Shown here one piece after another: positions 1-64,000 of a stretch of DNA of 64,000 bases. Under the pieces are notes generated by a model. It was given only the letters and a program-made list of their open reading frames with translations. It ran no database searches and was not told where the DNA came from. Made by a program: the position numbers and the translations under genes. Source of the DNA: Pseudomonadota bacterium (GTDB taxonomy: Bacteria > Pseudomonadota > Gammaproteobacteria > Burkholderiales > JAKAFK01); the NCBI GenBank assembly GCA_021788645.1, contig JAJYKK010000009.1:1-64000 (forward strand), written 5' to 3'. Within the stretch, counting starts at the first letter, position 1, and each line of letters begins with the position of its first letter.

Positions 1-250
1 GAACATTGTGGCTAATTAGGACGAGTTATGACCCATTGTTTAGCCGCACATTAGAAGTCAGCCGTAAGTGACCTCATGCAGCGTGCCCAGGGTCGCTGCC
101 CCATGCACCATCGTCTGCGCCGCGTCTTCCGGGCCACAGACACCGCGTCTGGCGGGCGCGACGCGGACCGGCGGTGCGCACGCGTCACATCTCCATCCGT
201 GATGACCCAGTATGAGCGCAAGCCCCTGGCTTCAGACATAGGGTGAGCGA

Positions 251-322
251 ATGGTTTTGGTTGATATACGGATACCGCTGGAAGTGATCAAACAGCACAT
301 CGAACAACAGAAACACGTCTAA
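251..322 (+). CDS. Small 23-residue ORF coupled to tnpB
   Basis: ATG at 251 opens a 23-codon frame (begins MVLVDIRIPL) whose stop TAA at 320-322 overlaps the ATG of tnpB at 322. The overlap suggests translational coupling, or this may be the tail of a decayed upstream gene. There is no good ribosome binding site and no recognised family. It lies between the left hairpin and tnpB, so it is inside the mobile element. It could simply be chance in a short leader. Confidence 0.25.
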   Translation: MVLVDIRIPLEVIKQHIEQQKHV

Positions 323-1720
323 TGCCTAAAGCGCAATCACCGTCATTCATCCTTGAACTGCCACTGGTGGTGCAACCGACGGCGGATCGGATCATGCTGG
401 GCCGGTTCGAGGCCGGACGGCGGCTCTATAACGCCGTGCTCGATGAGGCGTTGAAGCGATTGGGTCTGATGCGCCAGTCGAAGGCGTGGCAGGTGGCCAG
501 GTCGGCTCCCAAGGGCAAGGCGCGCAATCAGGCATTCAAGGACTGCAACACCTGCTTCGGCTTCAGCGAGTACGCCCTGCACTCGGTTGCTACGACGCAC
601 AAGAACGCCGCCGGGTTTGCCGATCGTCTCGGCGCCCACGAAACCCAGAAGATCGGAACACGCGTCTGGAAAGTTGTATCCGCGTATGCCTTCGGCGCTC
701 GCGGCCGGCCGCGGTTCAAGGGCGGCAATCGCCCGCTGCATTCGCTCGAAGGCAAGAACAACGTCACCGGCATCCGCTGGAATGCCGATACCGGCTGCGT
801 CACCTGGGGCACGCTCGCGTTGCCGGTTAAGCTGCCGACGCGGGATCAGGATCCCTATGGCCATGCTGCGCTGAAATCCGGGACGAAGTATTGCCGCATT
901 GTCTGGCGCATGGATAAAGGAACGCGGCGTTGGTTCGTGCAGCTGGTGCAGGACGGCATCGCCCCAACGAAGTATGAGTTTCTTTCTTCCGGGCTGACCG
1001 TCGGCCTCGATGTTGGGCCGAGCACAATTGCCATCGTCGGCGATGAGGCGGTTGGGCTGGAGCAGTTCGCATCCGGCGTCGTGCAGCCGTGGAACCATCA
1101 GCGTCGACTTCAACGCGCGCTGGATCGCAGCCGTAGGGCCACCCGCAAGAAGGAACACGGCGCGCTCGCCAACAAGATCCTCGGGCTGGGCAACCTGATC
1201 CAGACCGAAGCCCTGTCCTACAAGGCGTTCCAGAAGAACTACGGCCGGAGCGTCAAGGTTCGTGCGCCGGGGATGTTCATCGAACGGCTAACCCGCAAGG
1301 CTGAGAGCGCCGGCGGGAAGCTCGTCGAACTGAATACCCGACGCCTGCGTATGAGCCCGTACGACCATGTGTCTGGTACCTGCGCCAAGAAGCCGCTGTC
1401 GCAGCGTTGGCACCGCCTCGGTGGGGACAACGTCATCGTGCAGCGGGATTGCTATAGCGCCTTCCTGGCGAAGCACGCCACGGCAGACGGGCACAGTTCG
1501 TCCCGGCTCGAAGAGGGCGGGGCAGTTGCGGAACCGCTACTAGAACGCGCGGGAGTGTGCCGGCATCACCAATCGGCAAGCCGATTGCCCAAGGGCAACC
1601 CCACGGTGGCTATGCCGTCAGAGTCGATCGCGCGTAAGAAAAGGTTGGTGCGGGATCTCAATCGGGATGTTGTAGGCCGTAAGGCCGAGAGCCAGAGCGC
1701 CCCACGCATGCCTGCCTTTA

Positions 1721-1752
1721 GAACCCCCGGCTTTAGCCATGGGGAGGTTCAG
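1721..1752 (+). ncRNA. Putative 3-prime end of TnpB guide (omega) RNA
   Basis: A GAACC...GGTTC outer stem encloses CCCC...GGGG with a CTTTAG loop region. This is the typical end of the RNA scaffold of IS605-family TnpB systems, where the guide begins directly downstream. The RNA would be cut from the 3-prime part of the tnpB transcript; its 5-prime limit cannot be placed from sequence. If functional, the guide would start at about 1753. Its activity is doubtful because the tnpB itself looks damaged. Confidence 0.45.
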
Positions 1753-1782
1753 TTCTTTTTGTCTGGCCCGTCAAGCCGCCAT

Positions 1783-1810
1783 TTGACACGCCGGCAGGGC
1801 GTGCTACCAT
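1783..1810 (+). promoter_or_regulatory. Sigma70-type promoter for the TauD/TfdA gene
   Basis: TTGACA at 1783-1788 and TACCAT at 1805-1810 with a 16-base spacer. The promoter sits just outside the right end of the TnpB element and about 50 bases before the GTG start at 1862. It belongs to the host gene and not the element. Confidence 0.55.
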
Positions 1811-1861
1811 TGCGGATCTGTGGAGTTATATTTCCTGATATGCGCCAAGAGGATCGGAACC

Positions 1862-2794
1862 GTGAATACAGCCAGCACAATCGAGCAGCGCGTCATCAAC
1901 AGCCCTTTTCATCCGGACAATGACGCCCTCTATCAGGCGTGGCGCGATCACAAGCTTAAGAACTATCCCACGAGTCTCGGCGATCTGCTGGTGGAAATCG
2001 GCGATCCGCGCCGACTGACCGACAGCGAATTCGAGGCGCTGCAGCAACGATGTCTCAAGGCCAACATGGCCCTTTACGCGGGCACGACGGGGAGCGACCC
2101 CGATCCTGAAATCGCCCTGGCCATCGGGCGCCGATTCGGCCTCAAGCATCTCAACAAGAACTGGCTTGCGGACGCATCCGGGCTGACGTCGCTGACGGTG
2201 GTCGATCAAGGTGTCCGGCAGCACTATATCCCTTACACCAGCCGGGCAATCAACTGGCACACGGATGGCTACTACAACAGCGCCCATGAGCAGATCCAGG
2301 CGCTGAATCTGCATGTCGTCCAAAGGGCGGCGCAGGGCGGCGAAAATGCCCTGCTGGACCACGAGGTGGCCTACATTCTGCTGAGGGAAAAGAACCCGGA
2401 TTACATTCGCGCGCTCATGGCACCCAATGCCATGACCATTCCCGCCCGCATCGAAAACGGAAACACGGCCCGTCAGGAACGGCCGGGGCCGGTGTTCAGC
2501 ATCACCCCCGCGGGCGATCTGCATATGCGCTATACGGTGCGCGTGAACAATGTCTTTTGGGCCGAGGATCCACTGTCACGGGAAGCCTTGGCGTATCTGG
2601 AAGAAATCCTCGATAGCGATTCGCCGTACATTTTCCGAGGCCTCCTTCAACCGGGAATGGGCCTCGTCAGCAACAACGTCCTGCACGACCGCGCGGCCTT
2701 TGCCGATGATGCCGAGCACAAGCGCCACTATTATCGTGCGCGCTATTTCGATCGCCTGGGCGGGACGAGCAGCTGGCTGGGCATCGCCCGTTAA
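1862..2794 (+). CDS. TauD/TfdA-family Fe(II)/2-oxoglutarate dioxygenase
   Basis: Predicted non-haem iron oxygenase that uses 2-oxoglutarate and O2 to hydroxylate a small substrate, which cannot be named here. The protein is 310 residues. The iron-binding motif is visible as H133-x-D135 in NWHTDGYY, with the distal histidine H275 in VLHDRAAF and R277 beside it as the likely 2-oxoglutarate contact. GTG at 1862 is chosen because the promoter lies just upstream and AGAGG precedes it; a longer start at GTG 1820 would add 14 unremarkable residues. It is monocistronic, next to the TnpB element, with no metabolic neighbour to hint at the substrate. Confidence 0.8.
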   Translation: MNTASTIEQRVINSPFHPDNDALYQAWRDHKLKNYPTSLGDLLVEIGDPRRLTDSEFEALQQRCLKANMALYAGTTGSDPDPEIALAIGRRFGLKHLNKNWLADASGLTSLTVVDQGVRQHYIPYTSRAINWHTDGYYNSAHEQIQALNLHVVQRAAQGGENALLDHEVAYILLREKNPDYIRALMAPNAMTIPARIENGNTARQERPGPVFSITPAGDLHMRYTVRVNNVFWAEDPLSREALAYLEEILDSDSPYIFRGLLQPGMGLVSNNVLHDRAAFADDAEHKRHYYRARYFDRLGGTSSWLGIAR

Positions 2795-3073
2795 GGTCCA
2801 CCGGGCGAAAGGGCGTCTCAGCGGCGACAGGCGACGTCACGGCGCGCGGTGCGCGCGCCCCCGGGGCCACACCGGCATCGGCTTTCGCCTGCGCGCTTTT
2901 CCAGGCGAATGTCTCTGGGTATCGGCCGGGCCCCCCCCGTTCATGACAGGTCTGTGACACCGACCTGCGGGCGCCCATGGGGCGCATCTGTGGTAGCGCT
3001 CATTCGTTCGCAAAGGTAGAATGCGCTCACGCTGAGCGATGCACGCTGGCTCCAGACCAAAAAGGGAGTGTCC

Positions 3074-3376
3074 GTGGCCACGAAGATTCTTCTGCAGCAC
3101 CCGGTAACCGGCCTCGTAAAAACCGGCTTTTACGGATTCAGCTGGACCACGCTCTTCTTTGGCGGATGGCCCGCCCTATTCCGCGGCGATTTCCTGATGG
3201 CCTTCGTGTTCATCGTGCTCGAATATGTGACCTTTGGACTTTCCGGACTCGTCCTTGCCTTCACCTACAATAAGATCTTCACCACGAAATTAATTGAGGG
3301 GGGCTATGTTCTCGCAGGATCCGCAGGCGAGAATGCGCTCGCGGCGGCGAAGCTTGGGATTGCGCTTCCCTCATGA
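3074..3376 (+). CDS. Small conserved membrane protein, function unknown
   Basis: About 100 residues with an aromatic, hydrophobic first half (GFYGFSWTTLFFGGWPALFRGDF) followed by a clear membrane segment around LMAFVFIVLEYVTFGLSGLVLAF. It looks like the small DUF2628-like membrane proteins of Proteobacteria, but I cannot assign it firmly. GTG 3074 is preferred over GTG 3068 because GGGAG at 3064-3068 is then 5 bases away. It stands alone between the dioxygenase and tRNA-Ser. No function can be inferred from context. Confidence 0.6.
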   Translation: MATKILLQHPVTGLVKTGFYGFSWTTLFFGGWPALFRGDFLMAFVFIVLEYVTFGLSGLVLAFTYNKIFTTKLIEGGYVLAGSAGENALAAAKLGIALPS

Positions 3377-3426
3377 GGCAAGTCGGCGGCGGACCGGTCC
3401 GGCGCTCGCCGGCGGCATGAGACGAG

Positions 3427-3514
<88 letters not shown>

Positions 3515-3630
3515 GACTCCTGGGAACTTAGGCCTTGCGCCCGCTCCCCGGCGACGCATCGGTCACCGAGTCGAAACCCTGCCATGATAGCCTAAAGGAC
3601 CGCGCATCGACTAGACTCGGGAGAGGCAAG

Positions 3631-3659
3631 TTGAAACTTTCATGCCACTTCGGTAGTCT
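3631..3659 (+). promoter_or_regulatory. Candidate promoter of the Bax1-like gene
   Basis: TTGAAA at 3631-3636 and TAGTCT at 3654-3659 with a 17-base spacer, about 54 bases before the ATG at 3713. It is the best hexamer pair in this gap. Confidence 0.4.
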
Positions 3660-3712
3660 TAGCGTCAGTTCTTGCTTACGCACGTTGGCAACACAACAAA
3701 GGAGTTCTTTCA

Positions 3713-4405
3713 ATGCAACCTGACATCCGCATGATCTCACCGTCCGCGCAGTATGCGCTGGGCACGGACCGGGTGCTGCGCAATACATACACGATGCTGG
3801 GCCTGACCATGATTCCCACCGTGATCGGGGCGCTCATCGGCACCAACACGAACTTCTCGTTCATGGCGTCGCACCCCCTGCTCTTTACGCTGGGGATGTT
3901 TGCCGCCATGATGGGCTTGATCTTCGGTGTCCAGGCGAACCGCAACAGCGGGCTCGGCGTCGCCCTCCTGCTCGGATTCACGTTCGTGGCAGGGTTCTTT
4001 CTCGGACCGATCCTGCAAGTCGCGCTGCAGCTGCAAAATGGCGGCGAGCTGGTCGGCCTGTCCGCAGGCGGCACGGGCGCCATCTTCCTGACCCTCGCGG
4101 GCATCGCGACGGTCACCCGGAAGAACTTCGGGTTCCTGGGCAAGTTCCTGTTCGTCGGACTGATCCTGCTCGTCCTTGCCTCCCTGGTCAACATCTTCTT
4201 CCATGTACCCGTCGCGACATTAACCATTTCGGCGGTGGCGATCCTCCTGTTCTCCTTGTACATCCTTTATGACGTGAGTCAGATCGTGCATGGCGGCGAG
4301 ACCAATTACGTGATGGCCACGCTCGGGCTTTACCTGGACATCTACAACATCTTCATCAATCTCTTGAACATTTTGATGATGCTGTCGGGACAGCGGCGCC
4401 GCTGA
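3713..4405 (+). CDS. Bax inhibitor-1/YccA-family membrane protein
   Basis: A 230-residue integral membrane protein with about seven hydrophobic segments and a short polar C-terminus. Order and spacing fit the BI-1/YccA/YbhL family, whose members modulate membrane proteases or ion leak. In E. coli, YccA interacts with FtsH. The conserved late segment with acidic residues is seen in LYILYDVSQIVHGG and YLDIYNIFINLLNIL. The start has a strong site, AAGGAG, about 8 bases upstream. The gene is monocistronic, with its own promoter candidate and a strong terminator. Confidence 0.88.
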   Translation: MQPDIRMISPSAQYALGTDRVLRNTYTMLGLTMIPTVIGALIGTNTNFSFMASHPLLFTLGMFAAMMGLIFGVQANRNSGLGVALLLGFTFVAGFFLGPILQVALQLQNGGELVGLSAGGTGAIFLTLAGIATVTRKNFGFLGKFLFVGLILLVLASLVNIFFHVPVATLTISAVAILLFSLYILYDVSQIVHGGETNYVMATLGLYLDIYNIFINLLNILMMLSGQRRR

Positions 4406-4430
4406 TTCCCTCGCTCGATCCGGAGTCCCG

Positions 4431-4466
4431 AAGGCGCCGGCCTCACCGCTGGCGCCTTTGTCTTTT
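4431..4466 (+). terminator. Rho-independent terminator of the Bax1-like gene
   Basis: The 8-bp perfect stem AAGGCGCC (4431-4438) / GGCGCCTT (4451-4458) has a 12-base loop and is followed by the T-rich run TTTGTCTTTT. It lies 26 bases after the stop codon. Confidence 0.85.
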
Positions 4467-4498
4467 CCCTGCCCGCCTCGCCCACGGGCGATGCGACC

Positions 4499-5833
4499 TC
4501 ACCGCTCGAACCAGGCGAGCGACTCGACATGGGTCGTGTGCGGGAACATATTGGCCACCGCGGCCGCCATCAGCCGGTAGCCCTTGGTGTGCACCAGAAT
4601 GGCCGCATCGCGCGCGAGCGTGGCCGGGTTGCACGACACGTAGATGATCCTTGACGGCGCGCCTGCCGGCAGGGCCTTGACCAGTTCGACCGCACCATCG
4701 CGCGGCGGATCGATCAGCATCTTGTCGAAATACCCCAGGTCCGCGAGACTGCGTTCGGTCGTCTCGAACAGGTTGGTTGCCACGAAGGAAGCGTTGACGA
4801 TCCCGTTGCGCCGCGCATTGCTTTGAGCCCTGGCCACCAGTTCGCGGCTGCCTTCTACCCCAAGCACCTCCGCGCCCCGGCGCGCCATGGGCAGCGAGAA
4901 GTTGCCCAAGCCGCAAAAGAAGTCCCCGATCCGCTCCTGCGGCTGAGGATCCAGCAGCGCGATGGCGCGCGCAACCAGCACGCGGTTCACCGCCGCATTG
5001 ACCTGCGTGAAGTCGGTCGGGCGAAATGGCATGACCAATCCGAATTCCGGCAGCGAGTAAGACAGTTCAGGCATGCCCTCAGGATAGTAGGCATGAGCCG
5101 ACGCCGGCCCCCCGGGCTGCAGCCACCACTGGATGCCATGCTCGTCGGCAAACGCCCTGAGGAGAGGCTCATCCTCTGCAGCCAACGGCGCCAGGATGCG
5201 CAACACGAGGACCACGACCGCGTCCCCGACGGCGACCTCGATCTGCGGAATGCGCTCGCGCAGCGACAGCGCGCCAATGAGGCTGCGCAACGGGCCGATC
5301 AGGGCGGAAAGGCGCGCCGGCAGGATCGCACAGCCGCCCATGTCGGCGATGAAGCTGCTGCGCCGCTCATGGAAGCCCACCAAGACACCGCCTTTCTTGG
5401 CGACATAGCGCACCGAAAGCCTCGCCCGTTGGCGGTAATGCCACGGCAGCCCATGAATCGGGCGCAGGATGAGGTTGGGTGAGACCTTGCCGATATGCCG
5501 CAGGGCATCTTCCAGGACTCGCTGCTTGACGGCGACCTGCGCCGTCGGCTCCAGATGCTGCAGGCTGCACCCGCCGCACACCCCGAAGTGCGGGCATCGC
5601 GGCTCGACCCGGAAGGCGCTGGCCCGCCGGATATGGGCGAGCCGCGCCAGCTCGTAAGAGGCTTTCTTCTTGTAAGCGCGGTAGTCGACCTTCTCCCCCG
5701 GCAACGCATCCTCGATAAACACGACCTTGCCGTCGCAATGGGCCACGCCGCGCCCTTCCTGGTCCAGCGACTCGACCATCGCGCTGAAGATTGGAAGCGA
5801 ATCGGCCTGCGCAAAGCCTGGGGGCGGCCTCAT
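4499..5833 (-). CDS. rlmD: 23S rRNA (uracil-5-)-methyltransferase RlmD
   Basis: Methylates a single uracil of 23S rRNA (U1939 in E. coli) using S-adenosylmethionine. The 444-residue protein has an N-terminal TRAM-like region and four iron-sulfur cysteines: C80, C86 and C89 in [10 protein letters not shown], plus C168. The SAM site is [10 protein letters not shown] at 303-312, followed by LIDPPRDG and the catalytic C401 in VSCNPATL. Length and cysteine spacing match E. coli RlmD. The ATG at 5833 overlaps the TGA of the upstream exonuclease (ATGA), which decides the start and implies coupled translation. It is the last gene of the ydbH run. Confidence 0.93.
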
Positions 5834-6603
5834 GCCCACGCGGCCAGAAACTCGCGCCAATGAGGTTCGGCAGACTGGCTCAGGATTTCCCTCACGAGCG
5901 CGCATTCGCGGCCATACTGCTCCGACGACAGTACGCCGCGCATGTGCTGGAACCGCAGGTAGACGAGATAGGTGTTGACCACATCCGTTTCGCAGTAATT
6001 GCGGATGGCGGGCAGCTCTCCCCGCCGAAAAGAGTCCCATACGCGCGCACCGTCCATCCCGAGCTTGCCGGGAAAGCCGATCAGCTTCGCAAGCTCGTCC
6101 AGTCCGACCGCCGCCCGCCCCTGATAAAGGGCCAGCAAATCCATCAGATCCAGATGACGGGTATGGTAACGGCTGATGTAATTATTCCACTTGAAGTCCC
6201 GGTCGTCGTCGCCCATGTCCCAATACCTGGGGGCCTGTATGCCATGGATCAGGGCGCGATAATGCAAGACCGGCAAATCGAATCCCCCCCCGTTCCAGGA
6301 CACGAGCTGGGGCGAATATTTGTCGATGCCGTCGAAGAAACGGCGGATCAGTTCCGGCTCGGGATCCTCCAGATGCCCCAAGGACCAGACTCTGAAGGCC
6401 TCGCCGTCCCGCAGGGCACAGGAGATGGCCACCACCTTATGCACATGCAGGGGCAAGAAATCCGTCCCGCTCGCCTGGCGGCGCCGCTGAAGCGCCATCT
6501 CGACAACTTCTTCAGCCGGCACTTCGGACGCGATGCCGTGGAGTTTGGCAAGCCCGGCCGCATCGGGAACCGTTTCGATGTCGAAGACCAGCAGTGGCGT
6601 CAC
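5830..6603 (-). CDS. PolB-like 3-prime-5-prime exonuclease (DEDDy)
   Basis: A predicted 3-prime-5-prime exonuclease of the family related to the proofreading domain of DNA polymerase II, but standing alone (257 residues). Exo I is FDIET with D8 and E10. Exo II is the [11 protein letters not shown] segment. Exo III is NYCETDVVN with the tyrosine-x3-aspartate of DEDDy enzymes. GTG 6603 is chosen because it overlaps the TGA of ydbL (GTGA); an earlier in-frame start would overlap ydbL by 40 bases. It sits between ydbL and rlmD. The substrate, DNA or RNA, is not known from sequence. Confidence 0.85.
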
Positions 6604-7040
6604 TTCTGAACCCAGGTGCCGCTTGCGTTGCGGTACCACCACCCCGGGCGTTCAAGGGCAATCCAGCGTTGCGCGAACGTCGCCTGAATGTCGCTCTCCC
6701 ACTCCGGGTGGCCATTGGCTGTCGCGATGGCTTGATAAAGCTCGCGCCGGTGCGCGTTGTCATCGGCCACCAACGCCGTGACGCGGGGCCGGTCGGGCAG
6801 CGCAACGGCGCTCAGGTCGCGTATGGCCAACAAGCCGTCGGCCGTCGGCCCCACCGTCCCGTTCTCGAAATACGGCTTCAGCTGGCGAAAGTCCGCGCGC
6901 AGCTGGTCGCGGGCCGCATCGATCCCGGGCGTGTTGACGTGGAAGTTGGGTTGCTGCGCACGCGCCACCGGCGCCAATACCAGGAACAAGGGCACGAGCA
7001 CCCACAAGAGTCCCCGTGCGTAGTCGACTCGCGCTTTCAT
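6600..7040 (-). CDS. ydbL: YdbL-family periplasmic protein (DUF1318)
   Basis: 146 residues with a typical signal peptide ending near ARA-Q at residue 28. The mature domain is DUF1318, with conserved segments GLLAIRDL and VTALVADDNAHRRELYQAIA and a WWYR..SGTWVQK tail. In E. coli, YdbL works with the bridge protein YdbH and the lipoprotein YnbE, which couple the two membranes for phospholipid transport; YdbL is thought to assist their assembly. The same three genes occur here in the same order. A site like GGAGGAGA precedes the ATG. Confidence 0.88.
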   Translation of the reverse strand: MKARVDYARGLLWVLVPLFLVLAPVARAQQPNFHVNTPGIDAARDQLRADFRQLKPYFENGTVGPTADGLLAIRDLSAVALPDRPRVTALVADDNAHRRELYQAIATANGHPEWESDIQATFAQRWIALERPGWWYRNASGTWVQK

Positions 7041-7053
7041 GGATGTCTCCTCC

Positions 7054-7266
7054 TTAATGGCCCGGTGAGGTGGGCGAGGTCGCCGGCACGGGAGGCGTCG
7101 CCGTCTTCTCGGCCGGAGGGTGCTTGCTCTGGTAGATCTGCTCGATGATCTTGTCCGCCGCCTTTTGGGCCGCCGATGCGGGAAAATAAATATTGACGGT
7201 CACGCAGGCGGACAACGTCCCCAGAATCCCCACCAGGGGAATCCAACGTCCATGCACTCTACTCAT
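7054..7266 (-). CDS. ynbE: YnbE-like outer-membrane lipoprotein
   Basis: A 70-residue lipoprotein with lipobox LGTLSAC (Cys at about 21) followed by VTVNIYFPASAAQKAADKII, the hallmark of YnbE, and a Pro/Thr-rich tail. In E. coli YnbE pairs with the C-terminus of YdbH to complete an inner-to-outer membrane bridge. ATG 7266 has GGAGG 10 bases upstream; longer in-frame starts lack this and would bury the signal sequence. It sits 51 bases after ydbH and 13 before ydbL. Confidence 0.88.
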   Translation of the reverse strand: MSRVHGRWIPLVGILGTLSACVTVNIYFPASAAQKAADKIIEQIYQSKHPPAEKTATPPVPATSPTSPGH

Positions 7267-7317
7267 CAAGAGAACCCTCCGCTCGGTCGGCTCACCTCGG
7301 GAGCCGCCGGGCATCCG

Positions 7318-9330
7318 TCAACGGACGATCGGCCCCTGAGAATGGGCGATCCGTTTCAGGCGGTCGATCAGCACATCCCAATCCACGAAATGATTGTAGC
7401 CGATTACCGTTATCGCGGGAATCCCGCCGCCTTCGACGATGACATAGCCATTGGGCACCTCCTTGATGCCGTTCATCTTGCAAATGCCGTTGCGCAAAAT
7501 GCAGCTCAAGCCGATTCGTCGGTAGCGAAACTGCTTGAAGAACCCCAAAAACCCGCGCTCCAGGACGGCAGAGGGACTCGCGCCGCCCAGCGCGGTAATG
7601 TTCTGCACCGCGCGCTGGCTGATTTCTCGGACATAATGGCCGGGACTCGATGCGATGCGCGCATCGAAGGCCACCGGTCGCCAATCCACCAAATCCAGGT
7701 GGTCGACCGTAGCGTCGATGCGCCCCTGGATACTCCCGAAGGAGAACGCGCGCGTCAGCAGGCCCAAATCCAGCCGGTGCATGTACAGGTCCGCCTGCAG
7801 TTGCGGCGCGGGCCCCAGCGGATGCTGCAGCGCGAGATGCGTGACGGCGATCGAGCCGTCGAAGACGCGCACCAGCAAGGCGCCGTTTAGCGCCAGCCGG
7901 CCCTGCCGGTAAGTCACTTCCGGAATGACCCCGGAGAGATCGCCGTGCATGACGGGGAGCTTCAGCGCGCGCGTCAGATCCGCCATCGACAAGGGACTCA
8001 AGGTGCCGCTGAAGCCCCCCGCCCACCCGTTTTTTCCCCGTTCGGCATACAAACTATTGACGGCAAGCTGCCCGTTCAGGATGGGAATGGTCAGGCGCGG
8101 TGCGCGGAAACTGGTGCCTTTCAGGGCCAGGGGCACGTCCATGCTGCCCAGCGGCAGACTGAAAACCCGGCCCTGCTTGATCCGGATACTCGCTGCGGTA
8201 GGCGCAACACGGCTCCACGGAATGTTGGCCGCGATGCCTTGGAAGGCAAACTCGTGGCTCTTGTCGGCAGCCGATGCGCCGCGCAGCACAAGGTCGAACT
8301 GCTGAGGCCGTCCGTCCTGGTATCGCCAGCGCACATCCGCCTCTCCGGCAAGCACCAGGTTGCCCAGCGCGGTCCCCGCATAGAATGGCTGCACGAAGAC
8401 CGGATAGGCTTGCGCAAGCTGAACCTTGGACGCCTGCACGTCGAGGTCCTGCAGCCTGCCCTTCAGCCGATTCCAGCGCCCCGAGAACCGCGCGGATCCC
8501 ACGCCGGTCATCGCCAGGCGGCCGGCGGAGACCACGGCTGCCTGCGGGCCCCAGGTTCCTTCCGCATCGAGCTGGGCACCGCCCTTTGCGAGGTAGAACG
8601 GCTGCCAGAACACCTCGCCCTGCCGGTAGTCCACCCGTGCACTCCACGCCCAGCGGCCCAGCACACGGACGGCCGACGCGTGAAGCGAGCCGCTCAGCTT
8701 GTCGCCCGCATGCAGACCCGATGCGTCGCTGAAGGCCGCCTGCGCGAGCCGCACGTCGGCCCCAAGGCGTACCGCACCTGCTCCGTCCCCGAGGACCGAG
8801 AGCCGTCCCGTCACCCGCCCGCCGGTTGGGTGCGGCAAGCGCGATCCCAGCCAGGGGCTTAGGCGCTCGAGCCGCCCATTGCGCACGTCGACCACCGCTT
8901 GCCAACCCGTGGTCCGAAACTGCGCGTCCAATCCCCACGATTCGCCCCGCGCAGGCGCAATCACCACCTTGAGCCGCCGCGGCATGCTGCTGTATTGGAA
9001 GGCCAGGGGCATGCGCTGGACGAAGAAGAGCTGGCCACGGGCGCACCGCACCCCTTGAGGCGCCAGATGCAACCCGCTGCACCGGAGCGCGACGTTCCGG
9101 TAGCGATGGCGCGACAGCACCAGCGAGCCGATGTGTACCTTCAGGCGAGGCGCGCCGAGCGGCCCGCGCAACTCGCCCCGAAGGTCGTGGACAACCACCG
9201 TCGCGCTCGCGACCTCCGCGGCGCTCACATGGATCTCGGTGTCCGCGCGGGCGCCGCCCCCATGCAGCTGACCTGCGGCCACAAGCCCGAGGCCGACCGC
9301 AAACGCGCGTGATTTTGGTCTGCCGCTCAT
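7318..9330 (-). CDS. ydbH: YdbH-type AsmA-like intermembrane phospholipid transport protein
   Basis: A 670-residue protein that should span the periplasm as a lipid-conducting groove. The N-terminus has a hydrophobic export or anchor segment up to about residue 29. The body is beta-rich with repeated AsmA-like units. The C-terminus, around LRNGICKMNGIKEVPNGYVIVEGGG broken by short polar turns, is the part that meets YnbE. It is shorter than E. coli YdbH (879 residues). ATG 9330 is chosen because the open frame upstream of it is low-complexity Arg/Gly/Ala with no hydrophobic segment, and GGAAGG precedes it. First gene of the operon ydbH-ynbE-ydbL-exonuclease-rlmD. Confidence 0.85.
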   Translation of the reverse strand: MSGRPKSRAFAVGLGLVAAGQLHGGGARADTEIHVSAAEVASATVVVHDLRGELRGPLGAPRLKVHIGSLVLSRHRYRNVALRCSGLHLAPQGVRCARGQLFFVQRMPLAFQYSSMPRRLKVVIAPARGESWGLDAQFRTTGWQAVVDVRNGRLERLSPWLGSRLPHPTGGRVTGRLSVLGDGAGAVRLGADVRLAQAAFSDASGLHAGDKLSGSLHASAVRVLGRWAWSARVDYRQGEVFWQPFYLAKGGAQLDAEGTWGPQAAVVSAGRLAMTGVGSARFSGRWNRLKGRLQDLDVQASKVQLAQAYPVFVQPFYAGTALGNLVLAGEADVRWRYQDGRPQQFDLVLRGASAADKSHEFAFQGIAANIPWSRVAPTAASIRIKQGRVFSLPLGSMDVPLALKGTSFRAPRLTIPILNGQLAVNSLYAERGKNGWAGGFSGTLSPLSMADLTRALKLPVMHGDLSGVIPEVTYRQGRLALNGALLVRVFDGSIAVTHLALQHPLGPAPQLQADLYMHRLDLGLLTRAFSFGSIQGRIDATVDHLDLVDWRPVAFDARIASSPGHYVREISQRAVQNITALGGASPSAVLERGFLGFFKQFRYRRIGLSCILRNGICKMNGIKEVPNGYVIVEGGGIPAITVIGYNHFVDWDVLIDRLKRIAHSQGPIVR

Positions 9331-9503
9331 GCCTTCCGACTTGCCCTTTCGCTCCCGGATGGCTCGCCAAAGGCGCGCCGGCCGCGCATCCTTCCCCCGT
9401 CGCTCGGCCCACGGGGGCCCCTCAGGCCCATCGCCTACTCTCAGCATAGCGCGCCCCCAACGCCAGCGCAGCGCGAGGGCGGGCCGGCCATGCGCGTCTC
9501 CCG

Positions 9504-10112
9504 TCAGGCCAGTTGGGGCATGCCGTGAAACACGAGGTTCATGACCGCCCCCGCGGCCTGCTGCCGGACGGCCAGGCGGGTTACCGAGGCCAGCGGAACC
9601 TCGATCCGATAGGCGGAAGAAAGCGGTATGGCCAGGGCGCGCACCAGCGCCATGCGAATCACGCCGGCATGGCACACGAGCAAGGCATGGCGCCCGCTGA
9701 ATTCGGCAGCCGCTTCGTCGAGCGCAAGCCCCACCCGCTGGGCGAACGCCTCCGCCGGCTCGGCGCCCTCCGGGCGATGGTTCACCGGATCGCGCTTGAA
9801 GGCCGCCAGCGCCGATGCATCCTCGGCCTCGATCTCTCCGGGCGTCCTTCCCTCCCACGCGCCGAAGCCCGCCTCCTGCAGGCGCGCATCCAGGCGCAGC
9901 GCGATGCCATGTCGGTCGGCGAGCGCGGCCGCAAACACGGCGCATCGACTGAGCGGCGAACTCACGATGGATGCCCAGGGAGGCGCCTCCCCAACGGCCG
10001 CCCACATCTGGCGAAAGCCCTCGGGGCTCAGCGGGTCGTCCACCTGACCGCGGTATTTGCGACCGCCCACCGGTTCCCCGTGGCGAATCAGATCTATGAT
10101 CGTGGTCGTCAT
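9504..10112 (-). CDS. Histidine phosphatase family protein
   Basis: 202 residues of the phosphoglycerate mutase-like histidine phosphatase superfamily. LIRHGEP near the N-terminus holds the phospho-accepting histidine. EAGFGAWEG holds the acid residue and VCHAGVIR the second catalytic histidine. The EGRTPGEIEAE region is reminiscent of alpha-ribazole phosphatase (CobC), but no cobalamin genes are nearby, so the substrate stays open. ATG 10112 gives a normal start just before the motif. It diverges from the gene at 10293 and lies 173 bases upstream of ydbH. Confidence 0.82.
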   Translation of the reverse strand: MTTTIIDLIRHGEPVGGRKYRGQVDDPLSPEGFRQMWAAVGEAPPWASIVSSPLSRCAVFAAALADRHGIALRLDARLQEAGFGAWEGRTPGEIEAEDASALAAFKRDPVNHRPEGAEPAEAFAQRVGLALDEAAAEFSGRHALLVCHAGVIRMALVRALAIPLSSAYRIEVPLASVTRLAVRQQAAGAVMNLVFHGMPQLA

Positions 10113-10292
10113 CACGTTCCCTGTCCCATCGCCTGCGTCCCCCCAGGGAAAAATCGTCGCCGGGGCAACGCTCCTCTCGACCAGGCGATACAATGAGGAC
10201 TATCGGCGTCCAAACCGTTGTTGAGGGGGCGGCATCCGCGGCGGCTGCTCGCCCGATACGCCTGCCACTCGCCGCCCATCCCGGAGCCGCCC

Positions 10293-11876
10293 ATGCCGGA
10301 AAGTCTGCGAACCCTCGTTCAAGCCTTGCTCAGGCCTGACTGCTACGACCATGCCGTCGAGCGCATCGAGCTGATCGAGACCCATGTCTCCTACGTGCTG
10401 TTGACAGGGCCATACGCCTACAAGCTCAAGAAGCCGCTCGATCTCGGCTTCCTCGACTTCCGCACATTGGCCCTGCGCCGCTTCTACTGCATCCAGGAAT
10501 GGCGTCTCAACCGACGCTTCGCGGCCGATCTCTACCTGTCCGTCGTCGCCCTGACCGGAAGCCGACACCGCCCGAAAATCAACGGAGCGGGCCCGGTCCT
10601 GGAGTATGCGCTCAAGATGCGCCAGTTTCCCCAAGACGCGCTGCTCAGCACCCGCATCGCGCGCGGAATGCTCACCGCCCAAGACATCGACGCCTGTGCG
10701 AACCGCATCGCCACCTTCCATCAGGCGGCCCCGACGACCGGGGATGCCCTCGACTTCGGCACCGCGGCCAGCGTCTATGCGCCTGTCGCGGAGAATTTCC
10801 GTCAGATCGTCCCGATCCTCGCAGACCCACGCGACGCTGACCGCCTGGCCCTCCTCGACGCGTGGGCCCGAACGACCTATGCGGGCAGCCGCCGGATCCT
10901 GAACGCGCGCCGGCGAGGCGGATGGATCCGGGAAGGGCACGGCGACCTCCATGCCGGCAACGTCGCCCTTCTCAACCAACGCGTCGTCCTCTTCGACTGC
11001 ATCGAGTTCAACGAGTCCCTGCGCTGGATCGACGTCATGAACGATCTCGCCTTCCTGGTCATGGATCTGGTCCGGCTCGGCCAGTCCGCTCACGCAACCC
11101 GGCTGCGCAACCGCTATCTGGTGCTCACCGGCGACTACGGTGGTCTGCGCGTTTGGCGATTCTACCTCGTCTACCGTGCGCTCGTGCGCGCCAAGATCGC
11201 GTTTATTCGGGCAGGACAGGAGTCCACCCTCCCGCAAAGGCGCTCCGGCGAGGCGGCTGGCCGCGATCACCTCGGCCTCGCCGAGCGGTTTGCCGCCGCG
11301 ACGGCCCCGGTTCTCATCGTGACCCACGGTCTGTCCGGCTCCGGGAAGACCTTCGTCGCCGAGCAGGTGTGCGCCATGATCGATGCCATACACGTGCGCT
11401 CGGACGTCGAACGCAAGCGCCTGGTCGGGCTTGCCCCCGAAGCCCGGAACCTGTCAAGCCTCGAAGCCGGGCTCTACAGCCGGCCCGCCACCGAAAAGAC
11501 CTACGCGAGGCTGCGGGCGCTCGCTCGCATGATGCTGTCGGAAGGGTTCGCGGTCATGGTGGATGCCGCCTTCCTGAAATGCTCCCAGCGCGAAGCGTTC
11601 AGGCAGCTCGCCCGCGACCTGAGCGTCCCCTTCGCCATCTTGCATGTGCACGCCCCGGAGCCGCGCCTGCGCGCACGGATCGCGCAGAGGCTCGCCGAGG
11701 CACGCGATGCCTCCGAAGCCGACGACAGGGTGCTGGAATACCAGCGGCAGACGTGCGAGCCTCTCGCGCCCGGCGAGGCGCGCGACATCATCGACGTCGA
11801 CAATGAAGGGGAGCCGAACTGGGAATGGGTGGGAAAGGCGATCATGCGTCGAATCTCGATGCCACGCGATCAGTGA
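10293..11876 (+). CDS. Fusion of aminoglycoside phosphotransferase-like and P-loop kinase domains
   Basis: 527 residues in two parts. Residues 1 to about 340 resemble APH/choline kinases, with the catalytic loop GHGDLHAGNV and the metal-binding DCIEFNE segment. Residues from about 345 form a P-loop kinase of the zeta-toxin/gluconate-kinase type, with Walker A THGLSGSGKTF. This pairing (COG2187 plus COG0645) occurs as a conserved hypothetical in many Proteobacteria; its substrate is unknown. ATG 10293 has GGAG 7 bases upstream. The gene is monocistronic. Confidence 0.82.
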   Translation: MPESLRTLVQALLRPDCYDHAVERIELIETHVSYVLLTGPYAYKLKKPLDLGFLDFRTLALRRFYCIQEWRLNRRFAADLYLSVVALTGSRHRPKINGAGPVLEYALKMRQFPQDALLSTRIARGMLTAQDIDACANRIATFHQAAPTTGDALDFGTAASVYAPVAENFRQIVPILADPRDADRLALLDAWARTTYAGSRRILNARRRGGWIREGHGDLHAGNVALLNQRVVLFDCIEFNESLRWIDVMNDLAFLVMDLVRLGQSAHATRLRNRYLVLTGDYGGLRVWRFYLVYRALVRAKIAFIRAGQESTLPQRRSGEAAGRDHLGLAERFAAATAPVLIVTHGLSGSGKTFVAEQVCAMIDAIHVRSDVERKRLVGLAPEARNLSSLEAGLYSRPATEKTYARLRALARMMLSEGFAVMVDAAFLKCSQREAFRQLARDLSVPFAILHVHAPEPRLRARIAQRLAEARDASEADDRVLEYQRQTCEPLAPGEARDIIDVDNEGEPNWEWVGKAIMRRISMPRDQ

Positions 11877-12009
11877 GCCGCGCGCGACGGATGCGACGTG
11901 AACCCGCGGGTCAGCCCGCGTCCGGCCTGACCCGAGCTGCCGAATGCCTGGCGATGGGCTGGCAACCGGGGCGGTTCCCTGCTTTTCCTGAGGCGAACGG
12001 GCGCGGCCA

Positions 12010-12633
12010 TCATCCGCTCCCGTCCAGCAAGCCGCGCACCGCCCGCGCGATGGCCGGCGCAGGGGTGCCCAAGGGCGCGAGCCATTGGGCCCTCCCCCGG
12101 CCATCAAACATGAAAACGCCGCTCGAGTGAGCGAGTTCGCCCTTCGCTGCGCCCGGCTCATAGACGACGCGGTAGCGCCGCGCGAGGGTCTCCAGGCTGG
12201 CAGGGGTGCCGCGCAGTCCGACCACCTCGGGGCCGAATTCGGCCGCATAGCGGCGCAGCACCGCGAGCGTGTCGCGCACGGGGTCGACGGTCACGAAGAG
12301 AATGCGCACATCACCCGCCTCCCGCCCTAAGAGCCGCACCGCACGGGACAGCGTCGACAATGTCGTCGGGCAGGCATCGGTACAGTGCGTATAGCCGAAG
12401 TAGAGGAGGACCACCTTGTTTCGATAGGTGCGCGCCGTGACCGGCCGGCCGCTATCGCTCGTCATCCGGAATGCCAGGGCGGGCATGAGGCCCGCGATGC
12501 GATACAGGTCCCCGTGCACGCGCGGCTGGCAGGCGCCCAGAAACAGGGAGACGCCCGAAAGGAGCACCACGGCGATCCGGCACCGAAGCAAGGCGGAGAA
12601 AGTCGAGTCAGCCTGACGACGGAATTTGAACAC
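12010..12633 (-). CDS. SCO1/SenC-family copper chaperone
   Basis: A 207-residue lipoprotein with a signal segment and lipobox LFLGAC (C35), then a thioredoxin fold. Copper ligands are C84 and C88 in CTDACP, with a late histidine in ELAHSSGV. SCO proteins deliver or reduce copper at the CuA centre of haem-copper oxidases. It follows ctaG by 46 bases on the same strand, so the two are likely an oxidase-assembly operon. No oxidase subunit genes are in the window. Confidence 0.9.
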   Translation of the reverse strand: MFKFRRQADSTFSALLRCRIAVVLLSGVSLFLGACQPRVHGDLYRIAGLMPALAFRMTSDSGRPVTARTYRNKVVLLYFGYTHCTDACPTTLSTLSRAVRLLGREAGDVRILFVTVDPVRDTLAVLRRYAAEFGPEVVGLRGTPASLETLARRYRVVYEPGAAKGELAHSSGVFMFDGRGRAQWLAPLGTPAPAIARAVRGLLDGSG

Positions 12634-12679
12634 CGCCCCCCCTAAGGTCGACGCGTGCAGACACCAGACGGGCCTCGCG

Positions 12680-13567
12680 CTAGCCGTCGATTTCGGTCAG
12701 CGGCCAGGGACCCGCGGTCCGAAGGTCTCCCGCCGCACCGGACGCCACGGCCTGGCTGCGCGTCAGCCTGTGCAGAATGACCAGCGAGCCGATGACCGAC
12801 ATCATGTCCGGCGGAATCCAGGTGAGCAGCCCCCCCAGTTGCTGGTCGCTCATCGGGTTGATGGGCCATGCGCGCCCGCACAATGCGTAGACGGTGTAGA
12901 GCAAGGTCCCATGAAAGAAAATATAGGCGCCGAGCAGCAATTGGCCAATCATGACCAGGAACAGCATCAGAAAACGGACGAGATAGGCCGCCTCCTGCTG
13001 CTTTCCCACCCCCTGCGCCGTCAGCATGGCCTGCCAGAACAGGAGGCCGTCGATCACCATGCCCCAGTTCATCGCGCGGTAGCGATCGACGTCGAGCATC
13101 GCCGTGAAATGAACCGCGGGTATCAGCCAGAAATAAAGGAGCCCCACGAACAGCACGGCGGCGACGAAAGGCTGCTGGATGAAGCGGTAGGCCGCCCGCA
13201 GCGGGCGCCAACGCCCCACGGGCTCGATCCAGCGCACGCGCCATCGGGCGGGAACCCCCTGCGCCATGACCCGCCCCGGGGCCGACAATACGATCAAGAA
13301 AGGCCCGAGGTGGTGGAGAAAGAGTTGCTGCAGCCGATGGACCCAGAACATGTGCTGAGACAGGAAATCGAAATAGCTCTGCAGCGACAGATAGATCAGC
13401 GCGAGCCCCGCAAAGAAGCCCAGCGCCGGCCCGAGGCCGGCCGCCTCGCCCGTCTGCGCCGCTTTGCGCATACCCCGTGCGTACAGCAGGGCCGCCGCGA
13501 GGCAGCAAACATCCACGGTCGGCGAAAATTGCCACGGCGCGAGATAAAAAATGAGCAGTCGAAGCAA
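12680..13567 (-). CDS. ctaG: CtaG, caa3-type cytochrome c oxidase assembly factor
   Basis: A 295-residue polytopic membrane protein of the caa3_CtaG family, with about seven hydrophobic segments and conserved FWVHRLQQLFLHHLGP, WLIPAVHFTAM and IPPDMMSVIGS. The family helps place copper (CuB) in haem-copper oxidases. TTG 13567 is preceded by GGAGAGG at 6 bases, which supports this unusual start. It is co-directional with the SCO gene. This is the B. subtilis-type membrane CtaG and not the Cox11-type protein. Confidence 0.88.
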   Translation of the reverse strand: MLRLLIFYLAPWQFSPTVDVCCLAAALLYARGMRKAAQTGEAAGLGPALGFFAGLALIYLSLQSYFDFLSQHMFWVHRLQQLFLHHLGPFLIVLSAPGRVMAQGVPARWRVRWIEPVGRWRPLRAAYRFIQQPFVAAVLFVGLLYFWLIPAVHFTAMLDVDRYRAMNWGMVIDGLLFWQAMLTAQGVGKQQEAAYLVRFLMLFLVMIGQLLLGAYIFFHGTLLYTVYALCGRAWPINPMSDQQLGGLLTWIPPDMMSVIGSLVILHRLTRSQAVASGAAGDLRTAGPWPLTEIDG

Positions 13568-13700
13568 CGCCTCTCCATGCCAAGGACCGTCTGCGGGTAA
13601 GAGAAGACTCTGGCGGCGCGTTCAGGCGGTGTCGAGACCGCGGAAACCCGGCGGCCCATGCCCTCAATCTATGGCATGGGCACCGAAAAGGCCAGGCCGA

Positions 13701-14819
13701 TCATCCCTGGGCAAGACGGGCGAAGGCCTGGGTACGCCGTTCATAGGCCTCGCGCGCGATCCGTACGTCCTCCAGGAAATGGGGCAGTTCCTCCAGAAGC
13801 AAGGCTTGGGGCCCGTCGACCAGCGCTTTCGCGGGATCCGGATGGAAATCCACCAGCACCATATTGGCGCCTGCGATCACCCCTTGCGCGACGACATGGA
13901 GGATGTCGAGGAGCCCGTCCGGCCCCGCTGCGCGCGAGCCGACCGAGTGTGACGGGTCGATGCACACGGGCATGCGCGTGAGACGCTTGACGACCGGGAC
14001 GTGGGCGAAGTCGACCAGATTGCGATGCGGGTCGCCCATATTGGTCTTCATGCCCCGCAGCCCGAACACCACCTTCCGGTTGCCCTCGCTCGCCAGGTAT
14101 TCCGCGGCGTTGAGCGATTCATCCAGGGTGATACCGAAACCCCGCTTCAGCAAGACCGGGAATTCCTGCTGGCGCCCGACGATTTTCAGCAACTCGAAAT
14201 TCTGCGTGTTGCGGGTACCGATCTGCAGCATCACCCCGGTGGGATTGCCCGTCTCGCGCAACGCCTCGCGAATCTCATCCACGTGGGATTCGTGGGTCAC
14301 TTCCATGGCGACCACACGGATGCCATATTGGCCGGCGAGTTCGAACACGTAGGGCAGACAAGCCTTGCCATGTCCTTGGAACGAATAGGGGTTCGTGCGC
14401 GGCTTGTACGCGCCCATGCGGGTGCATACCTGCCCCTGGTCGCGCAACGCGCGCATCATCGTTTCCACATGATCGCGCGTATCCACGGCGCACAGCCCGG
14501 CAAACACGTGCAGGCCGTCCTGGCCGAAATGAACGCCGTTGTAGTCGAACGAGGTCGGCCGGTGATCATCCTGGTGGCGCCCCAAGACACGGTATTCCTC
14601 GGACACCCGCACGACCCGCTCGACACCGGGCAGTCCTTTCATGTAATCCAGGGAAAGGGCGGCCGTCCGTCCGATCAGGTAGATTTCCGTGAGCCGCTGC
14701 TCGGTGCCCTGCTCATGATGGATGCGCGTCTGGATATCGGGAAGATGCTGCAAGTAGCCCAGCAGCGCTTGATACTCGGCGCTTTCCGGCGCGATGTTCG
14801 GTGACAGGATGAGGATCAT
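13701..14819 (-). CDS. 3-deoxy-7-phosphoheptulonate synthase (DAHP synthase), type I-beta
   Basis: Condenses phosphoenolpyruvate and erythrose-4-phosphate in the first step of the shikimate pathway. The 372-residue protein has an N-terminal ferredoxin-like (ACT-like) extension of about 90 residues, then a TIM barrel. Motifs seen are GAYKPRTNPYSFQG, the metal/substrate segment GTRNTQNFELL, LLKRGFG and CIDPSHSVG. These mark the class related to Thermotoga DAHP synthase and not AroFGH. The N-terminal domain suggests feedback control by an aromatic amino acid, as known for Thermotoga. Monocistronic. Confidence 0.9.
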   Translation of the reverse strand: MILILSPNIAPESAEYQALLGYLQHLPDIQTRIHHEQGTEQRLTEIYLIGRTAALSLDYMKGLPGVERVVRVSEEYRVLGRHQDDHRPTSFDYNGVHFGQDGLHVFAGLCAVDTRDHVETMMRALRDQGQVCTRMGAYKPRTNPYSFQGHGKACLPYVFELAGQYGIRVVAMEVTHESHVDEIREALRETGNPTGVMLQIGTRNTQNFELLKIVGRQQEFPVLLKRGFGITLDESLNAAEYLASEGNRKVVFGLRGMKTNMGDPHRNLVDFAHVPVVKRLTRMPVCIDPSHSVGSRAAGPDGLLDILHVVAQGVIAGANMVLVDFHPDPAKALVDGPQALLLEELPHFLEDVRIAREAYERRTQAFARLAQG

Positions 14820-14938
14820 GGCGTCCGAGCCGCACTAGCGCCGGTGGGCGCAAGAGAGATCTCGCCCGCCAGGCCGCGGCTCCCGTCGAAGCAGGGCATG
14901 CGCAAGGCCGCTCGGCCCTGCCCCATTCGCCAAACCGC

Positions 14939-15391
14939 CTATTTTTGAAGCAACTGGTCGATGTAGATCTCGGCGTCGATCCAGTCCTGGGCAGGGTCGC
15001 CGCCTCTGAAGCCCCGTGCCTCCGCGCGATAATAGGCCGCCTCGGAAATCATCCGATAACGCTGCTCGGGTGTCACCTGGAGCTTCTTGGCGCCGGCCTT
15101 CCTCTCGCCGTTGCCCGCCACGCCCGGCTTCTTCGCCGTCGGCACGGAGGCCGCATGCTTAGGCTCCGTCGCGGTTGCCTCAGGAACGGATTTCGGCGGG
15201 GCCGACGGGGCTGCCGGCTTGAGGGCGGCGGTCACCGGCTTCTTGGCCTCGGGCTGCGATGCCGCCTTGGGCGCAGGTTGTGCCGGAGCCTTGACGTCAA
15301 CCTTGGGCCCCCTTTCTTCTGCGCTCGCCTTGGGCGCCGGCCCGGCGAGCTTCTTGCCGTTGGATTTGCTCGTCCCTTTCACTTCAGGCAT
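14939..15391 (-). CDS. DUF2934-domain protein with Lys/Ala/Pro-rich tail
   Basis: 150 residues. The first 105 are a low-complexity Lys/Ala/Pro/Ser stretch, probably disordered and strongly basic. The last 40 form a DUF2934 domain (RYRMISEAAYYRAEARGF then DWIDAEIYIDQLL). DUF2934 proteins are common near stress-response genes in Proteobacteria, but their role is unknown. The basic tail could bind nucleic acid; that is inference only. No operon partner. Confidence 0.75.
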   Translation of the reverse strand: MPEVKGTSKSNGKKLAGPAPKASAEERGPKVDVKAPAQPAPKAASQPEAKKPVTAALKPAAPSAPPKSVPEATATEPKHAASVPTAKKPGVAGNGERKAGAKKLQVTPEQRYRMISEAAYYRAEARGFRGGDPAQDWIDAEIYIDQLLQK

Positions 15392-15714
15392 GTATGCTCT
15401 CCTGCGTTAGTCACGATGCGGCGTCCATCGTCCACCGCGTCTGCCGGTCGCTCTTCGGTCAGCCAACACCTTCTCCGGAATCCCTGGCGCACGATGCCGG
15501 GGATGCACGCGACATAATCAGTATAGCAACCCACGCGGCCCTGGCCACCGCCCGCGGGCGACGCTGCCACCGGAATGGACCGTGCCTCGCGCGTTCCGCG
15601 GAAACTCTTTCAACTATAGCATGGTTGTTCTTGCACCCGCGCCCGGGACGCGCCGAAAACGCCATGCTAGTCGATTCCCATGACAGAAGCGCGACAGGCC
15701 CTCGGGCCAAGGCG
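15392..15714. other. Intergenic stretch, no gene recognised
   Basis: The 323 bases lie upstream of the DUF2934 gene and downstream of the nitrilase gene. Open frames here are short and composition-driven. A TATACT-like hexamer at 15518-15523 (minus) could serve the DUF2934 gene, but no matching -35 is convincing. Confidence 0.4.
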
Positions 15715-16629
15715 TCAAGCGGTATCCTTACCGAGAATCGATGCCGTGAGGTCGTCTATCGTGCGATGCTTGAGGGCAGGCAGACTGCCGCGCAACGACG
15801 CCTGATAGGCCGGATTGATGCCGGCGAGCACGACGCCCGACCCACGCGGCAGGCGGTCCAGGACCACGCCCCAGGGATCGACGATCATGCTGTCGCCGTG
15901 CGTCTCACGCCCACTCAGGTGATACCCGCCCTGGGCCGGGGCGAGGACATAGGCCAGATTTTCGATGGCGCGCGCGCGCACCAACGTTTCCCAATGCGCC
16001 TTGCCGGTCGTCTCCGTGAAGGCGGCAGGCACGACGATGAGATCCACCTCGCGCATCGCGCGGTAGAGCTCCGGAAAACGCAAGTCGTAGCAGATCGACA
16101 GGCCGAGACGCCCAAACGGCGTTTTGACGACCACGATGCGATCACCCGGTTCGATGGTGGTCTCTTCCCGGAAATGCTCGTTGCCGAGATCAAGCCCGAA
16201 CAGGTGGATCTTGTCGTAGCGCGCGGCCAGCTTGCCCTTCTCGTCGTACACCAAGCAGCTGTTGCGCACCTTGCCTGGATGAGAGGCCTCCAGCGGCACC
16301 GATCCGCCGATGACCCAAATCTTGTGCCGACGGGCCTGATCGCTCAAGAAATGCTGTATCGGCCCGCGGCCCTCGCCCTCCCGCACGGCCACCTTGTCCG
16401 TGTCCTTGAGCCCCATGATGGCGAAATTCTCCGGCAGGGCGACGAGCCGCGCGCCCGAGTCCGCGGCCATGGCGATCAGGCGTTCGGCCTCGGACAGGTT
16501 GGCCGCCACGTTCGGCCCGGAAGCCATCTGAATGGCAGCGATCCGGCAGATGCCGGGCTGCGGCTTGCCCTTGCCGGGCGTCGGACGCGTGCGCGTCTTG
16601 GCAAAGCTGGATGATCCCTTTGGCGTCAT
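15715..16629 (-). CDS. Carbon-nitrogen hydrolase, Nit1-like (deaminated glutathione amidase type)
   Basis: 304 residues with the nitrilase catalytic triad: Glu in LPENFAIMG, Lys in YDKIHLFGLDLG and Cys in SICYDLRFPELYR. The KIHLFD-like and DLRFPELYR segments are those of Nit1/YbeM-like enzymes, which repair deaminated glutathione. About 25 Lys/Thr/Pro-rich residues precede the domain. ATG 16629 lies 4 bases after the yhdP stop, so the two genes are probably one operon. In many Gammaproteobacteria tldD follows; here it does not. Confidence 0.85.
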   Translation of the reverse strand: MTPKGSSSFAKTRTRPTPGKGKPQPGICRIAAIQMASGPNVAANLSEAERLIAMAADSGARLVALPENFAIMGLKDTDKVAVREGEGRGPIQHFLSDQARRHKIWVIGGSVPLEASHPGKVRNSCLVYDEKGKLAARYDKIHLFGLDLGNEHFREETTIEPGDRIVVVKTPFGRLGLSICYDLRFPELYRAMREVDLIVVPAAFTETTGKAHWETLVRARAIENLAYVLAPAQGGYHLSGRETHGDSMIVDPWGVVLDRLPRGSGVVLAGINPAYQASLRGSLPALKHRTIDDLTASILGKDTA

Positions 16630-16633
16630 ATCG

Positions 16634-19600
16634 TTAGTTTTCCTGTCCCTGGACACCGGTATCGGGCCCTGGCGCCCGCTTGTCCACGCCCCACGCCGGT
16701 TCGCCATAAACCCTGACGACCTGCGGGTGCGACCATGTGCCGCTGACGAGGTATTCGTAGGACACGAGCCGGCCGAGCGGATTGCCCAACGCCTTCTGCA
16801 CGAGAAAGGTCGTCAGCCCGACCACCGGGTTGGCCAAGAGCGCGCCTGCGGCAACGGAGACACTGTCCCCCACCAGCGGAACCACGCGCACCCGCAGATT
16901 CTGGCTCTCGCGCACGAGATCCGTGTCGCCGGTCATCTTGATCACCACCGACGGACCTGCCATGTGGAAATCGTCGCTATTCAATACCCCGTGGGCCATT
17001 TGCATGCTACCCGAAATATCGTAAAAGGCGAATCCCTTGCTGAAAATATCGCGGAAGCCGAAGGCGAGATGGTGCGGCAATGCCTGCAGGCTGAGGATGC
17101 CGAGAAGTTTCCCGATGCCTGGCCTGATCTGTAGGAAACGGCCATTTTGGGCGTTCAGCGTGAACGCGCCCGACAGCGTCGGGTAGTTGAACTGAGCCGG
17201 GCCGCCCGCCCACGAAAGGTTGCCGCGCAGGTCTGCCGTTCCCCCCTTGACGGAGTCGGGGTAGCCCAAGCGGCCCAAGAACTGGCCGATATCGCTCACA
17301 TTCAATTGCACGCTGGCCTCCGTGCGCGGCTGCACGAGCCAGGATTGCCATAATCCCGACATGCGCAGCCGATAATCCGGCGCCGTCACCGCGAGTTGCT
17401 GTATATGCCAATCGCCGTCCTGCTGGGTGGCGAGCAGCGTCAGCTTGCCCAGGTCGAGCTTACGCATCTCCAGCTGATCGACGACGATGTCGAGGTCAGG
17501 CAGCCGCTCGTGCCGCCCGACGGCGGTATCCGCCGCGGGCGCGGGTGCGGGTGCGGGCGCGAGCGGCGGCAGCCGGAACTTCGCGAACCGCGCAACGACC
17601 CGCCCATGTCCCGCAGGATCCCACGCGATGCGGCCGCGCACGCCGTCCGCAGTCACAAACGCGCGCCATTGATCCTGCGCCCTCGCCGCATCCAGACGAA
17701 CGCCCTCGAGGCGCCTCCCCAAGACATCCACGGTCCCGAGCGTCAAGCGAGCCCCCGAGAGCGCAAGCCCCGCCGCATCGCCCGGAGGGCTGCCTGCCGT
17801 CTCGAAGGCGCGCCGCCAGCCGTCCACGTCAAGGTAGGGCAGCGTCCCCACGACCCACAACCCAGGGCGCGCCATCGCGCCCACCGGGCCGCCCAGACTG
17901 ACGATGCCCTGCTCAACGCGCGCATGCCCCGGTTCCAGGCGCCGAACGATCAACGCGGCGACACGCTTGTCCCCGAGTTGCAAGGCCAGCTGATCCTTCG
18001 TGGGGCCGACAAACGTCCTCTCGAAATGGAGCGGCAAGACGGCACCGGCCGGCTTGCCCAAGGGAGCCGGCAGGGCTGAGGAAAGCCCTGCGAGATCCGA
18101 ATCCACCACGAAAGACGTGCGATCCCCCGCCACAGTCGCGCGCGCAGTCCAATGCGTCTGCCCGCCCAGAAAGCGCAGCCAGGGATTCGCCACCGCCGCG
18201 CGCAGGCCGGCGGCTGTCATGCGCCCCCGCGCCGCGACGTCGATCGCCCCCCCCGGGCGGCTCGTGACATTCAAAGAAACGGGACCGCCGAGCGCCTGCG
18301 CACCGATCCGGCGGGCGGTGATCAGCGACTGCGTAAAATCGAAGGTTCCCGTCACATGCGTCAGCCCCGGCCACCCACCATTGCCGAAGAAAAGATCGTC
18401 GTTGGACAGGCGGAAGGTGCCGGCCACACGGGTGTCCTGCAGATGCGCGAGCGGCAGCGTCAGGCTGAGTCCAAGCTGGCCGGGCCCGCGCGCCGCCAGG
18501 CTCGTCGTCAAGCCATGCAGCATCCCATTCACCGGGCTGTGTGCGATGTAGGCGAGAAAGTCTTGGGTAGGCCCGGAGGCAATGCCTTTGATCGCCAGCG
18601 TCGCCTGACCGTTCAGATGGGGAATCTGCGCATGGATCGACGAGAGGGTCACACCGTAGAGCGAGGCACGGCTGACCTGAACATCCATGGTGTCGCCCTG
18701 GAACACCACCTTCCCATCGATGCCATGGATGTCCGGCCAGCCGGGGCCGGACCTAAGCGTGACATCTTCTGCCTGGGCCGCGACCCTGAAGATCCCATTG
18801 CGGTCAACGAAGGGAAAGCGCGCCAGATCGCCCTTGAGACGCAGACGCACGTCGTCCGAACGGCCGCTCACGAAGGCTTGGTCAAGCCAGCCGCGCACGT
18901 CCGGAGCGACGATGAGCGGGATATAGCGCCCCACATGGCGGGCATCGGCCCGGTTGACCTGAGCCGTCAAATCCACGTAGCCCGGGCCCCCGGGCACCGT
19001 GTGGTAGCTGCCAGAGACGTTTCCCGCCAGATCGGCATTGGCGAACGCCACCTGATCGAAGTTCAGCGCCGTGCGTCCGTCCTTGATCGTCCACCGCAAC
19101 CGGGCACTCAACGCGTCGAGAACGAGCGGCGCCCGAAAGACCGCGGGCAAGTTGACCGTCGCCCCCTGCGAATCGAGCGTGACGCTACCGCCAAGATCGT
19201 CCGCGCGCATGCTTCCCGTCACCCCCGACACGCCGGGGAAACGCCCATAGGCGCTCATCCCGAGGCTGCGGAAGCGACCGGCCACGCGATAACGCTTCAG
19301 GGCGCCCCAAGTCCCGTTCCAGGACAGCTCGAGGTTGTCGAAGGTGCCGCTCGGATGAACCGCCAGGAGCACTTGGCGCGTGTTGCGGCCCAACGGCAGA
19401 TAGGTGCTCAGTGCGACGAGCGGGGCAAGCCGCAGCCCCCGCGTACTGAAGCTGCCGCTTGCGGCTTTCGCGCGGGTGGCGGCACGATATTGAAACGCGA
19501 AATCGAACGGCGGGACGGAGAGCCCCTCGTTCGTCGTAAGTCCCAAGTGCTGGGCGGAAATCTCGTAGCCCGTCGCCGCTTGCCGCCAGCCCAGGCGTCC

Positions 19601-20581
19601 GGTCAGCGTCTTCAGGTCAAGCTCCGGCAAGGCTGGCGCAAGACGCGTGCGGACGTCCTTGAGCCGGACGTCCGCCATCACCTGGGTCGCCTGGCGGTGC
19701 GCGAAGTCGAGCCACAGGCGAAGGCCGCCGCGGCCTTGCGTCAGCGCAACCGGCAAGGGCACCCAGCGCGCCAGGGCCCCCAGATTGGCATCGTCGAATC
19801 GCGCATAGACCTGTCCCGACCAGCCCCCGAGATCGTTGAGCGATTGTCCGCGCACGTCGCCGCGGATGTCGACGGGGGTGGCAATTCCCCCCGCGGGGCT
19901 CGCCTTGATGGAAAAGCGGTGATGGGAGAAACGCTTCTGGAGCGTCAGGCTGGCATCGTTGAGCACGAGGGGTGGCGCCCCCCGCCGCTGGTCCTGCCAC
20001 ACGATGACCGCCCGCCGGACGTCGATTTCCCGCTCATGCAGGATCCAGTCCCCAAAGCGGGTGTCGGGTGCCCCCCCAGGGCGGTTGACGGCGATGCCCG
20101 CGACATAGATCAGCCCATCGGGCGTGCGCCGCACGCTCAAGTGCGGCTGATCGATCGTGAGGGCATAAAGCCGCACATGCCCGAAGAACAGCGGCCACCA
20201 CGACAGCGTTCCCTCGACGTGCCCCAACACCAGGGCGGGGCGCCCTTGCGCGTCGTAGATCGCCACATGGGACAAGGAAACGCGTGGCCGCCATCCGACC
20301 CACCCCCCGGAGATCGCGCCGATCGTCACGCGCTGCCCGAGCGCCTGCGACGCCGAAGACTGAACGAGGCCGCGGTAGGCGTCGATATGGGGCAACACCC
20401 AGAGACGCAGGCTCAGCGCCAGGATGACGAAAAGCGCGGCGGCGAAGGCGGTGAGAAAACCCACCACGCGCCAATGCCAACGCCACAGGAACCGCCCGAA
20501 GACCAGCGCCCGCTCGCGCAGGGCAGGGCGAGGTCCGGTCGGCTCAGGCCCGCGGACGGGAGGGGGGAAAGGTTGCGTCAC
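16634..20581 (-). CDS. yhdP: YhdP-family AsmA-like intermembrane lipid transport protein
   Basis: A 1315-residue protein, close to the E. coli length (1266). It has a cytoplasmic tail of about 35 residues, one membrane anchor around VGFLTAFAAALFVILALSL, and a very long periplasmic beta-rich body ending in DUF3971/AsmA-like C-terminal repeats (LIVSYEYLVSGTW-like end). YhdP moves phospholipid to the outer membrane together with TamB and YdbH. The GTG start at 20581 fits the anchor position. It is followed 4 bases later by the nitrilase gene. A long open frame on the opposite strand is a GC-driven shadow. Confidence 0.92.
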   Translation of the reverse strand: MTQPFPPPVRGPEPTGPRPALRERALVFGRFLWRWHWRVVGFLTAFAAALFVILALSLRLWVLPHIDAYRGLVQSSASQALGQRVTIGAISGGWVGWRPRVSLSHVAIYDAQGRPALVLGHVEGTLSWWPLFFGHVRLYALTIDQPHLSVRRTPDGLIYVAGIAVNRPGGAPDTRFGDWILHEREIDVRRAVIVWQDQRRGAPPLVLNDASLTLQKRFSHHRFSIKASPAGGIATPVDIRGDVRGQSLNDLGGWSGQVYARFDDANLGALARWVPLPVALTQGRGGLRLWLDFAHRQATQVMADVRLKDVRTRLAPALPELDLKTLTGRLGWRQAATGYEISAQHLGLTTNEGLSVPPFDFAFQYRAATRAKAASGSFSTRGLRLAPLVALSTYLPLGRNTRQVLLAVHPSGTFDNLELSWNGTWGALKRYRVAGRFRSLGMSAYGRFPGVSGVTGSMRADDLGGSVTLDSQGATVNLPAVFRAPLVLDALSARLRWTIKDGRTALNFDQVAFANADLAGNVSGSYHTVPGGPGYVDLTAQVNRADARHVGRYIPLIVAPDVRGWLDQAFVSGRSDDVRLRLKGDLARFPFVDRNGIFRVAAQAEDVTLRSGPGWPDIHGIDGKVVFQGDTMDVQVSRASLYGVTLSSIHAQIPHLNGQATLAIKGIASGPTQDFLAYIAHSPVNGMLHGLTTSLAARGPGQLGLSLTLPLAHLQDTRVAGTFRLSNDDLFFGNGGWPGLTHVTGTFDFTQSLITARRIGAQALGGPVSLNVTSRPGGAIDVAARGRMTAAGLRAAVANPWLRFLGGQTHWTARATVAGDRTSFVVDSDLAGLSSALPAPLGKPAGAVLPLHFERTFVGPTKDQLALQLGDKRVAALIVRRLEPGHARVEQGIVSLGGPVGAMARPGLWVVGTLPYLDVDGWRRAFETAGSPPGDAAGLALSGARLTLGTVDVLGRRLEGVRLDAARAQDQWRAFVTADGVRGRIAWDPAGHGRVVARFAKFRLPPLAPAPAPAPAADTAVGRHERLPDLDIVVDQLEMRKLDLGKLTLLATQQDGDWHIQQLAVTAPDYRLRMSGLWQSWLVQPRTEASVQLNVSDIGQFLGRLGYPDSVKGGTADLRGNLSWAGGPAQFNYPTLSGAFTLNAQNGRFLQIRPGIGKLLGILSLQALPHHLAFGFRDIFSKGFAFYDISGSMQMAHGVLNSDDFHMAGPSVVIKMTGDTDLVRESQNLRVRVVPLVGDSVSVAAGALLANPVVGLTTFLVQKALGNPLGRLVSYEYLVSGTWSHPQVVRVYGEPAWGVDKRAPGPDTGVQGQEN

Positions 20582-20673
20582 GACACCCGGCTAAGACTAT
20601 GCACTGGCGGCTCGCGCCATCGATCCCAGCTGCACGGCGCCATCGCGCATGCGCTCGGGCGAAGGGATTTTGC

Positions 20674-22641
20674 TCAGAGGGCGGCCTTTTTCAGTTGTTC
20701 GAGAATAGCGGGGTTTTCCAGGGTCGAGACGTCCTGCGTGATCGCCTCGCCCTTGGCGAGCACCCGCAACAAGCGACGCATGATTTTGCCGGAACGCGTC
20801 TTCGGCAGGTTGTCCCCGAAGCGCACCTCGTCGGGCTTCGCGATCGGCCCGATCTCCTTGCCCACCCAATCGCGCAAGCGCGCCGCAACCTCCCGCGCCG
20901 CCTCGCCATCGGGCCTCTGGCCGCGCAATACGACAAAGGCGACAATCGCCTCTCCCTTGATTTCGTGCGGCTTTCCGACGACGGCCGCCTCTGCGACCAG
21001 CGGGTTGGCCACCAGCGCCGACTCGATCTCCATGGTCCCCAAGCGATGGCCCGACACATTGAGCACATCGTCGATGCGCCCCATAATCCAAAAATAGCCG
21101 TCCTTGTCCCGGTGAGCCGAATCGCCGGCCAGGTAATTCTTGCCGCCCAACTCGGGTGGAAAGTATGCGCTCCGGAAGCGTTCCGGATCGCCCCACAGGG
21201 TCCGGAGGAGCGACGGGAAAGGCCGCTTGATCACCAGAAACCCCCCATGGCCGTCCTCGACCGGGCCGCCATGCTCGTCCACCACATCGGCCATGATGCC
21301 CGGCAGAGGGAGCGTGCAGGACCCCGGCTTGGTCGCCACCGCACCGGGCAGCGGCGCGATCATGTGGCACCCCGTCTCGGTCTGCCACCACGTGTCGACG
21401 ATAGGACAGCGGCTCGCCCCCACAGTCTCGTAATACCACATCCAGGCTTCAGGATTGATCGGCTCGCCCACCGTGCCCAATAGCCGCAGCGAGGACAGAT
21501 CGTAGCGGCGCGGAAGATCGGCGCCCAGCTTGATGAGCGACCGGATGGCGGTCGGCGCGGTATAAAACGTCGTGACACGGTGGTCTTGAATCAGCTTCCA
21601 GAACCGCCCCGCGTCCGGAAAGGTGGGCACGCCCTCGAAGATCACCTGGGTGGCGCCAAGCGCCAGCGGGCCATAGGCGACATAGGTGTGCCCGGTGATC
21701 CAGCCGACATCCGCCGTACACCAAAAGACATCCGTCGGTTTGTAGTCGAACACCCAAGCCAAGCTCAGCACTGCACCCAGCAGATAGCCGCCGGTGCTGT
21801 GCTGGACGCCCTTGGGCTTGCCCGTCGAGCCCGAGGTATACAGGATGAAGAGGGGATCTTCGGCATTCATCCACACCGGGTCGCAGTGATCCGCAACCGC
21901 CTGGGTCACCTCGTGCCACCAGAGATCGCGCCCGGTGTTCCAAGCGATGGCGGCACCCGTGCGCCGGTAGACCACGACGTGGCGCACCGCATCGCAGCCG
22001 CCGAGTCCGAGCGCCTCATCGACCGCCGCCTTGAGGGGGACGGCCTTGCCGGCGCGCAGGCCTTCATCCGCAGTGACGACCACCACCGCCCCGGCATCCA
22101 GAATGCGTTCATGCAGGCTCTTGGCCGAGAATCCCCCGAAAACCACCGAATGGATCGCCCCGATGCGCGCGCAGGCTTGCATCGCCACCACCGCCTCGAT
22201 GCTCATGGGCATATAGATGACCACGCGCTCGCCCTTGGACACGCCGAGATCCCTGAGCGCGTTGGCGAAACGGCACACGCGCTGGAAAAGCTCGGCATAA
22301 GTCACGCGGGTGACCTGCCCGTCGTCGGCCTCGAAGATCAGCGCCGTCTTGCCGGGCTGGGAGACCAGATGGCGGTCCAGGCAGTTGTACGAGGCGTTGA
22401 GCTCGCCATCGTCGAACCAGCGGAAGAACGGCGCGTCGCGCTCATCGAGGACGCGGGTGAAAGGCTTGTGCCAGGAGATGTGGTGCCGGGCGAGATCCCC
22501 CCAGAAGCCCGGGTAATCTTCCTGCGCCTTCGCGCACAGCGCCGAATAGGCGCCCATGCCCGAGACATTCGCCTGCATCGCGAAGGCTTCGCTGGGCGGG
22601 AAAATCCGTGTTTCCGAAAGAATTGATTCGATTGTCGCCAT
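20674..22641 (-). CDS. acs: Acetyl-CoA synthetase
   Basis: Activates acetate to acetyl-CoA through acetyl-AMP. The 655-residue protein has the usual length of bacterial Acs. Motifs seen are [15 protein letters not shown] (P-loop), [24 protein letters not shown] (hinge) and [11 protein letters not shown], which holds the lysine acetylated in Acs proteins to switch off activity. ATG 22641 has GGGAG 6 bases upstream; the GTG one codon earlier is less likely. It precedes yhdP by 92 bases on the same strand. Confidence 0.96.
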
Positions 22642-22816
22642 CACCGCTCCCTACGGCGCCATGCCGCCCCGAGTGTCCTGTCCAGTATAGAATCCATTTG
22701 CCTTCGCGGGAGTGCTCCATGCGAGGCCTATTGCGAACCACGCCGAGCCTGCATGATACCATAGCCGGGCGGGGCTCCCGATCCCCCCGGGGGATCCAAA
22801 CCAACATCCGCGCGCC

Positions 22817-23247
22817 GTGCGAGCATCGTGTGTGACCGCCTGCCGCCACGGGGCCGACGCCGTCACTTTGCTCATGCTGCGCAGGCTGCTGTCGGTCCCC
22901 GTCTTGATCACGGCCGCCGTCTGGCAGCATCGCCGGGCGCCGCAGCCCATGCGGGGCCGCGACTGGCTGACGGTGAGCGGACTCGGGATCCCCGGCTACG
23001 GCCTGGGGCTCGGGATGGCCCTCGCGTCCACGGTCATGCCGGCATTCCTGCCCTCCGTCGGGGCGGCGCCCGCTCCGCGGCGCTCATCAGCAGAAGGGGG
23101 CCGGGCGCGACATTGTTTCTGGCGGCATCATGCCTGAACGAACCGGTGAGCGCGGTCCGGTTGGCGGGAACGCGGCTGGTGATGGCCGGAGTATTGGCGG
23201 TGCGTCTGCCGGGACGGAAGCCCGCGGCCCGACAGGGTAGCGGCTAG
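22817..23247 (+). pseudogene. Remnant of an EamA/DMT-family transporter
   Basis: Two frames carry pieces of a drug/metabolite transporter. In the frame of 22817, GADAVTLLMLRRLLSVPVLI and RDWLTVSGLGIPGYGLG match the N-terminal half, then ASTVMPAFLPSVG matches the C-terminal half; the middle segments are missing. From about 23060 the match continues in another frame (AALISRRGPGATLFLAA, NEPVSAVRLAGTRLVMAGVL), so there is a frameshift. The start and first helix are absent. The gene is a short, deleted and frameshifted relic. No other coding signal is seen between acs and the DUF5671 gene. Confidence 0.65.
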
Positions 23248-23301
23248 GGCAGGCAGCCGCGCGTTGCACGGCGGACCGAGGCCGGACGATTTCCCACCTT
23301 G

Positions 23302-24435
23302 CTAGCCGCTCGAGCCGGATTTTCGCCCGCCCAAATGGGCAGTCACCGTGTGGCAGCCACGGCCCGCCGGATGCTCGTACCAGAGCACGCGGTTCCCGAC
23401 CGAACCGCCTTCATCGGATGCCCTCGCGGAGGGCAGGTCGAAGGTCGCGCACAACTCGTAGGCACCGACCCTGGCCTGCCCCTGATTGCGCAACCCCGTC
23501 ACCACCCGGTATTCGAAGTCGCGATGCGTGGCGGGATCCTGCATGGAATTGGCACAATAGACAAAGTCACCGGAGGTCCGCACGGCGGCGAGCGAGCCCG
23601 GCAGCTGCCCCATCTCGCGCGCGTAGCGCTCGATGCAGCCGGACAAGGCCTGCAGCCGGGCCGAGCGCTGCAGGTCGAAGGCGCGCGCGCGTGCCCGTTC
23701 CGGGGACCCCGCCTGCAGGAATCCGAGCACGATGCCCATCAGCACCAGCCCGCCCACCAACCCTCCCAGGCCGTGGAACGCGCTGCGCCCGACAGCCTTT
23801 CGGTATTGGATCCGCCTGCGTTCCAGGTAGTAGAAGCTGAACACCAAACCTGAGAGCGCGAGGATGGTGACGGCCTTCAGCATGAAACGCGGGGTGACCT
23901 CGCCCTGGAGCAGATGGTACAGCACGGTGATGAGGTCGCTGACCATAGTGACGGACGCCAGCAGCAGGACGACATAGGTCAGCCACCGGGTAAGCCTCGA
24001 TTCGCTTCGCCCCTCGCCGGCCGCGAAGCGGCGAAACCAGAAGCGCATGGCCACGACATAGCCCGGAAACGCGATGAGCAACGAGGCAATCGCATGCCGT
24101 ATCCTCTGATCGTCGATGTCGAAGCCAGGGCCCAGCGGATCCGGATAGACCTTGTCGATCACCGCGAAGTACAGGTGCGCGAGACTGTAGACCACGATCC
24201 CCAACAAAATGAAGGCAAAGACGTTGACCGCCACGTCCATCGGCGAGGATTTCTGGGCCAGGTTCTGTCGATCGGCCGCGCCGGGCACGGGAATGCCAAG
24301 CGCCACCAGCGCGTTCCGGTAGGCGGCGTCCGCCTCGTCTTCGGACCAGCCGACGGCGTGCAGTTCCTCCTTGATCTGCGACTTGGGGATGCCGGCCTGG
24401 ATCCGGCCCTGGACATAATCGGCAAGCGGCTTCAT
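23302..24435 (-). CDS. DUF5671-containing membrane protein
   Basis: 377 residues. The N-terminus holds a short helical motif (YVQGRIQAGIPKSQIKEEL) like SHOCT-type oligomerisation segments. Next come about six membrane segments whose first four form a DUF5671 domain (SPMDVAVNVFAFILLGIV, HAIASLLIAFPGYVVAM). The C-terminal 130 residues are soluble, with four cysteines and no known fold. ATG 24435 is favoured because it opens the helical motif. Function unknown. Confidence 0.75.
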   Translation of the reverse strand: MKPLADYVQGRIQAGIPKSQIKEELHAVGWSEDEADAAYRNALVALGIPVPGAADRQNLAQKSSPMDVAVNVFAFILLGIVVYSLAHLYFAVIDKVYPDPLGPGFDIDDQRIRHAIASLLIAFPGYVVAMRFWFRRFAAGEGRSESRLTRWLTYVVLLLASVTMVSDLITVLYHLLQGEVTPRFMLKAVTILALSGLVFSFYYLERRRIQYRKAVGRSAFHGLGGLVGGLVLMGIVLGFLQAGSPERARARAFDLQRSARLQALSGCIERYAREMGQLPGSLAAVRTSGDFVYCANSMQDPATHRDFEYRVVTGLRNQGQARVGAYELCATFDLPSARASDEGGSVGNRVLWYEHPAGRGCHTVTAHLGGRKSGSSG

Positions 24436-24959
24436 CGTTGCGCCCCCTCCTGTTCTCTGCGCGGGAATGGTCCCTATGCAAGCGCGCATCACTCAGCCGG
24501 CGTGCCCGACCACCGAATCGCACCGGCGCGAATTATTTAATCTTAATCATATCCAGCAAGCCACCCGATGGAAGGTGCCGCGGAATTGGCGCGGCTGCCA
24601 GGGTCGTACGGCAAGCTTATGCACACGATGATCCGCATCGGCGATTCCCCGGTCATGCGCAGGGACGGAGATCCTGACTGCCGTTAGGGTCCGAAGGCGC
24701 TCGAAAGTCCGGCCGCGAAGCCAAGGGGGGGAAGGCCCATCGCAGCCCTGTGAAGAGGCAACGGCGCATCGAGTCCTGATGACTCTGGCGTGCCGCCACC
24801 CCGGGGCTGAACGGCGATGCTCCTTAGGATGGGGCATGACCGGTGCCCGCCATGCGCATTTAAAGCCCCCCGCGACGCCGGCCGCTGTATCATTCCGGGA
24901 TGCGATCGCGTCGCCGAACACTCGGCCGGTCGCGTGAGCACTCACCCTTGGCATCGCGA
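24436..24959. other. Intergenic stretch between divergent genes, no gene recognised
   Basis: 524 bases separate the divergent DUF5671 gene and glnE. An AT-rich patch at 24531-24560 offers a possible minus-strand promoter (TTGCTG with a TAATT-like -10). The short ORFs here have no recognisable family and resemble shadows. No RNA structure or repeat stands out. Confidence 0.4.
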
Positions 24960-27674
24960 ATGATGAACGACCCCGCCCAGCAGGCCATCGACAACGCCGA
25001 GCGCTTTAGCCGCTATGCGCGCAGCTGCCTGGCCGCGGATCCGTCGCTTCGCCCGTGGCTTCTGGGCGACGATCTCCGGCCTTGGGGCGCGGATGACATG
25101 CGCGCCTTTCTCGCCGCACAGCCCATATCTTCCGAAGCCGTTCTCTGGAAGCGGCTGCGCGAGCTGCGCAAACGCACCATGCTGCGCATCCTGGTGCGCG
25201 ATCTCGCCGGGCTCGCGCCCCTCGATGAAGTCATGACCACCGTGACGGCGCTTGCAGACCTCGCCATCGCCTTTGCCACGGACCATCTGAGTGCGTGGGC
25301 CGCCCCGCGGCATGGTCGCCCGATCGGGGCCGACAGCCACAGCCCCCAATCGCTGGTGGTGATCGCCATGGGCAAGCTGGGCGGCTGCGAACTCAACGTG
25401 TCCTCCGATGTCGACCTCATATTCGCGTATCCCGAGGACGGGCACACGGAAGGCCCAGACATCATCAGCAACCACGAGTACTTCGCCCGCCTCGGCCGTG
25501 CGCTCATCCGCACCCTCAACGAACCGACGGGCGACGGCTTCGTCTTTCGTGTCGACATGCGGCTTCGCCCATACGGCGACGCCGGGCCGCTCGTCGCAAG
25601 CTTCGCCATGCTCGAAGACTATCTCATCACCCAAGGGCGAGCCTGGGAGCGCTATGCCTGGGTCAAGGCACGGATGACCTACCCGAGCCTCCCCCGGCCC
25701 GACGCACGCGACATCGGATCCTCGCTTGGCAAGATCGTCACGCCGTTCGTCTTCCGGCGCTACCTCGATTTCGGCGCCATCGCCGAGCTGCGCGCGTTGC
25801 ACAGTCAGATCCGGCAAGAGGTGCTGCGACGGGACTTGACCTCCAACATCAAGCTCGGGCCCGGAGGCATCCGCGAAGTCGAGTTCATCGTCCAGGTGTT
25901 TCAGCTGATCCGCGGCGGACGCTCGCGCCGGCTGCGCCCGCGCGCGACGCGAGAGGCCCTCGCGGCCTTGGGGGACAGCGGCCGCCTCGCGGCGAGTGCC
26001 GTCGGCGAACTGGAGGAGGCCTACAGCTTCCTGCGCAGGCTGGAACACCGCCTGCAATACCTCGATGACGCGCAGACGCAAAACTTGCCCCTGGATGCCG
26101 CCGATGCGCTGAAGATTGCCCAGAGCCTCGGTTTCGCCGATTACGAGGGCTTTCTCGGTGAACTCGCCCGGCACCGCTCCATCGTCTCCCGCCACTTCGA
26201 GGACATTTTCGGCCCCCCTGCGCCGCTCGACCCCGGCCTGCCGCCGATCTGGACCAGCCAGATCGACCCCAAGGACGCACGCTCGCGGCTGTCCGCCGCG
26301 GGCTTCCCGCAGCCCGGCGCCGCCTGGGACAAGCTCGTTGCCTTCCGGCAAAGCAGCCGCTACCGACAGCTCCCGGCCGGAAGCCGCGACCGGCTGGATC
26401 GTCTGATGCCCCTCGTGATCAGCCGCGCCGGCCAGGCGCCGAATAGCGCCGAGACGCTGTCCCGCATGCTCGCGCTCCTCGAAAACATCGCCCGTCGGGA
26501 GACCTATCTCGCCCTGCTCGCGGAATATCCTGCGGCGCTCGCAGAGGTTGCAAGGCTCTGCGGCGCAAGCGCCTGGGCCGCGGAGTACCTCGCCCGGCAT
26601 CCGATTCTCCTCGACGAATTGCTGGATACCCGCTTGGCTGCGGTCGACCTCGAGAAGCCGCAACTGCGCGAGGCGCTGGCGCGCGCCATGAGCGAAGCGG
26701 AGGCCGATGCCGACCATCGGATGGATGCGCTCAGGCATTTCAAGCACGCCCAGACCTTTCATCTCCTGGTTCAGGACCTGGCGGGCCGCCTTCCGCTTGA
26801 AACCTTGAGCGATCGCCTCAGCGATCTTGCGGAGGTGATCGTGGAATGGGTCTTGCAAGCGTGCTGGGCCATTCAGCCTGGACACCATCCGCCCTCCCCC
26901 GCCTTCGCGGTGATCGGCTATGGCAAGCTGGGGGGACGAGAACTCGGCTACGCCTCCGATCTCGACATCATTTTCTTGTACGACGATCCCGATCCCGAGG
27001 CACCGGAGCGCTATGCCCGGCTCGCCCAGCGCATCACCCATTGGCTCACCTGCTTCACCGCCGCAGGCATCCTCTACGAGATCGATCTTCGGCTGCGACC
27101 CAACGGGGCCGCGGGCCTGCTGGTCAGCTCGCTCGAGGCCTTCGAGGGCTACCAGCGCGCCCAGGCCTGGGTGTGGGAGCACCAGGCCCTGACGCGCGCC
27201 CGCTTCATCGCCGGCGACGCTTCCATCGGACAGAGCTTCGAGCGGCTGCGCACCGAGATCTTGCGCGCGCCGCGCGACCTCGGCGCGCTCAAGAAGGAAT
27301 TGGCTGCCATGCGGGCCAAGGTGCTCGCCGCGCATCCCAACAAAAGCGGACGATTCGACGTCAAGCATGACCGCGGCGGCATGATCGACATCGAGTTTTG
27401 CGTCCAGTACCTGGTGCTGGCCCACGCCCATGCGCACCCGGAACTCAGTGCCAACGTCGGAAACCTGGCGCTCCTCGCGAGCGCCAGCGCCTTGGGCCTG
27501 ATCGAGCCTCTGCTCGCGCAGGCCGCAAGACGGGCCTACCGGGACTATCGCCGGCTGCAGCACGCACGACGACTGCAGGGGGAACCCGCCGCGCGCGTCG
27601 AGCCGGAGGCCGTGGCTTCCCATAGGGAGACGGTCGAGCGCCTGTGGACGTCCATTTTCGGCGCCGCCGCGTAG
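24960..27674 (+). CDS. glnE: Glutamine synthetase adenylyltransferase/deadenylase
   Basis: A bifunctional enzyme that adds AMP to or removes AMP from glutamine synthetase under PII control, so it sets nitrogen assimilation. The 904-residue protein has two nucleotidyltransferase domains. The N-terminal one has MGKLGGCELNVSSDVDLIF and a HEYFARLGRALI segment; the C-terminal one has GYGKLGGRELGYASDLDIIF. Each keeps the GG and D-x-D metal site. Length is near E. coli GlnE (946). ATG 24960 is followed by a second ATG; no strong Shine-Dalgarno site distinguishes them. It converges on spoVR. Confidence 0.95.
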   Translation: MMNDPAQQAIDNAERFSRYARSCLAADPSLRPWLLGDDLRPWGADDMRAFLAAQPISSEAVLWKRLRELRKRTMLRILVRDLAGLAPLDEVMTTVTALADLAIAFATDHLSAWAAPRHGRPIGADSHSPQSLVVIAMGKLGGCELNVSSDVDLIFAYPEDGHTEGPDIISNHEYFARLGRALIRTLNEPTGDGFVFRVDMRLRPYGDAGPLVASFAMLEDYLITQGRAWERYAWVKARMTYPSLPRPDARDIGSSLGKIVTPFVFRRYLDFGAIAELRALHSQIRQEVLRRDLTSNIKLGPGGIREVEFIVQVFQLIRGGRSRRLRPRATREALAALGDSGRLAASAVGELEEAYSFLRRLEHRLQYLDDAQTQNLPLDAADALKIAQSLGFADYEGFLGELARHRSIVSRHFEDIFGPPAPLDPGLPPIWTSQIDPKDARSRLSAAGFPQPGAAWDKLVAFRQSSRYRQLPAGSRDRLDRLMPLVISRAGQAPNSAETLSRMLALLENIARRETYLALLAEYPAALAEVARLCGASAWAAEYLARHPILLDELLDTRLAAVDLEKPQLREALARAMSEAEADADHRMDALRHFKHAQTFHLLVQDLAGRLPLETLSDRLSDLAEVIVEWVLQACWAIQPGHHPPSPAFAVIGYGKLGGRELGYASDLDIIFLYDDPDPEAPERYARLAQRITHWLTCFTAAGILYEIDLRLRPNGAAGLLVSSLEAFEGYQRAQAWVWEHQALTRARFIAGDASIGQSFERLRTEILRAPRDLGALKKELAAMRAKVLAAHPNKSGRFDVKHDRGGMIDIEFCVQYLVLAHAHAHPELSANVGNLALLASASALGLIEPLLAQAARRAYRDYRRLQHARRLQGEPAARVEPEAVASHRETVERLWTSIFGAAA

Positions 27675-27703
27675 GCGTGGGGGCCGCGCAAACGGCGCGC
27701 CCG

Positions 27704-29083
27704 TCAGGCGCTGCGCTCGGGCCCCGCCTTGAGCACCCGGGAGGCCCCCTGAAAGTCTACCGTGTGCAGGATGACCGGGCGCCGCCAGATGCGGTGAATG
27801 TAGTCGAGCACTCTCACGGCGCGGTCCAGGTCGAGCCCCCGGCCATCCGTGCGGTGCGCATGCGTGAGCACCAGGGTGCCGTCGGTCTTCATCTCGCTCA
27901 CGCTCACGCGGGGGGCGCCATAGTTGAATTTGGGCGCCAACAGGCGCTCGTGCACGCTTTCGATGTCCTTCGAGACGATTTCGATGCGACCGCGACGCTC
28001 CGCCTCGTACACAAACAGGTGGAGCGTCTCGGCGAGGTTCGCGTCCAGGTAATTGCGGACGAAGCCGAAGTCATCCTCCTGGTCGCGGATCTTGCGCGCC
28101 CCCTCCACGCCCTGGGTTTCGATGATGCGCTCCCATATGGAAAAGCCCAGATGGTAGGGATTGGTCTGGAGCGCGAGGCGCCGTTCGCCCGCGAATGGGC
28201 TCACGACGTCGGAGTGCGACTTGATCGCGTCGAGATAGACGGATTCCGGCAGAAACGTCGCCTCCCGCAGGAGGCGGGCGTGCCAATACGCCGCCCAGCC
28301 CTCGTTCATGATCTGGCAGGCAAAAAGCGGGTAGAAGTAGAATGACTCTTCCCGCACGGCGAGAAAAATGTCGCGCTCCCAGTCCTCGAGTTCCGGCGCG
28401 TATTGGGCGATGAACCACAACAGGTCATTCTCCGGTCGTGCCGGGACACGCGCGCGCTGTTCGACGACCGGCCTGCTTGGGGCCACCGGCTCGCCGGGCA
28501 AGTCGCGAAAGCGCGAGGAAAACGCGTCGACGGCCCGTTGGGGCCCCTCTGGCACACGCAGAGGATAACGCGCCCGCCCCATCGGCTGGTTCACGTCGAT
28601 GTGCTGCTCCAGCGCGAGCGCGCAGTCGAGCACGCGCTCGACGGCACCTTGGCCGAACGTGACGATCGCACGCTCGATGCGGCGCGCGCGCGTGGCCGCC
28701 TGCTCGACCATGTGCGCCCCGGCTTCTTGACGGCTGCGCCGGAAGAGCGCGTTGTGCTTGGCAAAGTCCGCGTGCCCCAGCACGTGCGCCGTCACCAGAG
28801 AATTCTCCGCCACGCTGTTGGTGTCCGCCAGGTAGGCACGGTTCGGATCGCCGGGAAACACGACCTCAAAGATCTGCGAATTGCCCATGCGGGTCTGCAC
28901 CAGCTGGTAGATGTAGCGCACGCCGAAGGACCAGTGCGGCATGCGCACAGGCAGCCCGTAGATGGAGACTTCGAGCATGAAGGCCGGCGGCACCAGCTCG
29001 AAGTCGACGGGGTCGTAGTCCAGGCCCAGGCTGCCTGCCAACGCCTCGAAGCGTGCCGCATAGTGCGCGAGCAGTTCAGCCAT
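27704..29083 (-). CDS. SpoVR/YcgB-family protein
   Basis: A 459-residue SpoVR-like protein with conserved DFELVPPAFMLEVSIYGLP, the NSLVTAHVLGHADF segment, ARPENDLLWFIAQYAPELEDWERDI and IMNEGWAAYWH. SpoVR proteins are co-inherited with PrkA and YeaH in Proteobacteria and act in stationary-phase or stress responses; the biochemical role is unknown. ATG 29083 overlaps the end of yeaH by 8 bases. It is the last gene of prkA-yeaH-spoVR and converges on glnE. Confidence 0.92.
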   Translation of the reverse strand: MAELLAHYAARFEALAGSLGLDYDPVDFELVPPAFMLEVSIYGLPVRMPHWSFGVRYIYQLVQTRMGNSQIFEVVFPGDPNRAYLADTNSVAENSLVTAHVLGHADFAKHNALFRRSRQEAGAHMVEQAATRARRIERAIVTFGQGAVERVLDCALALEQHIDVNQPMGRARYPLRVPEGPQRAVDAFSSRFRDLPGEPVAPSRPVVEQRARVPARPENDLLWFIAQYAPELEDWERDIFLAVREESFYFYPLFACQIMNEGWAAYWHARLLREATFLPESVYLDAIKSHSDVVSPFAGERRLALQTNPYHLGFSIWERIIETQGVEGARKIRDQEDDFGFVRNYLDANLAETLHLFVYEAERRGRIEIVSKDIESVHERLLAPKFNYGAPRVSVSEMKTDGTLVLTHAHRTDGRGLDLDRAVRVLDYIHRIWRRPVILHTVDFQGASRVLKAGPERSA

Positions 29084-30230
29084 GGGTGCCTTCCTCGGTG
29101 CGCGGGCGCTCACGAAAAAAGGAGCGTATGGCACCCCATACGTCGTCGGCGCGATTGAGCGGATAGCTTGCCGCGGGGTGGCCGGCGTACTCCAGCCCGG
29201 CAAAGAGCCCGCCCATCTCGGTGTCGGGGAAATGCCGCAGGGCATCGGAAGCGGTCTCCACGTACCCGATGAAGCTCAGGCCCGGCACAAGCTCATCGAG
29301 CGCCCGTTCCGCGGCGTGATGGTCCTCGGTGAAGTTGTCGCCGTCGGAGGCATAGAACAGGTAGCAATTGAAGCGCGAGGGGCGAAAGCGCTCGTGCAAG
29401 AGGTCCATCGCGTGCACGAACGCCGTCGACGCGACGGTTCCCCCCTCCCCTTTGACCTGGAAAAATTCGTCCTCTGCGAACTCCCATGACCGTACGGTGT
29501 GCGCGATGAACACGGTCTCGACCCGCGCGTATTGTCGGCGAATGCCTTGCAGCGCCCAGAAGAAGAAGGTCTTCGCCAGCCGCCGCTGCGACTCTTCCAT
29601 GCTGGCCGACACATCCAGGACGAAGAAGACGGCCGCCGCGCTGATCGGGCGTGGGCGCCTGGCGAGCTGACGAAAGCGCAGATCCCCATCCACGAACGCC
29701 GGCCCCGCCGGCCCGATGGCCCGCCGCTTGACGGCCTCCTTGAGTGTCCGGCGCCGGTCCAGCCGTGCGCGCGCGCCGCGCCGGTCCCATCCTTCCCTCA
29801 CCCAATCGTCGCCTTCCATCGCGGGCGACAGCTTGGGCTTGAGGTGCGGGAGCCTGAACTCCTCCCACACCCAGTCGACGATGTCGTCCATCTTGAGCTC
29901 GAGCAGGAAGCTCAGTTCGCCTTCGCCGTGGCCTGCAGCCTTCGCCGCGCCCTCGCGCCCGCTGTCGACCGGCGTCAACACGTCGCCGGTCTGCCCTTCG
30001 CCTTGCCCCACCCCCATGCGGGTGTCCGAATCCTGTAGCCGGAATCTCGCGTGCTCAAGGAAACGGACAGGCACCTGCACTGCCCGGTTGTCCGGCCGCG
30101 AGAGCAAATCCGCGCCGGCGATGAGGTCGGGCAACTCCTGTCTCACCGCATCGCGTATCTTCTCGTTGTGCCGCAGCCAATCACGCGCCCCGCGAGAAAA
30201 CAGGTCATACCATTGCCTCGCTTCAGACAT
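29076..30230 (-). CDS. yeaH: YeaH/YhbH-family protein (DUF444)
   Basis: 384 residues of DUF444, with a von Willebrand A-like metal site FVLDVSASMEESQ in the middle and YASDGDNFTEDHH later. In E. coli YeaH pairs with the kinase YeaG (PrkA) in nitrogen-starvation survival. Several starts are possible. GTG 30284 overlaps the prkA stop; ATG 30245 and ATG 30230 lie inside. I use 30230 because GTGAGAA sits at a normal distance and the residues before it are not family-like. Middle gene of the operon. Confidence 0.88.
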   Translation of the reverse strand: MSEARQWYDLFSRGARDWLRHNEKIRDAVRQELPDLIAGADLLSRPDNRAVQVPVRFLEHARFRLQDSDTRMGVGQGEGQTGDVLTPVDSGREGAAKAAGHGEGELSFLLELKMDDIVDWVWEEFRLPHLKPKLSPAMEGDDWVREGWDRRGARARLDRRRTLKEAVKRRAIGPAGPAFVDGDLRFRQLARRPRPISAAAVFFVLDVSASMEESQRRLAKTFFFWALQGIRRQYARVETVFIAHTVRSWEFAEDEFFQVKGEGGTVASTAFVHAMDLLHERFRPSRFNCYLFYASDGDNFTEDHHAAERALDELVPGLSFIGYVETASDALRHFPDTEMGGLFAGLEYAGHPAASYPLNRADDVWGAIRSFFRERPRTEEGTHG

Positions 30231-30280
30231 GTCGGTTCTCACCATCCCTGACCACCGCCGCAGCGCCCCGGGAGGGCCGT

Positions 30281-32254
30281 TCACTCCTGCGACAGCAACG
30301 TGGTCACGTAGTTGAGCGCCTCCTGGGCGCTATGGGGATCGTAGCCGTATTCCTCCACCAGCCGGTGCGCGACCGCCGAGACTTTCTTTCGGGTTTCCTC
30401 GTCGGGTCGCGATGCCGAGGTGACCAGGCGCAGCACATCCCGCCGTTCCTCGAAAAGATAAAGCTCGATCGCCTCGCGCAGCCTGGCATGGCTGCCCAGC
30501 GTGAACTTCTCGCCCCGCTTATAGGCGCCCATGGCCTTGCGCACCACCTCCTGGCGAAAGGTCGTCTTTCCGGATTCGGAAATGCTGAGCTTTTCCTCGA
30601 CCGACCGCAGAAAGCGTTCGTCGGGCTGGCGAAGCTCGCCGGTCATGGGATCTTCGATCTGGCGGTTATCGAGCGTCGCCTCCACCTCGTCCAGATACTT
30701 GTCGAGCAAGGTTTGCGCCTCGCCTTCGAACGACGCGAACAGCGCCTTGTGGACATCTTCCTTGACCCACCGGTTGTAGAAATCCTTGCGCGCCGCCACG
30801 AGAAAATCCACCCAGGAGCGCTTCTGCTTGGCGTCCATGCGCGCGTCGGACTCGATGGCATCCTTCAGCGCCAGGAGTACCTCCATGCTGGTGAGGCTGT
30901 GGACGTTGCTCTTGGAAATCGCCCCGGACAACGCATTGATGACAAACCGCGGGCTGACGCCGGACAGACCTTCCTCGGGTGATTCCCCTCGTATGCGCTC
31001 GGCGTCCATGGCGCTGAAGCCCTCAAGATCCTCGCCGGCATACAGGCGAAGCTTCTTGGGCAAGTCCAGGTCGCGGCGCTCGGAGGCGTGCAGCCGCGTG
31101 AGGATGGCGAATACCGCGGCCACGTGCAGGGCATGGGGATCAAGGTGCACCGCCCGGAAGGCCGGCGCCGCCGAAATCAATTTCTTGTAGATGCGGGCCT
31201 CTTCGCGATAGGAGAGGGTATAGGGCACCTGAATGATCACCATTCGGTCGAGGAGCGCCTCGTTTTCCGCCTCCTGCAGGAACTTCCGGAACTCCGCGAG
31301 GTTGGTGTGGGCCAGGATGGTCTCGTCCAGATAGATCAAGGGAAAACGGGAAACCTTGACGTTCTTCTCCTGGGTGAGCGTGAGCAGCAGGTACAGGAAT
31401 TCGCGCTTGACCTTGAGAATCTCGATCATCTCGAGCAGACCGCGGCTTGCCGCATAGACCGCCCCCGACCAGGACCAGGCACGCGGATCGCCCTCATCGC
31501 CGTATACCGCAACCTTGGACAAGTCCACGGAGCCCACCAGATCCGCGATGTCCGCCGTGGTCGGGTCGTGCGGCGCATAGGTTCCCACGCCGACGCGGCC
31601 GGCTTCGGAAATGAAGATCCGTTCCACCGGGCACTTGAGAAAGTCGCCATTGAACTCGTCTTCCAGGCGTGCTCGGCACAAGGGGCACAGCTCGCCCGTG
31701 ACGTCCACGCCGTACGTCTCGCGAAAATTCGCGCGCAGCGTATGCGGTACCAGATGGAGCGGCGATTCATGCACCGGGCAGCCCTTCAAGGCATAGCGGG
31801 CGCCCGCATCGGTATGGCTGTATTCCTCGAGCCCTCGCTTGAGGAGAATCACCAGGGTCGACTTGCCTCCGGAGGGAGGACCGAGCAGCAACAGAAGCCG
31901 GCGCCCGACCTCGGAGCCCGCGGCGGCGGTCTTGAAATAGTCGACGACGCGCTCGAGGGCCTGGTCGACACCAAACAAATCGTGCCGGAAGAGTCCACTG
32001 GAGCTTGCGCGTCCACCTTCCGACGGGGTTTCGCCTTCGGCGAGCCGATTCCCCGTCCAGCGCAGCATGTCCCAGACATACTCGTGGCTGTTTCGCGTGA
32101 TGTTGCGCGGATCCTGCGGCAGCACGTGTTCCACGAACTCGCTGAACGTACCCTCCCAGTGGCATGTCCGATGGCGCTGCGTGAAGGCCGCCAGGGCCCG
32201 CAGAAACTTCGCATTCGATTGCGCGCCGTCGGTCGTTTCGGGCTCATTGTTCAT
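30281..32254 (-). CDS. prkA: PrkA-family serine protein kinase (YeaG)
   Basis: 657 residues. The N-terminal PrkA AAA domain has Walker A GPPSGGKST at 125-133, followed by the zinc-like CPLCRARLEDEF segment and FPLIYLDETILAHTNLAEF. The C-terminal part is the PrkA kinase region. The family acts in stationary-phase and nitrogen-stress adaptation in enterics. ATG 32254 has GGGGGATG-type pairing upstream. It heads prkA-yeaH-spoVR. The long upstream gap holds two palindromes that might serve its control. Confidence 0.92.
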   Translation of the reverse strand: MNNEPETTDGAQSNAKFLRALAAFTQRHRTCHWEGTFSEFVEHVLPQDPRNITRNSHEYVWDMLRWTGNRLAEGETPSEGGRASSSGLFRHDLFGVDQALERVVDYFKTAAAGSEVGRRLLLLLGPPSGGKSTLVILLKRGLEEYSHTDAGARYALKGCPVHESPLHLVPHTLRANFRETYGVDVTGELCPLCRARLEDEFNGDFLKCPVERIFISEAGRVGVGTYAPHDPTTADIADLVGSVDLSKVAVYGDEGDPRAWSWSGAVYAASRGLLEMIEILKVKREFLYLLLTLTQEKNVKVSRFPLIYLDETILAHTNLAEFRKFLQEAENEALLDRMVIIQVPYTLSYREEARIYKKLISAAPAFRAVHLDPHALHVAAVFAILTRLHASERRDLDLPKKLRLYAGEDLEGFSAMDAERIRGESPEEGLSGVSPRFVINALSGAISKSNVHSLTSMEVLLALKDAIESDARMDAKQKRSWVDFLVAARKDFYNRWVKEDVHKALFASFEGEAQTLLDKYLDEVEATLDNRQIEDPMTGELRQPDERFLRSVEEKLSISESGKTTFRQEVVRKAMGAYKRGEKFTLGSHARLREAIELYLFEERRDVLRLVTSASRPDEETRKKVSAVAHRLVEEYGYDPHSAQEALNYVTTLLSQE

Positions 32255-32852
32255 TGCGCATCCCCCTCTGTTCGCGATCCGGTTGAGGCAACCTGTTCAC
32301 GCATGGCGCAGGGGGCACTGGGGCGCACGGCCGAAGCAAAAAGCGAGCGGTTGGCACTGCCAGAGCAAACTGCAGGAGACGTCCCGCTCGCCCGCCACCA
32401 CTTGAGCGAGGCCACGAACACCGATCCCCGGTACCGTTTTGCGCTGCGTGACACACCAGATCCGCACAAGCGGATCCCTTTGGTCTTGACGGTGCCGCAT
32501 GTGCGCGGGGGCATTCGTCTCGAGACGAAACCCGCGGATGACGGCGGTCGGGCCCATGCTTCCCGCGCGTGCCAACGGCCCTGCCGGCGCCCCCGGGCGC
32601 CTGTCCAACGCATCACGACGTTCCAGCCCGCGCCGGGCTCGCCAACCGGCCTGGCCCGGGGGCTCGGACCGGTGCCAGGAATCGACGCGGCGGACCGAAC
32701 GAGCATTTTAAGTATGACCCACCGCCTTCAAACCGCAAGCGAGTCCGGGAGCAGGGCGCCCATCGCGCCTCGCGGGAGGCCAGCCCGCGCAGCCCTTGAG
32801 CGGCTTGGGGGACTAGTTCATAATCGGTCTTTTCATTCGAGGATTGACGAAG
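32255..32852. other. Long intergenic region between prkA and ilvE, with two palindromes
   Basis: The 598 bases between divergent genes hold no recognisable gene. They contain a 7-bp hairpin GATCCGC-ACAA-GCGGATC at 32459-32476 and a perfect 16-base palindrome TTCGTCTCGAGACGAA at 32514-32529. The ilvE promoter lies near the right end. The open frames across it are read-through shadows of prkA or composition-driven. Confidence 0.5.
32796..32824 (+). promoter_or_regulatory. Sigma70-type promoter of ilvE
   Basis: TTGAGC at 32796-32801 and CATAAT at 32819-32824 with an exact 17-base spacer, 28 bases before the ATG at 32853. This leaves a short leader containing GAGG. Confidence 0.65.
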
Positions 32853-33779
32853 ATGTCGATGGCCGACCGCGACGGTCTGATTTGGTATGAAGGCAAGATG
32901 GTCCCCTGGCGTGAGGCGACCACGCATGTCCTCACCCATACGCTCCATTACGGCATGGGAGTCTTCGAGGGGGTGCGGGCATACCAGACCCAGCGGGGAA
33001 CGGCCATCTTCCGCCTGCAGGAACACACCGACCGGCTGTTCCGCTCGGCCCATATCCTCGGCATGAAGTTGCCTTTCGATCGGGCCGCCATCGCGCAGGC
33101 GCAAATCGAGGCGGTGCGCCAGAACGGGCTCGCTAGCGGCTATATCCGCCCGATGGCGTTCTATGGGCCCGAAGCCATGGGCATCTCGGCCAAGACCCTG
33201 AGCGTGCACGTGATTGTGGCGGCCTGGGCCTGGGGCGCGTATCTCGGCCAGGAGGCGCTCGAGCACGGCATCCGCGTCAAGACGTCGTCTTTCTCGCGGC
33301 ATCACGTCAACATCACCATGTGCAAGGCCAAGGCGAACGGCAACTACATGAATTCCATCCTGGCCCACCAGGAAGCGGCCGCCGACGGCTACGACGAGGC
33401 CCTGCTGCTGGACGTGGAAGGGTTCGTGTCCGAGGGCTCCGGAGAGAATGTCTTCATCGTGAGGAACGGGCAACTCTATACGCCGGACACCACCTCCGCG
33501 CTGGAGGGCATCACGCGCGACACCCTCATCGCGCTCGCCAGGGACGCCGGACTTTCCGTGATCGAGAAGCGCATCACCCGCGATGAGGTCTATGCCGCGG
33601 ACGAGGCGTTCTTCACCGGGACGGCGGCAGAAGTCACCCCCATCCGCGCGCTCGACAACCGCGCGATCGGCTCGGGCGACCGCGGTCCCATCACGGCCCG
33701 GCTGCAGTCCATGTTCTTCGACTGCGTCACCGGAAAGGATTCGGCGCGCGCGCACTGGCTCACCTACATCGACGCCTGA
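32853..33779 (+). CDS. ilvE: Branched-chain amino acid aminotransferase
   Basis: Final transamination for leucine, isoleucine and valine, and first step of their breakdown. The 308-residue fold-type IV PLP enzyme is the same size as E. coli IlvE (309). Seen: LHYGMGVFEGVRAY, YIRPMAFYG, the Schiff-base lysine K160 in KAKANGNYMNS, EGSGENVFIV and GITRDTLIALA. ATG 32853 is 10 bases after GAGG and follows the promoter at 32796. It leads ilvE-(zinc finger)-waaF, a common gammaproteobacterial order. Confidence 0.95.
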   Translation: MSMADRDGLIWYEGKMVPWREATTHVLTHTLHYGMGVFEGVRAYQTQRGTAIFRLQEHTDRLFRSAHILGMKLPFDRAAIAQAQIEAVRQNGLASGYIRPMAFYGPEAMGISAKTLSVHVIVAAWAWGAYLGQEALEHGIRVKTSSFSRHHVNITMCKAKANGNYMNSILAHQEAAADGYDEALLLDVEGFVSEGSGENVFIVRNGQLYTPDTTSALEGITRDTLIALARDAGLSVIEKRITRDEVYAADEAFFTGTAAEVTPIRALDNRAIGSGDRGPITARLQSMFFDCVTGKDSARAHWLTYIDA

Positions 33780-33792
33780 CGAGCACCCTCGC

Positions 33793-33999
33793 ATGACTGC
33801 AGACACGCAAGACCGCGCCGAGCGGCAAATCGAGGTCACCCCTGACGATCTGCCCCTGCATTGCCCGATGACCGGACAAACGCAGTGGAGCGCCCATCCA
33901 CGGGTCTTCCTGCCGATCGAGGCCACCGGCGTGGCGCAATGCCCCTATTGCGGCACCGTCTACCGGCTGAAAGGCGGCGCCCGCCCGGGCTCCCATTGA
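33793..33999 (+). CDS. Small zinc-finger protein (zf-CHCC type)
   Basis: 68 residues. LHCPMTGQTQWSAHPRVFLP and AQCPYCGTVYRL give a C...H...CxxC zinc site, as in the zf-CHCC family related to the mitochondrial complex I 13-kDa subunit. The gene sits 13 bases after ilvE and just before waaF, a conserved neighbourhood. ATG 33793 opens a short polar leader. Function in bacteria is unknown. Confidence 0.82.
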   Translation: MTADTQDRAERQIEVTPDDLPLHCPMTGQTQWSAHPRVFLPIEATGVAQCPYCGTVYRLKGGARPGSH

Positions 34000-34043
34000 A
34001 GCCGGCGCCGGCCGCGCTTTCCCGCGCCCCCGAAGCGAACGCC

Positions 34044-35069
34044 ATGCGCCGGATCCTCATCGTCGCGCCCAGTTGGGTCGGCGACACGGTCATGGCGCAG
34101 CCGCTTTTCGCCCGCCTGCATGAGCGCCATCGGCAGCTCGCGCTCGACGTGCTGGCACCGGAACGGGCCGCCGCCTTGCTGGCGCACATGCCCGAAGTCG
34201 CGGACGTCCTGCCCCACACCTTCGCGCACGGCGAGCTCAGGCTCGGAGATCGCTACCGCCTCGCACGCGCGATCCGCGCCCGCGCTTACGATCAGGCCAT
34301 CGTCCTCCCCAATTCCCTGAAGTCGGCACTCATTCCCTTCCTCGCGCGCATCCCGCTGCGAACCGGTTTCGTGGGCGAGATGCGACGCGGTCTCGTCAAC
34401 GACGCCCGGACGCTGGATCCGCGGGCCTATCCTTTGATGGTCGAGCGCTATGCGCTCCTCGGCGAGGCGGCCGGGCTGCCCTTGACGCGGCCGCTTGCCC
34501 CCCCATGCCTGCGCGTCGATCCTCAGGCGAGCCTCGCCATCCTGGAGCGGCTCGGCGTGTCGGCGTCCCAGCCTGCGGCCGCTTTGTGCGTCGGTGCCGA
34601 ATACGGCCCCGCCAAGCGCTGGCCCGCCGGCCGCTTTGCCGAGCTCGCCCAGGCGCTGCTTCGGCGAGGGCACGCCGTCTGGCTCATCGGTTCGCCGAAA
34701 GACGCGCCGGTCGGTGCCGAGATTGCGCAGGCGGCCGGCCAACGCGTGGTCAACCTGTGCGGGCGAACCGACCTCGAGGAGGCCATAGGACTGTTGAGCC
34801 ATGCCGCCTTCGTGGTCACCAACGACTCCGGCCTCATGCACGTCGCCGCCGCCCTCGGCAAGCCGCTCGTGGCGCTCTACGGCTCCTCGACGCCCGCCTT
34901 CACCCCTCCCCTTTCGCCGACCGCACGGGTGCTGAGCCTCAATCTCCCGTGCAGCCCCTGCTTCAAGCGCGAGTGTCCCCTGGGCCATTACGGCTGCCTC
35001 GTCGGCTTGTCCGCCGAGCGCGTGCTGCACGCCCTGCCGCCGGAACTTTTGGGGCCGGCTGCCCCGTGA
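34044..35069 (+). CDS. waaF: ADP-heptose:LPS heptosyltransferase II
   Basis: Adds the second heptose to the inner core of lipopolysaccharide on the cytoplasmic face of the inner membrane. The 341-residue family 9 glycosyltransferase starts with MRRILIVAPSWVGDTVMAQP and has the C-terminal sugar-nucleotide region VVTNDSGLMHVAAALGKPLVALYGSSTP. The cysteine-rich tail LPCSPCFKRECPLGHYGCL is typical of WaaF. ATG 34044 is chosen at the motif. TTG 33996 is a possible longer start but overlaps the zinc-finger gene. Confidence 0.93.
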   Translation: MRRILIVAPSWVGDTVMAQPLFARLHERHRQLALDVLAPERAAALLAHMPEVADVLPHTFAHGELRLGDRYRLARAIRARAYDQAIVLPNSLKSALIPFLARIPLRTGFVGEMRRGLVNDARTLDPRAYPLMVERYALLGEAAGLPLTRPLAPPCLRVDPQASLAILERLGVSASQPAAALCVGAEYGPAKRWPAGRFAELAQALLRRGHAVWLIGSPKDAPVGAEIAQAAGQRVVNLCGRTDLEEAIGLLSHAAFVVTNDSGLMHVAAALGKPLVALYGSSTPAFTPPLSPTARVLSLNLPCSPCFKRECPLGHYGCLVGLSAERVLHALPPELLGPAAP

Positions 35070-35227
35070 CCTCTGGCTGGGCCGATCCCGCCCGCCGACT
35101 CGAACGCACCAGCCGACCAGGCGCTTCCGCCACCCCTGAAAATCTACGCAAGCCTGTCTAGACTTTAGGAACAAAGGGCGCTGAACGCAAAGCTCCAAGG
35201 CCGCGCCTCAACTCCCCAGGAGGGCGC

Positions 35228-38200
35228 ATGCCCGACCGTCTCCGCGAATGGCCGCCCATCGCAGGCCGATTCCTGTCTTATTTCGCGCTCTGCGCGGCCC
35301 TCGTTTCATTTACGCTCCTGTGCGCCAACTATCCCGATCTTCTGGCCGCTGGCGAGCGGCTCAAGCAGCAGGCCGCAGGCCGCGCAAACCGCGCCGCTCA
35401 GCGCCTCACCTCCGACCTGACCGAACTGGGCGGCGGGCTGCGCGCGGTCGCAGACAACCGCGAACTGAAGGCCGATTGGGCCAGCCGGCGATGGGCGCAG
35501 GTAGCGCAGCGGCTTCGGCGGGCCGCGGGTGGACAGCTGAACATCGACCGCCTATGGTATCTCCCCGCTGCCGGAAGGGAAGGGTTCGAGTTCGTCTGGC
35601 GGGGCGGCCACGCACCGTCCCGGCGCACCGCGGCAGCCGGCGTGCGACGCCCCCGCCCGACTCCGGCACAGGCTCGGGCGCTGCGCCGAGGGTGGGCGAT
35701 CGTCGGGATGGACATGCGCTGTCCGAGCCCATCGGCCTGCCACCCGGTCCTCTGGGGCGAAGTGGAGGCGTTCGATGCGCGCGGCGGGCCCCAGGGCCTT
35801 CTTCTTGCGGAGCGGCCGGCACCTGAAGTGATCGGCTTCGCGCGGTCCCTGGACGGCGCGCTACGCCGGGCGCGCGATGCGCCGGGTCGCATGCTGGTGG
35901 CTGCCCTCGGCACGGCAAGGCCGAGCACAGCTCGCGCCGACGCCTTGCGGCGCACCCCTGTGCCGGGCTGGCTCGCCTGGGCGGCGATCGCGCAACCCGA
36001 TGGCCCGAAAGTGCTGGACGACCAGCCCATGGCCGTCATCAGCTGGATTGCGCTGCCCACGCCGTGGGCCGCCGCTCTGGGGAGAATGCGCGCGCACCCG
36101 GGTGGCAGCACCTCCGCGCTCGTGCTGTTCACCCTCGCAGCCCTCGTCAGCCTCGCGCTGGCATGGATGCGCACCGTCCACATACGCGGGACGCAGGCCT
36201 TGCGCCGGAGCCAAACGGAGCTGGCCAACGCGCAGGCGCTGGCCCATGTAGGGAGTTGGACTTGGACCGTGGCCAGCGGCAAAGTCGAAGGCTCTGCAGA
36301 GTTTTGTCGTCTATTCGGCTTGAGCCACGCCCCGGCCGCCCTCGATCTGGCAGTCTTGCTGGCGCGCGTGCACCCGGACGACCAAAGCCGCATCGCCCAG
36401 CAGCTCCAGGCCGTGCAAGCCGACGGAACGCCCTATACCACGGAATTTCGCATCGTCACGCCCAACCATGTGCGGCGCATGGTCTCGGCCCAGGGCGAGA
36501 TCGCGACGAGAAACCGTGACGGCAGCATACGCCAGATGATCGGCACGGTGCACGACATCACGGCGCGTCACGAAGCCGAAGAGGCCGTGCGCGCCAGCGA
36601 GGAGGCATACCGCCTCCTGGTCGAGCAGGCCGCCGACGGAATCGTCATCGCCGACCCGGACGGCATCGTCATCGATGCCAATACCGCCGCCTGCAGAATG
36701 CTCGGCATGACGCACGAGGGGCTGCTCGGCCAAAGCATCGCGCACCTCGTGCCGGCCGACGATGTGGCGCGCGTGATGGCGGTGCGAGCGTTCCTCGCGG
36801 CTCATCCGGGGCGCACCCAGGTCGAGGAATGGTCGCTCATCACGAAGGACGGCGGGCACCTGCCGGTCGAAGTGAGCGCCAAGATCCTGCCCGACGGGCG
36901 CTGGCAGGCGATCGTGCGCGACATCACCGAGCGCAAGCATACCGAAGGCAAGCTGCGCCAAGCGGCAACGGTGTTCGACAACACCAACGACGGGATCATC
37001 ATCGCCGACAGCGCGGGCCGCATCATCGCCGTCAACCGCGCCTTCAGCGACATCACCGGCTTCGCCGCGGAAGAGGTTATCGCCCAGAATCCCCGCCTGC
37101 TGGGATCCGGCCATCACGATGAGACCTTCTATCGCGAGATGTGGACGATGCTCAAGAGCACCGGACAATGGCGCGGCGAGATCTGGGATCGCCGCAAGGA
37201 CGGAACGGTTTTTCCCGCATGGGAAAGCATCAGCGCCGTGCGCGATGCGGGCGGGCAGCTCACGCACTACGTGGCGGTGTTCTCGGACATCAGCGTCATC
37301 AAGGAAGCCGAGGCCAAGCTCACCGCATTGGTGCATCACGACTCGCTCACCGGCTTGCCCAACCGCCTGCTCTTCAGCGCGCGTCTCGAGCAGGCCATGG
37401 CTCGCGCCGACCGCCACCAGCAGAAAGTCGCGCTCATGTTCATCGACCTCGATCGCTTCAAACGGATCAACGACACCATGGGGCACGCCGCAGGCGATGA
37501 ACTGCTCCGGACGATCGCCAGCCGGCTGCGCGAATGCGTGCGCAAGGAAGACACAGTCGCGCGCCTCGGCGGCGACGAATTCACGGTGCTCGTTGAGGAA
37601 ATCCGCGATGGCGCAGACGCCGCGTCTCTCGCCGACAAGATCATCCTCGCCGCCGGCCAACCGCTGGCCATCGACGGCAAGGACATCACGACATCGGCCA
37701 GCATCGGCATCGCCTTGTATCCCGAAGATGCGCCGAACGCCGAAGACCTGGTGCGCGCGGCGGACGCCGCCATGTACCGCGCCAAGGAGCGCGGGCGCGG
37801 CAACTATCAGTTCTATACCTCGGCACTGACCCGGCGCGCACTCCATCATCTATCGGTCGAGCAGGGACTGCGCCGCGCCCTCGAACGCGGGGAATTCGTC
37901 CTGTACTACCAGCCTCAGGTCGCGCTCGCCGACGAAACCATCGTCGGCGCCGAGGCATTGCTCCGGTGGCGCCATCCGCAGATCGGCCTCATGCTGCCCG
38001 AGCAGTTCATCCCCATCGCGGACGACGCGGGGCTCATCAACGCGCTGGGCCGATGGGCGCTCGCGGCCGCATGCGCCCAGATGAATGCGTGGCACCTGGC
38101 CGGGCTCCGCCCGATCCGCGTGGGCGTGAACCTCTCCGGGCGCCAGATCATGCAACCCGACTTTGCCGCCCGCATCGAGCAGATGCTCGCCGCCGCAGGG

Positions 38201-38632
38201 CCGCTTGGCGACGGCTTCGAGCTCGAACTCGAGATCACGGAAGGCGTTCGACAAATTGCCGAGGTCGGCGGCGATGGCTTGGCGGCCCTGAAGGGCCTGG
38301 GCGTTTCGCTCGCGATCGACGACTTCGGGACGTGCGATTGCTCGTTGAGCGACCTGCAGCAGATGCCCGTCAGCCGCCTCAAGATCGACCGCTCATTCAT
38401 TCATGGGATCCCCGGCGACGCCAACGAGCGCTCGCTCACCCGCGCGATCATAGCGCTCGGACACAGTCTCGACCTGCGCGTCGTGGCGGCGGGGATCGAA
38501 ACGCGCGAGCAGGCGCGCTTCCTGCAGCGCTTGGGCTGCGACGAGGGGCAGGGCTATCTCTTCGGCAAGGCGATTGCGGCGGATGCAATGGCCAGGCGGC
38601 TGGCGCAAGACAGCGGCACCGCGCCTGCCTAG
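35228..38632 (+). CDS. Membrane PAS-GGDEF-EAL cyclic-di-GMP protein
   Basis: 1134 residues. The layout is membrane segment, periplasmic sensor of about 240 residues, second membrane segment near 295-315, three PAS domains, GGDEF (781-785) and EAL (909-911). The diguanylate cyclase half looks intact, with GGDEF and the RKED inhibitory site just upstream. In the EAL half the metal ligands remain (E909, EITEG, D1031-D1032, K1052). The catalytic-base glutamate of the AEGVET motif is A1088 (VVAAGIET), and the loop DDFGTGYSSL reads DDFGTCDCSL. So it should make c-di-GMP, while phosphodiesterase activity is probably lost. ATG 35228 has AGGAGG upstream. Confidence 0.9.
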   Translation: MPDRLREWPPIAGRFLSYFALCAALVSFTLLCANYPDLLAAGERLKQQAAGRANRAAQRLTSDLTELGGGLRAVADNRELKADWASRRWAQVAQRLRRAAGGQLNIDRLWYLPAAGREGFEFVWRGGHAPSRRTAAAGVRRPRPTPAQARALRRGWAIVGMDMRCPSPSACHPVLWGEVEAFDARGGPQGLLLAERPAPEVIGFARSLDGALRRARDAPGRMLVAALGTARPSTARADALRRTPVPGWLAWAAIAQPDGPKVLDDQPMAVISWIALPTPWAAALGRMRAHPGGSTSALVLFTLAALVSLALAWMRTVHIRGTQALRRSQTELANAQALAHVGSWTWTVASGKVEGSAEFCRLFGLSHAPAALDLAVLLARVHPDDQSRIAQQLQAVQADGTPYTTEFRIVTPNHVRRMVSAQGEIATRNRDGSIRQMIGTVHDITARHEAEEAVRASEEAYRLLVEQAADGIVIADPDGIVIDANTAACRMLGMTHEGLLGQSIAHLVPADDVARVMAVRAFLAAHPGRTQVEEWSLITKDGGHLPVEVSAKILPDGRWQAIVRDITERKHTEGKLRQAATVFDNTNDGIIIADSAGRIIAVNRAFSDITGFAAEEVIAQNPRLLGSGHHDETFYREMWTMLKSTGQWRGEIWDRRKDGTVFPAWESISAVRDAGGQLTHYVAVFSDISVIKEAEAKLTALVHHDSLTGLPNRLLFSARLEQAMARADRHQQKVALMFIDLDRFKRINDTMGHAAGDELLRTIASRLRECVRKEDTVARLGGDEFTVLVEEIRDGADAASLADKIILAAGQPLAIDGKDITTSASIGIALYPEDAPNAEDLVRAADAAMYRAKERGRGNYQFYTSALTRRALHHLSVEQGLRRALERGEFVLYYQPQVALADETIVGAEALLRWRHPQIGLMLPEQFIPIADDAGLINALGRWALAAACAQMNAWHLAGLRPIRVGVNLSGRQIMQPDFAARIEQMLAAAGPLGDGFELELEITEGVRQIAEVGGDGLAALKGLGVSLAIDDFGTCDCSLSDLQQMPVSRLKIDRSFIHGIPGDANERSLTRAIIALGHSLDLRVVAAGIETREQARFLQRLGCDEGQGYLFGKAIAADAMARRLAQDSGTAPA

Positions 38633-38636
38633 AACG

Positions 38637-40019
38637 TCAGACCGTGCGCGAGTAGCGCGGCTTCTGCGCGCTTTCCGCCTTGAGGTAGGCATCGAACGGC
38701 ATGGCGATGTTGCGCAGGAAGATGCGCCCGAGCTCGGTCACGCGGATCGACTCGGCTGTGAGCAGAACCAGCCCATCCTCCTCCAGGGTGCCGAGGTCAT
38801 TCAGGGCATCGCCGAAGTAGGCGTCAACGTCGACGGCCCATTCGCGGCCGAACGCCGCCTTGTCGAGGGCCAGGTCGCACATGATCCGGGTAATGGCATC
38901 GCGCCGAATTTTGTCGTCCCGCGTCACGCGCAAGCCGCGCTCGGTGGCGAGACGCCCCTCCCCGATCAGCCGCTGGTAGTCGTTCAGTTTCTTGGCATTT
39001 TGCACATACACATCGTCCGTCTGGCTGATTGCCGACACGCCGAAGGCATAGATGTCGCAATGCCGGTGCGTCGTATAGCCCTGGAAATTGCGCCAGAGCG
39101 TGCCGCGTCGCTGCGCGACGACCAGCTCATCCTCGGCACGCGCGAAGTGGTCCATGCCGATGTACACATAGCCCGCCTGCGAGAGGCGATCGAGGATCAA
39201 CTTCTGCAGCGCGATGCGGGTCTCAAAATTGGGCAGATCGGACTGGACAATCAGGGTCTGATGCTTCTTCAGCCATGGCACATGGGCATAGCCGAAGATC
39301 GCCAGCCGGTCGGGGCCCAGCGCCAGAATCTGATCCAGGGTCCGGGTGAAGCTCTCCAGGGTCTGATGCGGCAGCCCCACCATGAGGTCCATGTTGATGC
39401 TGCGGAAGCCCGCCTCGCGCATCCAGCCGTACACCTTTTCGATGAGCGCCGCGGGCTGCACGCGGTTGACCGCCTGCTGCACCCGCGGGTCCAGATCCTG
39501 AACGCCCAGACTCAGTCGATTGAACCCGGCCGCGGCGAGCGCCTCGATGTGCCCTCGGGTCAGCTCGCGCGGGTCGACCTCGCACCCGACTTCGGCATCC
39601 GCCGCAACGGTGAAGGCATCGCGCGTCCAACGCGCGAGCCGCTCGATGTCCGCCGGCCGCAGATAGGTGGGCGTGCCTCCCCCCCAATGAAGCTGCCGCA
39701 CCAACCGATCCTTCGCCACGCCGTCGGCGACGGCCTGAATCTCGTGGGACAGGCACTGCAGATACGGCTCGACCCGCTCGTAGCGCCGGGTCGCGACCAT
39801 ATTGCAGCCGCAGTAGTAGCACAGCGTGTCGCAAAAGGGGATGTGCACATAAAGCGACAAGTCGCGGCCGAGCGCCTGGCTGGTCCGCATCTCCTCGCGC
39901 CAGGCCGCTTCTCCAAAGGCCTCACTGAAATAGGGCGCGGTCGGATAGGAGGTATAACGCGGGCCTGGGCGGCTGTACTTCTCGAGCAAGGCGGGATCGA
40001 TGTCCACGGTGAGCCCCAT
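38637..40019 (-). CDS. hemN: Oxygen-independent coproporphyrinogen III dehydrogenase
   Basis: A radical-SAM enzyme that decarboxylates two propionates to form protoporphyrinogen IX in haem synthesis without oxygen. The 460-residue protein has the cluster motif CDTLCYYCGC, LHWGGGTPTYL, RLSLGVQDLD and the HemN-specific ISRP-like N-terminus SRPGPRYTSYPTAPYF. ATG 40019 gives the E. coli-like N-terminus. TATAAT at 40041-40036 (minus) lies 16 bases upstream, implying a very short leader. It converges on the GGDEF-EAL gene with 4 bases between stops. Confidence 0.95.
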   Translation of the reverse strand: MGLTVDIDPALLEKYSRPGPRYTSYPTAPYFSEAFGEAAWREEMRTSQALGRDLSLYVHIPFCDTLCYYCGCNMVATRRYERVEPYLQCLSHEIQAVADGVAKDRLVRQLHWGGGTPTYLRPADIERLARWTRDAFTVAADAEVGCEVDPRELTRGHIEALAAAGFNRLSLGVQDLDPRVQQAVNRVQPAALIEKVYGWMREAGFRSINMDLMVGLPHQTLESFTRTLDQILALGPDRLAIFGYAHVPWLKKHQTLIVQSDLPNFETRIALQKLILDRLSQAGYVYIGMDHFARAEDELVVAQRRGTLWRNFQGYTTHRHCDIYAFGVSAISQTDDVYVQNAKKLNDYQRLIGEGRLATERGLRVTRDDKIRRDAITRIMCDLALDKAAFGREWAVDVDAYFGDALNDLGTLEEDGLVLLTAESIRVTELGRIFLRNIAMPFDAYLKAESAQKPRYSRTV

Positions 40020-40035
40020 CAGAATATGGGAGTTG

Positions 40036-40041
40036 ATTATA
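40036..40041 (-). promoter_or_regulatory. Candidate -10 box of hemN
   Basis: A perfect TATAAT on the minus strand, 16 bases before the hemN ATG. No good -35 hexamer is seen at 16-18 bases. An ATCAA half-site (FNR/Anr-like) directly follows the box, but the other half of the dyad is missing. Confidence 0.4.
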
Positions 40042-40055
40042 GTCCGTTTTGCCAT

Positions 40056-40440
40056 GGGCTGCGAGGCATCCCGCGCCCGAAAGGCCCTGCCGCCGCCAGG
40101 GCGGTTGGGCGGCTCACCGCCTGTCCAGACCGCATGTCGCGCTGGAAGGCGCGCATCCCTTCGCGGCGGGCACGGGAACCGGGCGGCAGAACGCCGCGCC
40201 GGGTCGCGATGGTTATATACTGATGGGTAAGGCAAACGCCAGCCGACCGGGCCCCCTGCCGCAGGCAGCGGCGCGGGACTCGGTCGACCGCAGGGCTTTG
40301 CGCCATGCGGCGAGCCGCCGAGACGGCATTTCCATTAACCGAGATAGCATTTTTCACAAGGAAGCGGGAAATCGGGCTTGTCTCGCAAGCCGAGCTATCC
40401 GGCCTCGCGAGTCACGGCGAGGCTTCCCGCACACGCCCGG
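40056..40440. other. Intergenic stretch between hemN and the SnoaL-like gene
   Basis: The gap between the divergent genes holds the hemN promoter and no recognisable gene. A TATACT hexamer at 40215-40220 (plus) lacks a convincing -35. Open frames across it are short and basic. Confidence 0.4.
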
Positions 40441-40872
40441 ATGGACCCCGTAAGCTTGGCCAGCGCGCAGGACGCCGAGAAGGCGTTCTATCGCGCCTTC
40501 GCGGCACAGGATTTGGAAGCGATGATGATGATCTGGGCCGATGACGACGACATCGTGTGCGTCCATCCGATGGGCGCAAGGCTGCAGGGCCGCACGGCGG
40601 TCCTCGAGGGGTGGAGCCGCCTCTTCGGGGAAGATTCGGCATTGCGCTTCGAGATCCAGCCGGTGCAGGCCTTCGAGGAGGGGCTTCTGTCGGTCCGCCT
40701 GGTGCACGAACATATCCTCACGGCGCACGCGAGCCGCGCCCGTCCCCCGGTAATCGCCACCAACGTCTACCGCCTGACGCCACGCGGCTGGCGCATGATT
40801 CTCCATCACGCCTCGCCATCGCCGGCAAACGCGCGCATGCTCGCAGGACCTGCCGCCCCCTTCTACCATTGA
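40441..40872 (+). CDS. SnoaL-like/NTF2-fold protein (DUF4440 type)
   Basis: 143 residues. AFYRAFAAQDLEAMMMIWADDDDIVCVHPMG and GWSRLFGEDSALRFEI fit the SnoaL_3/DUF4440 NTF2-like fold, which binds small hydrophobic ligands or acts as an isomerase. No specific substrate can be assigned. ATG 40441 starts just before the fold. It is followed by yheT 8 bases after its stop, and the two are likely co-transcribed. Confidence 0.8.
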   Translation: MDPVSLASAQDAEKAFYRAFAAQDLEAMMMIWADDDDIVCVHPMGARLQGRTAVLEGWSRLFGEDSALRFEIQPVQAFEEGLLSVRLVHEHILTAHASRARPPVIATNVYRLTPRGWRMILHHASPSPANARMLAGPAAPFYH

Positions 40873-40880
40873 AGGTCGCC

Positions 40881-41903
40881 GTGCCTTTCGCGCCCGATGC
40901 CTATCGCGCGCCATGGTGGCTGCCGGGCGGACATCTGCAGACGCTGTTTCCGTACTTCTTCCCGCGGACGTTCACGCTGCCGTACCGGCGCAGCCGTTGG
41001 GAAAGCGCCGATGGCGACTTCGTCGATCTGGACTGGATCGACGGGTCGCCCGAGCGTCCCCTCATCGCATTGCTGCACGGACTGGAAGGAAGTTCGCGTT
41101 CGCCCTATGCCCGCGACCTCATGCATGCCGTCAGGGCCATCGGCTGGCGCGGCGTCGTCGTCCATTTCCGCGGCTGCAGCGAGCAACCCAACCGTCTGCC
41201 GCGCGCCTACCATTCCGGCGATACGCAAGAAGTCGACTGGATCCTGCGCCGCCTTAAGCAAGGCCAGGATCCGGGGGCGCCGCTTCTCGCGGTGGGCGTT
41301 TCTCTGGGTGCCAACGCCCTGCTGAAGTGGCTGGGCACGCAGGCCGAAGCGGCCCTGCCCGTGCTCGACGCGGCGGCCGCCGTCTCCACGCCTTTTGACT
41401 TGGCGGCCGCCGCGTCGGCACTGGACCACGGCATCAACCGCCTGCTCTATACCCGCCATTTCTTGAAAACGCTCGTCCACAAGGCGCTGACCAAGATTCG
41501 CACACACGCGCTGGCGCTCGACGCGGCAGCGCTCGCACGCGCACGCACCTTCGCCGAGTTCGACGCGCATTACACCGCCCCCATTCACGGATTCCCGAGC
41601 GCCGCCGCCTATTGGCAAGACGCCAGCGCGAAACCCTGGCTCCTCCACGTCCGCGTCCCCACCCTCCTCCTCAATGCCCGCAACGACCCGTTCCTGCCCG
41701 AGGCAGCGCTTCCCGCGCCCTGCGACGTCTCGAGCAGCATCCACCTACAGTTTCCGCCGACCGGCGGGCACGCCGGCTTCTTCGGCGCCGGCTTCGCAGG
41801 CGGTGCCTCGTGGCTCTCACGGCACGTCCTGCGCTACTTCGCCCGGTCACTGGTTGGCCGGGACGCCGTCGAGGCCGGCCAGACGGGCGGATTGCATCTG
41901 TGA
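40881..41903 (+). CDS. yheT: YheT-type alpha/beta hydrolase
   Basis: 340 residues, the same length as E. coli YheT. The N-terminus has PWWLPGGHLQTLFPYFFPR, the family signature. LLHGLEGSSRSPYA is the oxyanion/nucleophile-side region and GVSLGANALLKWLG the nucleophile elbow (Ser in GVSLG). NARNDPFLP and TGGHAGFF carry the acid and histidine. GTG 40881 has AAGG 5 bases upstream; TTG 40869 overlapping the previous stop is an alternative. Physiological substrate unknown; the family is esterase-like. Confidence 0.88.
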   Translation: MPFAPDAYRAPWWLPGGHLQTLFPYFFPRTFTLPYRRSRWESADGDFVDLDWIDGSPERPLIALLHGLEGSSRSPYARDLMHAVRAIGWRGVVVHFRGCSEQPNRLPRAYHSGDTQEVDWILRRLKQGQDPGAPLLAVGVSLGANALLKWLGTQAEAALPVLDAAAAVSTPFDLAAAASALDHGINRLLYTRHFLKTLVHKALTKIRTHALALDAAALARARTFAEFDAHYTAPIHGFPSAAAYWQDASAKPWLLHVRVPTLLLNARNDPFLPEAALPAPCDVSSSIHLQFPPTGGHAGFFGAGFAGGASWLSRHVLRYFARSLVGRDAVEAGQTGGLHL

Positions 41904-41986
41904 ATTCAGAGGACTCGCGTGGGCGGCACGCCGACGGGGGACTCCCTCCGCCGAAGAAGGACGGCAAGAACCCCTATGCCGTCTAG
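41900..41986 (+). CDS. Tiny 28-residue ORF overlapping yheT stop
   Basis: GTG 41900 overlaps the yheT TGA (GTGA) and opens 28 codons that end GLPPPKKDGKNPYAV. Translation could be coupled. The Pro/Lys-rich text with a NPYAV end looks like the conserved tails of some small proteobacterial proteins, but I cannot name a family. It could be chance. Confidence 0.3.
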   Translation: MNSEDSRGRHADGGLPPPKKDGKNPYAV

Positions 41987-42104
41987 GCAACGCAGACGGG
42001 AAGCGGGGTCAGGGTGGCATCGCGCGGCCCCGTGCTCTAAAATTCGCCTGAGCCCAGTCCGGGCCGCGCGTCCGGATGCTTGTCCAATCCAAACGAGGAG
42101 CCTT

Positions 42105-43478
42105 ATGCGAGTCCCCCAGGAGATTTTCAAGGCTTACGACATCCGCGGGGTGGTCGGCAGCACCCTGACGCCGGCCATCGTCGAAGCCATCGGTCATGCC
42201 CTAGGGTCCGAGGCCCGAGCCCGTGCCCAGCGCGTCGTCGTGGTCGGCCGCGACGGCCGGCTGTCCGGGCCCGAGCTCTCGGCCGCCCTGGCGCGCGGCA
42301 TTCAGGCCGCCGGCGTCGATGTCATCGACATCGGCCTCGTCGCCACCCCCATGGTCTACTTCGCCACCTTCCACCTCGCGACGGGCTGCGGCGTGATGGT
42401 GACCGGAAGCCACAACCCCCCCGACTACAATGGGCTCAAGCTGATGCTCTCGGGCGAAGCGCTCTCGGGCCAAGCCATCCAGGACTTACGCGCGCGCATC
42501 GAGGAAAATCGCCTGACCTACGGCCAAGGCAAGCTCACGCGGCAAGACATCCTTGAAGCGTACATCGAACGCATCGCCGGGGACGTGAAGGTCGCGCGCA
42601 AGCTCCACGTCGTGATCGACTGCGGCAACGGCGCCGCGGGCGGAGTGGCGCCCCGACTGTACCAGCGCCTCGGCTGTGAGGTCACGGAACTCTTCTGCAC
42701 GGTGGATGGGCATTTTCCCAACCATCACCCGGATCCCTCCCAGCCCGAGAATCTCGAAGCCCTCATCGCCCGCCTCCGCGAAGGGGATGCGGATATCGGC
42801 ATCGCCTTCGATGGCGATGGCGACCGCCTGGGCGTGGTGACACGGGGCGGGCAAATCATTTTTCCGGATCGCCAGCTCATGCTGTTCGCCCAGGACCTCC
42901 TGTCGCGCAATCCCGGCGCGAGCATCATCTACGACGTCAAGTCCACCCGCAACCTCGCGCCGTGGATCACCCGCCACGGCGGCAAGCCGCTGCTGTGGAA
43001 AACCGGACACTCGCTCATCAAGGCCAAGATGAAGGAAACCGGCGCGCTGCTCGCCGGAGAAATGAGCGGTCATGTTTTCTTCAAGGAACGCTGGTACGGC
43101 TTCGACGACGGACTTTACGCGGGCGCCCGCCTGCTCGAACTCCTCAGCCACGCCCAGGACATCGATGCGGTGCTCAACGGGCTGCCCGATGCCGTATGCA
43201 CGCCCGAACTGCAAATCAAGCTCAAGGAGGGGGAGAACTATGCGCTGATCGACGAGATCAGGCGCACGGCGCACTTTGACGATGCGCAGGAAGTGATCAC
43301 CGTCGACGGCTTGCGTGTCGAATACGCCGACGGCTTCGGGCTGATGCGGCCGTCGAACACGACGCCCGTCGTCGTGCTGCGCTTCGAAGCCGATACCGAA
43401 CAGGCCCTCGCGCGCATCCAGGGCGATTTCCGGAAGGCGCTGCTGGGCGCGCGTCCGGGATTATCCCTGCCGTTCTGA
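42105..43478 (+). CDS. algC: Phosphomannomutase/phosphoglucomutase
   Basis: Interconverts 1- and 6-phosphates of mannose or glucose for LPS and exopolysaccharide precursors. The 457-residue protein has the four alpha-D-phosphohexomutase domains. Seen: FKAYDIRGVVG, phosphoserine loop TGSHNPPDYNG, metal loop FDGDGDRLG, sugar loop GEMSGHVFF and phosphate-binding RPSNTTP. It is close to AlgC (463 residues). ATG 42105 has GAGGAG upstream. It converges on alaS with 6 bases between stops. Confidence 0.93.
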   Translation: MRVPQEIFKAYDIRGVVGSTLTPAIVEAIGHALGSEARARAQRVVVVGRDGRLSGPELSAALARGIQAAGVDVIDIGLVATPMVYFATFHLATGCGVMVTGSHNPPDYNGLKLMLSGEALSGQAIQDLRARIEENRLTYGQGKLTRQDILEAYIERIAGDVKVARKLHVVIDCGNGAAGGVAPRLYQRLGCEVTELFCTVDGHFPNHHPDPSQPENLEALIARLREGDADIGIAFDGDGDRLGVVTRGGQIIFPDRQLMLFAQDLLSRNPGASIIYDVKSTRNLAPWITRHGGKPLLWKTGHSLIKAKMKETGALLAGEMSGHVFFKERWYGFDDGLYAGARLLELLSHAQDIDAVLNGLPDAVCTPELQIKLKEGENYALIDEIRRTAHFDDAQEVITVDGLRVEYADGFGLMRPSNTTPVVVLRFEADTEQALARIQGDFRKALLGARPGLSLPF

Positions 43479-43484
43479 ATGCCC

Positions 43485-46079
<2,595 letters not shown>

Positions 46080-46223
46080 GTCCCGGTCCTACCCAATCAA
46101 TAGAGAGTATTGCCATCGACCGCCTCACACCCCTCCCGGCGGCCAGCCCGTCCGTCCCGCGGCATCTCCGCTTCGCCGCGAAATGCGACAGTATACCGCC
46201 AAGGCACGCCGCGTTGCGCGTGC

Positions 46224-46681
46224 TCACTCGCCCTCACCCGCGACGATCGAGCGAATGACCTCGAAATCGAATCCGCGGGATTGCAGAAAACGGATCTGTC
46301 GGGCGCGTTCCTTGCCATCCCCCGCGGCCTGGCCGAACTTGCGCGCCCACACGGCCTTCGCCCGCTCGCGCTCGTCCGCCAGAAGCTCGGCGCGCAGCGC
46401 GCCCAGGTCGGCCTCGACGCCCTTGTCGCGAAGCTCGGCCATGATGTGCAGGGCACCGTACTTCTCGCGGCGCGCCCGCACGAGTTGTTCGGCAAACCGC
46501 CGGTCGGACAAGAGGCCTTGCGCCTCGAGCTCGGCCAGGCACTGGGCAAGCCGCTCGGTGCTTTCGGCATGCCGGGCGAGCTTCGCATGGAGCTCGCGCT
46601 TCGAATATTCCCGCCGCGAGAGCAAGCGCAGCGCCCGCTCTCGCAAGCTCGCTTCCCCGCGGGCCGGCGGAAAGGAGTCAG

Positions 46682-46685
<4 letters not shown>
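46224..46685 (-). CDS. recX: RecX, regulator of RecA
   Basis: Inhibits RecA filament growth and coprotease activity. The 153-residue protein has the RecX repeats: [34 protein letters not shown] and [19 protein letters not shown] 46685 overlaps the recA TGA (GTGA), so translation is coupled to recA, as is common in the family. Confidence 0.92.
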
Positions 46686-47707
<1,022 letters not shown>

Positions 47708-47789
47708 TTCCTTAGCTGTCCTCGAAAGGGATCGTCGGCGGCGCGTCAGGCAATGCTTGAGCGAAAGCCCCCAACAATCAGGAGTGATC

Positions 47790-47821
47790 CCCGGCCTTCG
47801 CGCGATTGCGCGAAGGCCGGG
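47790..47821 (-). other. Long perfect hairpin in the recA leader
   Basis: A 14-bp perfect stem (47790-47803 with 47808-47821) closed by a 4-base loop lies 82 bases before the recA ATG and downstream of its likely promoter. No T run follows on either strand, so it is not a normal terminator. It may affect recA mRNA or be left from a pncC end. Confidence 0.6.
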
Positions 47822-47854
47822 TCGTGTTTGGGTAATAGCGCGATGATCCGCTGA

Positions 47855-47882
47855 ATTATGACACAAAGCCCAGGCATGTGTA
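47855..47882 (-). promoter_or_regulatory. Candidate recA promoter
   Basis: On the minus strand, TACACA (47882-47877) and CATAAT (47860-47855) have a 16-base spacer. The -35 touches the LexA-like box at 47881-47900. Confidence 0.4.
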
Positions 47883-47900
47883 CTGGCCATCGGCTCAGTA
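47881..47900. promoter_or_regulatory. LexA (SOS) box-like dyad upstream of recA
   Basis: TACTG-N10-CAGTA, a perfect 5+5 dyad with SOS-box spacing. It matches the gammaproteobacterial consensus TACTGT...ACAGTA except for the inner T and A. It abuts the candidate recA promoter. Confidence 0.55.
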
Positions 47901-47934
47901 TCGGCGTGTCCGACGCCGCCGCTCGCCGTGCGCC

Positions 47935-48432
47935 TCAAGCCTGCGACGCGAGCCAGTCCAGGAGGCCCTCGAGGGCTCTTCGCACCGCCTGCGCCCGCAC
48001 CTGTTCACGCGTCCCGGCGAAATGCCGCGTCTCGGCGACGATGCCCCCCGACGTTCCGCCCCAGGCGAAGCACACCGTCCCCACCGGCTTTCCCGGCACC
48101 GCGCCCCCGGGGCCGGCGATGCCGCTGACCGCCAACGCCACCCCCGCCTGGCTGCCGGCCAGGGCGCCCGCGACCATTTCGCGCACCGTCTGCTCACTCA
48201 CCGCGCCGTGGTCGGCCAGCGTCTGCGCAGAGACCCCAAGCATCTCCTGCTTGGAGACATTAGTATAGGTAATGAAACCGCGGTCAAACCATTGGGAGCT
48301 CCCGGGTACCGCGGTCACGGCTTCGCCCACCCAGCCGCCGGTGCATGATTCCGCCGTGGCCAGCATCAGATGGCGCCCTTTGAGCGTGTGTCCAACCTTC
48401 TCGGCCGCTGGATAGAGATCGTCGGTGTCCAC
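47935..48432 (-). CDS. pncC: Nicotinamide-nucleotide amidohydrolase PncC (CinA C-terminal type)
   Basis: Deamidates NMN to nicotinate mononucleotide in pyridine nucleotide recycling. This 165-residue single-domain CinA_C protein has [36 protein letters not shown] and [20 protein letters not shown] 48432 has GAGG 5 bases upstream. It follows pgpA by 25 bases. The pncC-recA order is common in Gammaproteobacteria. Confidence 0.93.
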
Positions 48433-48457
48433 TTGTCCTCACCTTCTCTTTGCAACG

Positions 48458-48979
48458 CTACCCGTGGTTCGCCAGCACTAGTGCGGCGCGGAGCACGCCG
48501 AGCGCATAGAGGGCTGCGCCGATATCGTCCGCCATCACGCCGAATCCATTCTTGATGCGATCGACATAACCGATCGGGAAAGGCTTCCAGATATCGAACA
48601 GCCGGAACAGGATAAATGCCGCAGCCCACCACGTCCAGCGCGCCGGCACGAACACGAGCACCAGCCAGAGCGCGACCATTTCATCCCATACGATGGCGCC
48701 GTGGTCGGCGACCCCAAGGGCCCGGCCGGTCTTCTCGCACACGACGACGCCCACTGCGAAGGCCAATCCGATGAAGACGAGCCATTCGCCCCGCGAGAGC
48801 GCCGGGGACAGCAGGAGAAAGAGCGCAATCGCCGCCAGGCTCCCCGCCGTGCCTGGGGCCTTCGGACTCAGCCCGCTGCCGAATCCGCAGGCCATGAAGT
48901 AGGCGGGATCACGCAGAATGAAGCGCAGCGTCGGGGATTTCAATCCGCCTGGCGGCCCGGCGGTCCGGCCGCGCGTCAT
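48458..48979 (-). CDS. pgpA: Phosphatidylglycerophosphatase A
   Basis: Removes phosphate from phosphatidylglycerophosphate in the inner membrane. The 173-residue protein (E. coli 172) has several membrane segments and conserved GFGSGLSPKAPGTAGSL, VWDEMVALWLV, LFRLFDIWKPFPI and GFGVMADDIGAALYA, which carry the acidic active-site residues. ATG 48979 overlaps the thiL TGA (ATGA), which sets the start. Confidence 0.94.
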   Translation of the reverse strand: MTRGRTAGPPGGLKSPTLRFILRDPAYFMACGFGSGLSPKAPGTAGSLAAIALFLLLSPALSRGEWLVFIGLAFAVGVVVCEKTGRALGVADHGAIVWDEMVALWLVLVFVPARWTWWAAAFILFRLFDIWKPFPIGYVDRIKNGFGVMADDIGAALYALGVLRAALVLANHG

Positions 48980-49965
48980 GCGACGCCACCCGAGAAATGG
49001 TCGAAACCCGGCTTGGCGAGCCCTATCGGGCATCCCTGGGCGTCGCGCAGCGTCAATCCCGTGCCCGCCATGATGCGCCCGATCAGGGTCAAGGGCACGT
49101 CCGTGCTCCGGGCGAGGCGCACCACGTCTTCCCGGCGCGCCGCCGGGGCCGTGAACAGGAGCTCATAATCTTCCCCGCCGGCCACCACGCAGGCCAAGCC
49201 CGCGGGCGCCGTCAAATGCTGCGCCCCGGTCGGGGAGACCGGCAGGCGCGACGCGTCGACTTCCGCCGCCACGCCGGAGGCTTCCAGCACGTGGGACAGA
49301 TCGGAGGCAAGACCGTCGGACAAGTCGATCGCGCTGGTCGCCAGCCCGCGCAACGCCAGTCCCAGCTTCACCCGCGGCGTCGGGGCATGCAGCGCCGGCA
49401 GACAGGCCTTCGCCTGGGCCGGCGACAGCGCGATACGCCGCTGCAGGTAGGCGAGCGCGAGCGCGGCATCGCCCAGGTGCCCGGAAACCCACAAATCGTC
49501 GCCCGGTTGGGCTCCCGAGCGCCGGAGGGCCTGCCCGGGCGGGACTTCGCCCATGATTTGGACGCACACGGTGAGCGGCCCGCGGCTCGTATCTCCGCCC
49601 ACCAGGTCGACGCCATAGCGCCGCGCGAGCGCGAAGAATCCCGCGGAAAACTGCTCGAGCCAGGGCTCGTCCACCTCCGGCAGCGCAAGCCCCAAGGTCG
49701 CCCAGCGCGGCTTCGCCCCCATGGCCGCCATGTCAGACAGGTTGACGGCCAGACACTTCGCGCCCAACTGGAAGGGGTCGTCGTCCGGGAAGAAGTGATG
49801 GTGCACGAGCAGCATGTCGGCCGAGACGGCGAGGAGCATGCCCTCGGAGGGGCGCACGAGGGCCGCGTCGTCGCCGACGCCCAGCACGGCGTGCGGGCTC
49901 GCCCGCGTGAAGAAGCGGCGGATGACGCCGAATTCCGAGAGCGCGGCGGCCGGCGCCCCGCTCAC
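48976..49965 (-). CDS. thiL: Thiamine-phosphate kinase
   Basis: Makes thiamine diphosphate from thiamine phosphate. The 329-residue PurM-like protein has GVGDDAALVRP, NLSDMAAMGAKP, VGGDTSRG, AIDLSDGLASDL and GGEDYELLF, which bind Mg-ATP and substrate. GTG 49965 overlaps the nusB TGA (GTGA). It is co-translated between nusB and pgpA, a usual order. Confidence 0.95.
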   Translation of the reverse strand: MSGAPAAALSEFGVIRRFFTRASPHAVLGVGDDAALVRPSEGMLLAVSADMLLVHHHFFPDDDPFQLGAKCLAVNLSDMAAMGAKPRWATLGLALPEVDEPWLEQFSAGFFALARRYGVDLVGGDTSRGPLTVCVQIMGEVPPGQALRRSGAQPGDDLWVSGHLGDAALALAYLQRRIALSPAQAKACLPALHAPTPRVKLGLALRGLATSAIDLSDGLASDLSHVLEASGVAAEVDASRLPVSPTGAQHLTAPAGLACVVAGGEDYELLFTAPAARREDVVRLARSTDVPLTLIGRIMAGTGLTLRDAQGCPIGLAKPGFDHFSGGVA

Positions 49966-50405
49966 ACCGAGGCCTTGCCGCGCCCGGCGCGGATCTCGTC
50001 TGCCCGCACTTCGGCCGCCAGCTTGTCGAGCACCCCGTTGACAAACTTGAAGCCGTCCGTCCCGCCAAAGCGCTTGGCGAGCTCGACCGCCTCATTGATG
50101 ATGACACGGTAGGGCACCCCGGGCTCGTGAAGGAGCTCGAACGCCGCAAGATCGAGAATGGAGTGCTCGATCGGGCTCAATTCCCCGGCCGGGCGATCGA
50201 GATGGGGCACGAGTGCCGCCTCCAGGCTATCCATCTGCGCCAGGGTCCCGCCGAGCAGGCGATCGAAGTAGGCCTCGTCCGCCTTGGCAAACTGCGGATC
50301 CTCGCGCAGCTCCTCGCCGATCCGCTCGACGGGCGCATCGGACAGGCGCCATTGATAAAGGCCCTTGAGCACGAATTCGCGCGACAGCCGCCGGCTCTTC
50401 TTCAT
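49962..50405 (-). CDS. nusB: Transcription antitermination factor NusB
   Basis: Binds boxA RNA with NusE in rRNA antitermination. The 147-residue all-helical protein has [49 protein letters not shown] and [20 protein letters not shown] 50405 overlaps the ribH TGA (ATGA); the upstream M at 50426 is less likely. Confidence 0.95.
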
Positions 50406-50869
50406 AATGCGCGCAGCAGATGGCACATCTCAAGGGCCACCCAGGCCGCCTCCCGACCCTTCGCGCTCATCCGGTTCAGGGCCTGTTCCTCGTTGTCGGT
50501 GGTCAACACCGCGTTGGCAATGGGAATGCCGGTTTCCAGCTGCACCTCGGTCACCCCGCGCGCCGATTCATTGGAAACGACTTCAAAGTGGTAGGTATCG
50601 CCCCGCACCACTGCCCCGAGGGCGACCAGCGCGTCAAAGCGCCCGCTGAGCGCCATTCTCTTCAGCGTGAGGGGCAGCTCCAAGGCGCCGGGAACGCTCA
50701 CCAACGTGATGTCTCCTTCCGCGACCCCCTGCTTCACCAGCGCCTCGCGGCAGGCGCCGAACAGGCCTTCCACGACATCGATATTGAACCGGCTCATGGC
50801 CACGCCGATGCGCAGCCCCTGTCCGCTGAGATTCTTCTCCAACTCGGTGATGTTGGCATACTTGCCCAT
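50402..50869 (-). CDS. ribH: 6,7-dimethyl-8-ribityllumazine synthase
   Basis: Condenses the pyrimidine intermediate with dihydroxybutanone phosphate in riboflavin synthesis. The 155-residue protein has [44 protein letters not shown] (active-site His) and [18 protein letters not shown] 50869 has GGGAG 5 bases upstream; ATG 50881 lacks one. Part of the rib cluster. Confidence 0.95.
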
Positions 50870-50936
50870 GTCCACTCCCATTGCGGCGCGAGCACGCCCT
50901 CGGCCACGCCCGTCCGAATCAAGCCAAAAACGGCCC

Positions 50937-52043
50937 TTAGCCCGCCTGCGTGTCGCCTGGCGAGAGATAGCCCGTGACTTCGAGGTCGAAGCCCGTCATG
51001 CTCGGCATTTTGCGCGGCAGGGCCAGCAGCTTCATCTTGGAGACCTTGAGGTCGCGCAGGATCTGCGCACCAATGCCATAGTTACGCAGATCGACCTTGG
51101 CGGTCTCGCGCGCCGCCCCATCGGCGGAGCGGATGCGATCGAGCAGTTGCGCCGCGCTTTCGGGCCGGTGCAGGAACACGACCACGCCCTTGCCCGCCCG
51201 GTCGATCGCCTCCAGCGTCTGATAGACGCCCCAGGAATGGGGTCCGGCGCGGTGGTCAAGCAGATCCATCACGGACAGCGGCTCATGCACGCGCACGAGC
51301 GTTTCTTCATGGTCGATCGCGCCCTTCACGAGGGCCAGATGCGTCTCCTGGGCGATCTTGTCCAGGTAGGCGATGAGCGTGAACTCGCCACACGCCGTCT
51401 GTACGGTCCGCTCGGCCACCCGCTCGACCAGCGTCTCGGTGCGGGAGCGATAGTGAATAAGATCGGCGATGGTGCCGATCTTGAGGCCATGGTGGGCGGC
51501 GAATTCGAGAAGATCGGGCAGCCGCGCCATCGTGCCGTCGTCCTTGAGGATCTCGCAGATGACCGCCGCCGGCGTCAATCCCGCCAGGTGGGCGAGATCG
51601 CAGCCGGCCTCGGTGTGCCCGGCGCGCACCAGCACCCCCCCGTTTTGCGCCATCAAGGGAAAAATGTGCCCCGGCTGAACGATGTCCGTCGGTCTTGCCC
51701 CGGGACTCACGGCCACCTGCACGGTCCTCGCCCGGTCTTGCGCGGAAATGCCGGTCGTCACCCCCTCCGCCGCCTCGATGGAGAGCGTGAAATTCGTGCC
51801 ATGCGAAGATCGGTTGGCCTGCACCATGAGGGGCAGGTCGAGCTGCCGGCAGCGTTCTTCGGTCAGCGTGAGGCAGATCAGGCCGCGCCCGAATTTCGCC
51901 ATGAAGTTGATGTGCTCGGGGGTCACGAACTCGGCCGCGAGCACAAGGTCTCCTTCGTTTTCCCGATCCTCTTCGTCGACCAGGATCACCATCTTGCCGG
52001 CCCTGATGTCGGCCAGAATCTCTTGCATCGAACTGACTGTCAT
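50937..52043 (-). CDS. ribB: DHBP synthase with inactive cyclohydrolase-like domain (RibBX)
   Basis: The N-terminal half (1-205) makes 3,4-dihydroxy-2-butanone 4-phosphate from ribulose-5-phosphate; [11 protein letters not shown] and [11 protein letters not shown] hold its acidic and histidine residues. The C-terminal half is related to GTP cyclohydrolase II. Where the zinc-binding SECLTGD...RCDCG should be (about 253-272) it reads [15 protein letters not shown], with no cysteine. So only the DHBP activity is expected, as in RibBX proteins of other Gammaproteobacteria. A true RibA must lie elsewhere. ATG 52043 has GGGAAG upstream. Confidence 0.93.
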
Positions 52044-52115
52044 GACTTCCCGTTTTCCTTTTGTGTGCGGACGCCCCGCCCACCCCGCGCCGCGGGCGGC
52101 ATGGGCGGCGACTCC

Positions 52116-52721
52116 CTAGTCCTGGTACGGCTGCTCGGCGGCCGAGGTGAGCCGTTCGACATAGCGGGCGATCATATCCGCCTCGAGATTCACCGTCGCC
52201 CCGGCGCACAGGCGATTCAGCGTCGTGTGGGCGAGCGTATGGGGGATCAGATTGATGCTGAACTCGTCCTTCAACACGCGATTCACGGTCAGGCTCACCC
52301 CGTCGACCGTCACCGACCCCTTCGGGGCGATGTACTTGAGCAGCGTGTGCGGCGCCCGGATGTCGAGCGCATACGAAGGGCCGGCGGCCTCGAACCGCGT
52401 GACCGTGCCCACGCCGTCGACATGCCCGCTCACCAAGTGGCCGCCCAGCCGGTCCGACAGGCGCATCGCCTTCTCCAGGTTGACCGGGCCGGGCGCCTCG
52501 ATCCCGCTGGTGCAGCGCAGCGTCTCCGCCGACACGTCGACCCAGAAGGCCGGCGCGGCCAGATAGACGACCGTCAGGCAGGCGCCGCTCACGCAGATGC
52601 TGTCGCCCAAGACCACATCGCCAAAATCCATCCCCGGCGCCGAGATCTTGAGCCGTACGCCCTGGTCCATCGGGTCGACGCTGGTAATCTCGCCCACCGA
52701 TTGCACAATTCCGGTAAACAT
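52116..52721 (-). CDS. ribE: Riboflavin synthase, alpha subunit
   Basis: Dismutates two lumazines to riboflavin. The 201-residue protein has two lumazine-binding repeats: MFTGIVQSVGEI, CVSGACLTVV and GGHLVSGHVDG, then KGSVTVDGVSLTVN in the second half. ATG 52721 gives the MFTG start typical of the family. It lies 28 bases after ribD. Confidence 0.95.
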   Translation of the reverse strand: MFTGIVQSVGEITSVDPMDQGVRLKISAPGMDFGDVVLGDSICVSGACLTVVYLAAPAFWVDVSAETLRCTSGIEAPGPVNLEKAMRLSDRLGGHLVSGHVDGVGTVTRFEAAGPSYALDIRAPHTLLKYIAPKGSVTVDGVSLTVNRVLKDEFSINLIPHTLAHTTLNRLCAGATVNLEADMIARYVERLTSAAEQPYQD

Positions 52722-52749
52722 CGGGTCCCCGCCCATCCTTAGAGTTCCG

Positions 52750-53835
52750 TCACATGAAGCGCGCACGCACGCGCAAGTCCCGCCCCACTTGCCTGATCTC
52801 CCGGATCTCGAGCTGCCGGCGTTCCTTCAAGTCCGCGAGCTCCGGAATGGCAAACATACCGCGCCCGTCATCGCCAAGCAAGGAGGGGGCAAGATAGGCC
52901 ACCCATTCATCGGCCGCCCCGGCCGCGAGAAACGCGCCGAGCAGCCGGGCCCCCGCCTCCACCATGAGCTCGTTGATGCCGCGCCTGGCCAGCACGCCGA
53001 GCGCCTCGGGGATATCGACGACAGGCCCGCGCCCGGGAATGATCAGCACTTCTGCGCCGGCGTCTTCGAGCCGCGCCTGCGTTTCCCGGCTCGCCTGCGC
53101 CGCGATCAACAACGCGGGCGCCCCCTGCAACACGCGGGCCGAGGACGGCATGCGCAACCGGCTGTCGAACACCACCTTGAGGGGCTGGCGAGAGGTCTCC
53201 ACTTCGCGCACGTCGAGCCGCGGATCGTCCGCGAGCACCGTGCCGATCCCGGTCGCCACGGCGCACGATCGCGCGCGGAGCCGATGGGCATCGCGGCGCG
53301 CGGCCTCGCCGGTGATCCAGAAGCTTTTCCCGTTCTTGAGCGCCGTCCGGCCGTCGAGGCTGGCCGCGCTCTTGAGGACCACCCAGGGACGCCCCCGCGT
53401 CACGCGAGAGATGAACCCTGGATTGAGCAACCGCGCCTCCGCCTCGAGGAGCCCGCACTCGGTTGGAATGCCGGCGCCGCGCAGCCGCGCCAATCCCGCC
53501 CCGGCCACCTGCGGATTGGGATCCTCCATGGCGGCGACGACGCGCCCGACTTGCGCGGCAATCAAGGCTTCGGAGCACGGGGGGGTGCGTCCGAAATGAT
53601 TGCACGGCTCGAGCGTCACGTACACCGTTGCCCCATGCGCCCGGCTGCCGGCGGCGCGCACGGCATGGACCTCGGCATGGGGTTCGCCGGCCCGTTCGTG
53701 CCAGCCCTCGCCCACGACTTGGCCCTCCTTGACCACCACGCAGCCTACCCGCGGATTCGGGCTGGTGGTGTACAGGCCGCGGCGCGCAAGCCCGAGCGCG
53801 CGCGCCATGTAACCATAGTCGGCCGAGGAATACAC
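52750..53835 (-). CDS. ribD: Bifunctional riboflavin deaminase/reductase RibD
   Basis: Deaminates then reduces the pyrimidine intermediate of riboflavin. The 361-residue protein has an N-terminal deaminase with HAEVHA and PCNHFGRTPPCSEAL (zinc ligands) and a C-terminal NADPH reductase with KSAASLDGRTAL and MVEAGARLLGAFL. GTG 53835 lies 2 bases beyond the nrdR stop. First rib gene of the run. Confidence 0.95.
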   Translation of the reverse strand: MYSSADYGYMARALGLARRGLYTTSPNPRVGCVVVKEGQVVGEGWHERAGEPHAEVHAVRAAGSRAHGATVYVTLEPCNHFGRTPPCSEALIAAQVGRVVAAMEDPNPQVAGAGLARLRGAGIPTECGLLEAEARLLNPGFISRVTRGRPWVVLKSAASLDGRTALKNGKSFWITGEAARRDAHRLRARSCAVATGIGTVLADDPRLDVREVETSRQPLKVVFDSRLRMPSSARVLQGAPALLIAAQASRETQARLEDAGAEVLIIPGRGPVVDIPEALGVLARRGINELMVEAGARLLGAFLAAGAADEWVAYLAPSLLGDDGRGMFAIPELADLKERRQLEIREIRQVGRDLRVRARFM

Positions 53836-53837
53836 GC

Positions 53838-54308
53838 CTAGTCCTTGGCTCCCGGACGTCGCTTGCTGAGATCGCGCAGCACGTCGCGGAAGTCCTCAAC
53901 GTCCTGGAAGCTGCGGTAAACCGAGGCAAAGCGGATATAGCCCACTTGGTCGAGCGTATAGAGCTCGTCCATCACCATTTCGCCGATTTGCCGGGAAGGG
54001 AGCTCCTTCTCGCCCAACGCCAGGATCTTCTGGATGATCCGCTCGATAGCCTCGTCCACCGCGTGGGTCGGGACCGGACGCTTGTGCAGCGCCCGCAGGA
54101 AGCTCACCCGCACCTTCTCGCGCTCGAACTCTTCGCGGCTGCCGTTGTGCTTGACGATCTGAGGCATGCGCAACTCCGCCGTCTCGTAGGTCGTAAAGCG
54201 CTTGCTGCAGGCGGTGCAGCGGCGGCGACGGCGGACGCTGTCGCCCTCCTCGCTCACGCGGGAATCGACAACTTGCGTGTCAATCGCACCACAGAAGGGA
54301 CACTTCAT
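53838..54308 (-). CDS. nrdR: Transcriptional repressor NrdR
   Basis: ATP-cone repressor of ribonucleotide reductase genes. The 156-residue protein has the N-terminal zinc ribbon [15 protein letters not shown]...CTACSKRF and an ATP-cone from about residue 50. It lies 43 bases after glyA and just before ribD, a common arrangement. Confidence 0.96.
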
Positions 54309-54351
54309 GATCGTGGTCAGGCCATGGACCTAAGGCGAGACGGACTCCTCC

Positions 54352-55602
54352 TTACGCGCCGTAGACCGGGAATCGGGCACACAGCGCCTTGGCCTCCTTG
54401 GCCACGCGCGCGAGGGTCCCTTCGTCTGCGGGGGCGGCAAGCACATCGGCGATGAGGTGCGCGAGCTGCTCGGCCTCGATTTCGCAGAAACCACGCGTGG
54501 TCATGGCCGGCGTCCCGATGCGGATGCCGCTGGTGACGAAGGGTTTTTGCGGATCATTCGGTATCGCGTTTTTGTTGACCGTGATATGGGCCCGCCCGAG
54601 CGCGGCTTCGGCATCCTTGCCGGTGATGTTCGCCGCGCGCAGATCCACCAGGAACAAGTGGGAGTCGGTGCGTCCGGAGACGATACGCAATCCCCGTTCC
54701 TGGAGCACTTTGGCCATCACCCGCGCGTTGTCGATCACCTGCTCCTGATACACCTTGAAGTCATGCGTGGCCGCTTCCCTGAGGGCCACGGCCTTGGCGG
54801 CGATCACGTGCATGAGCGGACCGCCCTGCGTGCCGGGGAAGATCGTGGAATTGAGCGCCTTCTCGTGCTCCGGCTTGGCCAGGATCAGCCCCCCGCGTGG
54901 GCCCCGCAAGGTCTTGTGGGTGGTGGACGTGACGAAGTCGGCAATGCCCACCGGATTGGGGTACAGGCCGGCCGCCACAAGCCCCGCATAGTGCGCCATA
55001 TCGACGAACAGGTAGGCGCCCACGCTATCGGCGATGTGGCGGAAGGCCTTCCAGTCGATCACCAGCGAATAGGCGGACGCGCCGGCCACGATCATCTTGG
55101 GACGGTGCGCCTTCGCCAGCCGCGCCACCTCGTCGTAGTCGATGACCTCCGTCTCCGGGTGCAAGCCATAGGTAATGGCGGAGAAAAGCTTTCCGCTGAA
55201 GTTGACTTGCGCGCCGTGGGTCAAGTGCCCGCCATGCGCGAGCGACATCCCGAGGATCGTATCCCCGGGCTTGAGGACCGACAGGTAGACCGCGGCGTTG
55301 GCCTGCGACCCGGAGTGCGGCTGGACATTGGCGTACTCTGCGTGGAACAAGGCCTTGGCCCGATCGATCGCCAGCTGCTCGGCGATGTCGACATACTCGC
55401 AGCCGCCGTAATAGCGCTTGCCTGGATAGCCCTCGGCATACTTGTTCGTGAGCACCGACCCTTGCGCCTGCATCACCGCGGGACTGGCGTAGTTCTCCGA
55501 GGCAATGAGTTCGATATGGTCTTCCTGGCGCCGCCGTTCCCCTTCCATGGCGGCCCAGAGTTCGGCATCGGCCTGCTGGATGGTTTGTTTTGAGCTGAAC
55601 AT
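54352..55602 (-). CDS. glyA: Serine hydroxymethyltransferase
   Basis: Interconverts serine and glycine with tetrahydrofolate, the main source of one-carbon units. The 416-residue PLP enzyme has [27 protein letters not shown], the Schiff-base lysine in [14 protein letters not shown] and the [15 protein letters not shown] region. The ATG at 55602 has only a weak site (GAAAG). A TAAAAT box at 55656-55651 (minus) could be its -10. First gene of the long minus-strand run. Confidence 0.97.
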
Positions 55603-55972
55603 AGAGTAATCTTTCGCAAAGCGCCCGGGGGCGGATTCAAGAAACCCTTGATTTTACCACGGCACCGGAATTCCCGAGCAAAATTTCACGCGCAATCAGC
55701 AATTTCCTCGCATCCGGCGGCGGACCGCGCTTGCGCCGGGCGCCGAGCCACGAGAGAATAGGCCCGGGCCCGAATCCGTTTCGGTGAAGCGCAGGGTATC
55801 GACCCCGCCGGGACGGGAGTGCCCCCTCCGTCCCGTTTTAAGGATTAGAATCTCCATTGTAGCGCGAATGGAGCAGGGCGCGAGTCGTCGCACACCCATC
55901 CTAGCGGATTGGGCGGCCGCCACCTCGCGCGAGAGCGGTCAAACCCCTTCCGAGCCGGATATCACGCACCCG
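55603..55972. other. Divergent glyA/yjgA intergenic region
   Basis: About 370 bases. A TAAAAT box on the minus strand at 55656-55651 is a candidate glyA -10, with TTGCTC 19 bases upstream. The plus-strand frame upstream of yjgA is open but looks unlike the family. No riboswitch fold was recognised. Confidence 0.4.
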
Positions 55973-56488
55973 ATGCAAGACGACGTCATCAGCAAGACCA
56001 AGCGCAAACAGGCCATGCATGCGCTGCAGGACCTGGGCGAAGCGCTCATCGGCTTGAGCGAGGAAAAGCTCGCCGGCCTGCCCCTCGATGAGGACCTGCG
56101 GGCCGCGGTCCTTGAAGGGAAGCGGCTGCGCGGGCGGGAAGCGCTTCGCCGCCAGCGCCAGTATATCGGCAGGCTGATGCGCGAGGTCGATGCCGCGCCT
56201 ATCCGGGAGGCGATCGAGGCCTTGCGCGGCGAATCTCAGGCCGCCAAGGCGCGGGTGCATCTGGTTGAACGCTGGCGCGAGCGCCTGCTCGGCGACCCAT
56301 CCGCCTTCGGCGAGTTCGTTCAGCGCTATCCTGCGGTCGACGCCCAAAGGCTGCGCGGGCTCGTGCGCAATGCGATCGAAGAGCACGCGAATGCCCGTCC
56401 GCCGAAGAGTGCCCGCGCCTTGTTTCGTCTGCTGCGCGAGGTGATCGAGCAGATCCCTGCGGCGCCTGAAACGGAGCCCGATTCATGA
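55973..56488 (+). CDS. yjgA: YjgA/DarP-type ribosome-associated protein (DUF615)
   Basis: 171 residues. KTKRKQAMHALQDLGEALIGL and ALRRQRQYIGRLMREVD are the DUF615 core; E. coli YjgA (DarP) binds the 50S subunit precursor. E. coli YjgA is slightly longer at the N-terminus, so the start is uncertain. ATG 55973 is used; ATG 55868 is the alternative. No strong Shine-Dalgarno site marks either. The mog start overlaps its stop (ATGA). Confidence 0.88.
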   Translation: MQDDVISKTKRKQAMHALQDLGEALIGLSEEKLAGLPLDEDLRAAVLEGKRLRGREALRRQRQYIGRLMREVDAAPIREAIEALRGESQAAKARVHLVERWRERLLGDPSAFGEFVQRYPAVDAQRLRGLVRNAIEEHANARPPKSARALFRLLREVIEQIPAAPETEPDS

Positions 56489-57039
56489 GCCGCTTGGTGC
56501 CGATCGGACTGGTCGCCGTCAGCGACCGCGCCTCGCAAGGCCTTTATGAAGACAAGGGCCTCCCCGCCCTTCGGGAATGGCTGGACGTCGCCCTGGTCAC
56601 GCCCTGGCAGGCGGTTGAGCGGCTTATTCCCGACGAGCGCGCCGTGATCGAGACGACCCTTTGCGAACTCGTCGACCAGCACGGCTGCGCGCTGGTGCTC
56701 ACCACCGGCGGAACCGGACCGGCACCCCGCGACGTCACGCCGGACGCCACGCTGGCCGTGGCCGACCGCGTGCTGGACGGCTTCGGCGAACGCATGCGCG
56801 CGGTCAGCCTCCAATATGTGCCCACGGCCATCCTGTCGCGCCAGGTGGGGGTCATCCGCAAGGGCGCACTGATTCTCAACCTGCCCGGGCAGCCCAAGTC
56901 GATCAAGGAGACCCTGGACGGCGTGTTTGCCGCCGTTCCCTACTGCATCGACCTGCTCGGCGGCCCGTACCTCGAGACGCGCGAGGCCGTGATCCGGGCC
57001 TTCCGGCCGAAGTCCGCGCAGAAGCCGGCGGCCGGCTAA
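56485..57039 (+). CDS. mog: Molybdopterin adenylyltransferase
   Basis: Adenylates molybdopterin before molybdenum insertion. The 184-residue protein has LVAVSDRASQGLYEDKG, VLTTGGTGPAPRDVTPDAT and LILNLPGQPKSIKE of the MoCF_biosynth fold. The ATG at 56485 overlaps the yjgA stop. It ends with a 4-base convergent overlap with the transglutaminase gene. No molybdoenzyme genes are in the window. Confidence 0.93.
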   Translation: MSRLVPIGLVAVSDRASQGLYEDKGLPALREWLDVALVTPWQAVERLIPDERAVIETTLCELVDQHGCALVLTTGGTGPAPRDVTPDATLAVADRVLDGFGERMRAVSLQYVPTAILSRQVGVIRKGALILNLPGQPKSIKETLDGVFAAVPYCIDLLGGPYLETREAVIRAFRPKSAQKPAAG

Positions 57040-58103
57040 AGGGATCGCGCGCGAATGCGATACCGAAAGGCCGAAGGCACCCTGCTCTCGCGCCGCACGC
57101 CGCCCACCAGCGCCTCCGGGTACATGAAGTAGTTTAGCGCAAGCCCGGGCCTTGGCGAGTCGAGCGTGAAATCCCGCGCATGATTGAAGGCCACCCAGTT
57201 CATTTCCCAGAATCCGAAAAGTCGGTGGCGGATGGCCTGGACCTTGGGATCGGAAAGGGAAAGCCGCCCGTCCGCGACGACCTTGCCGACATCGGCCGGG
57301 TCCACCGGAATCCAGCCGGTGCCCGCCAGGTAAAACTCGGCGCGGCAATGCTGCGCCTCGCTGATGTCCTCGCCCGCACCGAGCGCGGGGGAAATCGCGG
57401 ACGGGCCCACCCGGATGCCGAACATGGTGCGCGCTGGGATGCCCGCCGCGCGGCACAGTCCCACGAACAGCGAACTGATGTCCGCGCATTTGCCGCCCAG
57501 GGTCCCGCTCTCCAGCAATGACTTCGCATCCCCCACGCCGCAGCCTTGAACCTGCGGATCGCGGAAGGTATGTTCCACCACCCAGTCGTAGATCGCTCGC
57601 GCCTTCTCGAGGGGGCTTCCGGCACCCCGAGTCGCTTCCCGGGCGGTGCTGAGGACGATGCCGTCGGTAGGCACATGGCGGCTGGGTGCCAGATACTGGC
57701 ACACCTCGCCCGGCAACGACGCGGCGGCGCTCTCATCGGCTCGGGAAAAGTCCGCCTGGCGGTTGCGCAGGTCGACCTGAGCGCGGACCGTGACCGCCTT
57801 GACGCCGGGGCGGTCCCAGCCCGCGTAGAAGAGCGCGACACCGGTGCGCGCGTCCGTCGTGATCATGCCCACTGTGGCGCGGCCGTCCCAGTCCTCGCGC
57901 CAGACCAACTGGTACGTCTCCCGGTGGCGCGCCGGCATCGGCAGCCATAGCCGCGCGCTCGCCCCCTGCATCGGCAGCGCGACGGTGTATTCCATTTCGA
58001 CCGCATGCCAGCTGTCGGCCGACGCGTCCGCCGGGGCGCGCCGCGAAGCGGCGAGCCACAGGGGCGCGGACGCTGCAAATTTCATGAAGTCACGCCGTTC
58101 CAT
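57036..58103 (-). CDS. Tat-exported transglutaminase-like protein
   Basis: 355 residues. The N-terminus MERRDFMKFAASAPLWLAAS has the twin-arginine motif RRDFM followed by a hydrophobic stretch, so it is probably Tat-exported. The transglutaminase-like catalytic triad looks intact: Cys in LGGKCADISSLF, His in AQHCRAEFYL and Asp in WIPVDPADVG. The family includes proteases, transglutaminases and inactive binders; no substrate is known. ATG 58103 is chosen for the signal. Stop overlaps mog convergently. Confidence 0.85.
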   Translation of the reverse strand: MERRDFMKFAASAPLWLAASRRAPADASADSWHAVEMEYTVALPMQGASARLWLPMPARHRETYQLVWREDWDGRATVGMITTDARTGVALFYAGWDRPGVKAVTVRAQVDLRNRQADFSRADESAAASLPGEVCQYLAPSRHVPTDGIVLSTAREATRGAGSPLEKARAIYDWVVEHTFRDPQVQGCGVGDAKSLLESGTLGGKCADISSLFVGLCRAAGIPARTMFGIRVGPSAISPALGAGEDISEAQHCRAEFYLAGTGWIPVDPADVGKVVADGRLSLSDPKVQAIRHRLFGFWEMNWVAFNHARDFTLDSPRPGLALNYFMYPEALVGGVRRESRVPSAFRYRIRARSL

Positions 58104-58341
58104 TCGCAGCACTCCTCCCTGCGGGACGCGTAGCGAGAAGGGGACGGCTCCCGGCGGCGGCTTGAAGCATCGTCGACTCGCGCCCTCGGGCGCGTCCTGC
58201 CGCATCGGCAGACGCTCATGACCGCGATCGCGCGCGGGCCATAGGCCGACGGCGATCGCCCCTGATCCCACTATAGAATGTCTCTGGCCGCCCGAAAAGG
58301 CCCGCGATGGAGCGCCCGAAGGGCACCCCGGCGCGACGGCG

Positions 58342-59169
58342 TCATGCCGGAGCCAGGATGATCAGCTTCTGGTCCGGCGCGTTCGCGATGCGCAAGGTGA
58401 ACTGCCGGTAGCGGCTGATGGCGCCGCTGGCATCCCGGAAGCTGCGCAAGCCCCCTTCCCGCGCCAAGACGGTCTGCGAGCGCCATGCCGCGTCGAATAC
58501 CCCGCTTTGCGCCCGCAGCTCGGCGAGCAACTGCTGATGGCCCGGATCATCGCGAAACGCTGCGCTATCGGCGCGATATTCCGCGACGAGCCGATAGGCG
58601 CGCGACTCCCAGTCCACGATCAGGTCCGGGGCACCCGGGTGCGCGAACACATAGCGCAACAGATTGGGTCCGGCCTGCCCCGTCCCGGCACTCGCGCGCC
58701 TCCCCAGCCAGTCCTCGAACAGCCGCGCGGCCGGCAGATTCCAGGACAGGGCACCCCAGTTGCGCCCCAGCACATAGGCGGGGGTACCCACCGAGCGCAC
58801 GAGGATATCGAGGCCCTCGCCGTCGGCCTGCCCGGAAGGGCCGCCCGCCAAGGGATCCGCCTTGCCCGCCAACTGGAACAAGTAGGCGCGCTCGGCAGGC
58901 GTCAGCCGCAGCCCCGCGGCCATGTCGCCCAACGTCTTCGGCGATACGTCCACGGTGCGCCCTTGCTCGATCCAGGTATACCATGTCGGGCTGATCCCGC
59001 ACAGCGCCGCCACCTCCTCGCGCCGCAACCCGGGCGTTCGCCTCCGGGCGCCGGCGGCAAGCGCGAATTCGGCTGGCGTGAGCCGTCCGCGCACGGCGCG
59101 AAGAAAATCGCCCAGGGCCCGCCGCCCCGCCTCGCCCACTTCATCAAGTCCCACCGATTCGCCCGACAT
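58342..59169 (-). CDS. XRE-family regulator with MmyB-like ligand-binding domain
   Basis: 275 residues. The N-terminal helix-turn-helix (TPGLRREEVAALCGISPTWY and WIEQGRTVDVSPKTL) is followed by the MmyB-like PAS-type domain (DILVRSVGTPAYVLGRNW; NLLRYVFAHPGAPDLIVDW). MmyB-type regulators often control an adjacent divergent gene. Here that gene is the methyltransferase at 59284. The intergenic GATAA/TTATC dyads are candidate operators. Confidence 0.87.
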   Translation of the reverse strand: MSGESVGLDEVGEAGRRALGDFLRAVRGRLTPAEFALAAGARRRTPGLRREEVAALCGISPTWYTWIEQGRTVDVSPKTLGDMAAGLRLTPAERAYLFQLAGKADPLAGGPSGQADGEGLDILVRSVGTPAYVLGRNWGALSWNLPAARLFEDWLGRRASAGTGQAGPNLLRYVFAHPGAPDLIVDWESRAYRLVAEYRADSAAFRDDPGHQQLLAELRAQSGVFDAAWRSQTVLAREGGLRSFRDASGAISRYRQFTLRIANAPDQKLIILAPA

Positions 59170-59208
59170 GGTTCTCCAGTGTCCCTAGCCCACTCCCAAC
59201 TATAATAG

Positions 59209-59236
59209 GATAATGTCTTATCTTGTACCAGGATAA
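59209..59236. promoter_or_regulatory. GATAA/TTATC dyads, candidate operator
   Basis: GATAA-TGTC-TTATC (59209-59222) is a perfect dyad. Its right arm TTATC also pairs with GATAA at 59232-59236 across TTGTACCAG. So three half-sites lie in tandem between the divergent regulator and methyltransferase starts, overlapping the -35-like TTGTAC (59224-59229; GATAGT at 59246-59251, 16-base spacer). Confidence 0.5.
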
Positions 59237-59283
59237 AGATGCGCGGATAGTGGTCGCATCCTTGCCCAGCCGGAGACCGTGCG

Positions 59284-60063
59284 ATGACCTCCCACCAACG
59301 ACGCGTGCACCGCCAATTCGACCCGCGAGCGGCGGCGTACCTGCGAAGCGAGGTGCACGCCCGAGGCGCCGACCTGCGCCTCGCCCAGGAACTGATTGCG
59401 GGGGCGCTTGCGCCCGGCGCCCGCGCCTTGGACGTCGGCTGCGGCGCCGGCCACCTGACTTACTTGCTGGCGGAAAGGTTCGCAAACGTTGCGGCCGTCG
59501 ACCTCTCCGGGCGCATGCTGTCGAGCGTTCGCGCCACCGCGCGCGAGCGCCGGCTCGAGGGCGTGCACACGCATGAGGCGGCCGCCGAGGCCCTGCCCTT
59601 CGAGGATGGCGCGTTCCATCTCGTCGCGACGCGCTACAGCGCCCACCACTGGCAGCATTGGGAGGCCGCCCTGGGGCAGATGCGCCGCGTCGTCAAGGCG
59701 GGCGGCCACGGGCTCTTCATCGACAGCCTGGCACCGGACGACGCGCTGGCGGACACGCATCTTCAGGCCATCGAGCTGCTGCGCGACCCCTCCCACGTGA
59801 GAAACCGCTCGGCCGCCGAATGGCAAGCGGGGCTCGCGGCGGCAGGCTTCGAAATCGTGAGAACGGCACGCTGGCGGGTGCGAATCGATTTCGCCAGCTG
59901 GATTGCGCGCATGCGCCCGCCGGCCCGGAAGGTCGCCATGATCCGGCAACTCGAATCGGAAGCGCCGCAGGAAGTGCGCGAGGCGCTGGAGCTAGAGCCG
60001 GACGGGTCCTTCATGCTCCCCGTCGGGCTCTGGTGGGCGCGCGCCGGGCACCTTGACCCCTAG
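59284..60063 (+). CDS. Class I SAM-dependent methyltransferase
   Basis: 259 residues. ALDVGCGAGHLTYLLAE is motif I, AAVDLSGRMLSSV motif II, and the EALPFEDGAFHLVATRYSAHHW segment is the post-II acidic region typical of UbiE/YcgJ-like enzymes. The substrate is not evident. ATG 59284 has GGAG upstream. It diverges from the MmyB-type regulator, which probably controls it. Its 3-prime end overlaps the stop of asmA by 4 bases convergently. Confidence 0.87.
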   Translation: MTSHQRRVHRQFDPRAAAYLRSEVHARGADLRLAQELIAGALAPGARALDVGCGAGHLTYLLAERFANVAAVDLSGRMLSSVRATARERRLEGVHTHEAAAEALPFEDGAFHLVATRYSAHHWQHWEAALGQMRRVVKAGGHGLFIDSLAPDDALADTHLQAIELLRDPSHVRNRSAAEWQAGLAAAGFEIVRTARWRVRIDFASWIARMRPPARKVAMIRQLESEAPQEVREALELEPDGSFMLPVGLWWARAGHLDP

Positions 60064-61511
60064 CGGCTTTGGCCGGTATGGATCACCGCGATCCGGACGT
60101 CGCGAGCGCTCGTCGCGCCCATCCGGAGCGTGCCGATGTGGATCGTTCCGGTGAACGGCAGCTGCTGGATGCGCGCGAAATCGAAGGGCTTGTTGCTCGG
60201 CGCCAGGTAGCGGTCGACATCGAGGCGGTCGAGCTCGGCATCGAACGTATACGCAGGGGACGGCAAGCCTCGCGCGGCGACCGTCAACACCGCACGGCTG
60301 TTCCCCACGCGTCCCGTGAGCGCCGCCGATGCGCGCTCGCGCGCCCAGTCGGCCTGCGCCTGGCCGGCGACTTCGGCCGACAGGCGCCCGGTCTTGAGCC
60401 GAGGGCTCGTCAAGGCCCACTCGCCCACGAAGTGCGGCAGCGCCAACTGCCCGCGGCCCCAATCGAACCCCAGCCCGCCGGTCATCCGCCCCTTGAGGGC
60501 GCCCGAGGCATCCGTCGCCGCCACGTCGAGGCGCATCGCCGCGGCGCTCGCCCGTCGCCCCCGCAAACGCACGTCCGGCAGCCGGAGCGCAACCGTTCCC
60601 CGGCCACCGGGTGCCACGCCCGATGCGTGCAGGACGATTGCGCTGGCCTCGCCGCCCTTCGCCCCCCATTCCAGCCGCGATGCGGTGAGCCGTGCGAGCG
60701 CGCGCACCGGACCGCGCGTGCCGTCCAAGGCGGCTTGCAGGGCGTTTGCACTGAGCCGCTGGCGCTTGCCGTCCCAGGCGAAAGTGCCGAGCGCCGCGAG
60801 ACGCCAGACCGTGGCGGGCGGGAATGCGCCATGCGCCCGAAGCGACAATGCCGAGAGCACATAGCGCTGGCGCGCAGAATCGAAGCGCAGGGTCCCGGCA
60901 GCGTCCACCTGGGGACTGGTCGCGGGTCGCGCCACGAGATAGCGAAAGGCGAGCCGCACCGGCGTGGACACCCCGCTCGCGAGCGGCCCGGTATCCAGAC
61001 GCAGGTGATCGATCGCGAACCGACGCCCGCTCGCGCGGTCGTCGAACGAGATTTCGCCGTCGGCGATCGCCACCCCACCGATGCGGATCGAAGAGGCGCC
61101 ACCTCCATGTCGCGCCAGCAGATCGGCATAATTGCCCTGCCCATCGGCATAGCGCACCAGGGCTAATCGCAGGCCGCTGACCTGGATTCGGTCGATCGCG
61201 ATGCGGCCATGGAGCAGATCGGGCCACGACAGGGACAGGCGAAGCCGGCGCGCCGAAGCAAAGGCCTGGCTGCTGTGCCAATCGCTTAGGGTTATCCGGC
61301 CCAGTTCGATGCCCACGGCAGGAAACCACGCCAGTCGGGCATGGCCCCTGATGGTCAGTGTGCGCCCGGTCGTGCGCTCGACCCAGCGGGATGCCGCGAC
61401 GCGGTATGCGTCAGGATTGACCACGAACATGACGATCGCGATCAGGGCGGCGCCGGCCAGGAGGACCGAGGCGAGTGTCCAAAGGCCGTATTTGAGTGTC
61501 TTAGAGACCAT
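60060..61511 (-). CDS. asmA: AsmA-family protein, C-terminally truncated
   Basis: 483 residues, against 617 in E. coli. A single membrane anchor (WTLASVLLAGAALIAIVMFVV) is followed by the AsmA N-terminal domain (TLTIRGHARLAWFPAVGIEL) and the beta-rich body. The protein ends at LRMGATSARDVRIAVIHTGQ, just where AsmA proteins enter their conserved C-terminal domain of about 130-150 residues. The stop overlaps the methyltransferase gene end. It looks cut off by the arrival of that gene. ATG 61511 is chosen just before the anchor. Confidence 0.8.
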   Translation of the reverse strand: MVSKTLKYGLWTLASVLLAGAALIAIVMFVVNPDAYRVAASRWVERTTGRTLTIRGHARLAWFPAVGIELGRITLSDWHSSQAFASARRLRLSLSWPDLLHGRIAIDRIQVSGLRLALVRYADGQGNYADLLARHGGGASSIRIGGVAIADGEISFDDRASGRRFAIDHLRLDTGPLASGVSTPVRLAFRYLVARPATSPQVDAAGTLRFDSARQRYVLSALSLRAHGAFPPATVWRLAALGTFAWDGKRQRLSANALQAALDGTRGPVRALARLTASRLEWGAKGGEASAIVLHASGVAPGGRGTVALRLPDVRLRGRRASAAAMRLDVAATDASGALKGRMTGGLGFDWGRGQLALPHFVGEWALTSPRLKTGRLSAEVAGQAQADWARERASAALTGRVGNSRAVLTVAARGLPSPAYTFDAELDRLDVDRYLAPSNKPFDFARIQQLPFTGTIHIGTLRMGATSARDVRIAVIHTGQSR

Positions 61512-61795
61512 TTCGTCCTTCCAGGGCGCCTCCTTCGCCGACCCGAGCACCCGACTTTGGGCTACACTGAATAAAAAGGCAAGCAGGTCTGGCACTTGGA
61601 CCACGTCGCCTGCCCCGTGTCCGAGCCTGCCCGCCGCATCCGTCAGCCCTTCCTATTTAACTCTACACGAGCGGGCTGCCGCCTCAACGGCAAGGCGATC
61701 TGGTCGCGCGGGGACGGATGGTCGCGCCGCCTTGCATGCAGCCCCCTGACGGGCGGGATGATGGGGGATTCGCTCACTTTAGTGGAGAGGGACCC

Positions 61796-62818
61796 ATGGC
61801 GCACGACATGAACGAGACAATCGCCGCCCTGACCGCCCCGGGAAAGGGGCTGCTGGCCGCGGATGAGAGTACCGGCACGATCGAAAAGCGATTCAAAGCC
61901 TTAGACATACCCTGCACGGAAGACACGCGACGCCGCTATCGCGAGATGCTGTTCACGACCCATGGCCTAGGCGAATTCATCAGCGGCGTGATCCTGTTCG
62001 AAGAGACACTCCGCCAGAAGGCCGATGATGGCCGCCCCCTCCCGCAAGTGCTGATCGAGCAGGGCATCGTCCCGGGCATCAAGGTCGACAAGGGGACCGT
62101 CGCACTCGCCCATTTCCCGGGCGACAAGCTGACGCAAGGCCTCGACGGGCTGGCCGCGCGTCTCGCCGAATATCAGCCGCTGGGCGCCCGTTTCGCGAAG
62201 TGGCGCGCCGTGTTCACGATCACGGACGAGACCCCGTCGGCGCAGGCGATCGAACTCAATGCCGACGCGCTCGCGCTTTACGCCGCCTATTGCCAACAGC
62301 AGTCCATCGTCCCCATCGTCGAGCCGGAAGTGCTCATGGACGGCGACCATACCATTGAACGCTGCGCGTATGTCACGCAGGAGGTACTCGCCGCCGTGTT
62401 CCATGCGCTCCACCGACAACGCGTCGTGCTGGAGCACATGCTGCTCAAGCCCAGCATGGTCATCGCGGGCAAGGACTGCGCACATCAGGCCGCGCCGTCC
62501 GAGGTCGCCGACTACACCTTGCGCTGCTTCCGCCGTACGGTCCCTGCCGCCGTCCCCAGCATCAACTTCCTCTCCGGCGGACAACGCGACGAAGCGGCAA
62601 GCGCCAACCTGAACGCCATGCATGGCGCCGGCCTGGCGCTGCCCTGGAACGTCAGCTTTTCCTACTCGCGCGCCTTGCAGTCGCTGCCGATGGCCACCTG
62701 GAAGGGCAACGCCGCCAATCGTTCGGCCGCGCAACTCGCCCTGTATCGCCGGGCACGGCTGAACAGCCTGGCGCAACAAGGCCGGTACGCCTCCGCCCTG
62801 GAGGCGCAGGCGGCCTGA
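61796..62818 (+). CDS. Class I fructose-bisphosphate aldolase
   Basis: Cleaves fructose-1,6-bisphosphate in glycolysis or works in gluconeogenesis. The 340-residue eukaryote-like class I enzyme has GKGLLAADESTGTIEKRF, GVILFEETLRQK, the PIVEPEVLMDGDH acidic region and the Schiff-base lysine in EHMLLKPSMV. ATG 61796 has GGAGAGG upstream. Monocistronic, followed 40 bases later by the glycosylase. Confidence 0.93.
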   Translation: MAHDMNETIAALTAPGKGLLAADESTGTIEKRFKALDIPCTEDTRRRYREMLFTTHGLGEFISGVILFEETLRQKADDGRPLPQVLIEQGIVPGIKVDKGTVALAHFPGDKLTQGLDGLAARLAEYQPLGARFAKWRAVFTITDETPSAQAIELNADALALYAAYCQQQSIVPIVEPEVLMDGDHTIERCAYVTQEVLAAVFHALHRQRVVLEHMLLKPSMVIAGKDCAHQAAPSEVADYTLRCFRRTVPAAVPSINFLSGGQRDEAASANLNAMHGAGLALPWNVSFSYSRALQSLPMATWKGNAANRSAAQLALYRRARLNSLAQQGRYASALEAQAA

Positions 62819-62858
62819 GAGCCCATCGGACACGCCACGCCTTTCGGGCGCAGACGCC

Positions 62859-63419
62859 GTGGTTGACCTGGCCACCATCGCCGAGGACATCCGGGCGTGC
62901 ACGCGCTGCGTCTTGCATGAAGGGCGGCACCTCGCCGTGCCCGGCGAGGGGCCCGCCGGGGCGCGCCTCATGTTCGTGGGCGAAGCCCCGGGCCGGCAGG
63001 AGGATGTCCAGGGCCGACCCTTCTGCGGGGCGGCAGGGAAGGTGTTCGACCAACTGCTCCACGACGCCGGCATCGCCCGCGACCAGACCTTCATCACCAG
63101 CGTCGTCAAATGCCGCCCGCCGCATAACCGCTTGCCGCATCAACCGGAAATCGCCGCCTGCGCCGGCGCCCACCTGACGCGCCAGATCGCCGTCATCGCC
63201 CCTGCCGTCATCTGCCTGCTGGGTGCGCTCGCCACCCGTACGCTGCTGGGCGAAACCCGCTTGGGGGATGTGCGCGGACGATTCGTCCGGCGCGACCGCT
63301 TGTACTTCCCGACATTCCATCCGGCCGCCGCAGCGCGCAACCCCGCCTGGCGACGCACCCTCACCGCGGACTTGCGCACGCTCTCCGAGATGCTCGCGCG
63401 CCACCCGTGCGCGCGCTGA
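62859..63419 (+). CDS. Type-4 uracil-DNA glycosylase
   Basis: Removes uracil from DNA. The 186-residue family 4 UDG has four Fe-S cysteines (CTRC at 14-17, VKCRPP, AACAGAHL), motif A FVGEAPGRQEDVQGRPF and motif B FHPAAAARNP. GTG 62859 has no strong site. It lies 40 bases after the aldolase and may share its transcript. Confidence 0.9.
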   Translation: MVDLATIAEDIRACTRCVLHEGRHLAVPGEGPAGARLMFVGEAPGRQEDVQGRPFCGAAGKVFDQLLHDAGIARDQTFITSVVKCRPPHNRLPHQPEIAACAGAHLTRQIAVIAPAVICLLGALATRTLLGETRLGDVRGRFVRRDRLYFPTFHPAAAARNPAWRRTLTADLRTLSEMLARHPCAR

Positions 63420-63668
63420 GCCCAGTGCCGTTTGCCTGGGTGGGAAAAATTACGCGTGTGTCACGATGAGCCGCAGCGCCGACACCCTGTACTATACTCC
63501 GGAGACATTTGTGCCGGCGCCTGCGGGACGGAACGAGCCCGCCGCCTGCTCTCCCTTCGGACGGTCCCCGGGGCGGCAACGTCCTGCGCCTGGCACCGAG
63601 GCACGCCAGCGGACGTTCATGCAAGAACGGTGGCCCCCGTCCATCCCCCTTAGGTTAGGAGTCTCCAA

Positions 63669-64000
63669 ATGACGAAGAAGATGACGACTGCGCTGTTGAT
63701 GAGCCTGCTCTTGGCAGGGAGTTTTGCCACCACGGCGGCTGCGCAAATGACCGGCGCACCTCCCGGCACCAGCCCCGCCATGACCAAGCCCCACCCGCTG
63801 CCGCATTACCGGCACCACCCGGCCAGGCGTTACCGGATGCGGGTCATGGGCTCGCATTACATGGTGGGCACCGTCGAGCACCTCAACCGTGGGAGGGGGA
63901 CCTTCGAGCTGAAAAGCAAGCCGGAGAATCTAAGACTGCACTTCCCACCGGCATCGCTCAGAACGGTCAAGGATGGCGACACCTTGCGCGTGCACCTGAG
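63669..64000 (+). CDS. Secreted hypothetical protein, partial (cut by window end)
   Basis: ATG 63669 with TTAGGAG upstream starts a signal peptide (MTALLMSLLLAGSFATTAAAQ-like, cleaved near residue 24) followed by a Pro/His/Arg-rich segment and then SHYMVGTVEHLN and FELKSK, which hint at a small OB-like or DUF-type domain. The frame runs past the window end, so the family cannot be decided. Confidence 0.55.
   Translation, partial: MTKKMTTALLMSLLLAGSFATTAAAQMTGAPPGTSPAMTKPHPLPHYRHHPARRYRMRVMGSHYMVGTVEHLNRGRGTFELKSKPENLRLHFPPASLRTVKDGDTLRVHL

Follow-up and report, generated by a model that had tools for sequence, protein, structure and literature searches.

Tandem GGDEF-EAL proteins are hard to interpret from sequence, as either half may be dead. 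This question was raised by a PAS-GGDEF-EAL gene in the window (the whole stretch of 64,000 nucleotides analysed here), whose product P0001 had been described in an earlier note as a probable cyclase with an EAL domain that binds c-di-GMP without hydrolysing it. The reading favoured here, to which a probability of about 0.72 was assigned, is that P0001 would be a diguanylate cyclase with a membrane-anchored sensor and an EAL domain unable to hydrolyse c-di-GMP, and that its genus has shifted this locus toward pure synthesis. Degenerate EAL domains on cyclases are already well known and P0001 belongs to that kind; its distinguishing points are a near-surgical loss of the catalytic base with the binding residues kept, a Cys-Asp-Cys loop 6 and a sister species in which the EAL domain is absent.

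The features of the gene and of its surroundings are collected in Table 1. Both signatures of the cyclase half, stated to be intact in the earlier note, were read in P0001: the GGDEF motif starts at 37568 and the RxxD inhibitory site, RKED, at 37541, five residues ahead of the GGDEF A-site. The stretch RKEDTVARLGGDEF is identical in P0001 and in its counterpart from the congeneric genome G001. The best NCBIfam match of P0001 was NF045675, the DibA phosphodiesterase family (residues 562-1121), at 700.6 bits against an equivalog cut-off of 980; below this cut-off and with the base lost, P0001 was considered a non-member.

Table 1. Coordinates of the gene for P0001, its domains and its neighbours in the window
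Feature	Positions	Strand	Basis and remarks
PAS-GGDEF-EAL gene, protein P0001 (1134 aa)	35228..38632	+	Open frame; Pfam; two-TM sensor, three PAS, GGDEF, EAL
Predicted TM segment 1 (residues 13-34)	35264..35329	+	Hydropathy >1.6 over 19 residues; equivalent position in congener
Predicted TM segment 2 (residues 292-317)	36101..36178	+	Hydropathy
Three PAS folds (best-matching residues 355-441, 466-570, 587-689)	36290..37294	+	Pfam PAS_3, PAS_4, PAS_9
GGDEF domain (residues 703-858)	37334..37801	+	Pfam, whole-protein E 7.5e-54; dN/dS ~0.26 vs congener
EAL domain (residues 881-1114)	37868..38569	+	Pfam E 6.2e-70; model pLDDT 92.5; best solved fold TBD1265 EAL
DDFGTCDCS (residues 1031-1039), metal Asp pair retained, loop 6 changed	38318..38344	+	Alignment of EAL rows
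Codon 1088 GCG, Ala at general-base Glu position	38489..38491	+	Alignment of EAL rows
Segment absent from congener orthologue L032	37838..38616	+	Two-locus alignment; boundaries approximate (several bases)
Upstream neighbour, glycosyltransferase family 9 (heptosyltransferase)	33861..35069	+	Pfam; congener equivalent L032 ORF 4286-5311
Downstream convergent neighbour, radical SAM / HemN_C protein	38637..40235	-	Pfam; congener equivalent L032 ORF 1-1479

The presumed periplasmic sensor (residues 35-291, positions 35330-36100) lies between the two predicted transmembrane segments and matched neither a Pfam nor an NCBIfam family. A scan of the named genomes with this region gave a single weak match (29% across 55 residues), and full-length matches to P0001 were found, among the matches listed, only in the two genomes of its family. 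The sensor part (residues 1-330) was the least conserved between the two species, with 63% identity and a dN/dS of 0.40. Its cysteines Cys165 and Cys171 are conserved in both. The genome itself (G000, a 3.06 Mb draft) displayed 34 EAL matches, 33 of them above the Pfam cut-off, which for a genome of this small size amounts to a dense c-di-GMP network. Elsewhere in the window, genes for SpoVR, a DUF444/VWA protein and the PrkA serine kinase stand in a row on the minus strand (27704-32254); such a trio is widespread and little understood.

The catalytic base of EAL phosphodiesterases is a glutamate, identified as E352 in RocR and E703 in TBD1265 (reported in PMC12943098). As the earlier note had proposed, P0001 displayed alanine there: codon 1088 is GCG and lies exactly 36 residues past K1052 (38381), and VVAAGIET aligned with VIAEGVES of MorA, VIAEGVET of PA0575 and VVAEGIET of TBD1265 in an alignment to solved structures. 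Loop 6, also correctly read before as GTCDCS in place of GTGYSS, is part of DDFGTCDCS (residues 1031-1039, from 38318; loop DNA TGCGATTGC at 38333). FGTCDCSL stands opposite FGTGYSSL of the same three proteins, with the changes G1036C, Y1037D and S1038C relative to consensus, and the DFG(T/A)GYSS loop of active EAL phosphodiesterases is thus replaced in P0001 by DFGTCDCS. The coordinates given earlier proved exact: DDFGTCDCS starts with base 38318 and VVAAGIE ends with base 38500. An 8-mer of the changed loop, GCGATTGC (38334-38341), has one further occurrence in the gene, 236 bases downstream (38570-38577); copying within the gene could be the source of the three adjacent changed codons, but an 8-mer match may be due to chance.

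The remainder of the active site was preserved. Fifteen positions were considered, namely those of a list published for CdgB (in PMC9683572) and the base. All 14 metal or substrate positions (E, N, E, D, D, K, D, E, Q, YQP, R and the loop 6 Glu) matched the consensus, leaving the base as the sole exception and upholding the claim that the other metal ligands remain. The EXLXR motif is kept as well (EALLR, residues 909-913) while the base is gone, a combination expected of degenerate EAL receptors of the FimX/LapD kind.

To appreciate how rare these changes are, 168 EAL rows were gathered; removal of 17 as duplicates or contained fragments left 151 unique rows including P0001. The 150 others comprised 29 of the 33 other matches from the own genome, 15 of 28 from congener G001 and 106 rows from further genomes of the order. 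They were the best matches to P0001 plus the matches from its own genome and its congener, hence a non-random sample, and since rows had to match at E <= 1e-15, grossly decayed EAL domains were under-represented. A letter was present at the base column in 149 of these 150 rows (the own-genome fragment L029 was gapped) and it was Glu in every case, for which reason A1088 was rejected as a common variation. Column 1036 displayed 148 Gly and one Ala, and column 1038 140 Ser and nine Ala; Asp was encountered at column 1037 in none of the other rows, and the CDC loop in none of the 150. Consensus residues occupied all 15 positions in 99 of the 150 rows, and 51 departed somewhere; none of these 51 with a letter at the base had it replaced.

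Departures were further counted on the 149 near-full rows out of 151. Among 16 columns with at least 97% conservation, P0001 departed at two (G1036 and E1088), and two of the 148 others departed at two or more. With 29 columns conserved at 93% and 56 columns conserved at 80%, 14 and 25 of the 148 other rows, respectively, departed as often as P0001, and its overall identity to the consensus was ordinary (43 of 149 rows were lower). At the strictest columns the damage thus centres on the base and loop 6, and only there does this focus stand out.

At the DNA level, the pattern for DDFGTCDC was found in one of 399 genomes of the order, that of the window, and the pattern for VVAAG[IVM]E in 102 of 399. 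The flanks of 30 matches to the latter were examined, the window's own aside, and only one lay within an EAL domain. This locus (L097, in genome G263 of another family of the order, and outside the comparison sample) is a minus-strand GGDEF-EAL frame that also displays Ala at the base (VVAAGVET); its loop 6 is reduced to DDFSASPPAM and its GGDEF motif altered to AGEEF. As judged from its residues, base and loop 6 are there lost together a second time. A search of viral contigs with the EAL domain alone revealed no relative.

An AlphaFold2 model of the EAL domain, for which 40 of 81 sequences (the window and 80 loci) were used, reached a mean pLDDT of 92.5 and a pTM of 0.90; the ten-residue block at model residues 161-170, which holds the greater part of loop 6, averaged 85. 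The nearest solved chains were those of the TBD1265 EAL domain, 2r6o (apo) and 3n3t (with c-di-GMP), with Z-scores of 34.5 and 34.2, rmsd values of 1.6 and 1.8 over 253 and 258 residues, and 44-45% identity. The modelled fold is that of an EAL domain, and such a fold alone says nothing on activity or binding.

Published exchanges of the same glutamate bear directly on the consequence of its loss. In TBD1265, the closest solved fold (from Thiobacillus denitrificans), E703A abolishes phosphodiesterase activity and mutation of E706 is without effect, as reported in PMC12943098; P0001 has by nature the Ala that was there introduced. In the PAS-GGDEF-EAL protein ZMO1055, E536A of the EGVE motif abolished de-flocculation with signs of more cellulose, an outcome read by the authors as cyclase activity, and EAL domains without conservation of this Glu are classed as phosphodiesterase inactive in the same source (PMC12900916). 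P0001 would therefore be in effect a natural E-to-A mutant, with loop 6 altered as well. Since published E-to-A changes abolish phosphodiesterase activity or the corresponding phenotype, the cyclase with a dead phosphodiesterase put forward in the earlier note appears well supported: this holds for the predicted loss of hydrolysis, and by analogy with these proteins a net cyclase function of P0001 is likely.

Two explanations would spare the phosphodiesterase. The EAL domain might still hydrolyse c-di-GMP by an altered chemistry, for instance if Asp1037 in the changed loop or a bound hydroxide stood in for Glu, and the kept metal ligands (at the positions checked) and the new acidic residue would be in agreement with this; the fate of the E-to-A variants of TBD1265 and ZMO1055 argues against it, as does the degenerate loop 6 reported to explain the inactive EAL domain of a Komagataeibacter cyclase (PMC10333796), and it was considered very improbable. 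An error of base-calling or assembly, making an intact enzyme seem degenerate, deserved even less credit. The genome is indeed a draft of 107 contigs, 92.9% complete, and a single base change turns GAG into GCG; against this, three adjacent loop 6 codons differ in addition to the base codon, without any frameshift, and the congener independently lacks the EAL domain.

This congener was the only source of an orthologue. A search with the whole protein against 60 genomes (its own and 59 relatives, two genomes of the family included) gave matches in 58, and among the matches listed only G001 matched P0001 from residue 1. The orthologous locus, L032, displayed 77% identity over 870 residues and the same neighbours as the window gene, a heptosyltransferase and a radical SAM/HemN gene. 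Its frame stops at a TAG directly after the GGDEF domain, and the convergent HemN gene ends about 30 bases further. Relative to the window, about 0.78 kb are missing, the whole EAL domain included. L032 is not situated at a contig end, as it has full 1500-base flanks on both sides. Its 3' tail, GCGCCTGC[A/C]TAG, still aligns with the window, and the last codons of the window frame, GCGCCTGCCTAG, have a counterpart GCGCCTGCATAG in L032 that now lies beyond the shortened reading frame. The earlier note had looked to orthologues for a verdict on A1088, according to whether all of them keep Glu; as the sole orthologue found has no EAL domain, that comparison is inapplicable to it. A moved or duplicated EAL domain in G001 was also rejected, the best match (49%) being a paralogue that was matched equally well in both genomes.

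As G001 appears to have lost the domain through a stop and a deletion and its former 3' tail is still recognisable, the EAL domain is probably ancestral; its loss in G001 by these two events, in either order, is the simplest reading of the two loci. Recent capture of an EAL domain by the window gene was judged unlikely, since the GGDEF and EAL distances correlate and a coding 3' tail survives in the congener. The two sets of distances to 141 other GGDEF-EAL proteins gave a Spearman coefficient of 0.62 (129 of 142 proteins were lower); the ten nearest proteins by GGDEF differed from the ten nearest by EAL. As far as the alignment indicates, G001 may have deleted an already dead EAL domain, or both lineages may have silenced it separately. 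The domain is in any event probably dispensable in the congener. A precedent for the truncated form is YciR, which when cut just past GGDEF is an apparent cyclase according to PMC10333796 and PMC10459773.

Between the two species, dN/dS came to about 0.29 over the shared part of the gene, 0.19 in the PAS folds and about 0.26 in GGDEF, against 0.40 in the sensor, from which it follows that both species keep a constrained cyclase half. With dS (0.45 in the shared part, 0.29 in GGDEF) taken as neutral, each lineage would have experienced about 0.15-0.22 neutral substitutions per site. This scale bears on the main rival of the favoured reading, according to which the EAL domain is a vestige released from selection recently, its substitutions being early decay toward a deletion of the congener type, without any role in ligand binding. 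The congener manages without the domain, and the base and three adjacent loop 6 residues are gone in P0001. Furthermore, the EAL domain was slightly more divergent than GGDEF predicts (residual z 1.13, with a larger value in 19 of 141 proteins), an excess that fits relaxed selection as well. Neutral drift was simulated in 4000 runs starting from the present EAL sequence, indels excluded, and a run counted as intact if it had acquired no stop and had changed no more than three of 28 near-invariant columns. The domain was left so intact in 29% of runs at 0.05 substitutions per site, which a short period of decay would allow, and in 4.0% at 0.10; at 0.15 and 0.20 the probability fell to 0.0057 and 0.0005, which makes neutrality over the entire time since the split unlikely. 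Given these low values, the EAL domain was probably under constraint for much of that time, and may have been released from selection recently. The changes at the strictest columns are moreover concentrated on the catalytic machinery, with the checked binding residues remaining, and this again argues against mere decay. A vestige was held to be a minority possibility, the foremost among the rivals. Loss of the domain in the orthologue speaks for dispensability no less than for a receptor role.

The Komagataeibacter (Acetobacter) xylinus cyclase mentioned above is presumably AxDGC2. The cyclase described in PMC10333796 resembles P0001 in being a GGDEF-EAL protein, with an EAL domain that lacks activity because of a degenerate loop 6; in P0001, by comparison, the catalytic base is lacking as well, loop 6 reads CDC and the congener dropped the EAL domain. 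SSFG_02181 from Streptomyces ghanaensis shares the TM-PAS-GGDEF order with a degenerate EAL domain and makes c-di-GMP in vitro (reported in PMC7374567). Its degeneration is of another type: Glu and Leu of the EAL motif became Cys and Gln, whereas P0001 keeps the EAL motif and metal ligands and loses the base. The receptors FimX and LapD carry a non- or barely hydrolysing EAL domain on a GGDEF-EAL protein, as is predicted for P0001, and their folds are common with its model (FimX 3hv8, Z 28.9; LapD 3pju, Z 26.3). FimX is described as keeping four of ten catalytic residues, with a degenerate GGDEF domain (PMC3527489); in P0001, in contrast, GGDEF is intact and only the base and loop 6 are lost, and a receptor role of its EAL domain would be a putative one, read from residues.

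The favoured reading can be laid out as a succession of steps. The ancestor would have been a PAS-GGDEF-EAL protein with a working phosphodiesterase, and the genus would have moved the locus toward synthesis, by substitution in the species of the window and by stop and deletion in the congener. The remaining EAL domain may still serve the GGDEF domain as a folded partner, most likely as a c-di-GMP-binding or dimer-contact module, which is the weakest step. With the checked binding residues kept, c-di-GMP binding by the domain is plausible. Loop 6, however, reportedly takes part in the binding of ligand or substrate and of metal, and in dimerisation (PMC10333796; PMC12943098), and its change at three adjacent residues may abolish binding. 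A more speculative possibility, given very little weight, is that the new Cys-Asp-Cys created a thiol or metal site beside the former active site, by which the dead EAL domain would sense redox state or a transition metal and signal to the cyclase; the congener, without this gain, would have discarded the domain.

A review of c-di-GMP evolution describes vertically inherited cases at the same locus as a chance to study the drivers of activity loss (PMC10333796). The two sister species, with their genes at one chromosomal place, would represent two stages or two routes in the loss of the phosphodiesterase half, and constitute a neat experiment of nature, not a new mechanism.
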